NCBI GenBank assembly: GCA_001003725.1
Contig: LCPR01000005.1
Location: forward strand, 1-64,000
Reading direction: 5' to 3'
DNA: 64,000 nucleotides
Source of the DNA: Candidatus Saccharibacteria bacterium GW2011_GWC2_48_9
Lineage (GTDB): Bacteria > Patescibacteriota > Saccharimonadia > Saccharimonadales > Saccharimonadaceae
Shown: one piece after another, positions 1-64,000 of the stretch
Position numbering within the stretch: position 1 is the first letter of the stretch
Layout: every line of letters starts with the position of its first letter
Made by a program: the position numbers and the translations under genes
The notes under the pieces: generated by a model
Database searches by the model: none
The model's input: the letters and a program-made list of their open reading frames with translations, nothing else
Told to the model about the DNA's origin: nothing

Positions 1-1176
1 TACGCGCCTTTTCCAAATGCACTGACATTTCCCGTGGTGCCAGAACATATTCTGGCGAATGTGAATCCCGGAAACTTACGTGAAGCGCAGTTTAGTAGCC
101 AGCCTGTAGGTTCGGGGCCGTTTAGCTTCCGTCTCAAGCAAAACGTACAAGGGCGCGATGCGCATACCGTTGTACACATGAACCAGAACCTGAACTACTA
201 TCGAGGCGCACCTAAATTAGAGCGATTCCAGCTCCATAGTTACGCCGAGAACGAAAGCCTTGTTCGCGCCCTGCGGAGCCATGCAGTCAATGCAGTAGGT
301 GACATACCGTTGTCGTCGTATGGTGAATTTGCAAGCGACAGCACGTACGACAGTTCGCTCGGTACAGTGAACGGCGGTGTATATGCACTCTTCAATACGC
401 GCTCGGTCGGAGCATTTAAAGATGTAAAAGTGCGACAGGCGCTACAGGTTGGCACAGATGTGCAGGAAGCATTAAAAACACTGCCCGTCAAAGTGAAGCA
501 GCTAGATACGCCGCTACTTGCTTCGCAAGTTTCGCTGCAGGACATCAATAAACCTGCGTTCGATAAAAAGAAAGCGGCAGCCATGCTCGACGACGCAGGC
601 TGGAAGCTCAACGAAGAAGGTGAGCGTGTTAAAGATAAAGAGCCACTTGTACTCAATATGGTTGCTATCAAAGACGCAGACTACGAGGTTGTTGTCGCAA
701 ACCTTGCGAAGCAATGGCGCGAGCTTGGCGTGCGGGTAGAAACACGTATGGTTGATACTGATGATCCTGCGCAAAATATCGCCAGCAGCGTGTTGCAGCC
801 GCGTGATTTTGACGTACTGGTGCAAGAGTTGTTCCTCGGTGCGGACCCCGATGTCTACGCATACTGGCATTCATCGCAGGCCACAGAAAATGGACTCAAC
901 TTCTCAAACTACGATAGCGGAGTAAGTGACGATGCGCTTTCGAGTGCGCGACTGCGCCTTGAAGATGACCTGCGTCAGGCAAAATATCAGACGTTTGTGA
1001 AGCAATGGCTCAAAGACGTTCCTGCAATTGGCCTTTATCAGTCTCCGATGACCTACGTGCACACCAGCGCAACGGGTGCACTCGATTCGTCGAATACACT
1101 CATCACTGCAAACGATAGATACAACGATGTCATTCGTTGGGCGACAAACCAGTCTCCTGTTTACAAAACGCCGTAA
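1..1176 (+). CDS. ABC peptide transporter substrate-binding protein, C-terminal part
   Basis: The frame is open from base 1, so the gene begins upstream; 391 residues are visible. The segment has the look of the C-terminal lobe of family-5 solute-binding proteins (SBP_bac_5, the DppA/OppA type): a P-x-H-I-L motif near the left edge, a VGSGPF segment, and KKAAAMLDDAGWK followed by a hydrophobic strand, which is typical of this lobe. Such lipid-anchored proteins catch peptides outside the membrane for an ABC importer. That suits an organism that cannot make amino acids. The signal peptide and permease genes would lie upstream. The lower-numbered GTG codons in the frame are not starts. Confidence 0.85.
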   Translation, partial: YAPFPNALTFPVVPEHILANVNPGNLREAQFSSQPVGSGPFSFRLKQNVQGRDAHTVVHMNQNLNYYRGAPKLERFQLHSYAENESLVRALRSHAVNAVGDIPLSSYGEFASDSTYDSSLGTVNGGVYALFNTRSVGAFKDVKVRQALQVGTDVQEALKTLPVKVKQLDTPLLASQVSLQDINKPAFDKKKAAAMLDDAGWKLNEEGERVKDKEPLVLNMVAIKDADYEVVVANLAKQWRELGVRVETRMVDTDDPAQNIASSVLQPRDFDVLVQELFLGADPDVYAYWHSSQATENGLNFSNYDSGVSDDALSSARLRLEDDLRQAKYQTFVKQWLKDVPAIGLYQSPMTYVHTSATGALDSSNTLITANDRYNDVIRWATNQSPVYKTP

Positions 1177-1226
1177 AATCTGTATACTTTTCTGAGTTGC
1201 TACATCATTTTGCGACAATCCACTAT

Positions 1227-1314
1227 GCGGTGGTGGCGGAATTGGTAGACGCGCTAGCTTGAGGGGCTAGTGAGCATTGCGCTCGTGGAGGTTCAAGTCC
1301 TCTTCACCGCACCA
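1227..1314 (+). tRNA. tRNA-Leu (anticodon GAG)
   Basis: Long type II cloverleaf with acceptor GCGGTGG/TCACCGC, anticodon stem CTAGC/GCTAG, seven-base loop TTGAGGG giving anticodon GAG, a variable arm, a T arm around GGTTCAAGTCC, and an encoded CCA. It reads CUC/CUU. Confidence 0.96.
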
Positions 1315-1351
1315 AATAAAATAGACATTCGGCTGGATGTCTATTTTATTT
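1314..1351 (+). terminator. terminator hairpin after tRNA-Leu
   Basis: Perfect 15-base inverted repeat (1314-1328 with 1337-1351) around an 8-base loop, A-rich on the left arm and T-rich on the right, so it can act in both directions. It starts at the last base of the tRNA CCA. Confidence 0.85.
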
Positions 1352-1400
1352 GCAACGAAGTGTCTTGACACGCTACGTGCACTACGAACATAATACTAGT

Positions 1401-2024
1401 ATGACATTGCAGCATGAGCGAATCACCGGTGCGACAAATGCGTTCAGAAGTAATCTGTATATGAGGGTGAGCCCGGAGATTGGACGCCACGTAGTTGCGC
1501 CGCTGCTGCGCCCTGATTCCGCGACACTGCGACGCCATCAACACGATGGCGATTTTTATTTGCGACTCGCTGCGGTGCTTCGTGCTGAGAGCAGGGCGGA
1601 TTTAGAAGTGGCCAGCAGCAATCTTCGCGCAGAGATGGGCTCACTCCGTGACAAGAACCAACGCCAGGTAAGAACTTTGCCTATTAATCACATGGCTGTC
1701 GACGTGCTCCAGAAGTTTGACAAAAAATTCGTCGAACAGCCTCCAGATTTTAGAATGATATTTCAACTCGACCAAGAGGATGAGGGCTTGGTTCAGAATG
1801 TGCTATTAGCTGGCGGGGCAGGCCTCGCGAAGCGTCTGCATGCGAATGGTGCAACAAGAGGAGTTCTGGAAATTAGTCCAAATTACACAGAGTTTAAAGA
1901 TCCGAGGTCGCTGGCAGAACACAGAGATGCGTTCAATGAGCGACTGGGCAACTTAAGTGCTGCGGCTATACGGTCGCTATACTATGCGGAGCCCCGTAAA
2001 CTCTATACTTCAATCTCAAAATGA
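1401..2024 (+). CDS. unknown protein, 207 aa
   Basis: I do not recognise the family. The frame is open from 1350, but that would begin inside the terminator. The ATG at 1401 has CATAAT six bases before it, the leaderless pattern common in this window. The product is soluble, with no membrane segment or signal peptide, and is rich in Arg and Leu. It lies alone between tRNA-Leu and tRNA-Val, a common place for acquired genes. Confidence 0.6.
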   Translation: MTLQHERITGATNAFRSNLYMRVSPEIGRHVVAPLLRPDSATLRRHQHDGDFYLRLAAVLRAESRADLEVASSNLRAEMGSLRDKNQRQVRTLPINHMAVDVLQKFDKKFVEQPPDFRMIFQLDQEDEGLVQNVLLAGGAGLAKRLHANGATRGVLEISPNYTEFKDPRSLAEHRDAFNERLGNLSAAAIRSLYYAEPRKLYTSISK

Positions 2025-2069
2025 CCACTTGCGAAGTAATGATCAATCCGTTATAATTATACAAGATGC

Positions 2070-2146
2070 GGGCGCTTAGCTCAGTTGGCTAGAGCACTTC
2101 GTTTACACCGAAGGGGTCGGGGGTTCGAGCCCCTCAGCGCCCACCA
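2070..2146 (+). tRNA. tRNA-Val (anticodon TAC)
   Basis: Acceptor GGGCGCT/AGCGCCC, anticodon stem CTTCG/CGAAG with loop TTTACAC giving TAC, T loop GTTCGAG, encoded CCA. A TATAAT box at 2052-2057 lies 12 bases before the mature 5' end and is its likely promoter. Confidence 0.96.
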
Positions 2147-2182
2147 TAGAAAAAACCAGTTGTAAAGACTGGTTTTTTCTAT
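2146..2182. terminator. bidirectional terminator
   Basis: Perfect 15-base inverted repeat (2146-2160 with 2168-2182), loop 2161-2167, with an A tract on one arm and a T tract on the other. It ends the tRNA-Val transcript and, on the minus strand, the gene ending at 2179, whose stop lies in the stem. Confidence 0.85.
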
Positions 2183-2478
2183 GTGCTTTTTATTCCTAGG
2201 TACTCTCGGATGCGTACGATTTGCGGCGGAACCATCTCGCCTACGTCGCTTAGTATTTCCACGTATTCTTCGCGACTACTTTCGTTTGGGGGTGTGAGTA
2301 CGCCTTGATGTGCGCGGACACCGCTTATATCCGCAAGCTCATCCAGCTCTTTAAGCGAAAGCTGCTGCAACGCTGCCAAGATCTCTTCGTCTACTATAGC
2401 GTGGTAGCCCGCACTTGGATCAACGGGCCTAGAGAGGTCGAGTTTTTGTATCCAGTCTGGAATGTCGTTTTTAGTCAT
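2179..2478 (-). CDS. unknown small acidic protein, 99 aa
   Basis: Not a family I recognise. The frame extends upstream, but the ATG at 2478 has TACACT six bases before it and no Shine-Dalgarno site, so a leaderless start is chosen; this also removes an overlap with the next gene. The product is soluble and acidic, with a helical middle rich in Leu and Glu (about residues 28-50). It is followed in the same direction by the shared terminator at 2146-2182. Confidence 0.6.
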   Translation of the reverse strand: MTKNDIPDWIQKLDLSRPVDPSAGYHAIVDEEILAALQQLSLKELDELADISGVRAHQGVLTPPNESSREEYVEILSDVGEMVPPQIVRIREYLGIKST

Positions 2479-2536
2479 ACTTATAGTGTAGTTCATCTGC
2501 GGTGTCTGCCAAATCAAGAGGGTGTGTGGGGATACG

Positions 2537-2938
2537 CTATAGTTTATCGGCGAGTTCAAATAGCTCCCGCCATTTTTTACTGTCATTGCTATCGACGTCG
2601 AGCGGACTTGATACTTCAAGTATTTTCCAGAGTATTGGTTCGTCTTTCTCGGTGATCCAGCTAATGCTGTCGATGGTGGGCTTTGTAGATTTTTTGTCGT
2701 AACGCGAAATCCAGTCGGTTATCCACGCATCATCTTGCGCGTCGTTGGCACCTTGCCAAGACAGTGCTCCGCAGATATCAGAAGCAAAGTTACTGCCCTT
2801 GCCGTGCAGCAGTTCATCTTGGGTCAGCTGCTGGGCTTTGCTTGCATAGTATTTAACATACTCCACTAAATATGGACGTAGGTGTCTACCCGTAGGTTCG
2901 GAATAGACTATCTTACTAAGGTTGTGTATGTATTCCAT
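2537..2938 (-). CDS. unknown protein, 133 aa
   Basis: Unrecognised soluble protein rich in Tyr, Trp and Asp. TACTAT lies six bases before the ATG, again leaderless. It runs in the same direction as the 99-residue protein downstream (58-base gap), but each has its own -10 box, so they need not form an operon. Confidence 0.6.
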   Translation of the reverse strand: MEYIHNLSKIVYSEPTGRHLRPYLVEYVKYYASKAQQLTQDELLHGKGSNFASDICGALSWQGANDAQDDAWITDWISRYDKKSTKPTIDSISWITEKDEPILWKILEVSSPLDVDSNDSKKWRELFELADKL

Positions 2939-2982
2939 TGCTTTATAGTACTAAAATCATTCATATAGAAAAAGTTGATAGT

Positions 2983-3018
2983 GCCACCCCCGCAAACCTT
3001 GAGATTTGCGGGGGTGGC
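2983..3018 (-). terminator. GC-rich terminator of the 3025-3357 gene
   Basis: Perfect 14-base GC-rich inverted repeat (2983-2996 with 3005-3018), 8-base loop, followed on the minus strand by a short T tract. It starts six bases after the stop codon. Confidence 0.8.
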
Positions 3019-3024
3019 GATGAA

Positions 3025-3357
3025 TCACCAGCGCTTGGTGCGCGTTCTTGCGTGTTCATCGGTCGTGTGCGCATCCCCAAGGGCGGCCGAGCCGATAGTG
3101 CTGTGTGGCGCGCGATCGAAATTGTCGCCACGGTGACCATGCTTGTGACCTGGTCGCCCCTCGGTCTCTTTGGGGCCGTAGAGCGTTGTGCCGTCGTTCT
3201 GTTGGCGGCTGAATTGGCCAGTCTTTCGAGGGCGTGAAGGTACGTCCCCGTCCCGAGCTTGACGCTCCAGTCGATCCATCTGACCCTGGCAACGGTTACA
3301 TTTGTTGCGACCGTTACACTTCATGTCGGGTTTCCGACAATCTCCCATGAAGCCCAT
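3025..3357 (-). CDS. GC-rich orphan gene, basic Cys-containing protein, 110 aa
   Basis: I do not recognise the family. The ATG at 3357 has an AGAGG site just before it; an in-frame GTG at 3393 is the alternative start. Early in the protein there is a cluster C-x5-C-x6-C-x2-C, which could bind zinc. The rest is rich in Arg, Gly, His and Asp and probably disordered. The GC content and Arg/Gly/Pro codon use are clearly unlike the neighbours. It has its own promoter with a TTGACA box, a leader of about 90 bases and its own terminator, the same pattern as the genes at 21765, 23353, 58241 and 58700. Confidence 0.55.
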   Translation of the reverse strand: MGFMGDCRKPDMKCNGRNKCNRCQGQMDRLERQARDGDVPSRPRKTGQFSRQQNDGTTLYGPKETEGRPGHKHGHRGDNFDRAPHSTIGSAALGDAHTTDEHARTRTKRW

Positions 3358-3454
3358 GTATCCTCTTTCGAGGTCGTGTGAGTCTGCGCTCACGAATGAA
3401 AAAGCCGAAGTGAATCTTCGTACCTTTGAGCCAACGGCGTTAACTCCATTACAT

Positions 3455-3482
3455 CTTATATTGTATATTAACTATTTGTCAA
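3455..3482 (-). promoter_or_regulatory. sigma-70-type promoter of the 3025-3357 gene
   Basis: On the minus strand, TTGACA (3477-3482) and TATAAG (3455-3460) are 16 bases apart, close to the consensus. Transcription would start about 90 bases before the ATG at 3357. Confidence 0.7.
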
Positions 3483-3588
3483 TTAATACGCTGTGCTACG
3501 CTAGATGCACCTACGTTGCGCAAGTGACCTCAATCTGTTAAAATAATATCTAAAGGAAGCCTCTTCACGAAGACAGGGGTATTATTTT

Positions 3589-5412
3589 ATGAAAGACGCT
3601 AAACACATTCGCAACATCGCGATCATCGCGCATGTCGACCACGGCAAGACAACGATGGTCGATGGGTTGCTCAAACAATCAAAAACTTTCCGCGACAACC
3701 AAGCCGAAATGAGCCAGGATCTTATCATGGACAGCGGTGACCAAGAGCACGAACGCGGTATCACTATCACTGCTAAGCAGACATCTATTTACCACGGCGA
3801 CTACAAAATTAACATCATCGATACACCCGGACACGCCGACTTTTCTGGAGAAGTAGAGCGTACACTCAACATGGCAGACGGCGTCATGCTCATAGTTGAC
3901 GCACAAGAAGGTCCGATGCCTCAGACTAAGTTTGTGCTTTCAAAAGCGCTTGAGCTTGGCCTTAAGCCGGTAGTTGTCATCAACAAAATCGATAAGCCTT
4001 CACGCCGCATCGACGAAGTGCTCGATGAGATTTCTGACTTGTTCTTGGAGCTCGCAGTGAGCGACGACCAGCTCTTGTATCCTGTGTATTATGCAATTGG
4101 TCGCGATGGAAAAGCATGGAAAGAAATGCCTACTGACCCAAGCGAAAATGGCGATCTTTCTCCTATATTCGACGCTATTATCAGTGATATACCTGCACCA
4201 ACTGTTGACGAAAACGGAGCATTCCAGCTGCTCGTAACAAGTTTACAGTATGATTCTTTCCTCGGAAAGTACGCCATCGGCCGCGTCACACGCGGAAGTG
4301 TGCGAAAGGGGTTGCCTGTCGTACTGATGAAGCGCGACGATGTGCAAGTGAGTGGTCGTATCGATAAGGTATTTGGCTACCGCGGACTCCTGCGCGAAGA
4401 GATAGACGAAGCCGGTGCCGGCGATATTGTTGCCCTTACGGGTATTGCAGACGCGCATATTGGTGAAACAATTGCCGATAAAGAAAACCCAGAAGCATTG
4501 CCAGTGATTGATGTTGAAGCTCCAACTTTGAGTATGTACCTCGGCCCGAATACTAGCCCACTTAAGGGTAAAGAAGCAGAGTTTAACACCTCACGCCAAA
4601 TTGGTGATCGCCTTAAAAAAGAGCTTGAAACAAATGTATCGCTTCGTGTTGCCGACGATGGTATTGGATTTACTGTAAGTGGACGTGGTGAGCTACATCT
4701 GTCTGTATTGATCGAAACATTGCGACGCGAAGGCTTTGAATTCGAAGTTGGTCGCCCGCAAGTTGTTACTATCGAAGAAGACGGCGAAGTGAAAGAGCCA
4801 GTTGAAGAGCTACTTATCGAAGTTGCGCCAGAATTCCTTGGTGCGGTGAGCCAAGAGCTTGGCACACGCCGTGCTGCGCTCACTAAGCAAGAACAAACAA
4901 GTAGTGGTACAACTCGTACGACATATATTTTGCCAACACGTGCAATGATAGGTCTTCGCAACATCCTTCTCACGGCGACAAAAGGTACTGTTATTATTAA
5001 CAGTCTACCTCACGGCTATCAGCCACTCGGTGCTCGCCTGCAGCAAACTCGTAGTGGCGCGCTCGTTGCAACAGAGGCTGGCTCAACTACTGCGTACGCA
5101 CTTGACCTTGCGTCGGCACGCGGCGAACTATTCGTTGGTCCAGGTACTACTGTATATCAAGGTATGATTGTCGGCGTCTATAATCGCCAGGGCGACCTCG
5201 ACGTCAATGTATGCCGCGGCAAACAGCTGACAAACATGCGTACTTCTTCGAGTGACGGCACAATTCAACTCACGCCATTTACAGATTTAAGCCTTGAGCA
5301 ATCTATCGATTTCATCGAAGATGATGAACTGCTAGAGGTGACACCTAAGTCACTCCGCCTTCGTAAGCGCTATTTGGAACCAAATCAGCGCAAGCGCGCC
5401 GGCAAAAAATAG
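3589..5412 (+). CDS. typA: ribosome-associated GTPase TypA/BipA
   Basis: Translation GTPase of the EF-G family that helps 50S assembly and stress adaptation. It has the G1 motif AHVDHGKTT near residue 14, a switch [10 protein letters not shown] motif and NKID, followed by EF-G-like domains and the TypA-specific C-terminal domain, including the stretch with LTNMRTS. At 607 residues it has the usual full length. The start follows a GGGG site about ten bases upstream. It is a single gene with typical native codon use. Confidence 0.97.
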
Positions 5413-5456
5413 TCACCTTATTGTGCCTATAAAAGCTTAATGGTACCATAAGGGGT

Positions 5457-5969
5457 ATGAACAAAGTGTGGGCTCCCTCTGGTCGTAGGCAAGGTTTTAC
5501 GATAGTTGAACTTCTTATTGTAATTGTCGTCATCGGTATTTTGGCGGCTATTACGATAGTTGCCTTTAACGGTGTGCAGAACAGAGCGAATGACACAACT
5601 GTGCAGAGTGACTTACGCTCTACGTATAGCAAGATCCGGCAGTTTGAAGCCATAAATGGCAGGTGGCCTACACTTCAAGCTGAAATCAATGATGCGTTTG
5701 TGGTGACGCGGAGTGCGAATGGCGGTGGCAGTAACACATTGCTATATTGTAGATCTGATGCGGCGGTAGCTATTGTAGCCCGTAGTGTATCTACTGCAGG
5801 TTTCTATCATTCGTCGGCCAATGGTTCTGGTAAAATGGCCACATGGCCGGGTGACGGCAATGCAAGCCTATGTCCAGCGGCCGGTATACCAACCGCAAGT
5901 ACGGGCTACGTGGCGGTGTGGTTGCGGGTGAATGGTCTCTGGGAAACTTGGTTTACGCCTGGCGCGTAG
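5457..5969 (+). CDS. type IV pilin-like prepilin
   Basis: The N-terminus is a class III signal: a short basic leader, then G/FTIVELLIVIVVIGILAA with Glu at +5 of the mature protein, the substrate pattern of prepilin peptidase. The rest is a small globular pilin head with two cysteines near the C-terminus (in LLYCRSD and SLCPAAG) that may form a disulfide loop. An AAGGGG site lies just before the ATG. No other pilus assembly genes are in the window. Type IV pili are used by Saccharibacteria for twitching and host contact (known for the group). Confidence 0.9.
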   Translation: MNKVWAPSGRRQGFTIVELLIVIVVIGILAAITIVAFNGVQNRANDTTVQSDLRSTYSKIRQFEAINGRWPTLQAEINDAFVVTRSANGGGSNTLLYCRSDAAVAIVARSVSTAGFYHSSANGSGKMATWPGDGNASLCPAAGIPTASTGYVAVWLRVNGLWETWFTPGA

Positions 5970-6044
5970 AGCGATGTAATTGCAAAATTAGTATTTTTTG
6001 CGACAAGTTTGCATATTGCTCGAATTCCGCTACACTAATTTGAT

Positions 6045-6959
6045 ATGAACGAATGGATCCTTTTAATAGCGGCCGCCGTATTTGGCAGCGTAATATCGCT
6101 CGCGGGCGGTGTATATTTATTGTATGGCAAGTGGGGCACAACCAAACTGCAGCGTATTGCTGTACCATTTGCAGCCGGAGCATTGCTCGCAGCTGCATTT
6201 GTAGACTTGTTGCCCGAGGCTATGGCAGGTCAAGATGCGCACGTTATATCTCTTGTTGTACTGTCTTCTTTCTTGGGATTTTTCTTGCTAGAGCGCACAC
6301 TATCTTGGTTTCATCACCATCACGAGCACGAAGCAAGCGATCCTGTACATCGGCGTAACGCGTCACTCATCGTCATCGGTGACACGTTGCATAACTTTAT
6401 CGATGGCCTCGCGATAGGTGCGGCTTTTTTGGTGAGTCCCGCAACTGGTGTAATTACTGCGCTTGCTGTGGCTGCACACGAAGTACCACAAGAAATTGGT
6501 GACTTTGGGCTGCTGCTTTCAAAAGGAATGAAGCGCAAAAAGGTACTGCTGATAAACTTGGCTAGCGCACTGGCTACTGTGGCGGCTGCAGCAGCAGTGT
6601 ACGGGCTTGGCGGGCAGTTCCCGGTCTCTGAGCCAATCCTGCTCGCAATTACCGCCGGATTCTTTATCTACATCGCTGCAAGTGACATCATCCCGACAAT
6701 TCACGCAGAGCGTCAGCGTCGAGTCGCCAACATCCAGGCGTTTGTGCTACTACTTGGCGTACTCTTTGTAGGGGTGACAACTACTCTCGCACACGAGTAC
6801 ATTGGGGGTCACGACCATGGCAGCGAGACACATAGCGAGCAGCATGTAGAAAGCGGCCACGATACGCATCACGACGAACACGATGCGCACACAGAAGACA
6901 TTCACGGTAATCATCACGATGAATCTACGCACGATGAGCACGAAGAACATCATCATTGA
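6045..6959 (+). CDS. ZIP-family divalent metal transporter with His-rich tail
   Basis: Multi-pass membrane protein of 304 residues of the ZIP/GufA-ZupT type. The metal site motifs are visible: HNFIDGLAIG in TM4 and HEVPQEIGD in TM5. A His-rich loop (WFHHHHEHE) lies between TM3 and TM4, and the last 45 residues are almost all His, Asp, Glu and Gly, likely a metal buffer facing outside. It probably imports zinc or a related metal. TACACT lies eight bases before the ATG. Confidence 0.92.
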   Translation: MNEWILLIAAAVFGSVISLAGGVYLLYGKWGTTKLQRIAVPFAAGALLAAAFVDLLPEAMAGQDAHVISLVVLSSFLGFFLLERTLSWFHHHHEHEASDPVHRRNASLIVIGDTLHNFIDGLAIGAAFLVSPATGVITALAVAAHEVPQEIGDFGLLLSKGMKRKKVLLINLASALATVAAAAAVYGLGGQFPVSEPILLAITAGFFIYIAASDIIPTIHAERQRRVANIQAFVLLLGVLFVGVTTTLAHEYIGGHDHGSETHSEQHVESGHDTHHDEHDAHTEDIHGNHHDESTHDEHEEHHH

Positions 6960-7017
6960 TATAAATCTTCATAAGTATGATTGAGCAGCGTAAGCATAAA
7001 CGGTATACTAGTAAGAT

Positions 7018-8598
7018 ATGCCTGCCAAGTCTGTATCACACAAGCTAAAAACTGCACTCGTTAAGACGACTGGTCAGTTGATTTCTCCCTCCAAAAGCCC
7101 CGATGAGGCGCTTGGTGACTTTTTCCTGGAAGTACAGTCTAGGCAAGTCTACGATGATGGTAAGACGTTTGTCGATCTTATCCCAAAAAAGCGTGCCAAC
7201 CAGATAGTAAAAGAATATCGCCTTGCTCAAAAAGATCCAAACTTTGATCTTCGTGATTTTGTAAGCCGCCATTTTTATGAATTTATGCCCGACCGTCAGC
7301 CCGAGTATATTTTCTCGCCAACTGTGTCTCCTCGCGAGCATGCCCGTGGCCTATGGAGTGAACTGCGACGTCGTAACAGAAAAGACCGCGGGTCGCTTAT
7401 TGCATTGCCGCACGAGTACGTCGTGCCTGGCGGTCGGTTTAGTGAGCAGTTTTACTGGGATAGTTATTTCATTATGCTCGGGCTTGCAGCTGACGGACAC
7501 TGGGATATCATGCACGGTATGATGCAAAACTACCAGTATATGATTCGCAAATTTGGGTTTATACCAACAGCTAATCGTACATATTTTCTGAGTCGCTCGC
7601 AGCCACCCTTTTTCTCGCATATGGTCAAGTTGATGGCCGGTCATCGTGGGCGCACTCGTACGTATTTGGAATTTTTGCCATCTATGGTCGCAGAGTATCG
7701 TTTTTGGATGAAAGGGCGCCGCTCGGTAAACGAACATCTCGATCACCAGGCGTTTGCGCGTGTCGTACAAATGCCCAACGGAGTAATCCTCAATCGTTAC
7801 TACGACAACAAGACGTCGCCACGACCAGAATCTTTGCGAGAAGACCTAGAAACCGCAGAGAGATCTTCGAACGCCAACAAAGAAAAATTGTTTCTGGATC
7901 TCCGTGCAGGTGCCGAGAGCGGCTGGGATTTTAGCTCGCGCTGGTTCCGCAACTCTAGGGACATTGAGTCGATTCATACTACAGACCTTGTGCCGGTTGA
8001 TTTGAATTGCTTGCTGTATCAGCTCGAGACGACGATAGCCGAGACTTACCAGTTGCTCAGGCAGCCGCTGTTAAAGCGCAAGTTTCAAGCGTTTGCAGAT
8101 AAGCGTGCACAGACAATACTGCGCTACTGCTGGGACGAAGAAGAGCAGTTTTTCTGTGACTATGACTTTCGCGAAGGGAAGTCGACTGGACGTGTCACGT
8201 TGGCCGGGGTGTTTCCATTATACGCAAAAATTGCAACATCACAGCAAGCCAAGGCTGTTGCGGAGCGACTAGAGCAGGATTTCCTTAAAGACGGCGGCCT
8301 GATAACCACACTCGTGGATAATGGTCAGCAGTGGGATGCGCCCAATGGCTGGGCACCACTGCATTGGACTACGATCCAGGGGCTTCGAGCCTATGGATAT
8401 TACACACTGGCCGACGATATCAAGCAGCGATGGATGCACTCTACCGAGCAAGTATTTTCGACCAAACACAAAATGATTGAAAAGTATGATGTGGCTCACG
8501 AGTCTCGCGTAGGCGGTGGCGGTGAGTACCCCTTGCAAGATGGATTTGGTTGGACAAACGGCGTATATGCCGCATTAAGAGATGAGGACGAAAAGTGA
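7018..8598 (+). CDS. GH37 trehalase, cytoplasmic type
   Basis: Hydrolyses trehalose to two glucose molecules. Both family-37 signatures are present: PGGRFSEQFYWDSY near residue 137 and QQWDAPNGWAPLHW near residue 440. No signal peptide is seen, so it acts inside the cell. The 526 residues fit the family. TATACT lies eight bases before the ATG. Its stop overlaps the start of the GH13 gene by four bases, so the two are cotranscribed and probably translationally coupled. Trehalose is abundant in Actinobacteria, which makes host sugar use a reasonable inference. Confidence 0.93.
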   Translation: MPAKSVSHKLKTALVKTTGQLISPSKSPDEALGDFFLEVQSRQVYDDGKTFVDLIPKKRANQIVKEYRLAQKDPNFDLRDFVSRHFYEFMPDRQPEYIFSPTVSPREHARGLWSELRRRNRKDRGSLIALPHEYVVPGGRFSEQFYWDSYFIMLGLAADGHWDIMHGMMQNYQYMIRKFGFIPTANRTYFLSRSQPPFFSHMVKLMAGHRGRTRTYLEFLPSMVAEYRFWMKGRRSVNEHLDHQAFARVVQMPNGVILNRYYDNKTSPRPESLREDLETAERSSNANKEKLFLDLRAGAESGWDFSSRWFRNSRDIESIHTTDLVPVDLNCLLYQLETTIAETYQLLRQPLLKRKFQAFADKRAQTILRYCWDEEEQFFCDYDFREGKSTGRVTLAGVFPLYAKIATSQQAKAVAERLEQDFLKDGGLITTLVDNGQQWDAPNGWAPLHWTTIQGLRAYGYYTLADDIKQRWMHSTEQVFSTKHKMIEKYDVAHESRVGGGGEYPLQDGFGWTNGVYAALRDEDEK

Positions 8599-10322
8599 CG
8601 ATAGATATTCATACAGCCCGCAGTAATTCCACATGGAAGCACGCGGTAATATATCAAATATATCCGTGGACGTTTGCTGAAGATATTGAGCGTAGCCCAC
8701 AGCTTGGACACGGTAGCATCAGAGGTATTGAACAGAGGTTGCCTTATCTCGAGGCACTCGGGGTAAACGCACTGTGGCTTTCTCCTTTTTACCCGTCGCC
8801 AATGGTCGATGGAGGATATGACATTGCAGATTTCAAAAATGTCGACCCGGCACTCGGCACACTAGAAGACTTCGACAATCTAGTCAACGCTGCCCACGCC
8901 AAGCATATTCGCCTCATGGTAGATTTTATACCGAATCACTCATCGGACAAACACGAATGGTTTGAAAAATCTCGACGTCGCGAAGAAGGGTTTGAGGACT
9001 GGTATATATGGCACCCCGGGAAAGTGGACGAACACGGTAATCATCAGCCGCCAAACAACTGGGCGAGCGTGTTTTCTATGCCGCAACGCAAAGCACGTGC
9101 GCACGGCGAGATGGACTGGTTGCGACCAGACGAGTGGACGCCACCATTGTCTGCGTGGCAATGGGACGATGTGCGAAAAGAGTTTTATCTGCATAGCTTT
9201 GCTGTTGAGCAGCCAGACCTAAACTGGAGTAACCCCTACGTACGTGAGGCTATGAAAGACGCCATGAGGTTTTGGCTAGACCGTGGAGTCGATGGTTTTC
9301 GAGTTGATGCAGTCAATCATATCGGTAAGAATATGGATTTGCCGAACGAAGAGGTGAATACCGCTTATAACGAAGAGTGGAATGACAATCCGTACGATCA
9401 ATTACTCAACTACAACAGCTGTGGTTACCCAGCGAAGCTGCATGAGTATGTTTGGGAAATGTGCCAAGTACTCAAAGACGAAGCGTACGAGACGCGCGAT
9501 TTGCGTATGATTCTCGAGGCATACATGGGTGAGTCTGACCTGCGTGATATCGATGCGATTGCGCCAGAAGTGGCCAGTACATTCAACTTTGGTGGGCTGA
9601 GTGCCGACTGGAGTGCTGGCGCTCGTAAAATACAGATGGACTACTACTATGAGCGTTTGTTGAAAGACGCTGTTGGCAATCAAGTCAATGGCAACCACGA
9701 CAAGTCACGATTGGCCCAGCGACTTGGGCATAACGGTGCGCGCGCAGCGGCTGTGACGACGCTATTTCTACCCGGCATGCGCTTCGTCTACAACGGCGAA
9801 GAGCTCGGTTTAATGGATGCTGATATTCCAGAAGATCGTTTGCAAGACCCCAACGGTCTCCGCGACCCAGAGCGCACGCCGATACCATGGGATGATACAC
9901 TGCCTAACTCTGGTTTCTCTTGCGCTGAACCCGAAGCTTTGTGGCTACCTGCCAATCATGCAGATGCGCATAAAGCGGTGTCACGTCAAGAGCAGCACGA
10001 TAAATCTTCACTCGCACTCTACCGGGCAGCGATACGTCTCAATCATGAGTTAGAAGCGGCGACCGGAGAATACGTGTCGCTACATACGGAAAACGACCAA
10101 GTGCTCTCATATGGACGAAGGTCTCCAGACGGAGAGCAGCTGATAGTTATGACAAACTTTAGTCGCAACAAACAACGGGGCGTCAAGGTGTCGGACAGTA
10201 TGTTCGTGATGGGCCAGACGATTTTATCGAGCGTGACCGTGGAGCGCGAAAGCCGTAGGGTCGACCTGCGTGCGGGTGTGACGCTAGAGCCGGATGAATC
10301 TGTGGTGATCAAGCCGATCTAG
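8595..10322 (+). CDS. GH13 alpha-glucosidase / amylase-like enzyme
   Basis: A TIM-barrel GH13 enzyme of 575 residues without signal peptide. Seen are YQIYPWTF at the start, the conserved DFIPNHSS, the nucleophile region GFRVDAVNH, the acid/base Glu in LEAYMGE and NGNHDKSR with the third Asp. QPDLNW places it near oligo-1,6-glucosidase, alpha-glucosidase and trehalose synthase groups; the exact substrate cannot be read from sequence. It starts with GTG overlapping the trehalase stop, which suggests a shared alpha-glucoside pathway. Its stop overlaps the stop of rarA on the other strand. Confidence 0.88.
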   Translation: MTIDIHTARSNSTWKHAVIYQIYPWTFAEDIERSPQLGHGSIRGIEQRLPYLEALGVNALWLSPFYPSPMVDGGYDIADFKNVDPALGTLEDFDNLVNAAHAKHIRLMVDFIPNHSSDKHEWFEKSRRREEGFEDWYIWHPGKVDEHGNHQPPNNWASVFSMPQRKARAHGEMDWLRPDEWTPPLSAWQWDDVRKEFYLHSFAVEQPDLNWSNPYVREAMKDAMRFWLDRGVDGFRVDAVNHIGKNMDLPNEEVNTAYNEEWNDNPYDQLLNYNSCGYPAKLHEYVWEMCQVLKDEAYETRDLRMILEAYMGESDLRDIDAIAPEVASTFNFGGLSADWSAGARKIQMDYYYERLLKDAVGNQVNGNHDKSRLAQRLGHNGARAAAVTTLFLPGMRFVYNGEELGLMDADIPEDRLQDPNGLRDPERTPIPWDDTLPNSGFSCAEPEALWLPANHADAHKAVSRQEQHDKSSLALYRAAIRLNHELEAATGEYVSLHTENDQVLSYGRRSPDGEQLIVMTNFSRNKQRGVKVSDSMFVMGQTILSSVTVERESRRVDLRAGVTLEPDESVVIKPI

Positions 10323-11494
10323 TCAGAGTATTCACTCGCAACATCATTTGGCAAAAAGCCTTTTGTATGCTGAAAGTTTGCTTCCCATTTGTAATCTTTT
10401 GTGTAGCCAAGGTCTTTCATGAGTTTTGTCGGTGCGTTGCGTAGGTGTAGCGGTACAGGAGAGTCCGGATATCGCTTGGAAAGATCTTGGGCTCTGTACA
10501 TCAGGTCGGTGGTCTCTCGCGATTTGTTGCTACGCGCAAGCGCCGTTGCGACATGGTAGAGCACGTAGCTGCTTTCTGGCATGCCGATTCGTTCTACTGC
10601 TTGAAAGCCGTTTAATGCGAGACCAAGTGCACCGTTGCCAGCGAGGCCTATGTCTTCACTGGCAAATATTACCATGCGTCTTGCGATAAACTTTGGATCT
10701 TCACCGGCATCTATCATGCGCGACAGGTAGTAGAGGGTGGCTTCGACGCTACTGCCGCGCATACTTTTGATAAATGCAGACACAACGTTGTAGTGCATTT
10801 CGCCTTTCTTGTCATAGCCCGGCACTCGCTTTTGGGCAGCTACCTTCACGATATCTGGCGTGACCTTACGCGCATCCATATTGAACGATAGCTCTAAGTT
10901 GCCAAGTGCCACGCGCGCGTCTCCGCCAGACAATTCTGCCAGGTAGTCGATCGCCTCATCAGTGATATGTTTTGTTTTGCCAAGCGCCTCGACGGCATGG
11001 GTGACTATGTTGATAATATCTGCCTTACTATGTGGCTCGAGTATCAGTACTCGACTTCGACTCAGAAGCGGCGTGATAACTTCGAAACTTGGATTTTCGG
11101 TCGTCGCACCGATGAGCGTGATGAGTCCGCTTTCGACATGCGGCAAAAATGCGTCTTGCTGTGCTTTGTTGAAGCGATGAATTTCGTCGACAAATAGTAC
11201 GGTTCTGAGCTGCAGGTTCCAATTTTGCCGCGCATGTTCGATGACTTTTTCGACGTCTTTTTTGCCGCTCGTGACGGCGCTAATTTCGATACATTCAGCT
11301 TCAACTTCTTTTGCGATGATGCGAGCAAGCGTAGTCTTGCCGCTGCCAGGAGGCCCCCAGAGTATCAAGCTCACAGGCTCCTTGCTTTTGACGATTTGGC
11401 GTAAAATCTCACCCTGTCCTAACAGGTGGGTTTGACCAATAACCTCATCGAGTGTCTGAGGGCGCATTCTTTCTGCTAGAGGTACGCGTTCCAT
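10319..11494 (-). CDS. rarA: replication-associated recombination protein A (RarA/MgsA)
   Basis: AAA+ clamp-loader-like ATPase acting at stalled replication forks. Near the start are [16 protein letters not shown] and Walker [10 protein letters not shown]; then Walker [17 protein letters not shown], sensor 1 [10 protein letters not shown] and the MgsA C-terminal region (LPNDV near the end). The ATG at 11494 was chosen over an ORF start 23 codons upstream because TATAAT lies six bases before it and the protein then aligns with the family N-terminus. It is 391 residues, slightly short for the family. Confidence 0.93.
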
Positions 11495-11548
11495 ACTCTT
11501 ATTATAACGGACTTTTACCAATCGTCTTGGTGCGGGTATAATGAGTAG
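11495..11548. promoter_or_regulatory. divergent leaderless promoters of rarA and ddl
   Basis: A 54-base gap between two opposed ATG codons. Each gene has TATAAT exactly six bases before its ATG (minus strand 11501-11506, plus strand 11537-11542). There is no room for a Shine-Dalgarno site, so both messages should begin at or within a few bases of the start codon. Confidence 0.75.
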
Positions 11549-12568
11549 ATGAAGAAAATGCAAATCCTACTTCTTTTTGGCGGCGAATCAACGGAACACG
11601 ATGTGTCGATCATGTCGGCACGTAATATATATAGTGCGCTTGATACCAATGCATTTGATGTGCAACTTGGCTATATCGACCACAGTGGCCGATGGTTTGC
11701 GCTAGAAAGCTTCGATGAGCACACCGACGCAGGTGAGCTACCAAGATTGTTGCCACTTTTGGGTGAAGGCTCTTTTCAGGTCGGTGGCTCGGTCTATTCG
11801 CCGTCTGTGATCCTGCCCGCGCTGCACGGTAAGAACGGGGAAGATGGAAGCGTGCAGGGTTTAGCGCAACTCCTGCATATACCGATTGTGGGCTGCGATA
11901 TGACCTCGAGTGCAGCAGGTATGGACAAAGTGATAGCGAAGCGCGTCGCATCGCAAATCGCCATTGACATTGTGCCGTATATCGTCCATCGTCGCGGTGA
12001 CAACGCAATGAATTATGAGCAAGTACGCCAAGAGCTTGGAGATACGCTGTTCGTCAAGCCGTCTCGTGCAGGTAGTTCTGTAGGTGTGAACAAGGTGCAT
12101 GATGCCCGCGAATTGCAGCTCGCTATCGAACAGGCACTTGCGGTAGACGATACCGTGCTTGTGGAGCGTGCAATGAATGTTCGGGAGCTAGAGGTTGCCG
12201 CACTTGGTAATCCACCTCACCACCGTCTTAGTCGAGTAGGCGAAGTACTGCCGGGTGAAGATTTTTATAGTTACGATGACAAGTACGATCAGACTAGTAC
12301 CTCCGCGGTGCGTATTCCGGCCGACATACCAGACAACGTGGCTGAGAAAGTGCAGCAACACGCAGGAAAGCTATTTGCCGAAATAGGTGCGAGTTGCCTT
12401 GCTCGCATAGACTTTTTCCTCACAGATGACGGCACATTGTATTTTAATGAAATCAACACATTGCCCGGTTTCACCGACATAAGTATGTATCCGAAACTAT
12501 GGGAAGACTCCGGTGTGAGCTACCAAGAGTTGTTGAGTGAGCTCATTGCTCATGCACTATCTCGCTAG
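11549..12568 (+). CDS. ddl: D-alanine--D-alanine ligase
   Basis: ATP-grasp enzyme that joins two D-alanines for peptidoglycan. It begins LLLFGGESTEHDVSIMSA (the family N-terminal motif), has LHGKNGEDGS, VKPSRAGSSVGV and the closing metal and substrate site EINTLPGFT. The length of 339 residues is normal. Leaderless start. With murF at 48030 it shows that the cell makes its own UDP-MurNAc-pentapeptide end. Confidence 0.96.
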   Translation: MKKMQILLLFGGESTEHDVSIMSARNIYSALDTNAFDVQLGYIDHSGRWFALESFDEHTDAGELPRLLPLLGEGSFQVGGSVYSPSVILPALHGKNGEDGSVQGLAQLLHIPIVGCDMTSSAAGMDKVIAKRVASQIAIDIVPYIVHRRGDNAMNYEQVRQELGDTLFVKPSRAGSSVGVNKVHDARELQLAIEQALAVDDTVLVERAMNVRELEVAALGNPPHHRLSRVGEVLPGEDFYSYDDKYDQTSTSAVRIPADIPDNVAEKVQQHAGKLFAEIGASCLARIDFFLTDDGTLYFNEINTLPGFTDISMYPKLWEDSGVSYQELLSELIAHALSR

Positions 12569-12619
12569 TGCTATACTGATAGCAGCAACAACCAAGACAT
12601 AAGCCAAAGGAGCATGTTC

Positions 12620-13741
12620 ATGGGATTTTTTCATCATAACGCACCAGACCAACCCTCAAGTTCCGATGAGTCGAGCGATCTCACGGCAGACTCAACTATT
12701 CGCCAGTGGCTGGAGCACCCAGCTGGCGGGAAGATATTCCGAGCAATGCTTGAAGAGGCGGGGCAAAATGAAAAAGTTCTCGCTCCTGTGAAAAACTGGC
12801 CTTTGAAAAGAGTTGCCGGTATGAGCAAGGGTAAGATGACCGATGAAATGATAGCCGATATGGTAAAACGGGCAAATGCCGGCGAGACGGATACTGAAGG
12901 AGAGGGGTCGGTCTCCATCGCACCCACAACCGAAGTCAGTGTTGAACCATCGACACCAGTAGAGGAGCTAAATACGAGTGAGTGGCGAGAAACAATAACT
13001 CCCGGTAGGTTTGGTGCAAAGACGATTATTGTCACTGGAGCCGGCTCAGGTATCGGCCGGGCTACTGCATCTCGTATCGCGAGAGAGGGTGGGCGAGTAG
13101 TGGCTGTTGATATCTCTCAAGAACGGCTGAATGAGTTCAAGGCATCGCTTCCAGATGCAAATATAGAAACTGTGGCCGGTGACATTACAGACAGTTACAC
13201 GGTCGCCGATATCGTTGCGGTCGCTGGCGATACTATCGACGGGTTGGCAAACATTGCCGGTATTATGGACAATATGACTCCTGTGCATGAGGTAAGTGAT
13301 GAAATATGGGAGCGTGTGCTCAATGTAAATCTAGTTGGTACTATGAAACTTATGCGTGCAACGGTGCCAAAAATGCTTGCGCAAAAGAGCGGATCAATTG
13401 TTAACATCACTTCCGAGGCTGGCCTTCGGGGTTCGGCGGCGGGCGCAGCCTATACTACGTCGAAGCATGCGGTGATAGGCCTTACGAAAAGTGCAGCGTT
13501 TAGCTACACGGGCACTGGTATCCGAGTGAACGCCGTAGCGCCTGGTGGCGTCGCGACTAACATTGAGGCGAAGTTCGACTCTGAAATGTTCACCGAACGC
13601 TTTGGAGTTGCCGTGGGCGTTATGCCAGCGCCGACAACAGCAGAGTCATTAGCTGCATCGATAACCTTTCTTCTGAGTGACGACGGGGTAAATATTAATG
13701 GAGCTATCGTGCCGTCCGACGGCGGCTGGTCGGTAGCATAG
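12620..13741 (+). CDS. short-chain dehydrogenase/reductase with N-terminal extension
   Basis: The C-terminal 240 residues are a classical SDR: TGAGSGIG nucleotide loop, NIAG, the catalytic Ser region NITSEAG, and YTTSK with catalytic Tyr and Lys. The first 130 residues are an extra part: a helical segment rich in charged residues, then a Ser/Thr/Glu-rich linker. I cannot assign it. The ATG at 12620 is chosen over 12614 because the AAAGGAG site is then seven bases away. Substrate unknown. Confidence 0.85.
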   Translation: MGFFHHNAPDQPSSSDESSDLTADSTIRQWLEHPAGGKIFRAMLEEAGQNEKVLAPVKNWPLKRVAGMSKGKMTDEMIADMVKRANAGETDTEGEGSVSIAPTTEVSVEPSTPVEELNTSEWRETITPGRFGAKTIIVTGAGSGIGRATASRIAREGGRVVAVDISQERLNEFKASLPDANIETVAGDITDSYTVADIVAVAGDTIDGLANIAGIMDNMTPVHEVSDEIWERVLNVNLVGTMKLMRATVPKMLAQKSGSIVNITSEAGLRGSAAGAAYTTSKHAVIGLTKSAAFSYTGTGIRVNAVAPGGVATNIEAKFDSEMFTERFGVAVGVMPAPTTAESLAASITFLLSDDGVNINGAIVPSDGGWSVA

Positions 13742-13745
13742 CATC

Positions 13746-14609
13746 ATGATGTTAAGCTGGCAAATACTCACTGCTATTAGCGTACTCGGGTTGTCGATCT
13801 CAATTATATTGCAGCGTATCTTACTGCACGGCGACAAGATTAACCCGTATGCCTATGCGGCAATATTTCAAGCGATGGTGGGAGTACTGTTACTCGCGGT
13901 AGCGATACTGGTGGGCTTTCGGCTACCGAATATCGAAACATTGCTCGTGCCGGTTGCTATTTCTTCTGTTGCGTATGGCCTAGGCCATATTATGTATGCG
14001 AAGACGCTGCAGAAGGTAGAGGCTTCGGCGTTCTCTGTGTACTTTGCGACGCATGCCATATGGATGATGCTATTCGGCGTGACGATATTCGGCGAGGTGC
14101 TCACTTGGTGGCAAGGAGCCGGAGCAGTGTTCGTATTTGCCGGTGTAGTGCTGCTGGTCAAGCGACCAGCTAAGCTACTCTCGGATAAAGGCGCGCTATA
14201 CGGCCTTATCACCGGTGTGTTATTCGGTATAGCCATCACAGCATGGGCGTATGTTGGCCGGTATACAGATACCTTGTCGTGGGCGGCGATTAGCTTTTTG
14301 CTGCCAGTCATCGTGGTGTTGCTTGCAAGACCAAAGACTCTTAAAACTATTCCTGCTATCTTAAAAAAGCGTACGCTTATGTCAAAGCTCCTGGTGCTCG
14401 CTGCGTTCTATGGCATCGGTAGCCTGGCTATGCTCTATGCATATAACCAGGGTGCACTGTCGGTTATTTCACCGCTACGCCAAACGGGCATCATTGTGAC
14501 GACGATCTTAGCGCTGATGTTCATTTCGGCTGAGCGTCACAATATTCAGCGCAAGATTGCGGCAGCGCTTATTTGTTTCGCTGGAGTAGTGTTGCTGCTA
14601 GTTAACTAA
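13746..14609 (+). CDS. EamA/DMT-family transporter
   Basis: Ten predicted hydrophobic segments in two related halves, with the DMT pattern (an IFGE motif at the end of the first half and a closing VVLLLVN). 287 residues is typical. It begins four bases after the SDR stop, so it is very likely cotranscribed with it. Substrate unknown; drug, amino acid or metabolite export are all possible. Confidence 0.85.
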   Translation: MMLSWQILTAISVLGLSISIILQRILLHGDKINPYAYAAIFQAMVGVLLLAVAILVGFRLPNIETLLVPVAISSVAYGLGHIMYAKTLQKVEASAFSVYFATHAIWMMLFGVTIFGEVLTWWQGAGAVFVFAGVVLLVKRPAKLLSDKGALYGLITGVLFGIAITAWAYVGRYTDTLSWAAISFLLPVIVVLLARPKTLKTIPAILKKRTLMSKLLVLAAFYGIGSLAMLYAYNQGALSVISPLRQTGIIVTTILALMFISAERHNIQRKIAAALICFAGVVLLLVN

Positions 14610-14665
14610 GGTCGGGCTTGTAGGGCACAAGTCTCTACTCAGCTACATCGAGTATACTAAGGTAT

Positions 14666-15115
14666 ATGTCTAAAAAAGAACGGCGTGTTCATACTGCTGC
14701 AGAGTTTGAGCTTGATGTGTTATCGAGCGACACCGATATGTTTCGGTGGTTTTTGTTGTGCTATCTTTTCGGCAAGCCGATACGCTCGGAAACTGCCGTG
14801 GCAACCTGGAAACTTTTTATTTCTCATACGCTCGACACTCCATGGGCCATCATTGACGCGTCCGAGCATACGCTCGTGGGCGTGTTGCATGCCGGCGGCT
14901 ACACGAGATATCAGCATGCAACCGCGCAGGGCTTGCGAATATGTATGGATAGATTAGTCCGCGAATATGAAGGGTCACTGCTGCTCATGCTGGAAAGTAG
15001 CATGGATGAAGAGGAGTTTTCGAAGCGTCTACAGGCACTATACGGCGTAGGTCCAAAAATTGCAGAAATATTTACGCGTGAGACCACTGAACACTTCGCG
15101 CAGCGCGCCGAATAG
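14666..15115 (+). CDS. helix-hairpin-helix protein, endonuclease III-like fragment
   Basis: A 149-residue soluble protein with LYGVGPKIAEIFTRE near its C-terminus, a helix-hairpin-helix of the HhH-GPD (endonuclease III) type. The catalytic Asp and the iron-sulfur cysteines of full DNA glycosylases are not seen, so this may be a DNA-binding relative and not an active enzyme. TATACT lies seven bases before ATG (leaderless). Confidence 0.65.
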   Translation: MSKKERRVHTAAEFELDVLSSDTDMFRWFLLCYLFGKPIRSETAVATWKLFISHTLDTPWAIIDASEHTLVGVLHAGGYTRYQHATAQGLRICMDRLVREYEGSLLLMLESSMDEEEFSKRLQALYGVGPKIAEIFTRETTEHFAQRAE

Positions 15116-15131
15116 GGCTGTTCCGTGCTTT

Positions 15132-15341
15132 TTAGTGTTTTTTATCTATCACCGGTTGCCAGGATTGAACATCTTGCAGGGCGAAATCACGCTGCTCATT
15201 TTTCTTGATGTCTAGAGCCTTTAGCAGCCACTGCTCGGTAGGGTGGTAATCTGTTGCACCGAACCAAATTTCAATCGGCTGTATAGTGCGAGTGGCTGTT
15301 ACACCTTTCCAATTTGTGTAGATAATCTCAACTGCGTTCAT
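15132..15341 (-). CDS. small WYL-like protein
   Basis: 69 residues resembling the small stand-alone proteins related to the WYL domain: IIYTNWKGVTATRTIQP, then EIWFG and a C-terminal W-LKALDI-K-EQRDFAL segment. WYL domains bind ligands or nucleic acid in regulators. There is no helix-turn-helix here. TATAAT lies six bases before the ATG. It is divergent from the DUF4385 gene. Confidence 0.65.
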   Translation of the reverse strand: MNAVEIIYTNWKGVTATRTIQPIEIWFGATDYHPTEQWLLKALDIKKNEQRDFALQDVQSWQPVIDKKH

Positions 15342-15381
15342 GGAAGTATTATATCAATGGATTAGCTGGTATTGTAGAGGA

Positions 15382-15867
15382 ATGGACTATAGGAGTATAG
15401 ATTGGTCGACAGATTTCCGCGCCCACCCAGAAAAGTATGTCATCGGCAGGGGAGAATTGGGCGTATTGTCGGCCGAACCGTATAAGAGTGAGTTATTGCC
15501 ACATTGGAAGTTTGCTACGCCAGAAAAAGCTACCATCTCAGCCGATGTTATCTTGGAGATGTTCTATGAGTATAAATCGCAAGGTGACTTCGTCGGTATG
15601 GATATGGCTCGTAAGTTTTTGCAGATGGGGTATACGCGTGCGCGTCGCTATGCAAATCACAAAGGCGGCAAGAAGTATGACGGACCGGTGCCGCCAGATA
15701 AAAAAGGGCAAAGTGGCGCACATGGTCGCAAGGAGTTACCTCGCTCAGAGGAAGATCCGGTGAAAGCCGAATCTGCGCGTATATTCCATGAGCGCTATAT
15801 GCGTGCTACGCAAGATGAAGACTACCGACGATTAGCCGAAGAGCACAAGAGTCGGTACCAGCAGTAG
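15382..15867 (+). CDS. DUF4385 family protein
   Basis: 161 residues with the family core: an N-terminal IDWSTDFRAHPEKYVIGRGE, then PYKSELLPHW, then DMARKFLQMGYTRARRYANHKGG. Function is not known. The ATG at 15382 follows an AGAGGA site and matches the family start; an upstream in-frame ATG at 15340 would overlap the divergent gene's start. The C-terminal third is charged and helical. Confidence 0.85.
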   Translation: MDYRSIDWSTDFRAHPEKYVIGRGELGVLSAEPYKSELLPHWKFATPEKATISADVILEMFYEYKSQGDFVGMDMARKFLQMGYTRARRYANHKGGKKYDGPVPPDKKGQSGAHGRKELPRSEEDPVKAESARIFHERYMRATQDEDYRRLAEEHKSRYQQ

Positions 15868-15874
15868 GTACGAC

Positions 15875-16246
15875 TTAGTGGGACATATGATTGCTAGTCG
15901 ACCCGTTGCTCATATAGCCCCAGTCTTTTTGCCACTGCTTCATCTGCGCTATCTCCTTCTGCTGCGCCGAAACAATATCGACTGATAACTTTTTCAGCTC
16001 TTGGTGAGTGGCCCGATCTGCCGATAATTGGGACATTTCAACTGCCGCTTCGTGATGCGCAATCATATGAGATATAAATGCCTTGTCGTATTCGTCACCC
16101 TTTTTATCACGTAACTCTTCGGTCATTTGTGACATAGACACCTCGTTGGTATGTGTAGCGTCTCCTTGAAGGGTGGCTGCAATCGACACCATAAGTCCGC
16201 CGATAAAAAATCCTATTAATCCGTATATAAGTGGTTTTGTTTCCAT
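15875..16246 (-). CDS. DUF305 family membrane-anchored protein of the copper operon
   Basis: An N-terminal membrane anchor (about residues 6-26), then a helical ferritin-like DUF305 domain with the core EYDKAFISHMIAHHEAAVEMS, whose Met and His residues are good copper ligands, and a His/Met-rich tail (NHMSH). It probably holds copper at the outer face. It is the third gene of the DUF4396-csoR-DUF305 operon, eight bases after csoR. Confidence 0.88.
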   Translation of the reverse strand: METKPLIYGLIGFFIGGLMVSIAATLQGDATHTNEVSMSQMTEELRDKKGDEYDKAFISHMIAHHEAAVEMSQLSADRATHQELKKLSVDIVSAQQKEIAQMKQWQKDWGYMSNGSTSNHMSH

Positions 16247-16254
16247 AGATCCTC

Positions 16255-16545
16255 CTATTTTGTTATCATGCGACCAATCGCATCGGCTAATTCATCTGCT
16301 TTGTGTTGTCGTGATGCGTCGTCAGTCTCGCCGGAGAGGCAGTGTTTCGCGTGATCTCGAATGAGCTCAACGGCAACTTTGTCGAGTGCTGATCGAGCGG
16401 CAGAAATTTGTGTGAGAATATCGATGCAATATTTATCCTCCTCTACCATATTGGCGATACCACGAACCTGGCCTTCTGCGCGCCTAAGCCTTTTTAAGAT
16501 CGCTTGTTTATTTTCATAATATCCATGTGCGTGTGTAGATGACAT
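16255..16545 (-). CDS. csoR: CsoR-type copper-sensing repressor
   Basis: 96 residues of the CsoR/FrmR family, all helical. The start at 16545 has a TAGGAGA site; the longer open frame in front is the shadow of the upstream gene. Cys40, His65 and Cys69 stand at the same spacing as the Cu(I) ligands Cys36, His61 and Cys65 of M. tuberculosis CsoR. The family core KRLRRAEGQVRGI is present. Copper binding would release the operator found at 17038-17056. Confidence 0.93.
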   Translation of the reverse strand: MSSTHAHGYYENKQAILKRLRRAEGQVRGIANMVEEDKYCIDILTQISAARSALDKVAVELIRDHAKHCLSGETDDASRQHKADELADAIGRMITK

Positions 16546-16553
16546 AATTTCTC

Positions 16554-17027
16554 CTAGTGGTGGTGTCCTTGATGATATTTCATAACGAGTGCGTGACCCT
16601 TGCCTTTCGAAAGCAAATATTTGTTGACTGGAAAAGCTGCCATGTATGCGGCAGCGAGCGCAATCGGCATACTGAGCCAGAACAGCGGGTTGACGATACC
16701 CGCAGACATTGCGCCGGGTATGAGCGCCATCACGACATTGTCGACCACCTCCATCGTTGCGATAGACAGCGTGTCGGCGGCAAATACAATAGATAACGCA
16801 GCGAAGAATCCGACACCAGCTTTTCGTAGCGGCAGAGTAGAGAGCGTGAAGCCAAAGAGGAACGCTAGGCCTACGGCCAAGAGGATAGTCTGCAGTGTGG
16901 TCCAGCCAAGAGCAGTGCCGATAATGAGCCCCGTTACTTCGCCAAGCGCGCAACCCGTCAGGCAGTGAAGCGTGGCGCTTGCAGCCATTTTATTGTTATT
17001 TTGATCGTGATTTTTATGAGTGTGCAT
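16554..17027 (-). CDS. DUF4396 membrane protein, first gene of the copper operon
   Basis: 157 residues with four or five membrane segments, an N-terminal His/Asn-rich stretch, the DUF4396 motif LHCLTGCALGEV with two cysteines, and a C-terminal KYHQGHHH. The residues suit copper handling and the family is usually linked to copper genes, but its activity is unproven. The Shine-Dalgarno site AGGAGG is strong, unlike most genes here. Confidence 0.85.
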   Translation of the reverse strand: MHTHKNHDQNNNKMAASATLHCLTGCALGEVTGLIIGTALGWTTLQTILLAVGLAFLFGFTLSTLPLRKAGVGFFAALSIVFAADTLSIATMEVVDNVVMALIPGAMSAGIVNPLFWLSMPIALAAAYMAAFPVNKYLLSKGKGHALVMKYHQGHHH

Positions 17028-17037
17028 ACTTACCTCC

Positions 17038-17077
17038 TATACCCCCATAGGGTATATGTTCGTACGGAATTTGTCAA
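17038..17077 (-). promoter_or_regulatory. CsoR operator overlapping the -10 of the copper operon
   Basis: A palindrome TATACCC-N5-GGGTATA lies at 17038-17056, of the TACCC...GGGTA type bound by CsoR proteins. On the minus strand a TTGACA box (17072-17077) is 15-17 bases from a TATACC/TACCCT box inside the palindrome. Bound repressor would therefore block RNA polymerase. Confidence 0.8.
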
Positions 17078-17149
17078 TTATTTTTGCGTCCAAATGCTGT
17101 GTGCATTTTTCATGGTGGCTCGTGATGATACTATGGAAGTACGGTACAT

Positions 17150-18358
17150 ATGAAAGATGCAATCAAAACAAACATATCAAAACTTCATCCAAAGCGGTTG
17201 GTGACATTAACTGAGACTTTTTTGCGAGATGAATCGATCAGTGGAAAGATTATTCTTGTTGCCGCATTGCTGTCGCTCATAGTAGTCAATTCGCCGTTTT
17301 ACGGATTTTACGATAGCTTCTGGCACCAAACATTTATGATAGGCAATTTGTCGCTGGATTTACGTCACTGGGTAAACGAAGCGCTGATGGCATTTTTCTT
17401 CTTGGTTGTGGGGCTGGAGATCAAGCGTGAGCTGGTGAAGGGTGAGCTACGGAAGTTCAAGACGGCAATTTTGCCGATTGGCGCGGCAGTTGGAGGCATG
17501 ATAGTGCCTGCACTCGTGTATTTTTATTTCAATATGAATACAGCTGGTAGTAACGGGTGGGGTATTCCTATCGCTACTGATATTGCGTTTGCTGTGGCAG
17601 TGCTAGCGTTGATCGGAACGAGGGCACCGCTTGCCTTAAAGATCTTCTTACTGACACTCGCAATTGTCGACGACATCGGCGCGATTACTATCATCGCATT
17701 GTTTTATGCTGAGGTGATTCACTATGGCTACTTAACGTTCTCACTTAGCTTGATGGCGGCCCTGTTCCTGCTTCGCCATAAGTTAGGCGATAAACTGACT
17801 CTTATGATTATCGCAAGTATCGTGCTATGGGTGACGACACATCTTTCGGGTGTGCACGCAAGCATTGTCGGCGCTATTATTGGCCTCATCACACCTATCC
17901 ATGCGTTACCGAATAAAGTGTCACTTAGCGAGAGAGTGGAGAAAGCGGTGCTACCGTTTAGTACATTTGTAGTGCTACCCATCTTTGCGTTCGCAAATGC
18001 AGTCTTTGTCATTTCTGCGCAAGCGTTTACGAGTAATCCTTCGGTGTTCTGGGGAATACTGCTAGGCCTTGTGGTCGGTAAGGTAGTTGGTATTACGCTC
18101 GCCGCATGGCTACTGCTAAAATTCCGTGTCGCCGAACTCCCCCGTGGAGTCACGATGCGTCATGTTACGGGAGTAGGTTTCTTGGCTGGTATCGGGTTTA
18201 CGGTATCGATATTCATCACCGAGTTGGCATTTACGGATAGTCAGCACATGGTAGAAGCGGCAAAAGCTGGCGTATTCGTCGGCTCGTTTGCCAGCGCGAT
18301 ACTTGGTTCGTTGTTGCTTGTCGGTAGGTTCCGGCGTACACGTTTGAACCGCGAGTAG
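17150..18358 (+). CDS. nhaA: Na+/H+ antiporter NhaA
   Basis: 402 residues, about 11-12 membrane segments, with the NhaA landmarks: FFLVVGLEIKRE near the first third, the ion-binding Asp pair in LAIVDDIGAI, and GIGFTVSIFI near the end. Exchanges sodium for protons to control internal pH and sodium. The length is normal. TACTAT is 17 bases before the ATG; no clear Shine-Dalgarno site. Confidence 0.96.
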   Translation: MKDAIKTNISKLHPKRLVTLTETFLRDESISGKIILVAALLSLIVVNSPFYGFYDSFWHQTFMIGNLSLDLRHWVNEALMAFFFLVVGLEIKRELVKGELRKFKTAILPIGAAVGGMIVPALVYFYFNMNTAGSNGWGIPIATDIAFAVAVLALIGTRAPLALKIFLLTLAIVDDIGAITIIALFYAEVIHYGYLTFSLSLMAALFLLRHKLGDKLTLMIIASIVLWVTTHLSGVHASIVGAIIGLITPIHALPNKVSLSERVEKAVLPFSTFVVLPIFAFANAVFVISAQAFTSNPSVFWGILLGLVVGKVVGITLAAWLLLKFRVAELPRGVTMRHVTGVGFLAGIGFTVSIFITELAFTDSQHMVEAAKAGVFVGSFASAILGSLLLVGRFRRTRLNRE

Positions 18359-18394
18359 ATACTCATACATACTTGGCACTACATCTACTTAGTG

Positions 18395-18429
18395 ATACTA
18401 TATAGAGGTACTACGTAATACTATATAGA
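18395..18429 (+). promoter_or_regulatory. direct repeats before the padR gene, likely operator
   Basis: The 12-base sequence ATACTATATAGA occurs twice (18395-18406 and 18418-18429), start to start 23 bases, just before padR. The spacing of about two helical turns puts both copies on one DNA face. It may combine promoter and autoregulatory sites. Confidence 0.55.
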
Positions 18430-18439
18430 ACGGATACCA

Positions 18440-18760
18440 TTGAATAATACTACAGAAATGCTTAAAGGGGTGCTGGAGGGTAGTATTCTCGAGGTCATCA
18501 GTCGTAACACTACCTATGGCTACGATATTACCCAGCAGCTTCGTACGCTTGGGTTCGAAGATATTGTAGAGGGAACTGTCTATACGATACTTGTGCGACT
18601 TGAGAAAAATAAATTAGTACGTACTGAGAAGCGACCATCGGCAATCGGTCCACCTCGCAAATTTTATAGCCTCACAGATCTAGGTTACAAGGAGCTTCAT
18701 ACTTTTTGGGCTAGATGGGATTTTGTTTCATCAAAGATTAATGAATTAAGGAGAGGGTAA
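18440..18760 (+). CDS. PadR-family transcriptional regulator
   Basis: Winged helix protein of 106 residues: ILEVISRNTTYGYDITQQL, then EGTVYTILVRLEKNKLV, then GPPRKFYSLTDLGYKEL, the PadR core. The start is uncertain: TTG at 18440 or ATG at 18458. PadR proteins usually repress their own operon, and the direct repeats just upstream fit that. The next gene, DUF1048, follows with no gap. Confidence 0.88.
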   Translation: MNNTTEMLKGVLEGSILEVISRNTTYGYDITQQLRTLGFEDIVEGTVYTILVRLEKNKLVRTEKRPSAIGPPRKFYSLTDLGYKELHTFWARWDFVSSKINELRRG

Positions 18761-19105
18761 ATGAGTAAGATACTTGATAGATTAGTCGGTAGTTTGGACG
18801 AGAAGCGAGAGTATAAGAAAATCGAAGCACGTGCACGTGCATTGCCGAGTGAATACTCTACTGCATACAGTGAGATAAAGAAGTATATATTTAATACCTC
18901 TGGTATTGTAACGATGGATCCACTCAAGGTGCTAGTCGACATATTAGAAGAAGCAGCTGCAAATAACAAGCGAGTACTTGAAGTAACTGGGCCGGATGTT
19001 GCAGCCTTTGCGGATGAGCTTGTGAGGGGCGAGCATTCGTATCACGAAGAGCAGCGAAATAAACTCAACGCAACGATCACGAAGAGGCTAGGCAGAAAAG
19101 AATAG
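18761..19105 (+). CDS. DUF1048 family protein, partner of PadR
   Basis: 114 residues, soluble, mostly helical, with the DUF1048 pattern LPSEYSTAYSEIKKYIF. The pairing of a PadR regulator with a DUF1048 protein is a known arrangement, though the role is not. It starts immediately after padR, with a GGAGAGGG site inside the end of padR. Confidence 0.8.
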   Translation: MSKILDRLVGSLDEKREYKKIEARARALPSEYSTAYSEIKKYIFNTSGIVTMDPLKVLVDILEEAAANNKRVLEVTGPDVAAFADELVRGEHSYHEEQRNKLNATITKRLGRKE

Positions 19106-19127
19106 GCAATAGTACAAAGCGAGTATA

Positions 19128-19733
19128 CTACTGATTGTTTTCTGCGCCTGTTTTGAGGTCGGCGAGCATAGTCTCCAGAGATTCGCCTAGCTGACTCTTT
19201 AGGGAGGATTGGAGGACAAAGGCGGTCAACCCTTCCCAGGACTCCTTGGATACGACTCTTGTTTTACCTTCAACTTCTGTAAGGCTCCAGCTATGCACGG
19301 CAAAGATACCAAATGTTTTGCCCACCCATACGACCTTATCTTTTTGAACGACCTTTATTTGCGAATTGATAGCGCCAGACTCAGTGTTCCATCTGAAGTT
19401 TGTACCCCGAGTAAATTCACCCTCGATAGATGCGTCGCTGACTGATTTGTTCCATTGCGACCATTCGTTGATGTCTGTAAGTGTTGCCAAGACTGTCTCG
19501 GGCGACGCATCTATGACTGTCTCTCGTGACTCAACGATGACTGCATCACTGTTTACGGATGAGTATTCTTTGGCCATTTTATGTTCGACATAAAAAAAGT
19601 TTATACCGATGGCTAAGACGACAATTCCGACGAACGACGCGACACACAATAACAATATTTTTTTCAAGCTGTTATTCCAATCCAAGACAAGGTCTTTGTT
19701 AAGGCTTTGTACGCACTTAACTATAGCAGACAT
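19128..19733 (-). CDS. membrane-anchored SRPBCC (START-like) protein
   Basis: An N-terminal membrane helix (about residues 25-47), then a START-like ligand-binding fold: ETVIDASPETVLATLTDINEWSQWNKSV, a middle beta region, and a C-terminal helix with LGESLETMLADLK. The ligand is unknown. The ATG at 19733 has no clear signal, and a TATAGT lies just inside the frame, so a shorter leaderless form starting at a TTG is possible. Confidence 0.75.
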   Translation of the reverse strand: MSAIVKCVQSLNKDLVLDWNNSLKKILLLCVASFVGIVVLAIGINFFYVEHKMAKEYSSVNSDAVIVESRETVIDASPETVLATLTDINEWSQWNKSVSDASIEGEFTRGTNFRWNTESGAINSQIKVVQKDKVVWVGKTFGIFAVHSWSLTEVEGKTRVVSKESWEGLTAFVLQSSLKSQLGESLETMLADLKTGAENNQ

Positions 19734-19828
19734 TCGGGTTCGATGCCTGTCGGCACTACTATCTCATTGTGTCGTAGATACAAGCCTGTAATTTTTATTC
19801 TGGCGCGTGGGTAGTATACTATAATCGA

Positions 19829-21637
19829 ATGGTAAAAAAGCAAAAGCTGACACTGAAGAAGTATTTGACATCGATCGGCCGCGTAGGGATGACATCTTTT
19901 CGGTTGTCGCCAATCGCAGGGATTGTACAACTTATCGACAGTGTTGTGCGTGCACTACTACCGATCGCGACGACTTATTTTGCTGCGCTCACGACGTCGG
20001 CGCTTGCGGCGGCATATGCAGGTGATCCAGATGCCGCCCAAAACGTATTTGTGTATGTGTTGATTACTTCTGGTATTAGCGTAGTGATGCTGCTATGGAA
20101 TAGTATCAGTAATTATATCTCGCAAAAAACCCGCTACGTCATCGATGCGGCAGTAGAAGATAAAATGCGGCAGCATTTTGGATCTCTTCCGTTTGAGCTA
20201 TATGACGATAAAGATGTCATCGATCTTCAGGAAAAGGCTCGCAGGTTTAGCTACGTCTTTAGTACGGTCTTTAACACAATCGGCTCCATGATTGTGAGTA
20301 TCGTCGGCTCTATCGGAGCACTTGTCGCGTTGACGTTTGTCAATGCTTGGCTTGCGCTAGCAGTGACGATTGCAATCATACCAGGCATTGTTATTCAGCT
20401 GCGGCTCGCTAGGCAGCAGGCGCGACACTGGGAAGGTAATATCACCAATCGCAGGCGCATGGGAAACATGGGCTGGATGCTAGCAGATTCGCGTAATATG
20501 GCAGAACTGCGTATGTACGGAGTACTGAAGCACATCATGAAAAACTACGCGAAACTACGCGAAAAAGACGAGAAACAACGTCTAGATTTTGAGCTCAGAT
20601 CTATATGGAAGCAGACCTTGGCGGACGTTGGTGAGGCACTAGTAGAGCTAGGCGCACTTATATGGATTGTTCTAGAAATAATTGCACGTGCTCAGCCTGT
20701 CGGCCAGTTTCTTTTTGTCCAGCAAATGGTTAGTCGTGCGATGGGGCAGGCGAGCAGTCTTGCGGTTCAGCTCGGAAGTATAGATGAGGACCTAGCAAAT
20801 CTTGTGGACTACCAGAGATTTATGGATATCGCAGTTGAGAAAGAAAAGACACAGGCTATTCAACATGTGCCGCAGCGTATCGAGATCGACAAAGTGACGT
20901 TTCGCTATCCCAAGACTAATGCAGCGGTGCTCGACGAAGTGTCGATGGTCATCACGGCTGGTCAACATGTGGCGATAGTAGGTGAAAACGGAGCTGGCAA
21001 AAGTACGCTCATTAAGCTTATTATGGGTCTCTATAGTCCAAATCATGGGGAAATTCGTGTCGATGGATTGTCTCTTGCCGATGTCACACCGGAGTCTTGG
21101 CATCGACACATTGCTATGCTCGGTCAAGAATTTATTAGTTACTACTTTGCAACAATTGACGAAAACATCACACTGGGCGACGTGAGTCGCGTGGCTAGCA
21201 GTGCGCGGGTGAAGGCGGCTATGGATAAAGCCGAGTTTGCAGATGTCGTGAAAAAGCTGGAGCATGGCGGTAATACCTATATTGAGCGATGGATGGCAGA
21301 GAATAACGATGAGGCAACTGCGACGGAGCTCAGTGGCGGACAGTATCAGCGACTTGCACTTGCGCGTAACTTCTACCGCGATTCGCCTATTATCATACTC
21401 GACGAGCCGACGAGCGCAATTGATGCGCTGGCTGAGTCACGCATATTCAAGCGTTTATTTGCTGATACTGACAAAACTATTATCACCATCAGCCATCGGT
21501 TGAGCACTGTTGAAAAAGCCGATGTGATCTATATGCTCGAGCAGGGCAAAATCGTAGAACAAGGTACGCATAAAGAATTAGTTTCACAACGAGGCGCATA
21601 TTTCCGTATGTTTGAAAGCCAAATCAGCGGTAGTTAG
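19829..21637 (+). CDS. ABC exporter, fused permease and ATPase
   Basis: A half-transporter of 602 residues: about 330 residues with six membrane helices, then an ATPase with Walker A GENGAGKST, signature LSGGQYQRLALAR, Walker B IIILDEPTS and H-loop ISHRLS. It would work as a homodimer, exporting lipid, peptide or drug; the substrate cannot be told. TATACT lies eight bases before the ATG (leaderless). Confidence 0.92.
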   Translation: MVKKQKLTLKKYLTSIGRVGMTSFRLSPIAGIVQLIDSVVRALLPIATTYFAALTTSALAAAYAGDPDAAQNVFVYVLITSGISVVMLLWNSISNYISQKTRYVIDAAVEDKMRQHFGSLPFELYDDKDVIDLQEKARRFSYVFSTVFNTIGSMIVSIVGSIGALVALTFVNAWLALAVTIAIIPGIVIQLRLARQQARHWEGNITNRRRMGNMGWMLADSRNMAELRMYGVLKHIMKNYAKLREKDEKQRLDFELRSIWKQTLADVGEALVELGALIWIVLEIIARAQPVGQFLFVQQMVSRAMGQASSLAVQLGSIDEDLANLVDYQRFMDIAVEKEKTQAIQHVPQRIEIDKVTFRYPKTNAAVLDEVSMVITAGQHVAIVGENGAGKSTLIKLIMGLYSPNHGEIRVDGLSLADVTPESWHRHIAMLGQEFISYYFATIDENITLGDVSRVASSARVKAAMDKAEFADVVKKLEHGGNTYIERWMAENNDEATATELSGGQYQRLALARNFYRDSPIIILDEPTSAIDALAESRIFKRLFADTDKTIITISHRLSTVEKADVIYMLEQGKIVEQGTHKELVSQRGAYFRMFESQISGS

Positions 21638-21663
21638 TGCCGCGTCGCGTGTAATTTCAATAA

Positions 21664-21757
21664 CTTACCTCAAAGTTGATGGTTCGCTCAACACTGAGGT
21701 AAGCTGTACGATCAGTTCGTCGTACTTGGGTGGCAGTCTGGCTGCCACCCAAGTACG
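21664..21757. terminator. two hairpins between convergent genes
   Basis: First hairpin: 21664-21672 with 21695-21703, with a small inner stem. Second: a perfect 16-base inverted repeat, 21721-21736 with 21742-21757, 5-base loop. The first fits the ABC gene, the second the GC-rich peptidase gene. Neither is followed by a good T tract. Confidence 0.6.
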
Positions 21758-21764
21758 TAGTCGA

Positions 21765-22520
21765 CTAGATCAAGGCGTTCGGAGTGCCGCAGGCCTGCAG
21801 TCCACCCGCAACGCCCTGCTCGAAGAGCATGGCACGGACGGTTCCTGGGCTGTGCGCATTGCCCGAACCCTCGGGTGATCCGATGCGGCTGTAGACGCTC
21901 GTCGCGTAGGTGACGTCAGCACTGGTGTACCAGCCCTGCTCGACACCGTACTTGAAGAACGCCCCACTGGCGCAATCGGCTTGATCTTCGAAAGCCGTGC
22001 CGGCGTACCCCGCGTAGGCATACGTGCCACCGGCGCGAGGTTCAGTCTGCAGGTGATGTCCCAGTTCGTGGGACAGAATCGCTGCAATACCAACCTTGGT
22101 GCCGCCATCGGTGATCTGTGGCAACTGGCCTAGGCCGACGTAGACGCGGTCGATTGTCGCGCAGTAGACCGAAGCGCCGTAGATGTATCCACACGGAAGT
22201 CGTGGATCCAATACCACGCCAGCTGCGTACTGCGTGACAGCGCGAAACGACGGTCGCACGGTCGTACTGCCGTACTCGCTCTGCAGAAACTGCTCGATCC
22301 TGCCGACAGCACACTCACTGCCGTTCCTGAGGTTGTAGTCCTCGGGAAGTGCGCACTTTGCGGTGTTGCCGGGTATGTCGTGCGTCCCCAGGGCAGGGAA
22401 GCCTGTTGCGGCGTTCGCCGGTGCGGATCCCAGTAGGGGTAGAAGCACGGCGATCACAATTGCTGCAACCGCCGTGACGACGGGTCTTGTTTTCTTCGCG
22501 GAAACCCGAGAAGATGACAT
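21765..22520 (-). CDS. secreted neutral zinc metallopeptidase, YpfJ-like
   Basis: 251 residues. A signal peptide ends near APANAA (about residue 38). The catalytic site ILSHELGHHLQ and, about 30 residues on, the third-ligand segment FEDQADCASG match the putative neutral zinc metallopeptidase family (PF04228). Six cysteines in the secreted part fit disulfides. The ATG at 22520 has GGAGG upstream. GC content, Ala/Gly/Pro codon use and the Shine-Dalgarno site look actinobacterial and differ from the neighbours. It could act on the host envelope or extracellular proteins; that is inference. Confidence 0.85.
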   Translation of the reverse strand: MSSSRVSAKKTRPVVTAVAAIVIAVLLPLLGSAPANAATGFPALGTHDIPGNTAKCALPEDYNLRNGSECAVGRIEQFLQSEYGSTTVRPSFRAVTQYAAGVVLDPRLPCGYIYGASVYCATIDRVYVGLGQLPQITDGGTKVGIAAILSHELGHHLQTEPRAGGTYAYAGYAGTAFEDQADCASGAFFKYGVEQGWYTSADVTYATSVYSRIGSPEGSGNAHSPGTVRAMLFEQGVAGGLQACGTPNALI

Positions 22521-22671
22521 GCTATCCTCCGATAAGTCGTGTGACACTATGGATGAGTACTGATCGTACAAAGAATAACTTTACACTAAAAAAGAAAAAA
22601 TGTCGAGAGCCGCGATGCTCGGCATGACGAAAACAATATAACAATACTATACGCAGTGGTATAGTAAAAGC

Positions 22672-22917
22672 ATGAATAAGCATCTTCCTCGCAAAATCAC
22701 AGACATCAAAGGCAAAGTTGCGCTCGCTGAGTTGCAGCGCACACACTTTATCGTAGTCATGCTCTCGATCGGGCTCATTGTTTTGCTCGCTGTGCATATG
22801 CTCCAGTTGACTGGCTTCGGCTTCGCGCTGGGTGTGACTGCGGTTACGCTATTGGTGATCTTGTCGCTCATGTCACTTTTTACTGCCATCGGCTTATCGA
22901 AACTAATCAAGAAATAG
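22672..22917 (+). CDS. small membrane protein, 81 aa
   Basis: Two membrane segments (about residues 26-45 and 50-75) with basic ends. I do not recognise it. TATAGT lies six bases before the ATG, so it is a leaderless gene of the native type. Confidence 0.6.
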   Translation: MNKHLPRKITDIKGKVALAELQRTHFIVVMLSIGLIVLLAVHMLQLTGFGFALGVTAVTLLVILSLMSLFTAIGLSKLIKK

Positions 22918-22959
22918 TATATTTCTAATAAATCAAAAAGTTATTTTGTATATAATGAA

Positions 22960-22985
22960 AATACGTCGACATTACTCGACGTATT
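22960..22985. terminator. terminator hairpin
   Basis: Perfect 10-base inverted repeat (22960-22969 with 22976-22985), AT at the outer end, between the convergent 22672 and 23008 genes; it probably serves both. Confidence 0.65.
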
Positions 22986-23007
22986 CATAGAAGTAAATGC
23001 TAAAAAT

Positions 23008-23199
23008 CTAGTAAGATTTCTTAGCGCCGTCTTCGATTGCTTTTTCGGCATTCGCTTTTGACATCATCGCACATACAGTTGTGCCACATTTCTCGTGCTT
23101 GCCTTTAGCCATAAAGCCACCTTTTGCAGTTTGGTGAACTTCAGGAGCCGATAGTTCAACGCCCTTTTCTTTACACTTTACACAGTATCCCGTAGCCAT
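23008..23199 (-). CDS. DUF5679-like zinc-binding small protein
   Basis: 63 residues with YCVKCKEKGVE at the start and CGTTVC in the middle, giving two Cys pairs that would bind zinc, as in DUF5679. The rest is Lys-rich. An AGAGAG site lies before the ATG. The role is unknown, perhaps linked to the ribosome or nucleic acid. Confidence 0.7.
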   Translation of the reverse strand: MATGYCVKCKEKGVELSAPEVHQTAKGGFMAKGKHEKCGTTVCAMMSKANAEKAIEDGAKKSY

Positions 23200-23291
23200 A
23201 CATCTCTCTTTCTATATTGATTACTCGATATATTATAGCGCGTTTACGCTATGTACCTACAATAAAAACATAAAATCACTCTTAATTGAAG

Positions 23292-23345
23292 AGCCCCTCG
23301 GGGCACCTTCAACTTTCGCGAGAAAGTGAGATGCCCGTCGGGGCT
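23292..23345 (-). terminator. nested GC-rich hairpin after the 23353 gene
   Basis: Outer stem AGCCCC/GGGGCT (23292-23297 with 23340-23345), then an inner GGGCA/TGCCC stem and an apical ACTTTC/GAAAGT stem. A long single hairpin directly behind the stop codon, similar in style to those of the other GC-rich genes. Confidence 0.6.
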
Positions 23346-23352
23346 GGGTAGA

Positions 23353-23952
23353 TCAGGCCTTCACAAGGGGGTTGACCGTGAAGTAGGGCTCTCGCCCGTG
23401 GACTCCGCTTCCGATGATTCGGAGGAACTGGCGGTCGAAATCCACCTGAGCTGGAAGACTCTCGTGCGGCGTGACGATGCCGATACGGTGAACCGCACCG
23501 GCCTGCATGAGGACGGCGTCCTCGTACGGGTAGTGGCTGGCATGGTCACCGATGTCACCATCTTGCGAGGTGTCCTCGTGCTCGGTATCCCACAGCGCAC
23601 AACTGCCGTCCAGGTTGTTCGCAAGAAGTACCTGTGTGTTGCGCTCGAGCATGACGTTGGTCGAGGCTCCCCAGCCCCAGCCGTATCTACCGCCAGCTCG
23701 AAGTCCGGCTTCGGTGTGGATTGCTCGGCCGAACTTGGCGCGAGCTCCGCGGTGGGGCGCTCCCATGGAAACTGGCGACTCATCGATGGTGAGATACCCG
23801 ATGTCGCCCTTGTCGATGAACGTCGACTCCAGGATGCTCCTGTACGCGGCGTACTCGTCCGGAACAGATTCCGGCCTGCCCTGGATGTACGGCATCATCA
23901 GGCAACGAAGACCCGAATATTCGGGAAATGTCACCGTTCCGACTTGTATCAT
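23353..23952 (-). CDS. GC-rich orphan gene, unknown 199-aa protein
   Basis: Not recognised. Soluble, with no signal peptide or membrane segment; the composition is rich in Gly, Arg, Asp and Tyr, with many His and three Cys. The ATG at 23952 with AAGGAG five bases away is preferred over the GTG at 23958. It has its own TATAAT box (minus strand 24005-24010), a leader of about 45 bases and a long GC-rich hairpin behind the stop. Codon use differs strongly from both neighbours, so recent transfer is likely. Confidence 0.6.
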   Translation of the reverse strand: MIQVGTVTFPEYSGLRCLMMPYIQGRPESVPDEYAAYRSILESTFIDKGDIGYLTIDESPVSMGAPHRGARAKFGRAIHTEAGLRAGGRYGWGWGASTNVMLERNTQVLLANNLDGSCALWDTEHEDTSQDGDIGDHASHYPYEDAVLMQAGAVHRIGIVTPHESLPAQVDFDRQFLRIIGSGVHGREPYFTVNPLVKA

Positions 23953-23983
23953 AGCCACTCCTTGTGTCCAGAAACTCTACACA

Positions 23984-24010
23984 CATCCGGATGGATGCGA
24001 TAAGATTATA
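23984..24010 (-). promoter_or_regulatory. promoter and palindrome before the 23353 gene
   Basis: TATAAT on the minus strand at 24005-24010 and a perfect palindrome CATCCGGATG at 23984-23993, which would lie a few bases after the transcription start. A repressor site is plausible; no -35 box is clear. Confidence 0.45.
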
Positions 24011-24152
24011 ATACAATAAAAAATACACTACGTAAATATCGACCTGGTAGCAACAAACAACTCTATCGGTATATGGGTGTGTTTGCGCTCAATGTCTCTT
24101 GCGCAGCGTTATTATCTAGATCTACAAGTAGTTGTGTACGATTAAAATCTGC

Positions 24153-24470
24153 CTATAGCTCGGCCAGCTCGTATACATCAATAGCAGGTTCCTCGTACGA
24201 GTGATTCTTGCGAATTGCCGCTATGACACTTTTAACATTTTCACTGTTGCAGGTAATCTCAATTCTATCTTCTTCAACCTCTTCAAGCGCACCGACTTTT
24301 CCTATGGTTGGGTTAGCGCCATAGATAGGCAAAAAGCGTCCGATACCTTTTACCGAAAAACTACAATGCGTATAGTTTCCAACCTTGCCACCTCCCGCAT
24401 CTCCAATTGTGCGCCTCAGCTGATCTGCTTCATGTGAGGGAACGGTAACAACAACTTTATAAGTACTCAT
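24153..24470 (-). CDS. NIF3/YqfO-like CutA-fold domain protein
   Basis: 105 residues that resemble the domain inserted in YqfO/NIF3 proteins: YKVVVTVP, GGGKVGNYTHCSFS, GRFLPIYGANPTIG and a C-terminal HSYEEPAIDVYEL. Free-standing forms exist; a role in metal or ligand sensing is suspected. TATTAT lies six bases before the ATG (leaderless). Confidence 0.8.
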   Translation of the reverse strand: MSTYKVVVTVPSHEADQLRRTIGDAGGGKVGNYTHCSFSVKGIGRFLPIYGANPTIGKVGALEEVEEDRIEITCNSENVKSVIAAIRKNHSYEEPAIDVYELAEL

Positions 24471-24573
24471 AGCTCAATAATACCAAAACAGATGCCTGTA
24501 AGGTTACGAATCTAGTAAATATATTTGATTTGAGATCTGATCGTCTATAGTCTCTGGGTGTTATAATCATTTC

Positions 24574-25122
24574 ATGAGCGAAATACTTGATGTAGTCAAT
24601 GATAATGACGAGGTTGTTGGGCAAGCTGAGCGTGATCGCGTTCATAGCGAAGGGCTGGTGTGTCGCCTTGTGTACGTTTGTTTCTATACGGCAAACGGCG
24701 AGATAATCCTGCAAAAGAGGAGCGATACTAAAAAGAATGATCCTGGTAAGCTCACTACGACAGTAAGTGGGCATGTTGGTAGCGGCCAGACGTACCTGGA
24801 GGCTGCCGTCAGAGAGACGGTGGAGGAGAGTGGTATTAAGGTCTTACCTGAAGATTTAACAAGTCTAGGCATCGCGAGGGCGGACTACGTACAAGGTGAG
24901 TATGTAAGTAATGCAATGCGTGGATTATTTGCTTATAAGTTCGACGGCGATATTTCAGATTTGAAAGTTGAAGACGGTGAAGGCGCTGGTTTTGAGACAT
25001 TCGATATTGATGAACTTGAAAGAGAATTAGTGTCAAATCCAGACAAATTTGCTCTTCTGCTTGCCGATGAAGCTGGTAAAAGCTTAGTAAAAAATATTAA
25101 AACACTGCTCGATAGAAAGTGA
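24574..25122 (+). CDS. Nudix hydrolase, isopentenyl-diphosphate isomerase-like
   Basis: 182 residues. The N-terminus with NDEVVGQAERDRVHSEG and the Nudix box place it among the IDI/YfcD-like Nudix proteins. In the box (about residues 66-90) the REXXEE core is intact as RETVEE, but the Glu of G-x5-E is Gln. True type I IDI needs a catalytic Cys and Glu that I cannot confirm, so hydrolase activity on a nucleotide or diphosphate is as likely. TATAAT lies six bases before the ATG. If it does isomerise IPP it could support the carotenoid operon. Confidence 0.8.
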   Translation: MSEILDVVNDNDEVVGQAERDRVHSEGLVCRLVYVCFYTANGEIILQKRSDTKKNDPGKLTTTVSGHVGSGQTYLEAAVRETVEESGIKVLPEDLTSLGIARADYVQGEYVSNAMRGLFAYKFDGDISDLKVEDGEGAGFETFDIDELERELVSNPDKFALLLADEAGKSLVKNIKTLLDRK

Positions 25123-25184
25123 ATCTATTCGGGTTCAGAAGAGTCAATATATTTCGAAACTTTGCAGTAGCTGGGCAAATGTAA

Positions 25185-25637
25185 CTAGATTCCTTTTGGA
25201 AAACCGATCGACCGTAGATCTTCAGCAAGTAGTTTCCATTGCCACTCGCGCTCAGCCTTAAGCTTCTCCTTTTGCAGCTCTTTGGGGTAGAAAAGCACCG
25301 CTGCTTTAGCGGCGTAATCGGCGGCATGCGAGCAGTGGTTGTACATATGTGCGACAGCAGCCGCTTGTCCAGCTGCTCTTGCCGCGGCGATGGCGGCGGG
25401 TGACACTGCGTCTCGAGCGGCGGCATGGGCAGCAAATGCGGCAGTTCGACATTCTACCATAGTCTTTTCACCTCTAATCCAGGCATGGAGCGTTTCAATT
25501 GCTAATGCCGGTCGTTTATCTAGATCTTCACTCTCTTCAAATAGGTGGAGAGAGCGTTCGGCGCACGAAGCTGCCCACTGCGCAAGTTTATGATGCGTAT
25601 CGACGTCGGGGTTTGAGAACTTAGTCTTTTCGGTCAT
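25185..25637 (-). CDS. Imm5-like orphan immunity protein
   Basis: 150 residues, all helical and Ala-rich: LAQWAASCAERSLHLFE, then AIETLHAWIRGE, and AAFAAHAAARDA...AAGQAAAVAHM. This is the pattern of putative immunity proteins (Imm5) of polymorphic toxin systems, common in Actinobacteria. No toxin gene is next to it, so it may protect against toxins of the host or of neighbours. The ATG at 25637 has TATAAT six bases upstream. Confidence 0.8.
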   Translation of the reverse strand: MTEKTKFSNPDVDTHHKLAQWAASCAERSLHLFEESEDLDKRPALAIETLHAWIRGEKTMVECRTAAFAAHAAARDAVSPAAIAAARAAGQAAAVAHMYNHCSHAADYAAKAAVLFYPKELQKEKLKAEREWQWKLLAEDLRSIGFPKGI

Positions 25638-25814
25638 ACAGCTATTATAGCCGAATACAGAATTGAAGCTTGATATCTGATGGTTGGCGGAATTGAAATT
25701 TACATAGGCTGAGCTAGAAACATTGTGCGTTATCAATCCTGGCGAGGTATGGTGGCCATAGACAGTTTCAATACATCAAGGCATGTATTGAATAAACACA
25801 AGTTCCAGGTGTTG

Positions 25815-26516
25815 TTACGACAGCCAATTTATAATCTGTTCGTGGTACGGTTCAATGCCATCTTGGGGATTTGATGGATCTCGAAATGGATGTGCAAAAC
25901 CTTCGGCAATATATAGATTAGCATCAAACTTATCTTGGTACACGTCTGTCGTCTCGCTAGGTACACTTTTATCTTCACTATGTACTATAAGGAGCGTCTG
26001 TGATTTTACTACTCCATCTTGCGCGAAGAGCGGATGTTTTGCGACTACTTCGGTATTTTTTCTGTATGTAAGTACTTCTGTCTTATCGATTAGTTGATGC
26101 TGGGTAAAAAGCGTACTTGGCTCGTAGATTGCTGGTGTACGAAGCACAAGCCTCATTATGGGACGGAACTTACCAAGGTATGCTGATATGAATCCGCCGT
26201 AGCTCGTACCCATGACATGAATCGGCAAATCTGGGTAGTTACTCGCGATCCAGTCGTAAGCCACAACAGCTTCTTGAATGTGTTGCGCTGGAGTCGTTGC
26301 GTTGACATCAAAAGGACTCTCGCCATGTCCTGATAAATCAACCACTAATGCGTGTAAGTCTGTTTTGGCGACTACGTGCGCAACGAAATCACTGTTACTT
26401 TTTTTGCTTGAACCGAAGCCCACGAAAGTTAGGAGTATACCTTGAGACTCACTATTTTCATGCCAGTCTGCCGCAATTGAATATTCTGTACACGGTATTG
26501 TTATTTGTTTAATCAT
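25815..26516 (-). CDS. alpha/beta hydrolase
   Basis: 233 residues. Seen are the nucleophile elbow GTSYGG, the strand and loop VVDLSGHGES, an acidic residue in HSEDKSVP and the closing His in EGFAHPF. No signal peptide. Substrate unknown. The ATG at 26516 (TACACT upstream) is chosen; an ATG eight codons earlier would start inside the -10 region. Confidence 0.85.
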   Translation of the reverse strand: MIKQITIPCTEYSIAADWHENSESQGILLTFVGFGSSKKSNSDFVAHVVAKTDLHALVVDLSGHGESPFDVNATTPAQHIQEAVVAYDWIASNYPDLPIHVMGTSYGGFISAYLGKFRPIMRLVLRTPAIYEPSTLFTQHQLIDKTEVLTYRKNTEVVAKHPLFAQDGVVKSQTLLIVHSEDKSVPSETTDVYQDKFDANLYIAEGFAHPFRDPSNPQDGIEPYHEQIINWLS

Positions 26517-26673
26517 TACTATGATCTTAGTGTAATACACTCACGCATTAAAGCGCGAATAAAACAATGCGGGTGTCGGGCGTGGCTTTAGTGAGCGTCT
26601 CCTGTCGTAAGCACCTGAATCCCGCGAAAGTGTAAGCAAGTTATTTTCTCTGTGAATGTGAAGCACTGCTCTA

Positions 26674-27057
26674 CTAGTTTATCGCAATACATGCGCAGCA
26701 TAGTGCAAGGATCAAAGCTATGGGTGTCATCACAGCCCTTTCTGGCTTGCTGCGTGAAATACTATTCATGAAGACCCCTAGCGCGAAATATGCTGTGAGC
26801 ACCCAAATAACTATACTGGTAACTTGCCTGTTGGTAACAATATCTACCAACCCTGATTCACTGAGTATAAAAACCGCGAAGATGAGATAGAGAAGAATTG
26901 ATATTGCGCTTCCAATCCTTAATCTTTTGGGCAGTACAGTATGAGCACCTCCCCACGCAAACTTTCCTAGAGGATAACCTAGGGCAAGAAATAACTGAAA
27001 GACTCCCAGGCTCGCCAGAAGTAAACAAGCCACTATCGCTGAAATTTCTATTACCAT
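26674..27057 (-). CDS. membrane protein, four TM segments, 127 aa
   Basis: Four hydrophobic segments, with the stretch GYPLGKFAWGGAHTVLPKRLRIGSA between the first two. Similar small proteins of unknown function occur widely in bacteria, from memory. Nothing in its surroundings gives a role. Confidence 0.7.
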   Translation of the reverse strand: MVIEISAIVACLLLASLGVFQLFLALGYPLGKFAWGGAHTVLPKRLRIGSAISILLYLIFAVFILSESGLVDIVTNRQVTSIVIWVLTAYFALGVFMNSISRSKPERAVMTPIALILALCCACIAIN

Positions 27058-27184
27058 ATTCTCATGATATCAAACTAGATGCTGGTTCAGGGTGTCCATT
27101 AAGGTTCATCTGAGCTGTTGGTGCTTGAGACCCATTTCAAAACTGAAAGATTGAGTGAATAGGCTTACTGTATCAAGTGAGCTA

Positions 27185-27403
27185 TTAAAAACCTAGTGAA
27201 GCTTTTGTCAACCAAGAAAAAGCAATTAATACTAGAACTACGATGCCTATTATTTTTAGTAACTTTAGGGCAGTTTTGCGATGATTTGTAAAATAGAGTA
27301 TACCTACTACGATGAGTGATGTTACACCCAGGGCTGCTATTACGAACGGAAGAGCCATAATTATGTATATAGCAATGATATATTCCGGCGGTATACTTTC
27401 CAT
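27185..27403 (-). CDS. small membrane protein, 72 aa
   Basis: Two membrane helices (about residues 9-35 and 47-65) joined by a basic loop. TATACT lies six bases before the ATG at 27403, so this frame is preferred over the other overlapping minus-strand frame. Not recognised. The 280 bases before the next gene hold no clear feature. Confidence 0.55.
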   Translation of the reverse strand: MESIPPEYIIAIYIIMALPFVIAALGVTSLIVVGILYFTNHRKTALKLLKIIGIVVLVLIAFSWLTKASLGF

Positions 27404-27683
27404 ATGTTAAGTATACAGTAGTTGGCATTATGGCTATTTCGCCTGAAACGACAATATTTTAGTTGAACCTTACTAGGCCCTTGACGGCTTCATTACAATA
27501 GCCGATTTTATTCGACGTTTTGCAGGGGTGAATACCTGAAATAATCTTCGTGCACCAGATAGATAAATGTTTCCACCAAATTAGGGGTGAGATCACGCGA
27601 TGGAGACAGGCATTAGCTGTGCCACACCAGGAATATTTGAGTCTTTAGTCAGATCAACTAAGGTGGGAGTTGCACTATTTAGC

Positions 27684-28475
27684 TTAACTCTCTTTAGGTG
27701 CCTTCTTCTTTAAAGCCTTCTGCTCTTTGCCCTTTGCACTGGCCTTATCACCGACGGCCTTATGCAGCAAAGCCAAACGTTCTTTGTGTTCATAATAGTC
27801 CTGCAGTGCCAAGTGGAGCGTTTCGACGGCTGGCAATAACTGACTTATCTCATAGTGCTCATAGTGCAACGTATCATCGCCCATAATTTTCATATCACCT
27901 AGGGCGGCTAAATACTCAGGCGCAAAAGGCAAATGCTTTACGGCCTCATTAAGATTACTTTCTGAAATACCATGCTCCTCCACTAGTAATCGCACTGTGT
28001 TACGAATGGCAGCAGCAGTTGAAATAGACTTATACTTCGCGACGCCGTATTCAGCTTCTCGAAACGAAGCTACGATTTTCTTATTAAGTTTGGCTGGCAA
28101 CGGCCGCTCGGGTACTGGCTCGATAAAAGCCACGTACTCGATAGGATGTTTCGACATGCCTCCGCCAATTTCAAATGTTACCCTATTTAACATTTGCAGT
28201 TCAGCTTGCGTATTTATAGCACCGCGTGCACCCCAGCCACTTTGTCGATCGTAATATATGTTAGTCCCAAGTACCATAGGCGTTTTACACCGACTACAAA
28301 CAAGCACTCGAACATTCAGATACTTAGTTTCGTCACCGCTACCTGGCACCAGGAGTTTGTTGCTCGTTTCCGTATCAATTGTAAAAGTGCGGTTTCGGCA
28401 GCTCCTATTAGGACACCAATATTCCCAGCCGTCTACAACTTCCTCCAGGTTACTCGCAATAATATCTTTAGCCAT
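27684..28475 (-). CDS. zinc-ribbon DUF4145 protein, possible defence gene
   Basis: 263 residues. The first 70 residues have two Cys pairs, CPNRSC and CSRC, which can form a zinc ribbon. The middle resembles DUF4145: EPVPERPLPAKLNKKIVASFREAEYG, followed by AAAIRNTVRLLVEEHG. DUF4145 belongs to the HEPN-like helical group and is frequent in phage-defence loci (known of the family). The C-terminus is Lys-rich. TAAAAT lies six bases before the ATG. It is the last of three minus-strand genes in a defence-like islet. Confidence 0.7.
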   Translation of the reverse strand: MAKDIIASNLEEVVDGWEYWCPNRSCRNRTFTIDTETSNKLLVPGSGDETKYLNVRVLVCSRCKTPMVLGTNIYYDRQSGWGARGAINTQAELQMLNRVTFEIGGGMSKHPIEYVAFIEPVPERPLPAKLNKKIVASFREAEYGVAKYKSISTAAAIRNTVRLLVEEHGISESNLNEAVKHLPFAPEYLAALGDMKIMGDDTLHYEHYEISQLLPAVETLHLALQDYYEHKERLALLHKAVGDKASAKGKEQKALKKKAPKES

Positions 28476-28629
28476 GCTTGTATTTTACAATAATACTACC
28501 AAATCATCACACGCTATTTTGGTTAAAGATAATCAGGCCCGACATCCGTTCACTTGTGTGGACTGGAGGCTCCATAGCCTCAATACAATATGTTATATAC
28601 GCTTTTACTGATGTTGTATCGTGAACAAA

Positions 28630-30093
28630 TTAAAATGGTATCTCATCGGAAGAGGTAACAACCAGCCTAACCCTGTTTCGTTCCAGGCATGTAGCCAATG
28701 ATGACAGCCCATTCTGACCGTTGATAAGTTCGATGGCAGTGTCAAATGTCATTGTTTGCGTCCAACCGGTTGGCTCAGCTGCATCTAATTTTTCAATGAG
28801 TTCTGCGAGCAATTCAGGATGATTAGCGATTGTAGGTAGAGCAATCTCAAGGCCCGCATTCTTAAGCCTGAACTTGTTCTCGTCATTTACGAAACTCTCG
28901 AGTATAACTCCACGAATGAATGATCTTGGATAATTCGCGTAGTCAGTTGCCAGTGCTGTAAGGTACGTATTTGCACTACCCGCTGAGCCATCAGCGGCTT
29001 GCAATATGTTTCTACCAAGCTGCTCCTGTTGATCTTCGTCAAGATCAGATACTTGTGACCGGTCGTTGTTGCTGAGCAGGCTCATCGCAATATTTTGACG
29101 GGGCCAGTTGTACGATTTTAGCTCAGAAATTAGCTCGAAATAAGCAGTCATTGTCTTTACATGGGCAGCTTTGAAGACGGCAATACCCAGCGCATAATAG
29201 GTAAGCTTCTGTGCTTCACTCAGCCTGCCTGCCTCCAATAATGGTTCCAGTCGCTTAACTCCAGTCGGTCTTTCGCTAGCGTTTGTAAGCGCATATGATA
29301 CTAGACTATCATTTGCTCTTGACCCGATCGCATCGTATAACGCCCTTTTGCGCAGAAAAATGAGTTGTGATATTTGGGGGCAACCCAGAACAAACTCGTG
29401 CCACTGATCCTCATTAGCGAAACTAGTACCAACTTCTTTGAGAAACTCAGATAAAAACCACACTCCTCTCATCACTATTGGTGCTAGTGTAGGGTCGCGA
29501 TACATGACCTCTAACTTGCTACTATATACGTTAGCTAGATACCTGTATGCCACGGGATCAACCCTAACGCTCATGTCATTTGCATATGCCTTGACTCGTG
29601 TCTCACTATTTTCTAGGAAATCGATATTGCCTGTAAGCTTATCAATAAAACCTTCTAGATACTTTTTGCGATATAGGGTCGGTCGACTGAGCACCTCTTC
29701 GCTTACAACATTTGCGGCACTAGCCAACTCTTCTTCTGATGGTGCCGTCTCATACGGGTGGCCGTACACGCATCGCATCGTATAAATATAGGTAAGTTTT
29801 TGTAGCACGACATCGTCTATAAGGTCATAATCCTTGGCTTTCTGCAAAATGAAGTAGTCTGCGCTGCCACGGCTTGCCTCTACCGCCTCGATCGCAGTAA
29901 CCATTGGCAACGCAGCAGCATCTCTGGTGGCAGCTTCTTTGAGCTTGCGCTTTAATGCCTCGGCACAAGTGAGCCAGATTAAGATATATGCTCCCCTAAG
30001 CGCCCCTACTGCTGCCGACTGAACCGCTTCATTAAAGAGAGGCTTATCTTCTTCGATCAAAATACGATCCGCGTATGATGATATGTCCGCCAT
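28630..30093 (-). CDS. HEPN-like large protein of unknown function, 487 aa
   Basis: No full-length match comes to mind. The N-terminal 160 residues are helical and contain R107-x4-H112 (in MRCVYGHPYE), the spacing of the HEPN ribonuclease motif. It follows a conserved-looking WLTCAEALKRKLKEA helix, as in DUF4145/HEPN proteins. The remaining 320 residues are helical, rich in Leu and Ala, perhaps a HEAT-like sensor part. It starts three bases after the restored end of the Abi_C gene, so the two form one operon. Confidence 0.6.
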   Translation of the reverse strand: MADISSYADRILIEEDKPLFNEAVQSAAVGALRGAYILIWLTCAEALKRKLKEAATRDAAALPMVTAIEAVEASRGSADYFILQKAKDYDLIDDVVLQKLTYIYTMRCVYGHPYETAPSEEELASAANVVSEEVLSRPTLYRKKYLEGFIDKLTGNIDFLENSETRVKAYANDMSVRVDPVAYRYLANVYSSKLEVMYRDPTLAPIVMRGVWFLSEFLKEVGTSFANEDQWHEFVLGCPQISQLIFLRKRALYDAIGSRANDSLVSYALTNASERPTGVKRLEPLLEAGRLSEAQKLTYYALGIAVFKAAHVKTMTAYFELISELKSYNWPRQNIAMSLLSNNDRSQVSDLDEDQQEQLGRNILQAADGSAGSANTYLTALATDYANYPRSFIRGVILESFVNDENKFRLKNAGLEIALPTIANHPELLAELIEKLDAAEPTGWTQTMTFDTAIELINGQNGLSSLATCLERNRVRLVVTSSDEIPF

Positions 30094-30096
30094 GGT

Positions 30097-30886
30097 TTAA
30101 GACTCCCGAGCTTTATGTGTTTCAACCAAGAACACAGTTAAGGCTAATGATGAGTTTACGGCTAAGCGAGCGTGACGAGCCGATGCCGTATAGATTACGC
30201 AGTTCAGCCATGTTATGCGATATGGTGCCCAGGTTTGAGAGCATACGTTTAATAGTGTCAGCACCCTTTGCGCTATTAGGGATTGCATCAGGTACCAGCC
30301 TTAATTCTTTGGCAGTAAGCTTAACAAGTTCAGATGCTTCTGTGCTGTTCTTGTATGCAATACCAAGCTCATCCAAGATGTGCTTACAGACTGTCTCGAT
30401 GAGCTCCTTAGCGCTGCCTATGGCTGCGTCTGGATCATCTTCAATAGAGCCACTTAATCGACTAAAGGCACGCGTAATCTGGTTCTCGTCCAACACATCA
30501 GCGCCCAGTAAAACGTCCATATTACCCGTACTTCCTGCTCGCTCGGTTAAGCGTGCATCTACAAACACATAGCCATCGACTGACAAGAGTTTTATAAGTT
30601 TGTCGTACTCCGTTTTTGCCCCTTCGTAATCGTTCGGAACGCCTATTTCAATTAAGGCAATCTCAATCGCACTGATCACCTTACGAACGTCTGCACTATT
30701 ATCCCAGTCAATGGATGAATAGTATCCAGATACGAGGCTCCTGCGTGCACCACTGATCGTCTCATCAGGCGTACCATATTCAATGTCGGCATCATCAAAG
30801 AAACCTGAAATCTGGTTAAGTACCGAGAAATGTGACAGATACTCTGAAAACGCACGCTTTGTCCTCTTGCTTAGTGTTTGCGGCAC
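30097..30886 (-). pseudogene. Abi_C-domain abortive infection protein, frameshifted at its active-site motif
   Basis: The first frame (30886 down to 30122, GTG start) carries an Abi_C-type region: DPDAAIGSAKELIETVCKHIL, then NLGTISHNMAELRNLYG. Family members continue with G-x-GH and a final helix of the type RHARLAV...FLVETH. Here that helix (ARHARLAVNSSLALTVFLVETH) is in the next frame and ends at 30097, three bases before the next gene. The shift lies near 30165-30185 and removes the His of the R-N...H HEPN motif. Either the toxin is inactivated or there is a base error in the assembly. Confidence 0.75.
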
Positions 30887-31199
30887 GGAGCTATACTCGC
30901 TCTCGTGCCATTATAATCATGCGAGCGGTCATATCGCTTACGGTATCACTAATGTTATGACTCGTTCTCATTGCACTCTGTGTTTTCAGCCTATTATTCA
31001 TTGGGTTAATTATATCAAAGTACGTGTTCCTTAAGGTTATAACTATTTGACAACACAATTTGTATACTTTTTTCATACATTTTAATCTGTTAGGTCTGAG
31101 ACATTGATGCTCAAAATAACGTTTACACCCCCGAAAATAGTGAGCTTTACAGATTGGTGGGTAATAAAAAAGACCTATCTATCACAGATAAGTCACTTT
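30887..31199. other. intergenic stretch without a supported gene
   Basis: About 310 AT-rich bases between the Abi_C gene and tRNA-Gly. A 61-codon minus frame exists but has no family resemblance. TATAAT and TATAC boxes on the minus strand probably belong to Abi_C expression; the tRNA-Gly terminator occupies the last 35 bases. Confidence 0.5.
31165..31194 (-). terminator. terminator of tRNA-Gly
   Basis: Nine-base stem (31186-31194 with 31172-31180, one G-T pair), then a run of six T on the minus strand. Confidence 0.75.
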
Positions 31200-31275
31200 T
31201 GGTGCGGGTAAGGAGACTCTAACTCCTGGCCTCATCCTTGGCAAGGATGCGCTCTAACAACTGAGCTATACCCGC
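31200..31275 (-). tRNA. tRNA-Gly (anticodon GCC)
   Basis: Acceptor GCGGGTA/TACCCGC, anticodon stem CATCC/GGATG with loop TTGCCAA giving GCC, encoded CCA. Confidence 0.95.
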
Positions 31276-31343
31276 ATAGTTGCTTAAATGATTATAGACA
31301 ACACATTTCAAAATTTCAAGAGGTGAGCGGATTTTTGGAAAGA

Positions 31344-31371
31344 AAAAACTCCCATCTATGCGATGAGAGTG
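31344..31371 (-). terminator. terminator of tRNA-Phe
   Basis: Stem ACTCTCATC/GATGGGAGT with five-base loop, then a run of six T on the minus strand. Confidence 0.75.
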
Positions 31372-31377
31372 TTTTCT

Positions 31378-31453
31378 TGGTGGCTCCTCCCAGACTTGAA
31401 CTGGGGACACAAGGCTCTTCAGGCCTCTGCTCTACCAACTGAGCTAAAGAGCC
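31378..31453 (-). tRNA. tRNA-Phe (anticodon GAA)
   Basis: Acceptor GGCTCTT/AGGAGCC, loop CTGAAGA giving GAA, encoded CCA. With tRNA-Gly it borders the carotenoid operon on the left. Confidence 0.95.
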
Positions 31454-31643
31454 ACGACAGTTGAATGATCAAACTCCGTATATTTTACTAAATTTCGAAC
31501 GGTTTGCCAAGGTGTTAGGCGATAGACTGGGTTTGCGTTGGCTGCGGACACACCTATCTTGAGTGAATTCGGGATGTTTTTGCTGAGTTTGCTATGTAAA
31601 TCTTTTCAATAAAAGGCGGCAATAGGCTATAATTAAGTAACTA

Positions 31644-32708
31644 ATGTCTAATACACATACGCAAGAGCAAACATCGATACGGAGTATCGATGAGACGATA
31701 GACACCTACTTTTTGAGGAATATAGATGATGCCGCACAAATAAGCGGGTACTATGAGCAGCTCTGGCGCGATATGCACGTGCTTATCAAGTCTGGTGGAA
31801 AACGGCTGCGCCCACGCATGACGCTTCGTGCCTACGCGGCATTTGGTGGCAAAGAGAGTGCGAGTGTAGTATCTATCGCCACTTCGCAGGAACTACTGCA
31901 TATGAGCTTGCTGATCCACGACGATGTGATCGACCGAGACTATGTACGCTACGGCGTTGATAATATTGCTGGTAAATATTTTAAGACTCACTACGCACAT
32001 GTAGCAGATGAATCGAGCCGCATGCACTACGCGTCGAGCGCCGCGATACTTGCAGGCGACCTGCTGATATCTGGAAGTTACCGCATGATTGCCGAAAGTG
32101 GCGCCAGCGCCGAGGCTATCGCGAGTGTCATGGCTATTCATGGACGTAGTATATTCGATGTAGCTGGCGGAGAGTTGATAGATACGGAGTCCGCTTTTCG
32201 CGAACTTGGTGAAGTTGATGCACGTACGGTGGCGTTATATAAGACGGCAAGCTATACGTTTATGAGTCCGCTTACTATCGGTGCGACTCTTGCGGGTGCC
32301 TCACAAGACACACTCGATAAACTCGGGCGTTTTGCGCAGAGCTTAGGCGTGGCGTATCAGCTGCGTGACGACGTAATAGGTATATTTGGCGATGAGCGCA
32401 CTACTGGCAAGCCGACTATCGGCGATATTCGTGAAGGTAAGCATACTTATATGGTAGAAGAGTTCTATTCCTTAGCTACGTCAGAACAGAAAAAACGTTT
32501 CGAGCAACATTTTGGCGACCAGTCTGTAACGCAGAAACAAGCCGATGAAATCAAAAATATTCTAATAGAAAGCGGTGCGCTGAAGAGTACGGAAAATACA
32601 ATTTCAGCCTACATGACTATTGCCGAAGAAGAATTATCGCTGATAGCAGAGGGTGATGTCCAGCAGCTGCGTGAACTGATAGCTGTCGTGACGAAGCGAG
32701 ACAAATAA
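31644..32708 (+). CDS. crtE: geranylgeranyl diphosphate synthase of the carotenoid operon
   Basis: Trans-type polyprenyl synthase, 354 residues, that condenses IPP onto allylic diphosphates to give GGPP. First Asp-rich motif LLIHDDVIDRD; second region YQLRDDVIGIFGDERTTGKP, the form with DDxxG and TGKP seen in actinobacterial IdsA/CrtE enzymes. SGGKRLRPRM near residue 50 is the IPP-binding segment. TATAAT lies ten bases before the ATG and is the promoter of the six-gene operon. The stop overlaps crtB by one base. Confidence 0.94.
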   Translation: MSNTHTQEQTSIRSIDETIDTYFLRNIDDAAQISGYYEQLWRDMHVLIKSGGKRLRPRMTLRAYAAFGGKESASVVSIATSQELLHMSLLIHDDVIDRDYVRYGVDNIAGKYFKTHYAHVADESSRMHYASSAAILAGDLLISGSYRMIAESGASAEAIASVMAIHGRSIFDVAGGELIDTESAFRELGEVDARTVALYKTASYTFMSPLTIGATLAGASQDTLDKLGRFAQSLGVAYQLRDDVIGIFGDERTTGKPTIGDIREGKHTYMVEEFYSLATSEQKKRFEQHFGDQSVTQKQADEIKNILIESGALKSTENTISAYMTIAEEELSLIAEGDVQQLRELIAVVTKRDK

Positions 32709-33532
32709 TGGAGCTCTACGAACGCGCCTCGTACGAAGTAAGTAAGCTTGTCACAGAGCGATATTCAACGTCGTTCACTATGAGTTCGAGGCTATTTGCG
32801 AGTACTATGCGCCGTGACATATATGCGATATACGGCTTAGTGCGTATAGCTGATGAAATAGTAGACACCTACCGAGGCGACGACGCACTTGATTTGCTCA
32901 AGCGACTTGAAGCGGATACATATGCTGCTATTGAGCGAAGTTATGACACAAACCCTGTGGTGCACGCATTTGCACTCACTGCGCACCGCTACGGTATTGA
33001 TGAATCATTGATAGGTCCATTTTTCGATAGTATGGCGATGGATCTCAGCCCTATCGAGTATACCCCGGAGCTCTACAAAACATACATCTACGGCTCTGCA
33101 GAAGTAATAGGGTTGATGTGTCTCAAGGTGTTTTGCGTAGACGACAGTGAAATGTATCAACGACTGGCGCCCGGTGCCCGAGCACTCGGCTCAGCCTATC
33201 AAAAAGTGAATTTCTTGCGTGATGTGGCGGCGGACTATGACGAGCTTGGTCGCCTGTATTTTCCGGGTGTAGTGTACGAGAACTTCGATGATACTCAGAA
33301 ACAGGCGATTGTAGACGATATAGAGGGAGATTTTTCTACCGCACGAAGCTACGTAGAAAAGTTACCAGCAAACAGCCAAAAAGCAGTACTGCTGAGCACA
33401 CTGTATTACGGTGAATTGCTCGAAAAAATTAAAGCAACACCAGCGAAAGTGCTAAAAAAAGAACGCGTACGCATAGATGGCCGCCGTAAATTGTGGTTAC
33501 TCGCAAGCGTAACGGCCGGGGCAAGGCGCTGA
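32708..33532 (+). CDS. crtB: phytoene synthase
   Basis: Joins two GGPP head to head to make phytoene. 274 residues with the squalene/phytoene synthase motifs: SFTMSSRLF, RIADEIVDTYRG (first Asp motif) and VNFLRDVAADYDELGRLYFP (second motif). It is compact but complete. Starts in a TAATG overlap with crtE and ends in a TGATG overlap with crtI, so translation is coupled. Confidence 0.94.
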   Translation: MELYERASYEVSKLVTERYSTSFTMSSRLFASTMRRDIYAIYGLVRIADEIVDTYRGDDALDLLKRLEADTYAAIERSYDTNPVVHAFALTAHRYGIDESLIGPFFDSMAMDLSPIEYTPELYKTYIYGSAEVIGLMCLKVFCVDDSEMYQRLAPGARALGSAYQKVNFLRDVAADYDELGRLYFPGVVYENFDDTQKQAIVDDIEGDFSTARSYVEKLPANSQKAVLLSTLYYGELLEKIKATPAKVLKKERVRIDGRRKLWLLASVTAGARR

Positions 33533-35055
33533 TGGCAACTCGCTGCGTAATTATAGGTGGAGGCATTGGCGGTCTGGCCACTGCATCCCTCCTGGCAAAA
33601 GCTGGGCTAGAGGTTCATGTCTACGAAAAAGACAGTTTGGTCGGCGGCAGGGCGGGAAGGTTTGAGAAAGATGGCTTTGTGTTTGATACAGGTCCGTCGT
33701 GGTATCTGATGCCAGATGTGTTTGAACATTTCTTTGAGCTGATGGATGAGCCTATCGGAACCTGGCTCGACCTGCAAAAGTTAACACCCGCATACAAAGT
33801 GTTTTATGAACACACCGAGCCAATAGTAGTAACGGGCAATTTGGAACGAGATGCAGATACCTTTGAGTTAATCGAGGCTGGTGCCGGCGACGCACTGAAA
33901 CACTACGTGTCTCGCAGCAAAGATATCTACGAATTGTCACTCAAGCATTTTTTGTATACCAATTTTCAAGACCCGCGCGACTTAGTGAACCTGTCGGTGC
34001 TCCGCAAAAGTCTACTGCTACCCACACTTCTCACTAAGCCTATTCATTCGTATGTTGGAAGCTATGTGAGCGACATGCGACTCAAGCAAATCCTAGAGTA
34101 TCCAATGGTATTCCTAGGAACATCACCTTTCTCTGCGCCCGCGATGTATAGCTTGATGAGTGCGCTTGACTTTGATGAAGGCGTGTTTTATCCGAGAGGC
34201 GGCATGTATACGATTATCGAAAGTATCGAGGCTATTGCTCGAAAAAACCGCGTCACTATCCATACCAATAGCGAGACACAGAAAATCAACACTGCAAACG
34301 GTGTTGTGACGGGGATAACGCTCACAGATGGTGCGCAGGTTGAGGCGGACATCGTGATATCGAACGCCGATCTGCACTATACCGAGACTGCACTCTTAGA
34401 TGCGCCTGACCGTTCGTACGACGAGAAGTATTGGCAGAGCAAAGAGCCCGGGCCTTCTGCACTGCTGATGTACCTGGGTGTAGATGGAGAAGTGCCGGAA
34501 CTTGAACACCATAGTCTGCTGTTTGTAGACACATGGCAACAAAACTTCGAGGCAATCTATGCAGACAAACAAATGCCTCATCCAGCATCCATATATATCT
34601 CCAAGATTAGCCAGACGGATACCGGGGCGGCGCCTGCGGGTAAGGAGAACGTCTTCGTGTTGGTGCCACTTCCCGCAGGTGTTGATATCGAGGAGGTAGA
34701 GTTGGAGCAATTAGCCGACACCTATCTCGCGCAAATCGAAACTATGACAGGTGCGGATTTGCGCAGCAGATTGCTTGTGAGAGAGTTGTTTGGGCCAAAT
34801 GATTTTCGGACAAAATATTACTCTTGGCAGTCGTCAATGCTAGGGCAATCCCATCTGCTTAAGCAGAGTGCGTTTTTCCGTACTAAAAATGTCAGTAAAA
34901 AAGTACGAGGACTTTACTACGTAGGCGGCTCTACGACGCCTGGTATCGGACTGCCTATGTGTCTGATAGGCGCAGAGTTGATATACAAGCGCATTGCTGG
35001 CGATAAGCGCGGCGGTAGAGTCGCGCATATCGATACAATAGGGGAGAAATCTTGA
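33532..35055 (+). CDS. crtI: phytoene desaturase
   Basis: FAD enzyme that takes phytoene to lycopene by four desaturations. N-terminal dinucleotide fold VIIGGGIGGLATASLLAKAG, then GGRAGRF and DTGPSWY; C-terminal GLYYVGGSTTPGIGLPMCLIGAEL is the CrtI signature. 507 residues is normal. The ATG at 33532 overlaps the crtB stop; an open frame 13 codons upstream is not needed. Confidence 0.95.
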   Translation: MATRCVIIGGGIGGLATASLLAKAGLEVHVYEKDSLVGGRAGRFEKDGFVFDTGPSWYLMPDVFEHFFELMDEPIGTWLDLQKLTPAYKVFYEHTEPIVVTGNLERDADTFELIEAGAGDALKHYVSRSKDIYELSLKHFLYTNFQDPRDLVNLSVLRKSLLLPTLLTKPIHSYVGSYVSDMRLKQILEYPMVFLGTSPFSAPAMYSLMSALDFDEGVFYPRGGMYTIIESIEAIARKNRVTIHTNSETQKINTANGVVTGITLTDGAQVEADIVISNADLHYTETALLDAPDRSYDEKYWQSKEPGPSALLMYLGVDGEVPELEHHSLLFVDTWQQNFEAIYADKQMPHPASIYISKISQTDTGAAPAGKENVFVLVPLPAGVDIEEVELEQLADTYLAQIETMTGADLRSRLLVRELFGPNDFRTKYYSWQSSMLGQSHLLKQSAFFRTKNVSKKVRGLYYVGGSTTPGIGLPMCLIGAELIYKRIAGDKRGGRVAHIDTIGEKS

Positions 35056-35369
35056 TGCAATGGATATATTTGGGGCTGCTGCTCTTTAGTATTTCGGGCC
35101 TGATGACGCTAGACTGGCGGCACAAGCTTGCATTTTGGTATGATGCCCGACGCACAGCATTAACTATTGGATTTGGTATCGCAGTGTTTGTAGTTTGGGA
35201 TATTTTAGGGATAGTTTTGGGCATATTCTTTCACGGCAATAGTCCGTATACGTTACCGTTTCGCCTTGCCCCCGAGTTTCCGATAGAAGAACTGTTCTTT
35301 TTGCTTTTGCTTTGTTATGTGACGTTGATATTGTACAGAGGGCTGGGTAGATGGCAACGTACCTCTTAG
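35055..35369 (+). CDS. crtYe: heterodimeric lycopene cyclase subunit CrtYe/CrtYc
   Basis: 104 residues with three membrane segments. LTLDWRHKLAFWYD and PEFPIEELFFLLLL are typical of the first subunit of actinobacterial heterodimeric lycopene cyclases (lycopene cyclase domain). ATG at 35055 overlaps the crtI stop, with a GGGGAG site. It overlaps crtYf by 19 bases. Confidence 0.92.
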   Translation: MQWIYLGLLLFSISGLMTLDWRHKLAFWYDARRTALTIGFGIAVFVVWDILGIVLGIFFHGNSPYTLPFRLAPEFPIEELFFLLLLCYVTLILYRGLGRWQRTS

Positions 35370-35638
35370 TTAACCTGCTATTTATGGCACTCGTTGCACT
35401 GTTGCTGCGTATACGCCCACGTATGCCGTCGCGAAAGTGGTGGATCATGCTCGCTGTGCTACTGGCGCTTACTGCGGTATTTGACTCTATGATAGTGTAT
35501 TTTGAGGTTGTCGGGTACGACTCAAGCAAATTGCTTGGTGTGTATGTAGGCTACGCGCCGATAGAAGATTTCTTCTACGCGATACTCGCAGCGGTACTAG
35601 TGCCTTGGGCCTGGAATAGATTTGGAGCTAAAAAATGA
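35351..35638 (+). CDS. crtYf: heterodimeric lycopene cyclase subunit CrtYf/CrtYd
   Basis: 95 residues, three membrane segments, with the second-subunit motif YVGYAPIEDFFYAI. With CrtYe it forms the cyclase that closes the end rings; whether epsilon, gamma or beta rings are formed cannot be read from the sequence. The stop overlaps crtEb by four bases. Confidence 0.92.
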   Translation: MATYLLVNLLFMALVALLLRIRPRMPSRKWWIMLAVLLALTAVFDSMIVYFEVVGYDSSKLLGVYVGYAPIEDFFYAILAAVLVPWAWNRFGAKK

Positions 35639-36492
35639 TGACGACACTCAAAAAACTTATCATGGTATCGCGTCCGATATCTTGGATAAATACCGCATAC
35701 CCATTTGCGGTCGCGTATTTGTTAGCGGGCGGTACCAACATGACACTGCTCGCTATCGGCACGATCTTCTTCTTAATTCCGTATAACCTTCTCATGTATG
35801 GAGTGAATGATATCTTTGATTATGAGTCTGATATTCGCAATCCACGAAAAGGCGGTATCGAAGGTATGCGCGAACAAAAAGAGTTGCACCCTGTCATCGC
35901 AAAAGCGGTGGTTATCAGTACGCTTCCATTTGTTGCCTGCCTTGCGTTCGTAGGGACATTGCAGGCAAACTTGGTGCTCGCGGCCGTGCTGTTCTTTGTG
36001 ATTGCATATTCCATTGCAAAGCTTCGTTTTAAAGAACGGCCGATTTTAGACTCAATCACGAGCAGCATTCATTTTGTTGGCCCGGCTGTGTATGCACTTT
36101 CGCTCACCAGCTTTTCTCCAGAGGCTTGGCCGTATATTGTAGCGTTTTTGTTGTGGGGTATGGCGAGCCATGCATTTGGGGCGGTGCAAGATATCATACC
36201 GGATAGGCAAGGGAAACTGGCATCTATCGCGACCTACTTGGGTGCGCGTGCTACTGTGTATTTCGCCGCTCTAATGTATCTATTGGCAGCTCTACTACTG
36301 TCCATGCAGCCATTGCCATATGCGATCGTCGGCGGTGTGTGTTTGGTGTATGTGGCGAATATGTTGCCGCTGCATAGTATCACCGACGAAACCTCGCACG
36401 ACGCCAACAAGCCGTGGCGAAGATTTATTTGGCTCAATCTGTTTGCAGGTTTTGTGATTACGATGATTCTACTGGCAGAGAATCTGCTATAA
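35635..36492 (+). CDS. crtEb: lycopene elongase, UbiA-type prenyltransferase
   Basis: 285 residues, eight or nine membrane helices. The first Asp motif YGVNDIFDYESDIRNPRKGG matches lycopene elongases (CrtEb, LbtB types), which add C5 units to lycopene to give C45 and C50 carotenoids. As the last gene after both cyclase subunits it completes a C50 pathway. The TATAAT box for tRNA-Cys lies across its stop codon. Confidence 0.92.
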   Translation: MMTTLKKLIMVSRPISWINTAYPFAVAYLLAGGTNMTLLAIGTIFFLIPYNLLMYGVNDIFDYESDIRNPRKGGIEGMREQKELHPVIAKAVVISTLPFVACLAFVGTLQANLVLAAVLFFVIAYSIAKLRFKERPILDSITSSIHFVGPAVYALSLTSFSPEAWPYIVAFLLWGMASHAFGAVQDIIPDRQGKLASIATYLGARATVYFAALMYLLAALLLSMQPLPYAIVGGVCLVYVANMLPLHSITDETSHDANKPWRRFIWLNLFAGFVITMILLAENLL

Positions 36493-36502
36493 TAATCGAG
36501 AT

Positions 36503-36576
36503 GGCGCGTTGGCGGAGCGGTTACGCAGAGGTCTGCAAAACCTTGTAGGCGGGTTCGACTCCCGCACGTGCCTCCA
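36503..36576 (+). tRNA. tRNA-Cys (anticodon GCA)
   Basis: Acceptor GGCGCGT/ACGTGCC, loop CTGCAAA giving GCA, discriminator T as expected for Cys, encoded CCA. TATAAT at 36488-36493 is the likely promoter. It borders the carotenoid operon on the right. Confidence 0.95.
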
Positions 36577-36578
36577 GA

Positions 36579-36607
36579 AAATGACCTTTGGTTTTCCAGA
36601 GGTTATT
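36579..36607. terminator. terminator after tRNA-Cys
   Basis: Stem ATGACCT/AGGTTAT with one G-T pair, followed by a T run. The stop of the minus-strand hydrolase lies within its right arm, so it may serve both genes. Confidence 0.55.
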
Positions 36608-37193
36608 TTTGGTTGAGGAGCTCGAGTAGTTCTGGGAACGTCGAGTCTGTAAAGTGGCCGCGATCTTCGAATACATGACTCATGGCTGTGGGTATATCGG
36701 CTTGGAATTTTGCAAGTTCCGAGAATGGAACCGCAGGATCATCCTTGCTATGAAACAGGTGAATATCAGATGCACTTCTTTCTAGGCCAGTCGCATCACC
36801 TACAGCAAAACTGCCGCTGTCACCTGAAGATTGGTCGTCGTATACGCCTGCAATTAGGATGAGTCTGCGAACTTTCTTCTGTAGTGGAAGTTCGTGTAAG
36901 TATTTCGCCAAAAACATAGCCCCCAAGCTGTGCCCTACGAGTTGAATATCATCACCAAAGAATGGGATGAGTTTCTCGAAGTAGATCTTCCATTCGCTAT
37001 ACTCTGCGTTGTGGCCATTTGGAAACGCCGGCAATAGTACGTCAACGTCCGGCATATTATCGGCTACCCATGGCTTCCATTTTTTTTGAGGCAGCAATTG
37101 CTGATAGCTAATTTCACTTGCATTTAAGTCATCAATATACGACTCATACGACGAGAAGCTGTGTCCACCATGAATTATCAAGACTTGTTTCAT
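36603..37193 (-). CDS. RBBP9/YdeN-family serine hydrolase
   Basis: 196 residues. HGG at the start (oxyanion loop), nucleophile elbow VGHSLG, acid in HSKDDPAVPF and catalytic His in EDRGHF are the RBBP9 family marks. Substrate unknown. TATACT lies seven bases before the ATG, in a palindromic box shared with tRNA-Leu. Confidence 0.88.
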   Translation of the reverse strand: MKQVLIIHGGHSFSSYESYIDDLNASEISYQQLLPQKKWKPWVADNMPDVDVLLPAFPNGHNAEYSEWKIYFEKLIPFFGDDIQLVGHSLGAMFLAKYLHELPLQKKVRRLILIAGVYDDQSSGDSGSFAVGDATGLERSASDIHLFHSKDDPAVPFSELAKFQADIPTAMSHVFEDRGHFTDSTFPELLELLNQK

Positions 37194-37200
37194 ATTTTCT

Positions 37201-37208
37201 AGTATACT
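37201..37208. promoter_or_regulatory. palindromic -10 box used in both directions
   Basis: AGTATACT reads as TATACT on both strands: 37203-37208 in front of tRNA-Leu on the plus strand, and 37206-37201 in front of the RBBP9-like gene on the minus strand. Distances to both genes (nine and seven bases) fit transcription in both directions from one element. Confidence 0.6.
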
Positions 37209-37217
37209 AGGGTTTAA

Positions 37218-37304
37218 GCGCGGATGGTGGAATTGGTAGACACGAGAGACTTAAAATCTCTTGCCGTAAAAGGCGTGCGGGTTCGATTCCCGCTCTGCGC
37301 ACCA
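37218..37304 (+). tRNA. tRNA-Leu (anticodon TAA)
   Basis: Acceptor GCGCGGA/TCTGCGC, anticodon stem AGAGA/TCTCT with loop CTTAAAA giving TAA, long variable arm, encoded CCA. Confidence 0.96.
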
Positions 37305-37331
37305 AGAAATTATATAAGGAGGGTTCAGTTG

Positions 37332-38078
37332 ATGGAGTTGTTGTTGGTTCTAGCCGTGGCGGTTGTAATCTTTATTCTAAGCGGAATTAAGATTATCAAT
37401 CAATACGAGCGCGGTGTTATATTGACGCTCGGTAAATTTAGCGGCTTGCGTGACCCAGGGTTACGTATCGTCATTCCGATTTTTCAACGTATGATTCGTG
37501 TGGATATTCGAAGTACACCTATCGACGTACCCAAGCAAGAGGTTATCACAAAGGATAACGTCACAGTAGGCGTAGATGCGGTAGTATATTTCCGTGTAGT
37601 AGATGCGCCAAAAGCTGTCCTCGAAACCACAAACTACATCTATGCGACGAGTCAATTTGCTCAAGCTGCCCTACGCGACGTGACGGGTAACGTTGACATG
37701 GATGATTTGCTCGGCAAGCGAGAAGAGATTAGCCAGCAGATTAAAGAGATCGTTGATCGGCAGACAGACCAATGGGGTATTGATGTCGAAGCAGTAAAGG
37801 TCCAGAATATTGAGCTACCGACAGATATGAAGCGTGCGATGGCAAAACAAGCCGAAGCTGAGCGAGAGCGTAGAGCTGTTATCATCACTGCCGAGGGTGA
37901 GAAAGCTGCTGCAGCCGCTGTCGCTGAGGCTGCTGCTATGTTGACTAAGGTGCCGGGCGGTATCAATATTCGTACACTTCAGACACTTGAAAAAATCAGT
38001 ACTGAGCCAAGTCAAAAAACATTATTTGTTCTGCCCGCCGAGTTGACAGATGTTGTGAGTCGAATACTGCACAAGTAA
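37332..38078 (+). CDS. slipin / stomatin-like SPFH protein
   Basis: 248 residues: one N-terminal membrane helix, then the SPFH domain (INQYERGVILTLGKF, RSTPIDVPKQEVITKDNVTVGVDAVVYFRV) and a helical tail with EAERERRAVIITAEGEK, as in bacterial slipins. It would form membrane microdomain assemblies. The ATG at 37332 with AAGGAGG nine bases upstream is chosen; the longer frame runs back through tRNA-Leu. Confidence 0.93.
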   Translation: MELLLVLAVAVVIFILSGIKIINQYERGVILTLGKFSGLRDPGLRIVIPIFQRMIRVDIRSTPIDVPKQEVITKDNVTVGVDAVVYFRVVDAPKAVLETTNYIYATSQFAQAALRDVTGNVDMDDLLGKREEISQQIKEIVDRQTDQWGIDVEAVKVQNIELPTDMKRAMAKQAEAERERRAVIITAEGEKAAAAAVAEAAAMLTKVPGGINIRTLQTLEKISTEPSQKTLFVLPAELTDVVSRILHK

Positions 38079-38153
38079 ACCACTGGTTTAAAGTGCTTGA
38101 ACAGGGTATAATTAAAAGTACATAAACTCTCTAAAGAGAAGGGAATAAGACAC

Positions 38154-38723
38154 ATGACAACCGGGATAGTAATATTGCTGATTATCGTCGCACTGCTCGT
38201 AATTGTAGGAATTTTCCTCTGGGCAACATACAACTCATTAGTTACATTGAAGATTCGAGTCGATGAAGCTTGGAGCGATATCACTGTGCAGCTCAAACGC
38301 CGTGCAGACTTGATACCAAATCTCGTCAACAGCGTGAAAGGCTACGCGGCACATGAAAGTGGTGTATTTCAGGCAGTAACTGAAGCACGTTCAGCTATTA
38401 TGGATGCAAAGGGCGTTAAAGAGACCGCGGATGCTGAGAATATGCTCGAGGGTGCGCTTAAAAGCCTATTCGCAGTTGCTGAAGCTTACCCAGACCTCAA
38501 GGCGAATGAGAACTTCTTGCAGCTACAGAATGAGCTTGTTGATACCGAAGACAAGATTCAAGCTTCACGCCGCTTCTACAACGGTGGTGTACGAGATCTC
38601 AATACGAAGATTCAAGTCTTCCCAAACAATGTTTTCGCCGGCATGCTAGGATTTAGCGAGCGTGATTTCTTCGAAGTAGAAGACATGGCATCTGTCGAAA
38701 ATCCTGTTGAAGTAAAGTTCTAA
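38154..38723 (+). CDS. lemA: LemA family protein
   Basis: 189 residues: N-terminal membrane helix, then the LemA helical domain with YNSLVTLKIRVDEAWSDITVQLKRRADLIPNLVNSVKGYAAHE. Usually paired with an HtpX-like protease, as here. A TATAAT box at 38107-38112 gives a leader of about 35 bases with a GAGAAGGG site. Confidence 0.95.
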   Translation: MTTGIVILLIIVALLVIVGIFLWATYNSLVTLKIRVDEAWSDITVQLKRRADLIPNLVNSVKGYAAHESGVFQAVTEARSAIMDAKGVKETADAENMLEGALKSLFAVAEAYPDLKANENFLQLQNELVDTEDKIQASRRFYNGGVRDLNTKIQVFPNNVFAGMLGFSERDFFEVEDMASVENPVEVKF

Positions 38724-38756
38724 AATATACCGATAGAGGAGTCGTAAAGTACAGAT

Positions 38757-39632
38757 ATGTATAGTGCAATAGCGTCAAACAAACGGAACACATTGCTTAT
38801 TATGGCTGTGTTCGTGGGTCTTATAGGTGCAATAGGATGGGTGGTGAGTAGCTTTTATGGCAACTCTTCCATTACCTATTGGGTTATTGGTGCCGCTGCA
38901 GTCTATGCGTTGATTCAGTATTTTGTAGCCAGTAAGCTCGCTGTCGCTATGACGGGAGCTAAAGAAATACAGAAGAAAGACAACCCGCGCCTGTACAGGA
39001 TAGTGGAAAATCTTTCTATCACTGAAGGTATGCCCATGCCAAAGGTGTACGTCATAGACGACCCAGCGCCAAATGCGTTTGCGACTGGACGTGATCCTAA
39101 GCACGCAATTGTTGCCGCTACCACGGGTATTATGGAGGTCATGAACGACCGTGAACTCGAAGGCGTGATGGCTCACGAGCTTGGCCACGTAAAGAATTAC
39201 GACATCCGTGTATCGATGATAGCGTTTGGACTTGTCAGCGCGATAGCACTACTCTCGGATATTGTGATTCGTATGTTCTTCTTTGGCGGAAGCGACAATC
39301 GTAACGCAAATCCTATTATGATAGTGGTAGGTGTGGTTATTATCATACTCGCGCCTATAATCGCAGCAATTGTGCAGATGGCCGTCAGTCGACAGCGAGA
39401 ATATCTCGCCGATGCAACAGGCGCGATGACTACCCGTGATGCAGAAGGTCTCGCGAGTGCGCTAGAAAAGCTGCGCGATCATGGGCGTCCTATGAAGCGA
39501 CAGAGCTCATCGACCGCTCATTTGTTTTTCAATAATCCACTCAGTTCAGGATTCTTTAACAAGCTTTTTAGTTCACATCCTCCGCTCGACGAGCGTATCG
39601 CACGGCTGCGAAACAACGCGGCTAAATTCTAA
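38757..39632 (+). CDS. htpX: HtpX-like M48 membrane metalloprotease
   Basis: 291 residues, four membrane segments, zinc site MAHELGHVKN and further Glu ligand in QREYLADATG. Degrades misfolded membrane proteins at the inner face. Next to lemA with a 33-base gap, very likely the same operon. Confidence 0.95.
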   Translation: MYSAIASNKRNTLLIMAVFVGLIGAIGWVVSSFYGNSSITYWVIGAAAVYALIQYFVASKLAVAMTGAKEIQKKDNPRLYRIVENLSITEGMPMPKVYVIDDPAPNAFATGRDPKHAIVAATTGIMEVMNDRELEGVMAHELGHVKNYDIRVSMIAFGLVSAIALLSDIVIRMFFFGGSDNRNANPIMIVVGVVIIILAPIIAAIVQMAVSRQREYLADATGAMTTRDAEGLASALEKLRDHGRPMKRQSSSTAHLFFNNPLSSGFFNKLFSSHPPLDERIARLRNNAAKF

Positions 39633-39650
39633 TAACAGATATTGGATATC

Positions 39651-42774
<3,124 letters not shown>

Positions 42775-42867
42775 CAACTTCGCTAAAATCATAAAAACAA
42801 CTGTGTTCGGCAACAGGTAAATTTGTTACAATGAAAGCTACAATGTTAATGCTTATTGTTGTGATTC

Positions 42868-43758
42868 ATGGATAAGTTTGTCTACTACTATGACTGGCAG
42901 GTCGATATTTGGCCACGCGTACCTCGTCTTCAGCAGTCAGAACAAGGTTTTACCAGCGCCTACACTGGACTTGTTACGCTTGCGGATGGCTCACTGGTAT
43001 TTGTGAAATGTGCCACTGATGAAAATTCAGCACACTGGGCACGCAAGGAACTCAAAGCGTATAAGGAGCTCCAAGCGGCGGGCTATGATTACATACCGCG
43101 TCTACTTGCCGCAAACGCCGAAGGCACCGCATTTGCTACACAAGCACTGATAGGCTATGATTTTTCACCACAATGGAATACAGACAAGCTCCATGCGGTT
43201 ATGCGCGCACGCAAAGACCTTAAGGCTGCACGATATTTATTTGAAGCTGATCAAGACTTTTCTATGCGCAAAGTGGTTGGCGTACAAAACCGCTGGCCAA
43301 TGTTGCTTGACTCTAATGTTCTTGGTCGCGCGAATGAAATTTTACGACAAAGTCAGGGTGTATCGGTAAGCGGTGTGATGGTTGAACGTTGTGTGGCTGC
43401 TATGCAGAATTGGCATGTGCGCCAAGATACGCTTGTTCATGACGATCTGCGAGCAGATAACTTCGCCTATGACCCGCAAACTAAAACAGGCAAACTGATT
43501 GATTGGTCGTGGCTTTGTGTCGGGGATGACGCACTCGACGTCGCGTCACTATGCGTAGGTATTGAAAGCAGCGGCTTTAACGTATACGGTATGTATCCGG
43601 ATTTATTCGATGAACAGGCCATTATATCTACGCTAGGCTACTGGCTTGAGGTGCTCGGCACAAGCGATGGGCAGCTCACGGATGTACGAGTGTCGCAGGC
43701 AGCAACAATCAAGATATGTTACGACCTTTTGGCAGCGCGTACGCAGCTCACCGCATAG
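42868..43758 (+). CDS. APH-like phosphotransferase (protein-kinase fold)
   Basis: 296 residues with the aminoglycoside phosphotransferase/choline kinase motifs: VFVKCATDEN (Lys), catalytic loop VHDDLRADNF and metal-binding LIDWSW. Substrate unknown; small-molecule kinase is the safest call. Its stop is two bases from the restored end of the converging NqrB-FNR gene. Confidence 0.85.
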   Translation: MDKFVYYYDWQVDIWPRVPRLQQSEQGFTSAYTGLVTLADGSLVFVKCATDENSAHWARKELKAYKELQAAGYDYIPRLLAANAEGTAFATQALIGYDFSPQWNTDKLHAVMRARKDLKAARYLFEADQDFSMRKVVGVQNRWPMLLDSNVLGRANEILRQSQGVSVSGVMVERCVAAMQNWHVRQDTLVHDDLRADNFAYDPQTKTGKLIDWSWLCVGDDALDVASLCVGIESSGFNVYGMYPDLFDEQAIISTLGYWLEVLGTSDGQLTDVRVSQAATIKICYDLLAARTQLTA

Positions 43759-45225
43759 GTTAATAGCCGGTGAAATAATCCGTTGTGATAGTTCTGTGCG
43801 TATGGAATCTACCATAGCGGGAGGGCCAGAAATGTATACGTAGTGATTAGGCATGTCTGTTACGTATTCGCGAAGCATTTGCGCCGAGAAATTATCAGGT
43901 GATTGTGCTGTTATAGGTACGAGGGTTATATCTAGCGTAGACGTTGCTTTTTCAAGGAAATTCCGATATGTCATGGCATCAGCTGTATGTGTAATGTAGA
44001 AAAGGGTAATCTTGCGGGTGTCGGCGTCGTGAATCATTTGGGTGATCATAGAGCGAAACGGTGTAATGCCGATACCGCCAGCGATCAGTACTACGGGTAC
44101 CTCGACTTTCGCAGGTAGCCTGAAATCTCCTCCGATGTAGGTGCCTCGCACGATTGTGTCTGGTTGGAGTGAGGCGAATGCCCGCTTGAAACTACTGGCG
44201 TGGTTGGTAGGAATTTTCGTGGTGAGGCGTATGTATTGCTCGCTAGGTGCTGATGCGAGAGAAAAGATGCGTCTTGTGCCCCTTGCGTCTTGTTGTTTGT
44301 GTGGCAGATTGATCTCGATATATTGGCCCGCTACATAAGGAATGCGTGCGAGTGGGAGCGCACGCAGCTCATAAACATTCGGTGCAATTTCTCGGATGTC
44401 TTTAATGCGCATGCGTAACGCTCCGGTGCGACTGCCGAGAAGGAACGCACCCGCATTACCAACGAGCAGTGCAACGCTTGGTGTTGATACGAACGGTAGC
44501 TGTGCGCTGTACAATACGCCCGTTAAGCCCGCGTACAGTAGCTGGGAGTGCTTAGTAGCGGGTGACGTGAGTGGCTCTGTGAGCATGACGGCAGCAAAAA
44601 ATACCAATGGACCGGATAAGATGTCTAAACGCAAAGCTTCATGAACAGGAAAGCTAGAATACCCGGCCACTACTGCGGAGACGGCGAGTGCTGTGAACAG
44701 GAACATACCTACCATGGCATAACGGCGTGTTTTCGTAACAATCAGTATACCGGCAATAATTACGACTGGAAGCAGCAGAGGGGTGGCAACCCACCAAAAA
44801 GAAGCTGATAATCCAAGCAGGCTACCGAGTGTGAGTGCGACTGCCGCTGGATTGAAGATGTGTCTACCGCGCCACACAAGCATATACTTAGAGGCGACTG
44901 CAATACCACTCACTAGCGCAAGGTTGAGCAGTTCTGTAGCGTTTTCGCCTGGCGCAAGTGTGAGGTATAAAATGAGTGCAGTAATGAGACCGGATGCTCG
45001 ATGGTGCGCTGTACCAACAGTCCATGCAAAAAGCAGACTCACTATATAGGAGCTAGCGAGCACAACGCTCAGTGTAGCAATGAGTGTACCGAAGGAAAAC
45101 CCGAGTTCACCAAGCGCACTTAATAGTAACGATGTTGCTACGATAAGACAGAGTGCATATACCGTCACCTGATACATAGTTAGGGAGTTGGTGAGTGCTT
45201 CGAGCGGCCGCGTGATTCTATACAT
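43633..45225 (-). CDS. NqrB/RnfD-like membrane domain fused to FNR-type reductase, C-terminus frameshifted
   Basis: Residues 1-270 form eight or nine membrane helices of the NqrB/RnfD type, with the flavinylation-like segment MLTEPLTSPATKH. Residues 275-495 are a ferredoxin-NADP reductase fold: RIFSLASAPSE (FAD), IAGGIGITPFRSM and ISGPPAMV. The pattern suggests electrons pass from NAD(P)H through FAD and FMN across the membrane. The family ends in DYFPGY; here TDYFTGY with a stop is found in another frame, ending at 43760, while the reading frame runs 42 residues further over the kinase gene. So a deletion or base error lies near 43784-43800. Confidence 0.85.
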   Translation of the reverse strand: MYRITRPLEALTNSLTMYQVTVYALCLIVATSLLLSALGELGFSFGTLIATLSVVLASSYIVSLLFAWTVGTAHHRASGLITALILYLTLAPGENATELLNLALVSGIAVASKYMLVWRGRHIFNPAAVALTLGSLLGLSASFWWVATPLLLPVVIIAGILIVTKTRRYAMVGMFLFTALAVSAVVAGYSSFPVHEALRLDILSGPLVFFAAVMLTEPLTSPATKHSQLLYAGLTGVLYSAQLPFVSTPSVALLVGNAGAFLLGSRTGALRMRIKDIREIAPNVYELRALPLARIPYVAGQYIEINLPHKQQDARGTRRIFSLASAPSEQYIRLTTKIPTNHASSFKRAFASLQPDTIVRGTYIGGDFRLPAKVEVPVVLIAGGIGITPFRSMITQMIHDADTRKITLFYITHTADAMTYRNFLEKATSTLDITLVPITAQSPDNFSAQMLREYVTDMPNHYVYISGPPAMVDSIRTELSQRIISPAINLCGELRTRCQKVVTYLDCCCLRHSYIRELPIACAEHLKPVA

Positions 45226-46156
45226 ATAATTCTATCTCCTTGCTTACAGCATACTGTAGCTTGCCGTCGTCGTACATGACAATACTTTTGCAGTTTTGAA
45301 TGATCGATGCGACCTTAGCCGGTGCAATAAAGAAAAGCGCTGTACTCGCCATGTCAGCTTGCATCGCCGAGGGCGCAACGGCCCAAGATGCTATGACGCG
45401 TGAGACAGGAGTATTGTCTCGTGCGTCGACTATATGGTGCAAATTATCACTCCATGTGCGTCGATTACTGCTTGAGCCACAGAGTGCTTGATCTTCCAAG
45501 GTTACTACTCCAATCGCGCGTGTGTGATCCTGGGGGTGTTCTAGTCCTATTCGTTCTGTTGCGGCACCAACAAATATATCGCCGCCAGCATCTATGCTGT
45601 AGTCTAGTGTATCGATTTTGAGTAACCTGGAAATGCGATCTACAAGCAGGCCTTTACCACCGGCTCCGATATCTATGAGTGTCGGAGTTTTAAGCTCAAG
45701 TTGTTCGGGATGAAGTACGAGCTGAGTTTGCCAGCTGTTCGCTGTTTCAATAGTAGCTTTTGGCCGCAGCGAATAACGTGCGTCGTAACCCATGTCTTCG
45801 AGCGTCCGGCCAATTAAAGGGGTGATAGCTCCTTTGCTTACATCGTACAGCTGCTCATACAGGTGCAGCATGTCGTACTCGTCTTGATCGAGCGGAATGT
45901 TACCGATCCTACGACTACGCTCTGAGACCAAAGAGTCGCTACGAAAGCGAGACCACTTATTATCGAATGCTTGGATTATGCTAAAAAGTTCAGACAGTGT
46001 GTTCGCAGGGAGTTGCTCTGGTGTGTGTATTTGCCAAGATGTACCAATAGCTTCAAACGATAGTTTACGCAGCCGACTCAGCCTCCTGTCGAATGGTCTC
46101 GATGGCCTCGTTAAACCCTGTTGAGGTAAGTGATGAGCCAGAAACGCGCGAAACAT
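45218..46156 (-). CDS. apbE: FAD:protein FMN transferase ApbE
   Basis: Attaches FMN covalently to Thr or Ser of target proteins. Seen are FEAIGTSWQI at the start of the fold, DIGAGGKGLLVDR, DAGGDIFV, and the metal-site region HHIVDARDNTPVSRV. The ATG at 46156 overlaps the FMN-binding gene by about 90 bases and no ATG lies closer, so the true start may be a CTG or TTG near 46086. Overlaps the next gene by eight bases. Confidence 0.92.
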   Translation of the reverse strand: MFRAFLAHHLPQQGLTRPSRPFDRRLSRLRKLSFEAIGTSWQIHTPEQLPANTLSELFSIIQAFDNKWSRFRSDSLVSERSRRIGNIPLDQDEYDMLHLYEQLYDVSKGAITPLIGRTLEDMGYDARYSLRPKATIETANSWQTQLVLHPEQLELKTPTLIDIGAGGKGLLVDRISRLLKIDTLDYSIDAGGDIFVGAATERIGLEHPQDHTRAIGVVTLEDQALCGSSSNRRTWSDNLHHIVDARDNTPVSRVIASWAVAPSAMQADMASTALFFIAPAKVASIIQNCKSIVMYDDGKLQYAVSKEIELYV

Positions 46157-46544
46157 CTATTTCATCAATATTTTTTCCAACTACAATATCGGCAATTTTT
46201 TCACGAAACATTGATTGGTAGCGAGCGGAGTCACCAGAACCACTTCCTGCTACTTCAACGTCTGTTATGGCGTTACCTGCAAGCGTTAGTGAAACGTCTA
46301 CAGATTCGATGCCGCCAGGTGTTCTGTAGCTGCCGCTTGCAGTGTAGTCGCCATCTTTGTATGCGCCACTGGTGTCAGCATTGCTGGATGTGCCTGTGTT
46401 CGAATTGCTTCCGGTAGTAGAGCTTGTTTCTGAGCTGTTTGGACTTTCGCTTTGTCTGTTGAGTAGTATTGCTGCGCCTGTGCCGCCGGTGGCGATCAGG
46501 GCTATTGCGATGATACCTATTAGTTTTGTTTTGCTAGGTTCCAC
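46065..46544 (-). CDS. membrane-anchored FMN-binding-domain protein
   Basis: 159 residues: N-terminal membrane helix (9-28), a Ser/Thr/Asn linker (about 30-60), then an FMN-binding domain (RnfG/NqrC type) with DGDYTASGSYRTPGGIESVDV and VSGSSLTSTGFNEAI. The latter is the flavinylation motif, with Ser in place of the usual Thr (SGSS instead of SGAT). It would carry FMN outside the membrane. First gene of the operon with apbE and the NqrB-FNR fusion. Confidence 0.9.
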   Translation of the reverse strand: MEPSKTKLIGIIAIALIATGGTGAAILLNRQSESPNSSETSSTTGSNSNTGTSSNADTSGAYKDGDYTASGSYRTPGGIESVDVSLTLAGNAITDVEVAGSGSGDSARYQSMFREKIADIVVGKNIDEIDVSRVSGSSLTSTGFNEAIETIRQEAESAA

Positions 46545-46640
46545 GTATCAGATTCTCCTTAAATACTACTTTTGTATGAGAATAGCATATAACGTGAACA
46601 TGAGGAAAAGCTTAAATTATATTTCTGCTACAATTAGTAT

Positions 46641-47009
46641 ATGAACCAAGCGAAGCGTCAAACGAAAAAAGTGATGATAGGTATCGTTGGTGGCCTAGTG
46701 CTTTTGGTGGGAATCGTAGCGATTCCATATCCAGGGCCGGGCTGGCTAATTGTTTTCAGTGGCCTTGCGATACTTTCGACAGAATTTGCATGGGCGAAAA
46801 GAATACTACACTACTCGCGTGGTAAATATGATGCGTGGCAAGCTTGGCTTGCGCGTCAAAAAGGCTGGGTTCGGGCGCTTTTCTGGACGCTCACTGCGAC
46901 TGTGGTAGTTGCGACACTTTGGCTGCTGAATGGCTATGGCTTTATTAATCAAATATTGGGTCTTGGCTGGGATTGGGTCGAGTCGCCGCTACCGATACCA
47001 GGAAAGTAA
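46641..47009 (+). CDS. PGPGW-type membrane protein (TIGR02611-like)
   Basis: 122 residues with three membrane segments and the motif PYPGPGWLIVFSGLAILSTEFAWA, which marks this actinobacteria-type family of unknown function. TACAAT lies six bases before the ATG (leaderless). Confidence 0.85.
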   Translation: MNQAKRQTKKVMIGIVGGLVLLVGIVAIPYPGPGWLIVFSGLAILSTEFAWAKRILHYSRGKYDAWQAWLARQKGWVRALFWTLTATVVVATLWLLNGYGFINQILGLGWDWVESPLPIPGK

Positions 47010-47166
47010 TAGAGGATTGCGCTTGCGCTTTTGGTGCTGATCTGGGATAATGACGCTTGAGCTGGTGCGCAAAGGGGCAACCTTTGCCGCGACACGAAAA
47101 ACAAATACAGTCAAACACAAAAAGTGCCCCGGGTGGGCGCGTAGCAGCTCATACTTGAGAAATTAT

Positions 47167-47886
47167 ATGATACAACGCGACAATCTTGCATTGAGGTGTT
47201 TTTCACCGCTAGTGATGATTGCGACATTCTTATTCGAGACCGTCGCTGCACTTATAGTGCTAGTTCGCAACCGACAGACTATAGAAGCACGATTAATCAT
47301 CGCGCTTCTTATTTGTTTGGCCGTATTTCAGCTGGCTGAATACATGATATGCGAGACAGCACTAGGCTTGTCGAGTCTTGATTGGTCGCGTGTAGGCTGG
47401 GTGTCGATCTCGTTTTTGCCGCCATTAGGTGTCCACCTAGGCATGGCAATTGCAAAGCGTCACAATCCATTTCTATTATGGCCTGGGTATATTATCGCTG
47501 TTGCATTCTCTGTATATTTTTTAACAGTAGGTCATGGTATACAGAGTAGCGCTTGTCTCGGCAACTACGTCATATTTGAAGTGTCTAAGCCTGCGCTTCA
47601 GTACTATATACTCTACTACTACATCTGGCTTGCTGTGGGTATCGCAGCAACTATCACGTACGCAAGCAGTATCAAGCAGCAAAACCGACGATCTGCGCTA
47701 CGATGGCTTGGTGTTGGCTATGCGGTATTCATTATCCCTACTATCGCTGCAAACCTGATAGACCCCAATACTATCCAAGCGATTCCAAGCATCATGTGTG
47801 GTTTTGCGGTGCTGTTGGCTGCGATATTGCTATTCATCATCACTCCACGCATTTGCAGTCCTCGTAAATCTAAAAAATCTGTATAA
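47167..47886 (+). CDS. seven-helix membrane protein of unknown function
   Basis: 239 residues and about seven membrane helices, like the sensor part of some histidine kinases but without a kinase domain. The frame is open from 47050, but the first 39 codons there are polar, cover a GCAAAGG/CCTTTGC inverted repeat and look non-coding; the ATG at 47167 is used. Not assigned to a family. Confidence 0.65.
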   Translation: MIQRDNLALRCFSPLVMIATFLFETVAALIVLVRNRQTIEARLIIALLICLAVFQLAEYMICETALGLSSLDWSRVGWVSISFLPPLGVHLGMAIAKRHNPFLLWPGYIIAVAFSVYFLTVGHGIQSSACLGNYVIFEVSKPALQYYILYYYIWLAVGIAATITYASSIKQQNRRSALRWLGVGYAVFIIPTIAANLIDPNTIQAIPSIMCGFAVLLAAILLFIITPRICSPRKSKKSV

Positions 47887-47913
47887 TAATACCAGTTAAC
47901 AATTGAAAGATAT

Positions 47914-47990
47914 GGGGCATTAGCTCAGTTGGCTAGAGTGCTTGCATGGCATGCAAGAGGTCGGCGGTTCGAGCCCGCCATGCTCCACCA
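47914..47990 (+). tRNA. tRNA-Ala (anticodon GGC)
   Basis: Acceptor GGGGCAT/ATGCTCC with the G3-T70 pair that identifies tRNA-Ala, loop ATGGCAT giving GGC, encoded CCA. TATAAT at 47882-47887 is the likely promoter. Confidence 0.96.
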
Positions 47991-48029
47991 TAGAAATTAT
48001 TGACGATATTGGTTATGCTATGAGGTAAC

Positions 48030-49310
48030 ATGTTCAAAAATTATATTCAGAAAAAACTAGAGCACTACGTCGTCAAATACCTGGAAGCGCATCCGGACGT
48101 AAAACTTGTATGCGTTGCGGGAAGCGTCGGTAAGACGAGTACAAAGACAGCTATTGCAACTGTGCTGTCACAGCAATACCGTGTGCATATGCACGAGGGC
48201 AATCACAACACCGAAATGAGTGTACCGCTAGCTATCCTTGGTATTGATTACCCTGGCCAAATTCGTAGTCCACTCGCATGGTGGTCGGTATTCCGAGCAG
48301 CGAAACTAAAAATCAAATCCGAGAGTGACGTAGATATTATTATTCAAGAGCTGGGTGCGGATAGGCCCGGTGACATCGCTTCTTTTGGTCGTTATCTGAA
48401 AGCGGATATCGGTGTGATTACTGCGGTAACACCTGAGCATATGGAGAATTTCGGCACGCTTGATGCTGTTGCAACGGAAGAGTTGAGTTTAGGCAACTTT
48501 AGTAAGATAGTGGTGATAAACCGCGACGATATCGATGGACGCTTTGCACAGATGCTCATGAATCCCAATATCGACACCTACGGCACGAGCGGTCAATCAG
48601 AATATAGTTTCGTCGACGAAGATTTCACCGTCGATGGCGGGCATAAGGGCTACTTTACTAATCCGGAGTTTCAGAACAACCTCCATGCAACACTGCATGT
48701 GCTCGGTGAGCACAATGTGCGCCCAATAGTTGGAGCGGTTGCCGTGGCGATTCGGTTTACTATGGCACCCGAGGCGATAGTGCGCGGCGTTGAAGCTATA
48801 CGACCAATACCAGGACGCATGAGGCCACTTAAGGGTGTGAATGGCTCACTCATTATCGATGACACCTACAACTCTAGCCCCGCGGCAGCTCGCATGGCGA
48901 TTCAGACCCTCATTAATCTTCCTGCTCCTCAGCATATTGCAATACTTGGCAGTATGAATGAACTGGGCGCCTCATCGCAAGTTGAGCACGAGCAACTCGG
49001 ACGCATGTGCACGCCCGACCAAATAGATTGGGTTGTGACGGTTGGCGAACAGGCTGCGCAATATCTAGCTCCCGCAGCAAAGGCTAACGGCTGCTCGGTA
49101 AAAAGCTTCCCCGATGCTATTAGTGCCGGTTCATTCGTTCACCAGTTTATAGAGCAGAATGCAATTGTGCTCGCAAAAGGCTCCGAGGGCGGTATCTTTG
49201 TAGAAGAGTCGGTTAAAGTATTGCTCCATAGTATCGACGACAATGCCCATCTTGTACGCCAGACCCCGGAGTGGCTTGAGGCAAAGTCGCAGTTTTTCTC
49301 ACGTTTTTAG
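48030..49310 (+). CDS. murF: UDP-N-acetylmuramoyl-tripeptide--D-Ala-D-Ala ligase (MurF)
   Basis: Mur ligase of 426 residues: P-loop AGSVGKTSTKTAIATVL, EGNHNTEMSVP, HxxGEHNVR-like segment VLGEHNV, and DDTYNSSPAAARMAI, which is typical of MurF. Adds D-Ala-D-Ala, made by Ddl, to the peptidoglycan precursor in the cytoplasm. The start has a GAGG site. Confidence 0.9.
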   Translation: MFKNYIQKKLEHYVVKYLEAHPDVKLVCVAGSVGKTSTKTAIATVLSQQYRVHMHEGNHNTEMSVPLAILGIDYPGQIRSPLAWWSVFRAAKLKIKSESDVDIIIQELGADRPGDIASFGRYLKADIGVITAVTPEHMENFGTLDAVATEELSLGNFSKIVVINRDDIDGRFAQMLMNPNIDTYGTSGQSEYSFVDEDFTVDGGHKGYFTNPEFQNNLHATLHVLGEHNVRPIVGAVAVAIRFTMAPEAIVRGVEAIRPIPGRMRPLKGVNGSLIIDDTYNSSPAAARMAIQTLINLPAPQHIAILGSMNELGASSQVEHEQLGRMCTPDQIDWVVTVGEQAAQYLAPAAKANGCSVKSFPDAISAGSFVHQFIEQNAIVLAKGSEGGIFVEESVKVLLHSIDDNAHLVRQTPEWLEAKSQFFSRF

Positions 49311-49354
49311 CATAAATGATATAATTGAAGTAATCATTGAAGAGAGGGGACAGT

Positions 49355-50413
49355 ATGTCTGAGTCGCGTGCAAAAAAAATCGTCGGAAAGTTAGATAGTC
49401 CATATCAACGTATTGGTGTATTGCTTGTCGGTATGGTAGTTGCCATTGCCCTAGTGTTTGGTATTAACATGATCGTACAGGGGTTTGGAGGCAATGAAAA
49501 GAAGATTGCCGATGCGCTCCTTCAAACGCTTAAAGAAGATCGAATAAACGGCGAATTTACTCTGGCACAACAGGCTCAAGCAAATACTTTTGATGCTAAA
49601 GGTACCTTCAGTGTCGACAATCTCAAAAAAGCTGAGCTTAGTACTCAGATTAATGGTAAATTCCAAGACGACACACTAAACATACCTATTAAAATAGCAA
49701 GCGATTTCGAAAGTGGAACAACCTATGTGCATGTTTCAAATGCCGAAAGTACCGCAACGACAATAGCATCTTCTGCTCCGGCAATCGAAAAGGACTTGAC
49801 GTCTATTGCGCAGAAGATTAACGACAAGTGGGTTAAGCTTGATCAAGGGAAAGACTCGGGCGGCAATAATTGTGTCGTACAACTGTTTGAAAAAATTGGT
49901 CAAAATGAAGACGGTGCAAAAGAGCTTGCGAAAGCCTATGCAGGCAATCGATTTGTGAAGGTGAGTGACGTTGAGGTGAAGGACTCTGGTCGTGAGGAGT
50001 ACACGGTTGAGTACAAGCAAGAGGAGATGGCGGGATTCGTGCAGAGTCTCAAACAGACCGATATATTTAAGTCAGTAGACGGTTGCGATGAGACGTTCGA
50101 CCTATTTAACTCTCAGGCAACAGCTCAGCAACCAGCGCAGCCACAAGCCGAGGGCAGCAACAACGATACGAAGATAATCGTAGAGGGCGGCAAAATTGTT
50201 GAAATGGTTAATGTCACTTCAGTGGAGAACCAGGTAAATACTGTGCGAGTAGCGTTGAATTTTGAGAAGGGCGAGGCTGTAGTCATGCCAACCGAAAATA
50301 TCGTAAAGTACGAAGCACTCCAGTCGGAGCTTGCGTCACTTGGTAAATTGTTCCAACAAAGTCAAAGTTCAGGCACTACTCAGCCAGGCATACAGCAAAC
50401 AATACCGCAATAG
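49355..50413 (+). CDS. membrane-anchored extracytoplasmic protein, paralogue 1
   Basis: 352 residues. One N-terminal membrane helix (about 20-43), then a beta-rich outer domain: NEKKIADALLQTLKEDRINGEFTL and, in the middle, KINDKWVKL and CVVQLFEKIGQ...AKAYAGNRFVKV. Two Cys are shared with the next gene and may form a disulfide. A Gln/Pro-rich stretch and tail are specific to this copy. Not recognised; the layout recalls lipid- or ligand-binding domains of the LppX/LolA type, but that is a guess. ATG at 49355 with GAGAGGGG. Confidence 0.75.
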   Translation: MSESRAKKIVGKLDSPYQRIGVLLVGMVVAIALVFGINMIVQGFGGNEKKIADALLQTLKEDRINGEFTLAQQAQANTFDAKGTFSVDNLKKAELSTQINGKFQDDTLNIPIKIASDFESGTTYVHVSNAESTATTIASSAPAIEKDLTSIAQKINDKWVKLDQGKDSGGNNCVVQLFEKIGQNEDGAKELAKAYAGNRFVKVSDVEVKDSGREEYTVEYKQEEMAGFVQSLKQTDIFKSVDGCDETFDLFNSQATAQQPAQPQAEGSNNDTKIIVEGGKIVEMVNVTSVENQVNTVRVALNFEKGEAVVMPTENIVKYEALQSELASLGKLFQQSQSSGTTQPGIQQTIPQ

Positions 50414-50487
50414 TCATTGCTTGCTAGCACATACATAAGTGGTATGCTATAACAGTAAGCATAGAATAACTTCAAAAAGGGTGATAG

Positions 50488-51522
50488 ATGGATAAGCAAA
50501 CTACCAAGAAAAAATCTTCAGTCAAACGTAATGGGCTGATAGCGGCTGCGGCAGTATTGGTGTTGATTATAGCAATTGTTGTCGTTGGCTTGGTAATGTT
50601 TTTCCAGAGTCCAGAGAAGAAGATTGCTGATGGACTCGCAAATCTCATAAAAGCAAAATCAATCGGCTTCGAAGGCACTATGGTTGCGACAAGTAGCCTT
50701 GGTGACGTGACCGCAACTGTCAGTGGACAAACAGACAAAAAGGTTGCTGGGGCTGATATAGCATTTCAGTATACGGCCGAAGACGATAGTAAGCTTGATG
50801 GCAAAGTCCAATCAATAGTCGACCAAGATGGAACGCTATACGTTAAGCTAGAAGATCCAAAGAAGTTCACCGAGCAGTATGCTGATACATTTTTGAGTAA
50901 TCTCTTTGGCCAAGTCGGCGGCAGTTCGTTAACTCCTGAACAGCGAGCGATCTTCTTTGCACCAATGCGACAGAGTATTGTAAATATCGGTGATAAACTA
51001 GACGACCGGTGGATAAAGATAACTGAATCAGATATCCAATCCTTTACCGGAGAAAGCGGTGGTGGAACTGATTGTTACATAGCCTTTAGCCAGAAACTCG
51101 ATAGTGACAAATCTGCACGTAACAATCTCGCTGCAGCATACGTGAAGTATCGCTTCATAAAGATTGAAACATCTGTCGAAGACGACGAGTATGGCAAGGG
51201 GTATACTATTTCGCTTGACCAAGCAAAACTTAAAGACTTTAAAGACGCGGTTTCTGACAATGCGGCAGTTAAGGAACTAGGTTCTTGCGGACTTGATGTC
51301 TTGACTCTTGGCGCCAATAGCGACATGAGCGATCAGTCTATAGACATATGGATGAACGACCTATCGAACGAAATTACTCGGGTACGCTATACGAAACCAG
51401 ACGGTGAGCGCACTACCGCAGTAGATATGAAGCTCAGCTACAATGTGCCTGTTGACGTGTCTACGCCAGCAGATGCTACTACACTAGAAGAAGTGTTACC
51501 GACGCTTCTTGGTACTCAGTAG
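50488..51522 (+). CDS. membrane-anchored extracytoplasmic protein, paralogue 2
   Basis: 344 residues, same layout as the gene before: N-terminal helix (about 15-36), then PEKKIADGLANLIKAKSIGFEGT, KLDDRWIKI and CYIAFSQKLDSD...AAAYVKYRFIKI. It shares blocks but not overall close identity with paralogue 1, so the duplication is old. An AAAGGGTG site precedes the ATG. Function unknown; probably exposed on the cell surface. Confidence 0.75.
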   Translation: MDKQTTKKKSSVKRNGLIAAAAVLVLIIAIVVVGLVMFFQSPEKKIADGLANLIKAKSIGFEGTMVATSSLGDVTATVSGQTDKKVAGADIAFQYTAEDDSKLDGKVQSIVDQDGTLYVKLEDPKKFTEQYADTFLSNLFGQVGGSSLTPEQRAIFFAPMRQSIVNIGDKLDDRWIKITESDIQSFTGESGGGTDCYIAFSQKLDSDKSARNNLAAAYVKYRFIKIETSVEDDEYGKGYTISLDQAKLKDFKDAVSDNAAVKELGSCGLDVLTLGANSDMSDQSIDIWMNDLSNEITRVRYTKPDGERTTAVDMKLSYNVPVDVSTPADATTLEEVLPTLLGTQ

Positions 51523-51590
51523 CTAGTCCATACCCTAAGCAGCAAACTCACTCCACCTTCGCCGTGGAGTTTGCTGTATACTAAGTATGT

Positions 51591-54473
51591 ATGAGACGCT
51601 ATAATCCGACTGAAATAGAACCCAAATGGCAGCAAATCTGGACCGACGATAAGCGGTATCAGGCACGTGATTTTGATGACAGACAAAAATACTATGTGAC
51701 AGGCATGTTCCCGTATCCTTCCGGCGCGGGTATGCACACCGGTCATTTTTTTGAACATTCTATTGTTGATGCAGTCGCTCGATTTCGGCGAGCACTCGGT
51801 CATAACGTAGTCTACCCGATGGGCTGGGACAGCTTTGGTTTACCGGCAGAAAATTATGCCATTAAAACAGGCATAGCTCCTGCGGTCGTGACAAAGCAGA
51901 ATATCGCTAATTTCAAACACCAGCTTACGCGCGTCGGCGCAAGTATCGATTGGTCGAGGGAAATTAACACTACCGATCCAGAGTACTACAAGTGGACCCA
52001 ATGGGTGTTTACGCAGATGTTTGAGCGCGGGCTTGCGTATCAAAAAGATTCGCTGCAATGGTGGTGTCCTGTTGATAAGACGGTGCTAGCCAATGAGCAA
52101 GTGGAGGCGGGTAAATGTTGGCGCTGTGGTAGCGAAGTCGAGAAGAAGTCTATGAACCAATGGTTCTTCAAGATCACCGACTACGCTGATGGTCTCCTCG
52201 AAAACACACCAGACTTAAACTGGCCAGAAAAAATTAAGACTGCCCAAACAAATTGGATTGGCCGCTCGCAAGGTGCAGAAATCGATTTTGCTGTTGATGG
52301 TAGTAGTGAGCTGATTACGGTATTTTCTACACGTCCCGATACGCTGTTTGGTGCAACGTTCTTAGTGCTTGCACCAGAACATCCTATGGCGAGATCACTT
52401 GCGACAGACGAGATGCGCGAAAACGTCGAAAGCTACATAACGAATGCTGTCAAAAAGTCTGAAATAGAACGTCAAAGCGAGGGTAAGGAAAAATCGGGCG
52501 TATGGACGGGAAGCTACGCTATCAACCCGATAAATGGTAAGCAGGTGCCTATATGGGTAGCTGACTATGTCTTGGGTGGCTATGGCACCGGTGCAGTGAT
52601 GGCCGTACCTGCACATGATCAGCGTGACTATGATTTTGCAACTAAATATGGATTACCTGTTGTGCAGGTCGTTGCAGACTATGCTGTTATGAGTGGAGAG
52701 ATTGCACCACGGGATGATTGGCCAACCCGTGAAAAGCAGGTTGTAGATGCCATTATAACCGACGGAGAAGGCAACTATCTACTTCAAGTAGAGCATGTTG
52801 ACGGCTCTGAGGACGTGCATTTTGTTGGCGGTGGAGTTGATGAAACGGATGATACGGTCGAGGCTGCGCTTAGGCGTGAAATACGTGAAGAGGTAGGTTA
52901 TACGTCCATTGTAAGTGTTCACCAAGCTGCGCCGTTTAGCGCTGCCTACGCGCAGCGTAGATTGAAAAATCGCAATCACAAGACTCGTGGTGCATATTAT
53001 GAGGTGGTTGTTGACCCGACCGTGCAAGTTCGAAGTGAAATCGATGACGGGGTACATGAAATAATATGGGTACCTAGAGCTGAAGTCGCAGGTAAGATTA
53101 ATTGGTCTACGCACGCAGCTGCATGGGAAGACTATTTGAACGGAAAGACTGTCGACATCAATGTACGCGAAGGACTCTTGGTAAACTCCGGCGCGTTTGA
53201 TGGTGTGCACACGAGCGATGCGCGCGAAGAAGTTGTTGCGTGGTTGGAGCGGCAAGGACTTGGCAGAAGTAAAGTGACATACAAGATGCGTGACTGGCTC
53301 ATAAGCCGTCAGCGTTATTGGGGTGCGCCTATTCCTATTATTCACTGCGACGAGCATGGAGCAGTACCTGTGCCGCAGGCGGATTTACCGGTAGTGTTGC
53401 CGGAAATAGAAGATTTCGCACCGAAAGGTGACGGCAAGTCAGCACTTGCTAGAGAAGTCGACTGGGTTAACACGACATGCCCTACATGTGACAAGCCAGC
53501 AAAGCGCGAAACCGACACTATGGACGGCTATGCGTGCAGCAGCTGGTACTTATTGCGCTACACAGACCCACGCAATAGCGAGCAGGCATGGAGCCCCGAC
53601 AAAGCAGCCTATTGGTCTCCAGTAGATATGTACATAGGTGGCGACCACGCAGTCGCACACTTACTCTACGTGCGTTTCTGGAATCATGTGTTTTACGATA
53701 TGGGCCTCGTACCTTCGAAAGAACCTGTCAAGCAGCTCGTGTACCACGGCTTGATACAGGCAGAAGACGGTACAAAGATGAGTAAGAGTAAAGGCAATGT
53801 AGTTGATCCGCTCGAGGTGATAGACGCCGGGTATGGTGCTGATGCGCTCCGTACGTTCGAGCTTTTTCTCGGACCTATCAACGAAAACTCCAATTGGAGC
53901 AGTAAGGGTATCGCGGGTATCTACCGCTTCCTTAACCGTGTGTGGACGCTCGTGCAAGAATATGACGAAAGTGACAAATCTGGCACGAGTGATGTAAAGA
54001 AATTAGATAACCTGACGCATAACGCTATTAAAAAAGTCACTTCCGACATCAACCGCCTGAGCTTTAATACGGCGATTGCAACGCTTATGGAGTACGTCAA
54101 TGAACTATATAAGCTTAAGACAGCCGGCTATTCACCCGAGTGGCACGGAGCGCTTGAAACGCTTGTAGTGTTATTGCAGCCGTTTGCCCCTCATATGACG
54201 GCAGAGCTCTGGCAGCAATTGGGCCACGATTCGCAGCTAGACTTTGAGTCTTGGCCGCTATTTGATGAGGAAAAGATCGTTCGCGACATCATGACTATTA
54301 TTGTACAAGTGAATGGCAAAGTGCGCGCGAAGCTTGAGCTTGCTGCCGATATGAGCGAAGAGCATATCAAGGCTGCTGCGCTTGCTGATGAGCGGGTGAG
54401 TGGATTTGTTGGTGATAAAAAACCGACCAAAGTGATATATATCCCTGGTCGGCTTGTCAGTGTAGTTGCGTAG
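51591..54473 (+). CDS. leuS: leucyl-tRNA synthetase with inserted Nudix domain
   Basis: 960 residues. Class I signature PYPSGAGMHTGH near residue 42 and KMSKS in the C-terminal third; zinc site with CPVDK and CWRC; editing domain with TRPDTLFGATF and AVMAVPAHDQRDYDFA. Between residue 362 and 523, in the last part of the editing domain, there is a complete Nudix fold: VVDAIITDGEGNYLLQV, then a Nudix box (412-438) ending REIREEVGY, where the Glu of G-x5-E is Asp. After it the normal sequence resumes at GLLVNSGAFDG. TATACT lies eight bases before ATG. Confidence 0.95.
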   Translation: MRRYNPTEIEPKWQQIWTDDKRYQARDFDDRQKYYVTGMFPYPSGAGMHTGHFFEHSIVDAVARFRRALGHNVVYPMGWDSFGLPAENYAIKTGIAPAVVTKQNIANFKHQLTRVGASIDWSREINTTDPEYYKWTQWVFTQMFERGLAYQKDSLQWWCPVDKTVLANEQVEAGKCWRCGSEVEKKSMNQWFFKITDYADGLLENTPDLNWPEKIKTAQTNWIGRSQGAEIDFAVDGSSELITVFSTRPDTLFGATFLVLAPEHPMARSLATDEMRENVESYITNAVKKSEIERQSEGKEKSGVWTGSYAINPINGKQVPIWVADYVLGGYGTGAVMAVPAHDQRDYDFATKYGLPVVQVVADYAVMSGEIAPRDDWPTREKQVVDAIITDGEGNYLLQVEHVDGSEDVHFVGGGVDETDDTVEAALRREIREEVGYTSIVSVHQAAPFSAAYAQRRLKNRNHKTRGAYYEVVVDPTVQVRSEIDDGVHEIIWVPRAEVAGKINWSTHAAAWEDYLNGKTVDINVREGLLVNSGAFDGVHTSDAREEVVAWLERQGLGRSKVTYKMRDWLISRQRYWGAPIPIIHCDEHGAVPVPQADLPVVLPEIEDFAPKGDGKSALAREVDWVNTTCPTCDKPAKRETDTMDGYACSSWYLLRYTDPRNSEQAWSPDKAAYWSPVDMYIGGDHAVAHLLYVRFWNHVFYDMGLVPSKEPVKQLVYHGLIQAEDGTKMSKSKGNVVDPLEVIDAGYGADALRTFELFLGPINENSNWSSKGIAGIYRFLNRVWTLVQEYDESDKSGTSDVKKLDNLTHNAIKKVTSDINRLSFNTAIATLMEYVNELYKLKTAGYSPEWHGALETLVVLLQPFAPHMTAELWQQLGHDSQLDFESWPLFDEEKIVRDIMTIIVQVNGKVRAKLELAADMSEEHIKAAALADERVSGFVGDKKPTKVIYIPGRLVSVVA

Positions 54474-54476
54474 GGA

Positions 54477-54914
54477 TTACTTGATGAGATCCGGCGTTAC
54501 TTGTACTTCGAAATCGGTACCAAATTCACCTGTATCATCTGGCGCACCGTCATACTCGCCATATCGTACGCTAACTTCATATCCTGGCTGAACACCACCA
54601 GCTTCCGTATATTCGCGTTGCGCTTCCTTTGTGATGTGCTGTTGATCCTCGAGAGAAAGATCGGGCTGTATGTTGCGCGCACCATTAATTGCTGCTTCTA
54701 CTACCGTATCTCCCTGTCCAAGTTCTAATGTTTCGACGCTGGTCGTATAGAGAGACTGGTCAGGGGTTTTTGGTATTGTTTCGGTTGCTTTATGTGCTCC
54801 GAAACTTGCTATGCCTATGCCGGCAGCTGCAATCGCACCTATAGCGATAGCTCTCCGGCGAGTGTAGTTGGGCTGGTTTTCTATTTCTGTTTTTGGGGCT
54901 GCATTGTGATTCAT
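54477..54914 (-). CDS. exported or membrane-anchored small protein, 145 aa
   Basis: An N-terminal RRRAIAIGAIAAAGIGIASFGA segment, either a signal peptide with a twin-Arg-like start or an anchor. The rest is soluble and acidic. Not recognised. It converges on leuS, with four bases between the stops. A TATTAT-like box lies just before the ATG. Confidence 0.6.
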   Translation of the reverse strand: MNHNAAPKTEIENQPNYTRRRAIAIGAIAAAGIGIASFGAHKATETIPKTPDQSLYTTSVETLELGQGDTVVEAAINGARNIQPDLSLEDQQHITKEAQREYTEAGGVQPGYEVSVRYGEYDGAPDDTGEFGTDFEVQVTPDLIK

Positions 54915-55024
54915 ATTTACATAATAACATAAGCATTACTTTATGTCAATACGCCTCTTGAGCAATATGCTGTTCTGTAGTATACTAAACGCTAGTTTGT
55001 AAATAAAATAAGGAGAATTCTGAT

Positions 55025-55165
55025 ATGGGTCAGCCAAAAAAGCAGAGTAGCCCTCGTAAAACAGGTCTACGCCGTAGCCACCTCGTGCTAAAGCTTGCGC
55101 GTCGCGTCAATGGCACATCGCCAGTTAAGGTTAAGACAACTAAACGCGAAACAGGAAAAAAGTAA
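55025..55165 (+). CDS. rpmF: ribosomal protein L32, short form without zinc ribbon
   Basis: 46 residues. The N-terminus PKKQSSPRKTGLRRSHL is the L32 core. Where L32 normally has its CPNCG...CPxCG zinc ribbon, this protein has a short basic tail (VKVKTTKRETGKK) and a stop. AAGGAG lies seven bases before the ATG. It stands before nusB and rnc, and a rpmF-rnc neighbourhood is common in bacteria. Confidence 0.82.
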   Translation: MGQPKKQSSPRKTGLRRSHLVLKLARRVNGTSPVKVKTTKRETGKK

Positions 55166-55167
55166 GT

Positions 55168-55195
55168 AAATAGGCGATATGTCGCCTATTTTCAC
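55168..55195 (+). terminator. terminator after rpmF
   Basis: Ten-base stem (55168-55177 with 55182-55191), four-base loop, T run. It starts three bases after the rpmF stop. Confidence 0.85.
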
Positions 55196-55306
55196 GTAAT
55201 AATTTACACATCGGTTTGCGAGTAAGCATAACTATATTTTGCCTCCCTTGCTCTGTCGATGTATAATGAACACAAACGATATTAAAGAAGAAAGAACGTT
55301 AACGAC

Positions 55307-55765
55307 ATGGCTTCAAACCGACATCTCGGCAGAATCGTAGCTCTTCAGAGTCTCTATGAGTACGAGTTTCGTCATACGCCAGATGCACCTGTGGACATCG
55401 ATGTAGTGATAGCACGAAATATGGATCGCTATAAAGATGATATTGGTGATGCGGCGTTTGTTGGTGAGCTTGCGCGTGGAGTAATCGACTCTGTCGAAAA
55501 ACTCGATGAAGTGCTGCAGCCTCTTGCTCCCGACTGGCCACTAGCCCAAGTTGCTCGCATAGACCGTAACATACTGCGTATTGGTCTCTATGAACTACTC
55601 TACAGACAGGAAGATGTGCCAGCTCGAGTGGCAATCAACGAAGCAGTAGAGCTAGCTAAGTCGTTTGGTTCTGATAATTCAAGTAAGTTCATCAATGGCG
55701 TGCTCGGCACCGCGTATCGAACGCTTGTGGAGGATCAGACAGATGGCAACACCTCCGAAGTTTGA
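55307..55765 (+). CDS. nusB: transcription antitermination factor NusB
   Basis: 152 residues, all helical, with the NusB pattern: LGRIVALQSLYEYEF at the start and IDRNILRIGLYELLYR...VAINEAVELAKSFG...FINGVLGT at the end. Works with NusE/S10 on boxA RNA in rRNA transcription. Overlaps the next gene by 23 bases. Confidence 0.94.
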   Translation: MASNRHLGRIVALQSLYEYEFRHTPDAPVDIDVVIARNMDRYKDDIGDAAFVGELARGVIDSVEKLDEVLQPLAPDWPLAQVARIDRNILRIGLYELLYRQEDVPARVAINEAVELAKSFGSDNSSKFINGVLGTAYRTLVEDQTDGNTSEV

Positions 55766-56240
55766 CAAATTCAAGAAATACTTCAACCGTAAACGTCCAT
55801 CTATTCAGGAAATTGTACGCGAGCCTACGGCGGGCGGTATTGTATTTCGCCGCGATGAAAAAGGTGCAGTAGAGATACTGCTCATACAAGACGCAAAAGA
55901 TCGCTGGACTATACCGAAGGGCCATATAGAAGAGGGTGAGACCGCGCAACAGACAGCGAGACGTGAAATAGGCGAAGAGGCTGGACTCAGTGATGTGGAG
56001 ATGCTTGGATGGCTTGGTAAAATTCATTTTCGCTACCGCCGCATCGATAAACTAGTACTTATGACGACGCAGATATATCTCGTAAAAGCGCGTGGTGATA
56101 CAAACGCTATTCAAAAAGAAGAATGGATGAACGGTATCAAGTGGTTTTCATTCCATGATGCGCTCGAAGAAATTGAATACGAAGATATTGGAAAGTTAAT
56201 GTTACTTGCTATGAAGAAAATACGACAGGAGAAATTATAG
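55743..56240 (+). CDS. Nudix hydrolase (diadenosine polyphosphate-type)
   Basis: 165 residues with a perfect Nudix box GHIEEGETAQQTARREIGEEAGL and a WTIPKG strand before it, the style of Ap4A-type hydrolases. The ATG at 55743 is chosen; a longer frame overlaps nusB. Its stop overlaps the GTG of rnc. Confidence 0.9.
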   Translation: MATPPKFDKFKKYFNRKRPSIQEIVREPTAGGIVFRRDEKGAVEILLIQDAKDRWTIPKGHIEEGETAQQTARREIGEEAGLSDVEMLGWLGKIHFRYRRIDKLVLMTTQIYLVKARGDTNAIQKEEWMNGIKWFSFHDALEEIEYEDIGKLMLLAMKKIRQEKL

Positions 56241-56956
56241 TGACTGGTATGCAAAAGCAGCCGTACCAAGATTTTGCAGTAGAAAAAATTGGATTTGAAT
56301 TCGATAATATCGACCTGCTCATCACTGCGTTGACTCACCGCAGCTATGTGAATGAACATAAAAAAAGTGTCACCGAGCACAACGAACGCCTGGAGTTTTT
56401 GGGCGACGCAGTACTCGAGCTGGTAGTCACAGACTTTTTGTTTACTACATATGCAGAATCCGAAGGTATACTGACTAGCTGGCGCGCAGCATTAGTGCGC
56501 ACCGAAAGTATCGGTGCTGCAGGAGATGCGCTGGGCTACGAGCCACTGGTGCGCATGAGTCGTGGCGAGAAGCAGGGTAGTATACGCGCACGACAACAGA
56601 TACTAGCTAACGCATTCGAGGCGGTTATCGGCGCAATTTATTTAGAAAAAGGATATGACGCGGCGGCGACATTTATTCACACTAATATCACCAGTAAGAT
56701 AGAAGGTATTCTAGAATCTGGTAGCTGGCGTGATCCAAAATCCCATTTGCAAGAAGTTAGCCAGCGCGTTGACAATCAGACCCCTGTGTATCGGGTGCTC
56801 GAGGAAGTTGGGCCAGATCATGACAAAGTGTTCACGCTTGGCGTGTTTGTGGGCGACAAGTTGATGGGCAAGGGTACAGGCCCTAGTAAACAGAATGCTC
56901 AGCAAGTAGCTGCAAAAGCTGCACTCAAAGCATATGGAGCCGAAAAAAAGTCTTAA
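56240..56956 (+). CDS. rnc: ribonuclease III
   Basis: 238 residues. Signature HNERLEFLGDAVLELVV (active site), second metal-ligand region NAFEAVIGAIYLEKG, and a C-terminal double-stranded RNA-binding domain (PKSHLQEVSQ ... KQNAQQVAAKAALKAYG). Processes rRNA precursors. GTG start with AGGAG upstream, coupled to the Nudix gene. Confidence 0.96.
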   Translation: MTGMQKQPYQDFAVEKIGFEFDNIDLLITALTHRSYVNEHKKSVTEHNERLEFLGDAVLELVVTDFLFTTYAESEGILTSWRAALVRTESIGAAGDALGYEPLVRMSRGEKQGSIRARQQILANAFEAVIGAIYLEKGYDAAATFIHTNITSKIEGILESGSWRDPKSHLQEVSQRVDNQTPVYRVLEEVGPDHDKVFTLGVFVGDKLMGKGTGPSKQNAQQVAAKAALKAYGAEKKS

Positions 56957-57094
56957 TTGCTCGTCTCTCTTTGCGCATGCGCATGTCGTAATAGGTAACT
57001 TTGTTTTTACAGATTGACGTGACGCACAAAACAGTGTAAACTTGTTCAAGAACTAATAAAAGATCTAAGTGTTGATAAAGGAAGTTTAATACAT

Positions 57095-57442
57095 ATGCTC
57101 GCAATTCGTTTGCAACGCGTCGGTCGAAAAGGCTACCCAGTCTATCGCCTCGCAGTCCAGGAAGCACAGCGCCACCCGTCTAGTGGTCGTGTTGTTGCTT
57201 ATGTCGGTAACTATAACCCACATACAAAAGATACTCATGTCCAGGTGGAGACAGCGCAAAAATATCTTGATAACGGTGCACAGCCATCTCCACGTGTTGT
57301 CAAGCTTCTGAAAGATGCTGGCGTGAAGCTACCGAGCTGGGTTAAGCAAGCTACTGTTTCTAAGCAGAAGACTATTAAGAACTCAGAGAAACTTCGTAAA
57401 AATCAGCCAAAAGAAGAAGTCGAAGAAGTAGCTGAAGCGTAA
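57095..57442 (+). CDS. rpsP: ribosomal protein S16
   Basis: 115 residues, starting LAIRLQRVGRKGYPVYRLAVQE, the S16 core, with a Lys/Glu-rich tail of about 30 residues beyond the usual end. AAAGGAAG site before the ATG. Confidence 0.95.
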   Translation: MLAIRLQRVGRKGYPVYRLAVQEAQRHPSSGRVVAYVGNYNPHTKDTHVQVETAQKYLDNGAQPSPRVVKLLKDAGVKLPSWVKQATVSKQKTIKNSEKLRKNQPKEEVEEVAEA

Positions 57443-57457
57443 CACTTACATACTCTA

Positions 57458-57488
57458 AAAATCACCCACCATACTGGAGGGTGATTTT
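57458..57488 (+). terminator. terminator after rpsP
   Basis: Ten-base stem (57458-57467 with 57479-57488), T run in the right arm. It separates rpsP from khpA, which has its own TATACT box about 50 bases upstream of its ATG. Confidence 0.8.
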
Positions 57489-57570
57489 ATTTTGGTGGCA
57501 TTGCATAAAATTCTCATGCTATACTAAGAGTACGATATCAGTGAGTAGAGGCCGAATAGATGGAGGGCAC

Positions 57571-57951
57571 ATGTCAACAATAGACCAGCAATTCGTAGAA
57601 TATATCGTAAAATCACTCGTTGGGTACCCCGACGACGTCGTTGTCGAACGGACGATCGATGAAAAAGGAGTATTACTAAACCTTACAGTAAATCCAGAAG
57701 ACTTGGGCCGTGTTATCGGCAAGCGCGGCGTTACTGCACAGAGCTTGCGTACATTACTGAGAGCACTAGGTACGAAAAATGACGCTCGGTACAATCTAAA
57801 GATTGTGAACAATGATGGCGACGGATACACCGGAGCCTCAAATGACACTTCGCGTGAGCAGAATAGCTCCGAACAATCAGACGACGAAAGCTCGGACTAT
57901 GCTAAGAACTCTCGCCGTGAACTAGAAGAACTTGACGATCTCGATATATAA
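57571..57951 (+). CDS. khpA: KH-domain RNA-binding protein KhpA
   Basis: 126 residues: a single KH domain with GRVIGKRGVTAQSLRTLL (GxxG loop) and an acidic, Ser-rich tail of about 45 residues that usual KhpA proteins lack. The ATG at 57571 with GGAGGG is chosen. Known KhpA partners KhpB and acts as an RNA chaperone. In many bacteria the order is rpsP-khpA-rimM-trmD; here rimM is not between them. Confidence 0.9.
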   Translation: MSTIDQQFVEYIVKSLVGYPDDVVVERTIDEKGVLLNLTVNPEDLGRVIGKRGVTAQSLRTLLRALGTKNDARYNLKIVNNDGDGYTGASNDTSREQNSSEQSDDESSDYAKNSRRELEELDDLDI

Positions 57952-58039
57952 AAATAGTTCTCCACAGTGCATCCACAGGCACGATTCATAGAGATAAAAG
58001 TAGTTGTGCTAAGCGTGAACCGCATGCTATAATCATAAA

Positions 58040-58146
58040 CAGTTCAGACAATATGAACTGCGAGAAAGCGCTCTATGCGAGCAACTTTTATAAGAGTTGA
58101 GAGCCTTATATGTCTTCGAAACCGTCCTTTTAAAGGGCGGTTTTGT
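58040..58146 (+). ncRNA. candidate small RNA with own promoter and terminator
   Basis: TATAAT at 58028-58033; then a 5' hairpin CAGTTC/GAACTG (58040-58045 with 58055-58060), a middle element GCTCT...AGAGC enclosing CAACTTT/AGAGTTG, and a terminator stem (58119-58127 with 58135-58143) plus four T. No open reading frame of use. About 107 bases. It does not show SRP RNA, 6S or tmRNA landmarks that I know. Confidence 0.55.
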
Positions 58147-58170
58147 AGTTGATGTGTATATAGGGCAAAA

Positions 58171-58242
58171 GAAGAAAGCCACCGTAGTAGCTCAAGCGGT
58201 AACGCTCGATTGAGCAGCTACGGCGAGCTTTCTTCGGTGGCT
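58171..58242 (-). terminator. interlocked hairpin at the end of the 58241 gene
   Basis: Two overlapping stems are possible: GAAGAAAGC/GCTTTCTTC (58171-58179 with 58227-58235) and AGCCACCG/CGGTGGCT (58177-58184 with 58235-58242), both around an inner GCTCAA/TTGAGC stem. The stop codon lies in the second stem. A 19-base block at 58221-58239 is repeated exactly at 58679-58697. Confidence 0.65.
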
Positions 58243-58528
58243 AGGCTGTCTTGTCCTCGATCCTGAAGTTGTCGATGTATCTATAGGCCGCTCGCTGGAG
58301 TGTCCGCACCCTGTACCAATTGCTGATTGAGCGGTGGTGACTCCTGATTCGAGTGAGCGTAGCCGATAGGCTATCGTAATCTCTCATGAGCATGGCGTAC
58401 GCACGCTCTTCGTCGCGCAGCTGGGTGTTGGTGGCGCCTCTGCGTCGTGCAGTGACATACTTGTTGTGTATCTCGGATACTGTATCCAGCAACTCTACTG
58501 CATAGATCGCTTTTTGCTGCGTGGACAT
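58241..58528 (-). CDS. GC-rich orphan gene, helical 95-aa protein
   Basis: Not recognised. Soluble, helical, rich in Arg (over 15 percent), with no membrane segment; the first half could form a coiled coil. Own promoter, leader of about 30 bases, AGAGGAG site and hairpin end. GC-rich codon use, unlike khpA and trmD on both sides. Confidence 0.6.
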   Translation of the reverse strand: MSTQQKAIYAVELLDTVSEIHNKYVTARRRGATNTQLRDEERAYAMLMRDYDSLSATLTRIRSHHRSISNWYRVRTLQRAAYRYIDNFRIEDKTA

Positions 58529-58563
58529 GGTTCTACTCCTCTGATCGGGGGTGAGCTCATATA

Positions 58564-58592
58564 CTTATACTATAGATATAACTAGATGTCAA
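58564..58592 (-). promoter_or_regulatory. consensus promoter of the 58241 gene
   Basis: On the minus strand, TTGACA (58587-58592) and TATAAG (58564-58569) are 17 bases apart, nearly perfect for a housekeeping sigma factor. Confidence 0.75.
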
Positions 58593-58627
58593 CGCATGCT
58601 TGGTAGTCGGTGCGGTGCTATAGAAAA

Positions 58628-58701
58628 GAAGAAAGCTCACCAAAGGAGCTCAAGCTGTAGGAGCTGATTGAGCTACCACGGCGAGCTTTCTTCGGTGAGC
58701 T
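58628..58701 (-). terminator. interlocked hairpin at the end of the 58700 gene
   Basis: The same design as 58171-58242: GAAGAAAGCT/AGCTTTCTTC (58628-58637 with 58684-58693) or AGCTCACC/GGTGAGCT (58634-58641 with 58694-58701), around an inner AGCTCAA/TTGAGCT stem. Compensating base changes relative to the other copy keep both stems. Confidence 0.65.
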
Positions 58702-59005
58702 AGGGTCTGGGCCTGACGAACCACTCGATTCGTTTGTTGTAGAACCGGCACCTAAGGGCCCCGTCGCTGTACACAGGTACGAAACTGGTCGTGTCGCCTC
58801 TCTGCTCGATCTCGGTAACTCTGCACCACCGCGAGGTAACCCTCTGGTTGTGCATGCTACCCGGGTCACGATTCGGCTCGTACCGGTTGCGAGGGTCTGC
58901 TAGTAGCACGACCATTCCGGGCTCGAGATTGTCCGAGGTCACCTTGGCGCAAGCGCGACCTTTGTAGTTTTTACCGACGAATCTGGCAGGGATATGCGTG
59001 CTCAT
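58700..59005 (-). CDS. GC-rich orphan gene, basic beta-rich 101-aa protein
   Basis: Not recognised. Small soluble protein with likely beta strands (GMVVLLAD, RWCRVTEIEQRG, TSFVPVYSD), perhaps an SH3-like or other small barrel. GAGAGGT site, 5' leader, own hairpin end. GC-rich like its neighbour at 58241. Confidence 0.6.
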   Translation of the reverse strand: MSTHIPARFVGKNYKGRACAKVTSDNLEPGMVVLLADPRNRYEPNRDPGSMHNQRVTSRWCRVTEIEQRGDTTSFVPVYSDGALRCRFYNKRIEWFVRPRP

Positions 59006-59023
59006 GATCTACCTCTCGTAGAT

Positions 59024-59080
59024 AGTAACTTCCGAGTTGAAGTTACTACGATTTTTATCATATCTAGACAATTTAGTCAA
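59024..59080 (-). promoter_or_regulatory. promoter and palindromic operator of the 58700 gene
   Basis: A TTGACT box (59075-59080) is 17 bases from TAAAAA preceded by TG (an extended -10). Next to it, covering the expected start point, is the inverted repeat TAGTAACTTC-N6-GAAGTTACTA (59024-59033 with 59040-59049). It could be a repressor site or a 5' hairpin in the message. Confidence 0.55.
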
Positions 59081-59100
59081 TAGCAGGTAGACTAGTACAG

Positions 59101-59760
59101 ATGAGAAAGCTACAAGTGATTACTCTATTCCCCGACATGCTCACTGGCGTATTTGAAAGCTCTATGATGTGGAAGGCGCAAAAAGACAGTATTGTGCAAC
59201 TGAGTGCGGTAGATCTGCGAGAGTTCGGTATCGGACCCCGGCGTACTGTCGACGACACTCCGTATGGTGGGGGTGATGGCATGCTGCTCAAGCCGGAGCC
59301 ACTATTTGCTGCAGTAGAGCACGCTAAGAGTATCGATCCGACAGCAAAAGTACTTCTTATGACGGCACGTGGCGAGCGCTGGGTACAGTCCATGGCACAA
59401 GCGCACGCAGACGAAGCCGACCAGGGATATATTTTTATTTGTGGTCGCTATGAAGGCTACGATGAGCGGATCGTATCGCTTGTAGACGAGCAAATTCGAG
59501 TGGGGGATTATGTACTTACAGGCGGCGAGCTGCCGGCGATGACTATCATAGATAGTATTGTACGCCTTATACCGGGTGTGCTCGGGGGTGAGGCGAGTGC
59601 TGAGATAGAAAGTTTCAGTGATGGGGAAACACTAGAGTTCCCGCAGTATACTAGACCAGAAAATTTCCGAGACATGAAAGTGCCGCAAGTGCTACTAAGT
59701 GGTAACCACGGCGCTATCGCCAAATGGCGAGAAGAAAACTCTCGCAAAGTATCTTCGTAG
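59101..59760 (+). CDS. trmD: tRNA (guanine37-N1)-methyltransferase TrmD
   Basis: 219 residues of the knotted SPOUT fold: ITLFPDMLTGVFESS, DDTPYGGGDGMLLKPEPL, ICGRYEGYDERIV and GDYVLTGGELPAM (SAM site in the knot). Methylates G37 to keep the reading frame. Slightly short, as in small genomes. TAGACT lies seven bases before the ATG. Confidence 0.96.
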   Translation: MRKLQVITLFPDMLTGVFESSMMWKAQKDSIVQLSAVDLREFGIGPRRTVDDTPYGGGDGMLLKPEPLFAAVEHAKSIDPTAKVLLMTARGERWVQSMAQAHADEADQGYIFICGRYEGYDERIVSLVDEQIRVGDYVLTGGELPAMTIIDSIVRLIPGVLGGEASAEIESFSDGETLEFPQYTRPENFRDMKVPQVLLSGNHGAIAKWREENSRKVSS

Positions 59761-59788
59761 CTATTGGCTATTCTGCCGTATTCAAAAA

Positions 59789-59815
59789 ACCCCTACCGAG
59801 AGGCAGGGGAACGAT
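59789..59815 (+). terminator. possible terminator after trmD
   Basis: CCCCT/AGGGG stem with a second CC/GG pairing around a GAGA loop, followed by a weak T-rich stretch. The remaining 200 bases to 60020 hold no clear gene. Confidence 0.5.
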
Positions 59816-60019
59816 TTTGTTGTGGTGGGTATATCGTAGAGCGAACGAAACAATCACGTTTTGTTTTTTGTAAAATGTTTGTTTTTGTAACTTTCGCTGA
59901 TATTTACTCTATACATTTATCTCTAAAAGCACAAGCAAAAAAGCGAATTTGACAACGTTATTGCATAAATACGCTACAGGATCAACCACTGAGTCTGTTA
60001 GCTGTGTATAATAAAAGAT

Positions 60020-60463
60020 ATGAAGTACATCAAAGCAACGAATGCATCAAGCTTGCGAAATGCGCGCATGTATCCGGTTGCGGTGCTGTATGCTGTTCTG
60101 GTGGTTGTCGTAACGACATATCTACTCTACAAATTAGACATCATAGCAGCTGAGGTAGCTCAGAGCGGCGCAGCAGGAGGAAGGGGTGGATTGCTCTTGG
60201 CGGTGTCGGTAGCAAGTGCCGGCGTCTTTTCGCTCATATACCTGCTTCGTCTCTCTGCAAGTCTCCTGATTCGCTACACGGGCCTTGTCTGTGCACTTTT
60301 GCTACCGATTGGCTGGGGCGTGGGCGCATGGTGGGCACAGCCACTGATAGGCGGTATACTTGGGCCTGTATCAATAGCGGTTGCATGTGTATCAGTGGTG
60401 CTAGCCGTATTGTCTGTACTGGCCATAGGTATACCCCTGAGTCCGTTGAAAAAACGTTCGTAG
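60020..60463 (+). CDS. four-helix membrane protein, 147 aa
   Basis: Four hydrophobic segments (about 18-40, 57-80, 85-105, 113-138) with a Gly-rich loop. Not recognised. TATAAT lies seven bases before the ATG (leaderless). The minus-strand integrase frame runs across its last 190 bases, which is a by-product of integration at tRNA-Gln. Confidence 0.7.
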   Translation: MKYIKATNASSLRNARMYPVAVLYAVLVVVVTTYLLYKLDIIAAEVAQSGAAGGRGGLLLAVSVASAGVFSLIYLLRLSASLLIRYTGLVCALLLPIGWGVGAWWAQPLIGGILGPVSIAVACVSVVLAVLSVLAIGIPLSPLKKRS

Positions 60464-62145
60464 CCTGCTATAGTAAATGCAGCTCTTTTTGAGCTATTGT
60501 TCATTCTTGGGGTGTCGCCAAGTGGTAAGGCACTGGTTTCTGGTACCAGCATTCGGGGGTTCGAATCCCTCCACCCCAGCCAAGTAGACTTTAATTGACT
60601 CTCGAGTCCTATTCGACCTCTGTTATTGGGGTTGTTTTTAGTAGGTTCGAATTTAGTTTCAAGTTCTTTATGAATTTTGACTTTATCAGCTATCGCAAGT
60701 GCTAGTGATGAGAGCTCTATATCTAATGTAGGCCCATCAATGCTCAGGTTCGAAAATAGTCGTGAAAGTATGATTCTTTTTTGCTCAGGACTCTTACTTG
60801 GAAATACCTCTGAGGCTTTCTGTGATAGTTCGAGTATTTTCATTCCGTGCTCAAATTGTCTATTCGAAAAATCATCAACCGTATCGAGTGAATGCTTGGT
60901 GTTAGCTTCTTCTTGAAGTAGCTCTTTGTAGCGTCTATCGTACGCCTCCGCCACTATACGTTCCGAAAGTCTATCCTCGTACAAAATATCTTTCTTGCGT
61001 GTAATCGTATCAAGTTGTGAACGTAGCAGATCGGTACTTGTAGCGTGAAGGTGCATAGTGCTTTCGTGACGTGCACGTAACGCATTCTTAACCCATTCCA
61101 TAATTGCAGGAGATGGACATATGAGGTCATCAAACAAGGTTAAAAGTTTGCCTTCTACATAATCTTCACGAATCCATTTCTGCTTTGGACAGCCCATATA
61201 TTTGCGGTAGCTATTACAATGACCGTACCAGCGTCCTTTCTGTAGCTCCCACGTGATTAAGCCTTTGCAGTTTCTACAACTGAACAAGCCTTTATAGTCT
61301 GGGTTATGTTTGCTATATTTTGGAACATTTTTGCGTATTCGTTTACGCTGAACGGCTTCGAATGTCTCTTTTGAAATGAGATGCTCTTGAAGTCCATTGG
61401 GATAATCTACGTCACACCAGCGGTTTACCCCTATATAGAAAGGGTTCTGTAGTGTCTTCTGAATATGACTGCGAGATAACGCTTTACCATACTTTGTTTT
61501 CAACCCTAGCTCAGACATATCTCTAGCCAATTTATCAGTTGAAGTACTTGGTTCGAGATACATATCAAACATTTTCTTAACGAGCGGAGCAGTGGCAGGG
61601 TCTATGACGTGTGTACGTTTTCCAGTATCGCCTACCGTCATATAACCAACTGGCGGCTTCCCTGGAAGCCAACCTTCAGCAAGCTTCTGCTTTGTTCCTT
61701 TTGCCACTTCTTCACGTAAGTTATCGGTATACTTTTTTGCTACGGCTAAATGGATAGTCCACATAAACTTAACGTCAGACGAAGCTTTTTTATGGATTTC
61801 TGAGTGCTCTTTAACTAAGTGAAGAATATGGTTTTCATCTTTTTCAAGCCAGTCATCAATTGATACAGCGTCTTTCAGATTTCGAGTTAAACGGTCGGTT
61901 TTTTCAACTATTAGATGATCGGCATTGCCGTCATTTAAATAAGTCAGTAGCTCCTGAAAGGTTTTACGCTCTAACTGTTTTGAAGCGGTTTCAGCTATTT
62001 TAAATATCTTAACTGTACGCAGTTGCTTATTTTTGGCGTGCTCTTGCAGTAGGCTCTCCTGAGCGTTCAGGGAGTAGCCTTCTTCTTCCTGTGTCTTACT
62101 GGACACTCGTGCGAGTAAAACTGCACGGTTTTGCTTTGAAATCAT
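60274..62145 (-). CDS. large serine recombinase (integrase), frame running through the att site
   Basis: 623 residues. N-terminal resolvase domain with catalytic Ser in LLARVSSKTQEEEGYS and arginines in TDRLTRN; recombinase domain (GWLPGKPPVGY ... NPFYIGVNRW); zinc ribbon CRNCKG...C...C; coiled coil near 390-450. From about residue 520 on the frame crosses the tRNA-Gln antisense strand (tail with GWRDSNPRM ... SALPLGDTP) into the membrane gene, so the last 100 or so residues come from host DNA. The native end in the excised element must differ. The ATG at 62145 is used, not the ORF start at 62187. Confidence 0.9.
   Translation of the reverse strand: MISKQNRAVLLARVSSKTQEEEGYSLNAQESLLQEHAKNKQLRTVKIFKIAETASKQLERKTFQELLTYLNDGNADHLIVEKTDRLTRNLKDAVSIDDWLEKDENHILHLVKEHSEIHKKASSDVKFMWTIHLAVAKKYTDNLREEVAKGTKQKLAEGWLPGKPPVGYMTVGDTGKRTHVIDPATAPLVKKMFDMYLEPSTSTDKLARDMSELGLKTKYGKALSRSHIQKTLQNPFYIGVNRWCDVDYPNGLQEHLISKETFEAVQRKRIRKNVPKYSKHNPDYKGLFSCRNCKGLITWELQKGRWYGHCNSYRKYMGCPKQKWIREDYVEGKLLTLFDDLICPSPAIMEWVKNALRARHESTMHLHATSTDLLRSQLDTITRKKDILYEDRLSERIVAEAYDRRYKELLQEEANTKHSLDTVDDFSNRQFEHGMKILELSQKASEVFPSKSPEQKRIILSRLFSNLSIDGPTLDIELSSLALAIADKVKIHKELETKFEPTKNNPNNRGRIGLESQLKSTWLGWRDSNPRMLVPETSALPLGDTPRMNNSSKRAAFTIAGYERFFNGLRGIPMASTDNTASTTDTHATAIDTGPSIPPISGCAHHAPTPQPIGSKSAQTRPV
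60508..60582 (+). tRNA. tRNA-Gln (anticodon CTG), likely integration site
   Basis: Acceptor TGGGGTG/CACCCCA with the T1-A72 pair usual for Gln, anticodon stem CTGGT/ACCAG with loop TTCTGGT giving CTG, encoded CCA with discriminator G. The integrase gene lies directly after its 3' end, pointing toward it. Confidence 0.95.
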
Positions 62146-62166
62146 TATATATCTTTCTGCCGTCCA

Positions 62167-62271
62167 AAAAGGGACAGCCTGTTGCACACAACCCCGAAAG
62201 ATTGTACAGACTGCCCCTTTTCAGGACAGAAAATAAAAAGTCTTTCGGATAAGTTGTGTGCAGTAACTATT
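62167..62271 (-). promoter_or_regulatory. integrase leader with two mutually exclusive stems
   Basis: TATAAT at 62266-62271 (minus). In the message, stem 1 pairs 62241-62261 with 62184-62201 (9 plus 8 pairs). Stem 2 pairs 62207-62221 with 62167-62181 (15 pairs, two G-T) and is followed by TTTTT, a terminator. One arm of stem 2 lies in the loop of stem 1 and only two bases separate stem 1 from the other, so both cannot form fully. This is the layout of an attenuator controlling the integrase. Confidence 0.65.
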
Positions 62272-62277
62272 ATACTC

Positions 62278-62574
62278 TTAAGGTTCGTCAAAATACAGTG
62301 CTAGATAGAGATCCGTAAGGGCATTTCCTATCTGTTCTGCTTGCTCGATTGTAATAGCTTTATCCATCTCTTCGCGGAGTATATTGCGGAGTGAAAGATA
62401 GTCGTATTTATCGCTAAGAATCTTTATAGAAGTATCTATATCTGGGTGGATCTTTAATGCTTTATCTTTATTAGGAGGAACCTTTATAGAGGTATCTTTA
62501 TATATAGAGATATCTTGAGATAAAGTTCTATTAAGTAAAGATTTGTCAGGTAATTTAGTATCATTGGTTTTCAT
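62278..62574 (-). CDS. unknown element protein, 98 aa
   Basis: Soluble, Lys/Asp-rich. The N-terminal half holds a degenerate repeat of the type D-T/I-S-I-K (DTSIKVPPNKDKALKIHPDIDTSIK), which also shows as a DNA repeat CTTTATAGAGGTATCT. The C-terminal half is helical. Starts within the end of the 120-residue gene, so the two are coupled. Confidence 0.6.
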   Translation of the reverse strand: MKTNDTKLPDKSLLNRTLSQDISIYKDTSIKVPPNKDKALKIHPDIDTSIKILSDKYDYLSLRNILREEMDKAITIEQAEQIGNALTDLYLALYFDEP

Positions 62575-62923
62575 CGGGCCATACCTTGTCAAGCTGTCGC
62601 TTTAATTTCTCTTGACTCCAATCTTCAGGATCGTCCAGTTCAGTAGGGGTATCGTAAGATTGCTCGAGCTTTACGGCTTCAGTGCACGCCTGGTGTATCT
62701 CGCTCCATAACGTTTCCTTCTTGTTAAATTCCGCTGGATAAATCTTTTTATAGCCTATTTTTATCACTGGTGGATAGGTGATCCATTCTTCGTGTTGATC
62801 GTTAGGCGGAAACACTAAGACACCGTTTAGAAACATACCGAGATCAAGTACGGATACTTTTACCCGGAAGCCGTCGTTCACGGGTTTGTGAATCTGCACC
62901 TCTATGATGTGCAAGTTGCTCAT
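62561..62923 (-). CDS. unknown element protein, 120 aa
   Basis: Soluble; first half beta-rich (IIEVQIHKPVNDGFRVKVSVLDLGMFLNGVLVFPP), second half helical and acidic. Not recognised. The ATG at 62923 has an AGAGG site; a longer open frame starts inside the upstream leader hairpin and is rejected. Confidence 0.65.
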   Translation of the reverse strand: MSNLHIIEVQIHKPVNDGFRVKVSVLDLGMFLNGVLVFPPNDQHEEWITYPPVIKIGYKKIYPAEFNKKETLWSEIHQACTEAVKLEQSYDTPTELDDPEDWSQEKLKRQLDKVWPDENQ

Positions 62924-62954
62924 ATGACTTTTCCTCTTTTTTAAGAAATGAAAA

Positions 62955-63001
62955 GTCCCCGCTACTTGCACCGCAAACGGGGACATTTCAGGGTGCAAGT
63001 A
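62955..63001 (-). promoter_or_regulatory. leader of the 62561 gene with interlocked stems
   Basis: Stem 1: TACTTGCACC/GGTGCAAGTA (62992-63001 with 62963-62972). Stem 2: GTCCCCG/CGGGGAC (62978-62984 with 62955-62961), extended by four more pairs after a mismatch and followed by a T-rich run. The arms alternate (1-2-1'-2') with one base between 1' and 2', so they exclude each other: the same topology as the integrase leader, with unrelated sequence. Confidence 0.65.
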
Positions 63002-63056
63002 CTATGTACCACTATATTTAGCAGATAAAACTTACACGCATAGTGTTAGAAAAGTC

Positions 63057-63608
63057 TTATTTAATGCTTTTCTTGTGCTCGGACACTATTGTGCGTATAT
63101 TTGGCTCTTCAATATCAATACCGTTATCCAAAAGGTAGTCTGCAATCTGTTTGTACGACAAACCATCATTTAACCGTCTGCTTATGATGAGACTTCTACG
63201 AACTGAGGCACGAGCGTTCACTCTTTGTTTGCCTTCAGGCTTTTTAGTCTTGTATTTAATACGAATAAATTCAGAAAGCTCTTCTTTTGTGGTTAGCGGC
63301 GAAGCATTGATGATAGTCTTGTCACTTTCGTGACATATAACGATAGGTTCAATCTGGTCAACTACTTCTATTAGAGCAGGTGTCGGGGTTGAGTAGTACC
63401 TGACAACTGCATTCCAGCACTCATTCGGCAGTCCATAACGTTTCGCACAGTCTAGAATCTTATCAATCATCTGTTGGTTTGTCAGAATAGAATCATCAGA
63501 ACGAGTGATTATAGGGCGGATTTCATTATAAACTAATTCACTTCGAATAAAATCATACCAAAGTACGACGAAACGCTTCTTCCAGAGAGGTATTGCGGGG
63601 CTATTCAC
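63057..63608 (-). CDS. unknown element protein with helix-turn-helix-like end, 183 aa
   Basis: Soluble. The last 45 residues (SRRLNDGLSYKQIADYLLDNGIDIEEPNIRTIV) look like a helix-turn-helix of the resolvase or phage regulator type, so DNA binding is likely. First gene of the leftward operon; starts with GTG and TATAAT eight bases upstream (leaderless). Confidence 0.65.
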   Translation of the reverse strand: MNSPAIPLWKKRFVVLWYDFIRSELVYNEIRPIITRSDDSILTNQQMIDKILDCAKRYGLPNECWNAVVRYYSTPTPALIEVVDQIEPIVICHESDKTIINASPLTTKEELSEFIRIKYKTKKPEGKQRVNARASVRRSLIISRRLNDGLSYKQIADYLLDNGIDIEEPNIRTIVSEHKKSIK

Positions 63609-63775
63609 TTGGTTATATTATAAACTTTTTCTATGCAAGATAGTACCCCCTAGTACTCCTTCTGTCTCTATAAGTCCCCGAAGTCTATTTCTATTTTTAT
63701 ATACGATTAGGTATCTATGGTACAGGTGTACGAGGCAAGTAAATGATAACGTCGGTAATATTTTTGTATTTCGGG

Positions 63776-63978
63776 TATAATCAACAACAAGACTTGCACA
63801 AGTCTACGACCTAACCCCCTTTATGGGGCACGGTTAATAAAATCCATCGTGAAATAACAGCTCGTCATAGGGTTACTATTTCACGATGGTCATACTGGAA
63901 ACGGTATCGGAGCTTAGGCTTCGCTCTGTGGCGAGCTTTTTAGTTTGGCACGGATCAATAACTTAACAGGAGATTATA
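63776..63978 (+). promoter_or_regulatory. promoter and about 190-base structured leader of a rightward gene
   Basis: TATAAT at 63776-63781. Then hairpins: GACTT/AAGTC (63791-63804); TAACC/GGTTA (63812-63816 with 63832-63836); a perfect 13-base stem CCATCGTGAAATA/TATTTCACGATGG (63844-63856 with 63877-63889). The last stem's loop carries GGGTTA (63870-63875), which can instead pair with TAACCC at 63812-63817. Near 63915-63942 is a weak hairpin with TTTTT. Looks like a regulatory leader; 63609-63775 holds no gene. Confidence 0.6.
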
Positions 63979-64000
63979 ATGCTACAAGTAGGGATCATAT
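63979..64000 (+). CDS. start of a rightward element gene
   Basis: ATG at 63979 with AGGAG eight bases upstream; seven codons (MLQVGII) are visible before the window ends. Nothing can be said about the product. Confidence 0.55.

Follow-up and report, generated by a model that had tools for sequence, protein, structure and literature searches.

We analysed a stretch of 64,000 nucleotides (the window; contig LCPR01000005.1, positions 1 to 64,000) from Candidatus Saccharibacteria bacterium GW2011_GWC2_48_9. Six open reading frames were confirmed on the forward strand between positions 31644 and 36492, and all five junctions between them overlap (by 1, 1, 4, 19 and 4 nt). The first gene, crtE (31644-32708), encodes a geranylgeranyl diphosphate (GGPP) synthase with the motifs DDVID and DDVIG, and crtB (32708-33532) encodes a phytoene synthase with DEIVD and DVAAD; family profile searches matched them to polyprenyl_synt (1.3e-46) and SQS_PSY (3.8e-43), respectively. 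The phytoene desaturase gene crtI (33532-35055) has an ATG at 33532, the longest frame beginning with a GTG at 33493, and its product scored 509 bits against crtI_fam (TIGR02734, cut-off 238). Two lycopene cyclase subunits follow, crtYe (35052-35369; TTG start, PIEEL motif) and crtYf (35351-35638; PIEDF motif), both matching CarR_dom (TIGR03462; 50.9 and 50.4 bits, cut-off 39.4); crtYe had no Pfam match. The last gene, crtEb (35635-36492), encodes a lycopene elongase of the UbiA family (PRK13105, 402 bits, cut-off 217) with the motifs NDIFDYESD and QDIIPD. Alignment of CrtE, CrtB, CrtYe, CrtYf and CrtEb revealed intact catalytic motifs in all five.

The window holds, in one cluster, a GGPP synthase, a phytoene synthase, CrtI, a two-subunit CarR-type cyclase and a UbiA elongase. 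The original prediction of a complete six-gene C50 set of actinobacterial type with overlapping stops and starts is borne out by the reading frames, family matches and motifs. The order that it had called actinobacterial, E-B-I-Ye-Yf-Eb, indeed recurs in an Arthrobacter locus and, according to PMC5401885, in C. glutamicum. Judged by content, order, motifs and kinship, all read from the sequence, the cluster is an actinobacterial-type operon for a cyclic C50 carotenoid. GC3 and the codon usage of the whole operon lie within the range of 15 window genes. Taken singly, crtYe (0.551), crtYf (0.359) and crtEb (0.327) deviate in codon usage more than the window genes do (0.151-0.313), for crtYe and crtYf perhaps because the genes are small.

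The operon site and its flanks

The operon was said to lie between tRNA-Gly/tRNA-Phe and tRNA-Cys, and all three genes were located: tRNA-Gly (31200-31275) and tRNA-Phe (31378-31453) on the minus strand, the latter forming the left border of the site, and tRNA-Cys (36503-36576) on the plus strand, forming the right border. A TATAAT (31628-31633, plus strand) resembling a -10 box is found 10 nt 5' of the crtE start codon. Such boxes were present at 19 of 22 operon starts versus 57 of 205 control ORFs, and the operon transcript is predicted to be near-leaderless. A second TATAAT (36488-36493, plus strand) overlaps the crtEb stop codon; it is likely the -10 box of tRNA-Cys, and it also occurs in G041, a congener that lacks the operon.

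Synteny of the operon's flank extends to all four genomes of the genus, and one of these belongs to a named Saccharibacterium. Two of the four carry the operon (G000 and G084) and two do not (G041 and G186). The congener G084 has it at the same site as the window, G041 shows an operon-free version of that site, and G052, from another genus, has a deletion scar. The empty site and the scar point to loss of the operon. Relatives carry the operon and RpoB on one contig (for example G269:C6, G294:C2, G198:C2 and G111:C1). Contamination or a chimeric contig was rejected because the flanks are syntenic in four genomes and the operon of G084 occupies the same position, as well as through the RpoB-linked operons of the relatives. 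The contig is thus Saccharibacterial by flank synteny and not, as might have been feared, actinobacterial; the genome's own assembly is 97.75% complete in 39 contigs. Operon neighbours differ between most genera. Residence on a mobile island at a tRNA was not supported as a rule: 5 of 24 loci in families f1, f6 and f12 had a tRNA within 1.5 kb, and these were of differing kinds.

Distribution and history of the operon

The elongase had been assigned an actinobacterial distribution. Contrary to that assignment, 40 of 392 genomes in the class to which the window belongs had a match to its family above the cut-off, versus 5 of 296 Actinomycetota. Among 24 other f1, f6 and f12 genomes over the elongase cut-off, 21 carried all of the operon with its gene order unchanged, and in the remaining three it was cut by contig ends. 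All six genes were present in 56 of the 67 Actinomycetota loci found within the best 80 of 568, some of the others being cut by contig ends.

From these 67 loci, the CrtEb tree included 18 together with the Arthrobacter locus L082 and four loci from the Actinomycetota sample, the CrtI tree 18 with L082, and the six-gene tree 13 with L082. An earlier tree used 35 of the 67, with L082, L107 and L122 assigned to the same group; six loci that duplicated named records (L032, L036, L042, L048, L049 and L073) entered it in one copy each. L107, labelled 'bacterium', was Saccharibacteria-like by tree and was then moved out of the actinobacterial group. Six trees (CrtEb, CrtI, CrtB, CrtE, Ye+Yf+Eb and all six genes) recovered Actinomycetota as a single clade, and in none of them were the window genes nested among the sampled actinobacterial sequences. 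The window sequences grouped with Saccharimonadales in the CrtEb, CrtI, Ye+Yf+Eb and six-gene trees. The closest relatives outside the class were Actinomycetota loci; in the Ye+Yf+Eb tree, f1 and f6 united with Actinomycetota at 100/100, in trees that hold no experimentally studied member by name. The operon and RpoB trees, compared without G372, G339 and G017 (which had no RpoB match), agreed in 7 of 18 splits, against a mean of 0.22 for random trees, and showed supported conflicts elsewhere. Exchange among Saccharimonadales therefore also occurred, and a vertical-only history was ruled out. Of the long-standing vertical clade that the original prediction had held against a gain, the age stands and the pure verticality does not. 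From these trees, the operon looks like a long-resident relative of the actinobacterial one and not a recent copy.

Saccharibacteria are epibionts in contact with their hosts; the bacterium of the window is tiny and probably host-dependent, with actinobacteria as its likely hosts. Gain in recent times from an actinobacterial host living today, which is how we read the predicted host gain, appears very improbable for the window's lineage: the operon is patchy, with two carriers among four congeners, and CrtEb is ~51% identical to that of Arthrobacter versus 41-47% to class families outside f1 and f6, but the window stands beside a congener (78% CrtEb identity) within Saccharimonadales while Actinomycetota are monophyletic, and overall codon usage is native. 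An older exchange may have run in either direction. The six-gene and CrtI tests lean towards an Actinomycetota clade arising from within Saccharimonadales, CrtEb alone being indecisive, and descent of the Actinomycetota operon from a Saccharimonadales one, from epibiont to host, is a real possibility that falls short of being probable. In the six-gene tree rooted on L065, the 14 Actinomycetota rows (100/100) joined the f6 row L047 (98/96), and a single clade of the 22 Saccharimonadales rows was rejected (AU, p=0.022); for CrtI, a grouping of the f1, f6 and f3/f13/f9 rows without Actinomycetota was rejected as well (p=0.0006). In the CrtEb and Ye+Yf+Eb trees with LyeJ-type outgroups, f1+f6 and Actinomycetota paired to the exclusion of f3, f13, f34 and the group with a fused elongase. 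However, CrtEb is compatible with all Saccharimonadia as a single clade (p=0.152), and once long rows were removed (L057, L065, L066, L138, and the LyeJ rows of haloarchaea and of the class itself) neither branching order was rejected (p=0.44 and 0.52). The best CrtI tree put f1 and f6 on the same side of a branch (74/70), Ye+Yf+Eb made them a single clade (95/82), and leaving CrtE out of the six-gene set lowered the SH-aLRT of L047+Actinomycetota to 83; inner branches are short, outgroups long and other phyla thinly sampled.

A slightly less likely alternative is that Saccharimonadales acquired the operon long ago from stem Actinomycetota, at a time when the sampled actinobacterial lineages had yet to split, or that both acquired it from a third source. 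It would fit the identical gene order of Arthrobacter, the reciprocal clades of the Ye+Yf+Eb tree, the epibiont-host contact argued in PMC9296517, and PMC2889829, where the C50 Actinobacteria are treated as a single lineage for carotenoids. Against it, a source in Actinomycetota only would need several transfers, with the f3/f13, f6 and f1 rows falling outside the actinobacterial clade, and Actinomycetota, as sampled, carry the family less often than the class does. Both old-exchange readings concern origin and are compatible with our preferred explanation of the operon as an old resident of Saccharimonadales.

Precursor supply and predicted function

We searched 20 genomes, hand-chosen rather than drawn and including the window's own, for prenyl-related enzymes. 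Each C5 route was judged by one marker: IspH for the MEP pathway (0 of 20; 10 of 14 controls positive) and the GHMP kinase C domain for mevalonate (0 of 20; 14 of 14 controls positive). The earlier remark that the window contains no gene for IPP synthesis thus holds, and for these two markers it extends to the whole genome. The trans-prenyl synthase family PF00348 was found in 17 of the 20, the only match in the window's genome being crtE. G041, G186 and G052 had neither PF00348 nor an intact elongase, and G069 had PF00348 without a CrtEb-type operon, but with a LyeJ-like elongase and CrtI. UppS was present in all 20. Type 1 Idi exceeded its cut-off in two genomes, the window's own not among them, and gave weak sub-cut-off matches in ten further ones, including it. 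Since IspH and GHMP kinases are missing and CrtE is the sole trans-prenyl synthase, C5 units are probably host-derived.

From these missing markers and the gene content we infer activities, import, product and role as follows. Because the MEP and mevalonate markers are both missing, the IPP/DMAPP supply, or that of longer allylic diphosphates, would have to be external, most likely from the host. CrtE would build GGPP from C5 or allylic diphosphates taken up by the cell and possibly also prime UppS; CrtB would join two GGPP into phytoene, and CrtI would desaturate phytoene to lycopene. CrtEb would then add one C5 unit to each lycopene end, for about ten C5 units per pigment overall, and CrtYe/CrtYf would close the rings, giving a pigment of the decaprenoxanthin, sarcinaxanthin or C.p.450 type (ring type is not readable from sequence). 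By the prevailing view, Candidate Phyla Radiation bacteria acquire most of their membrane from a host. The likeliest role of the pigment is to stiffen and protect a membrane made of host lipids; the photoprotection and membrane stiffening first suggested are candidate roles.

Other uses of the operon fit less well. Selection on CrtE mainly for FPP or GGPP for undecaprenyl diphosphate, with the pigment secondary or absent, is improbable; CrtE is the genome's only trans-prenyl synthase and UppS is present, but G041, G186 and G052 have UppS without any trans-prenyl synthase, which is therefore dispensable for undecaprenyl diphosphate, and the other five genes keep their place and, where checked, their motifs. 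Cyclic C50 carotenoids are not known to be retinal precursors. A supply of retinal or antenna carotenoid to a rhodopsin, once suggested for this operon, is the least credible reading of all: none of 151 family genomes, the window's own included, had a PF01036 match above the cut-off (two others gave weak matches). Freshwater Saccharibacteria with proton-pumping rhodopsins do exist, but those rhodopsin bearers were reported to be without blh (PMC9296517). An acyclic (bacterioruberin) pathway, marked by LyeJ, CrtD and CruF without a cyclase, does not fit, the CrtYe/CrtYf cyclase being present and CrtEb lying outside the LyeJ-like rows.

Taken together, these results suggest as the most likely function the making of a C50 carotenoid for the membrane out of prenyl diphosphates that the host supplies. 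We hold with good confidence that a cyclic C50 operon has long resided in Saccharimonadales and that its pigment, made from imported prenyl diphosphates, would stiffen and protect the membrane. A ten-C5 pigment in cells without C5 synthesis would turn prenyl diphosphate import into a testable necessity; the pigment's mass could trace operon-bearing Saccharibacteria, and presence or absence within one genus (G000 and G084 versus G041 and G186) offers a natural comparison. That the operon is kin to the actinobacterial one is a sign of genes passing between epibionts and their likely hosts and raises anew the question of where the actinobacterial C50 pathway arose. A bolder reading, less likely than not, is that the classical actinobacterial operon came from Saccharimonadales epibionts; the host phylum would then owe a whole pigment pathway to an epibiont that still runs the same one on its host's C5.

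Comparison with known systems

Open-licence papers yielded no cyclic C50 operon in Saccharibacteria or Patescibacteria, only an acyclic report (PMC9948471); the carotenoid terms sought are absent from PMC12592800 and PMC8406219, and PMC8692599 gives, in its accessible part, a count of 9 gene clusters for Patescibacteria but not their kind. The acyclic report describes the bacterioruberin genes lyeJ, crtD and cruF in Patescibacteria from Lake Baikal, among them a Saccharibacteria genome. As in the window, a lycopene elongase is found together with genes for a C50 carotenoid; in contrast to it, the route is acyclic and, in that report, forms no single cluster. In our trees, elongases read as LyeJ-like (L070, L071, L078, the haloarchaeal L083 and eight actinobacterial rows) fell outside the CrtEb clade.

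Further families within the class (f29, f33, f35 and f39) have GT2-fused CrtEb operons. They link CrtYe, CrtYf and CrtEb as the window does, with crtI, crtE and crtB adjoining where fully seen, but differ in the fusion of elongase to GT2 glycosyltransferase, for which open-licence papers gave no precedent, in a divergent gene order and in a distant CrtI.

The operon of Arthrobacter sp. StoSoilB13 (L082) has the window's order, E-B-I-Ye-Yf-Eb, yet its CrtEb is ~51% identical and the rows from Actinomycetota cluster in a clade apart. C. glutamicum shares the six biosynthetic genes and their order (PMC5401885), but the window has no gene between crtE and crtB. According to the same source, C. glutamicum synthesises C5 units itself and possesses, besides CrtE, the major GGPP synthase IdsA; in the window's genome, by contrast, CrtE is the sole GGPP-type synthase found and the C5 markers IspH and GHMP kinase are missing.

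The operon and its genomic setting

The original prediction placed six overlapping reading frames of a cyclic C50 carotenoid pathway (crtE-crtB-crtI-crtYe-crtYf-crtEb) at 31644-36492, and we found all six there, with overlapping ends. A family scan assigned CrtE to PF00348, CrtB to PF00494 and CrtI to TIGR02734, and alignment with relatives showed the motifs DDVID and DDVIG in CrtE and DEIVD and DVAAD in CrtB. CrtYe (which has no Pfam match) and CrtYf are CarR-type cyclase subunits of TIGR03462 with the motifs PIEEL and PIEDF, respectively, while CrtEb matches NF009608/PRK13105 (402 bits versus a cut-off of 217) and carries NDxxDxxxD and QDIIPD. We take these motifs to be those expected of CrtE, CrtB, CrtYe, CrtYf and CrtEb. 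The flanking tRNAs were also as predicted, with tRNA-Gly and tRNA-Phe to the left and tRNA-Cys to the right. Left of the tRNAs lie two minus-strand ORFs, one without a Pfam or PHROG match (28630-30093) and one matching phrog_23253, a phrog without assigned function (30122-30886).

The window covers bases 1-64000 of a 146,890-base contig (C5), in an assembly of 1,067,676 bases that is 97.75% complete and 0.11% contaminated. The order M48 peptidase, LemA, stomatin/SPFH-like protein (a label assigned by eye), tRNA-Leu, hydrolase, tRNA-Cys is common to the window's genome (G000) and its congeners G084, G041 and G186. Because this order is kept in four genomes of the genus, a chimeric origin of the operon is ruled out.

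A search across loci L032-L076 revealed a TATAAT-like box 6-12 nt 5' of the crtE start in 19/22 operons (31628-31633 in the window), although these operons are related and hence not independent; among control ORFs, for each of which as many as four candidate starts were considered, the figure was 57/205. The position of the box suggests a near-leaderless transcript. One protein cluster occurs near the operon in 7/25 loci (L037, L040, L043, L044, L046, L050 and L076); the six members read resemble, by eye, sensor histidine kinases, which may reflect chance or regulation.

Distribution, inheritance and loss

In a profile scan of the class Saccharimonadia, the elongase model exceeded its cut-off in 40/392 genomes (57/392 at E<=0.001). 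These comprised 20 genomes of the window's own family (f1), 4 of f6, 1 each of f12, f3 and f13, and 13 of other groups (8 in f29, 2 in f33 and 1 each in f34, f35 and f39). Among 296 evenly drawn Actinomycetota genomes, centre included, 5 were over the cut-off and 91 matched at E<=0.001; we read the elongases of 21 of the 91, at 146-173 bits, as LyeJ type, the elongase of the acyclic C50 (bacterioruberin) route. Besides the window's own, 24 genomes of f1, f6 and f12 exceeded the cut-off; 21 have the complete operon as E-B-I-Ye-Yf-Eb, and contig ends interrupt it in 3. The best 80 of 568 relatives from a scan of named genomes included 9 labelled Saccharibacteria or Patescibacteria, 67 Actinomycetota, 1 Sporosarcina that sits within the actinobacterial clade, and 3 otherwise labelled that group with Saccharibacteria (L084 'Chloroflexi', L107 'bacterium' and L088 'uncultured bacterium'). 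The operon and genome size of L084 ('Chloroflexi bacterium', 1.1 Mb) and L107 ('bacterium', 0.8 Mb) fit Saccharibacteria, and these two are likely mislabelled or unlabelled.

Operon distances tracked those of RpoB (Mantel r=0.489, p=0.0001; 21/22 complete operons, G372 being left out for want of an RpoB match). The operon and RpoB trees shared 7/18 splits, compared with a mean of 0.22 and a maximum of 3 in 500 label shuffles. Supported conflicts between the two trees occur, for example over G137 and G325, and operon neighbours vary among most genera; the operon looks old and has also moved. The operon genes have a GC3 of 0.476-0.524, inside the range of 15 window genes (0.382-0.533). The codon distance of the whole operon, 0.171, likewise falls inside the window-gene range of 0.151-0.313, which crtYe (0.551), crtYf (0.359) and crtEb (0.327) exceed.

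The tRNA-Phe/tRNA-Cys gap is occupied by the operon in G000 and G084. In G041 it measures 377 bases and lacks the operon; no crt remnant matched there except ~25 bases at the crtEb end, which likely also contain the tRNA-Cys promoter. A genome scan found no elongase in G186, whose contig stops near the operon site. In G052 (L077:7495-7908), a 138-aa frame runs from the first part of crtE straight into the last part of crtEb, an in-frame deletion scar. Its junction lies within a short direct repeat, CCAGTGGCGGC, present in both crtE and crtEb of G050, and the flanks of the two genomes are 90-91% identical. The genus of the scarred L077 also contains an intact operon (L035), and G374 and G349 retain a partial crtEb alone.

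Direction of exchange

The original proposal was gain from an actinobacterial host. Is a recent gain of this kind supported? Actinomycetota form one clade in the careful CrtEb tree of 78 rows (23 rows, 95/92), the CrtI tree of 64 rows (19 rows, 100/100), the Ye+Yf+Eb tree of 78 rows (100/97), the quick CrtB and CrtE trees (98 and 94) and the six-gene tree of 37 rows rooted on L065 (100/100). Recent copying from any of the host lineages sampled is therefore disfavoured.

The 28 f1 and f6 rows form one clade in the CrtEb tree (83/88), as do these families in the Ye+Yf+Eb tree (95/82), where their union with Actinomycetota reaches 100/100. When rooted on LyeJ-type elongases, the CrtEb tree places f34, the fused group (see below) and f3/f13 outside f1+f6 and Actinomycetota (100/96, 100/99), with a program warning that long branches meet in the outgroup. 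Constraining all Saccharimonadia CrtEb to one clade was not rejected (AU p=0.152), and without long rows and far outgroups alternative orders of the fused group, f1+f6 and Actinomycetota were not separated (AU p=0.44 and 0.52). In the CrtI tree, 22 f1 rows, with which L050 is grouped, form one clade (100/99); f3, f13 and f9 rows come next outward with haloarchaea beyond them, and f29, f34 and f35 have distant CrtI. Uniting f1, f6 and f3/f13/f9 to the exclusion of Actinomycetota was rejected for CrtI (p=0.0006), while uniting f1 with Actinomycetota to the exclusion of other f6 rows was not (p=0.098); f1 and f6 lie on the same side of one weakly supported branch (74/70). In the six-gene tree, the f6 row L047 joins Actinomycetota (98/96 careful, 96 quick), and a constraint uniting all 22 rows of Saccharimonadales was rejected (p=0.022); removing CrtE and adding L066 lowered the support for L047 with Actinomycetota to SH-aLRT 83. 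Overall, the trees lean towards, without settling on, an Actinomycetota operon that branches from within Saccharimonadales. The model's attraction of long branches to one another carries over into the AU tests, letter composition varies across many rows, and other phyla are thinly sampled.

Products, building blocks and use of the pigment

In 12 genomes of f29, f33, f35 and f39 (loci L052-L056 and L058-L064), CrtEb carries a C-terminal GT2 glycosyltransferase fusion (669-697 aa), with PF01040 and PF00535 in both intact fusions scanned. The full set of six is present at five loci (L054, L055, L061, L062 and L063), where crtYe-crtYf-crtEb::GT and crtI-crtE-crtB lie on opposite strands. Four of the 12 are broken by contig ends; crtYf was not detected at L060, crtI matches are scattered across frames at L059, and nothing beyond the fused gene was detected at L064. 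In f34 (L057), the order is divergent without a fusion. Searching 130 sequences (129 loci plus the window) with the GT model returned just these 12 and two more fusions of the same kind, in G040 (L069:2872-4890, minus strand) and the near-identical G020 (L072:8102-10114, plus strand). No cyclase genes were detected near either, and their elongase half is degraded (NDxxDxxxD is lost in G040); perhaps the GT half alone is retained. The fused protein of the 12 genomes is likely a bifunctional elongase-glycosyltransferase, and glycosylated C50 carotenoids are suggested for f29, f33, f35 and f39. Separately, in L070, L071 and L078 (f9, f29) a LyeJ-like elongase adjoins a CrtI closely related to the f3/f13 one. 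The f29 copy of this elongase, in G010, is very similar to the f9 copies, and G010 has a fused CrtEb as well.

The lack of IPP synthesis genes, originally noted for the window, extends to the whole genome for IspH and the GHMP kinase C domain, which we take to include mevalonate kinases and IspE. Both were absent from all 20 genomes scanned (hand-chosen rather than drawn, own included), while 10/14 and 14/14 control genomes matched, respectively. UppS was present in 20/20 and a PF00348 trans-prenyl synthase in 17/20, the window genome's one match being the operon crtE. The three genomes without PF00348 (G041, G186 and G052) are also without an intact elongase; G069 has PF00348, a LyeJ-like elongase and CrtI and no CrtEb-type operon. 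Idi type 1 exceeded its cut-off in 2/20 (12/20 at E<=0.001, mostly weak), and in G069 its gene lies ~3.6 kb from the elongase. UppS requires an allylic primer, so relatives that lack every trans-prenyl synthase probably take one up from outside, and the same import may supply CrtE in operon-bearing cells. Passages of a freshwater CPR survey likewise limit isoprenoid steps outside Gracilibacteria to C10-C20 (PMC9166423).

The window's assembly has two UppS matches (G000:C15:25-678 and G000:C32:6268-6813), one partial and possibly a contig-end duplicate. G061, G111, G158 and G012 have additional UppS matches of weaker score, and at G117:C3:254406-256035 a second trans-prenyl synthase adjoins a divergent UppS-like gene.

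Supplying a rhodopsin, once suggested as the pigment's role, finds no backing in the family, as 0/151 genomes (own included) have a rhodopsin over the cut-off. One named operon member derives from a 'CG_2015' sample, presumably Crystal Geyser groundwater, and light protection may therefore not be the sole use. We infer that the pigment adjusts or protects a membrane built of host lipids.

Among the matches listed from the open-licence literature, we found no published cyclic C50 operon in Saccharibacteria. Sections of earlier studies describe Saccharibacteria rhodopsins without blh (PMC9296517) and groundwater Saccharimonadia enriched in secondary-metabolite functions such as terpenoids, there with no pathway named (PMC12577380). 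Parts of another report acyclic C50 genes in Patescibacteria, including a Saccharibacterium, and cite work on Arthrobacter that links its membrane adaptation with C50 carotenoids (PMC9948471).
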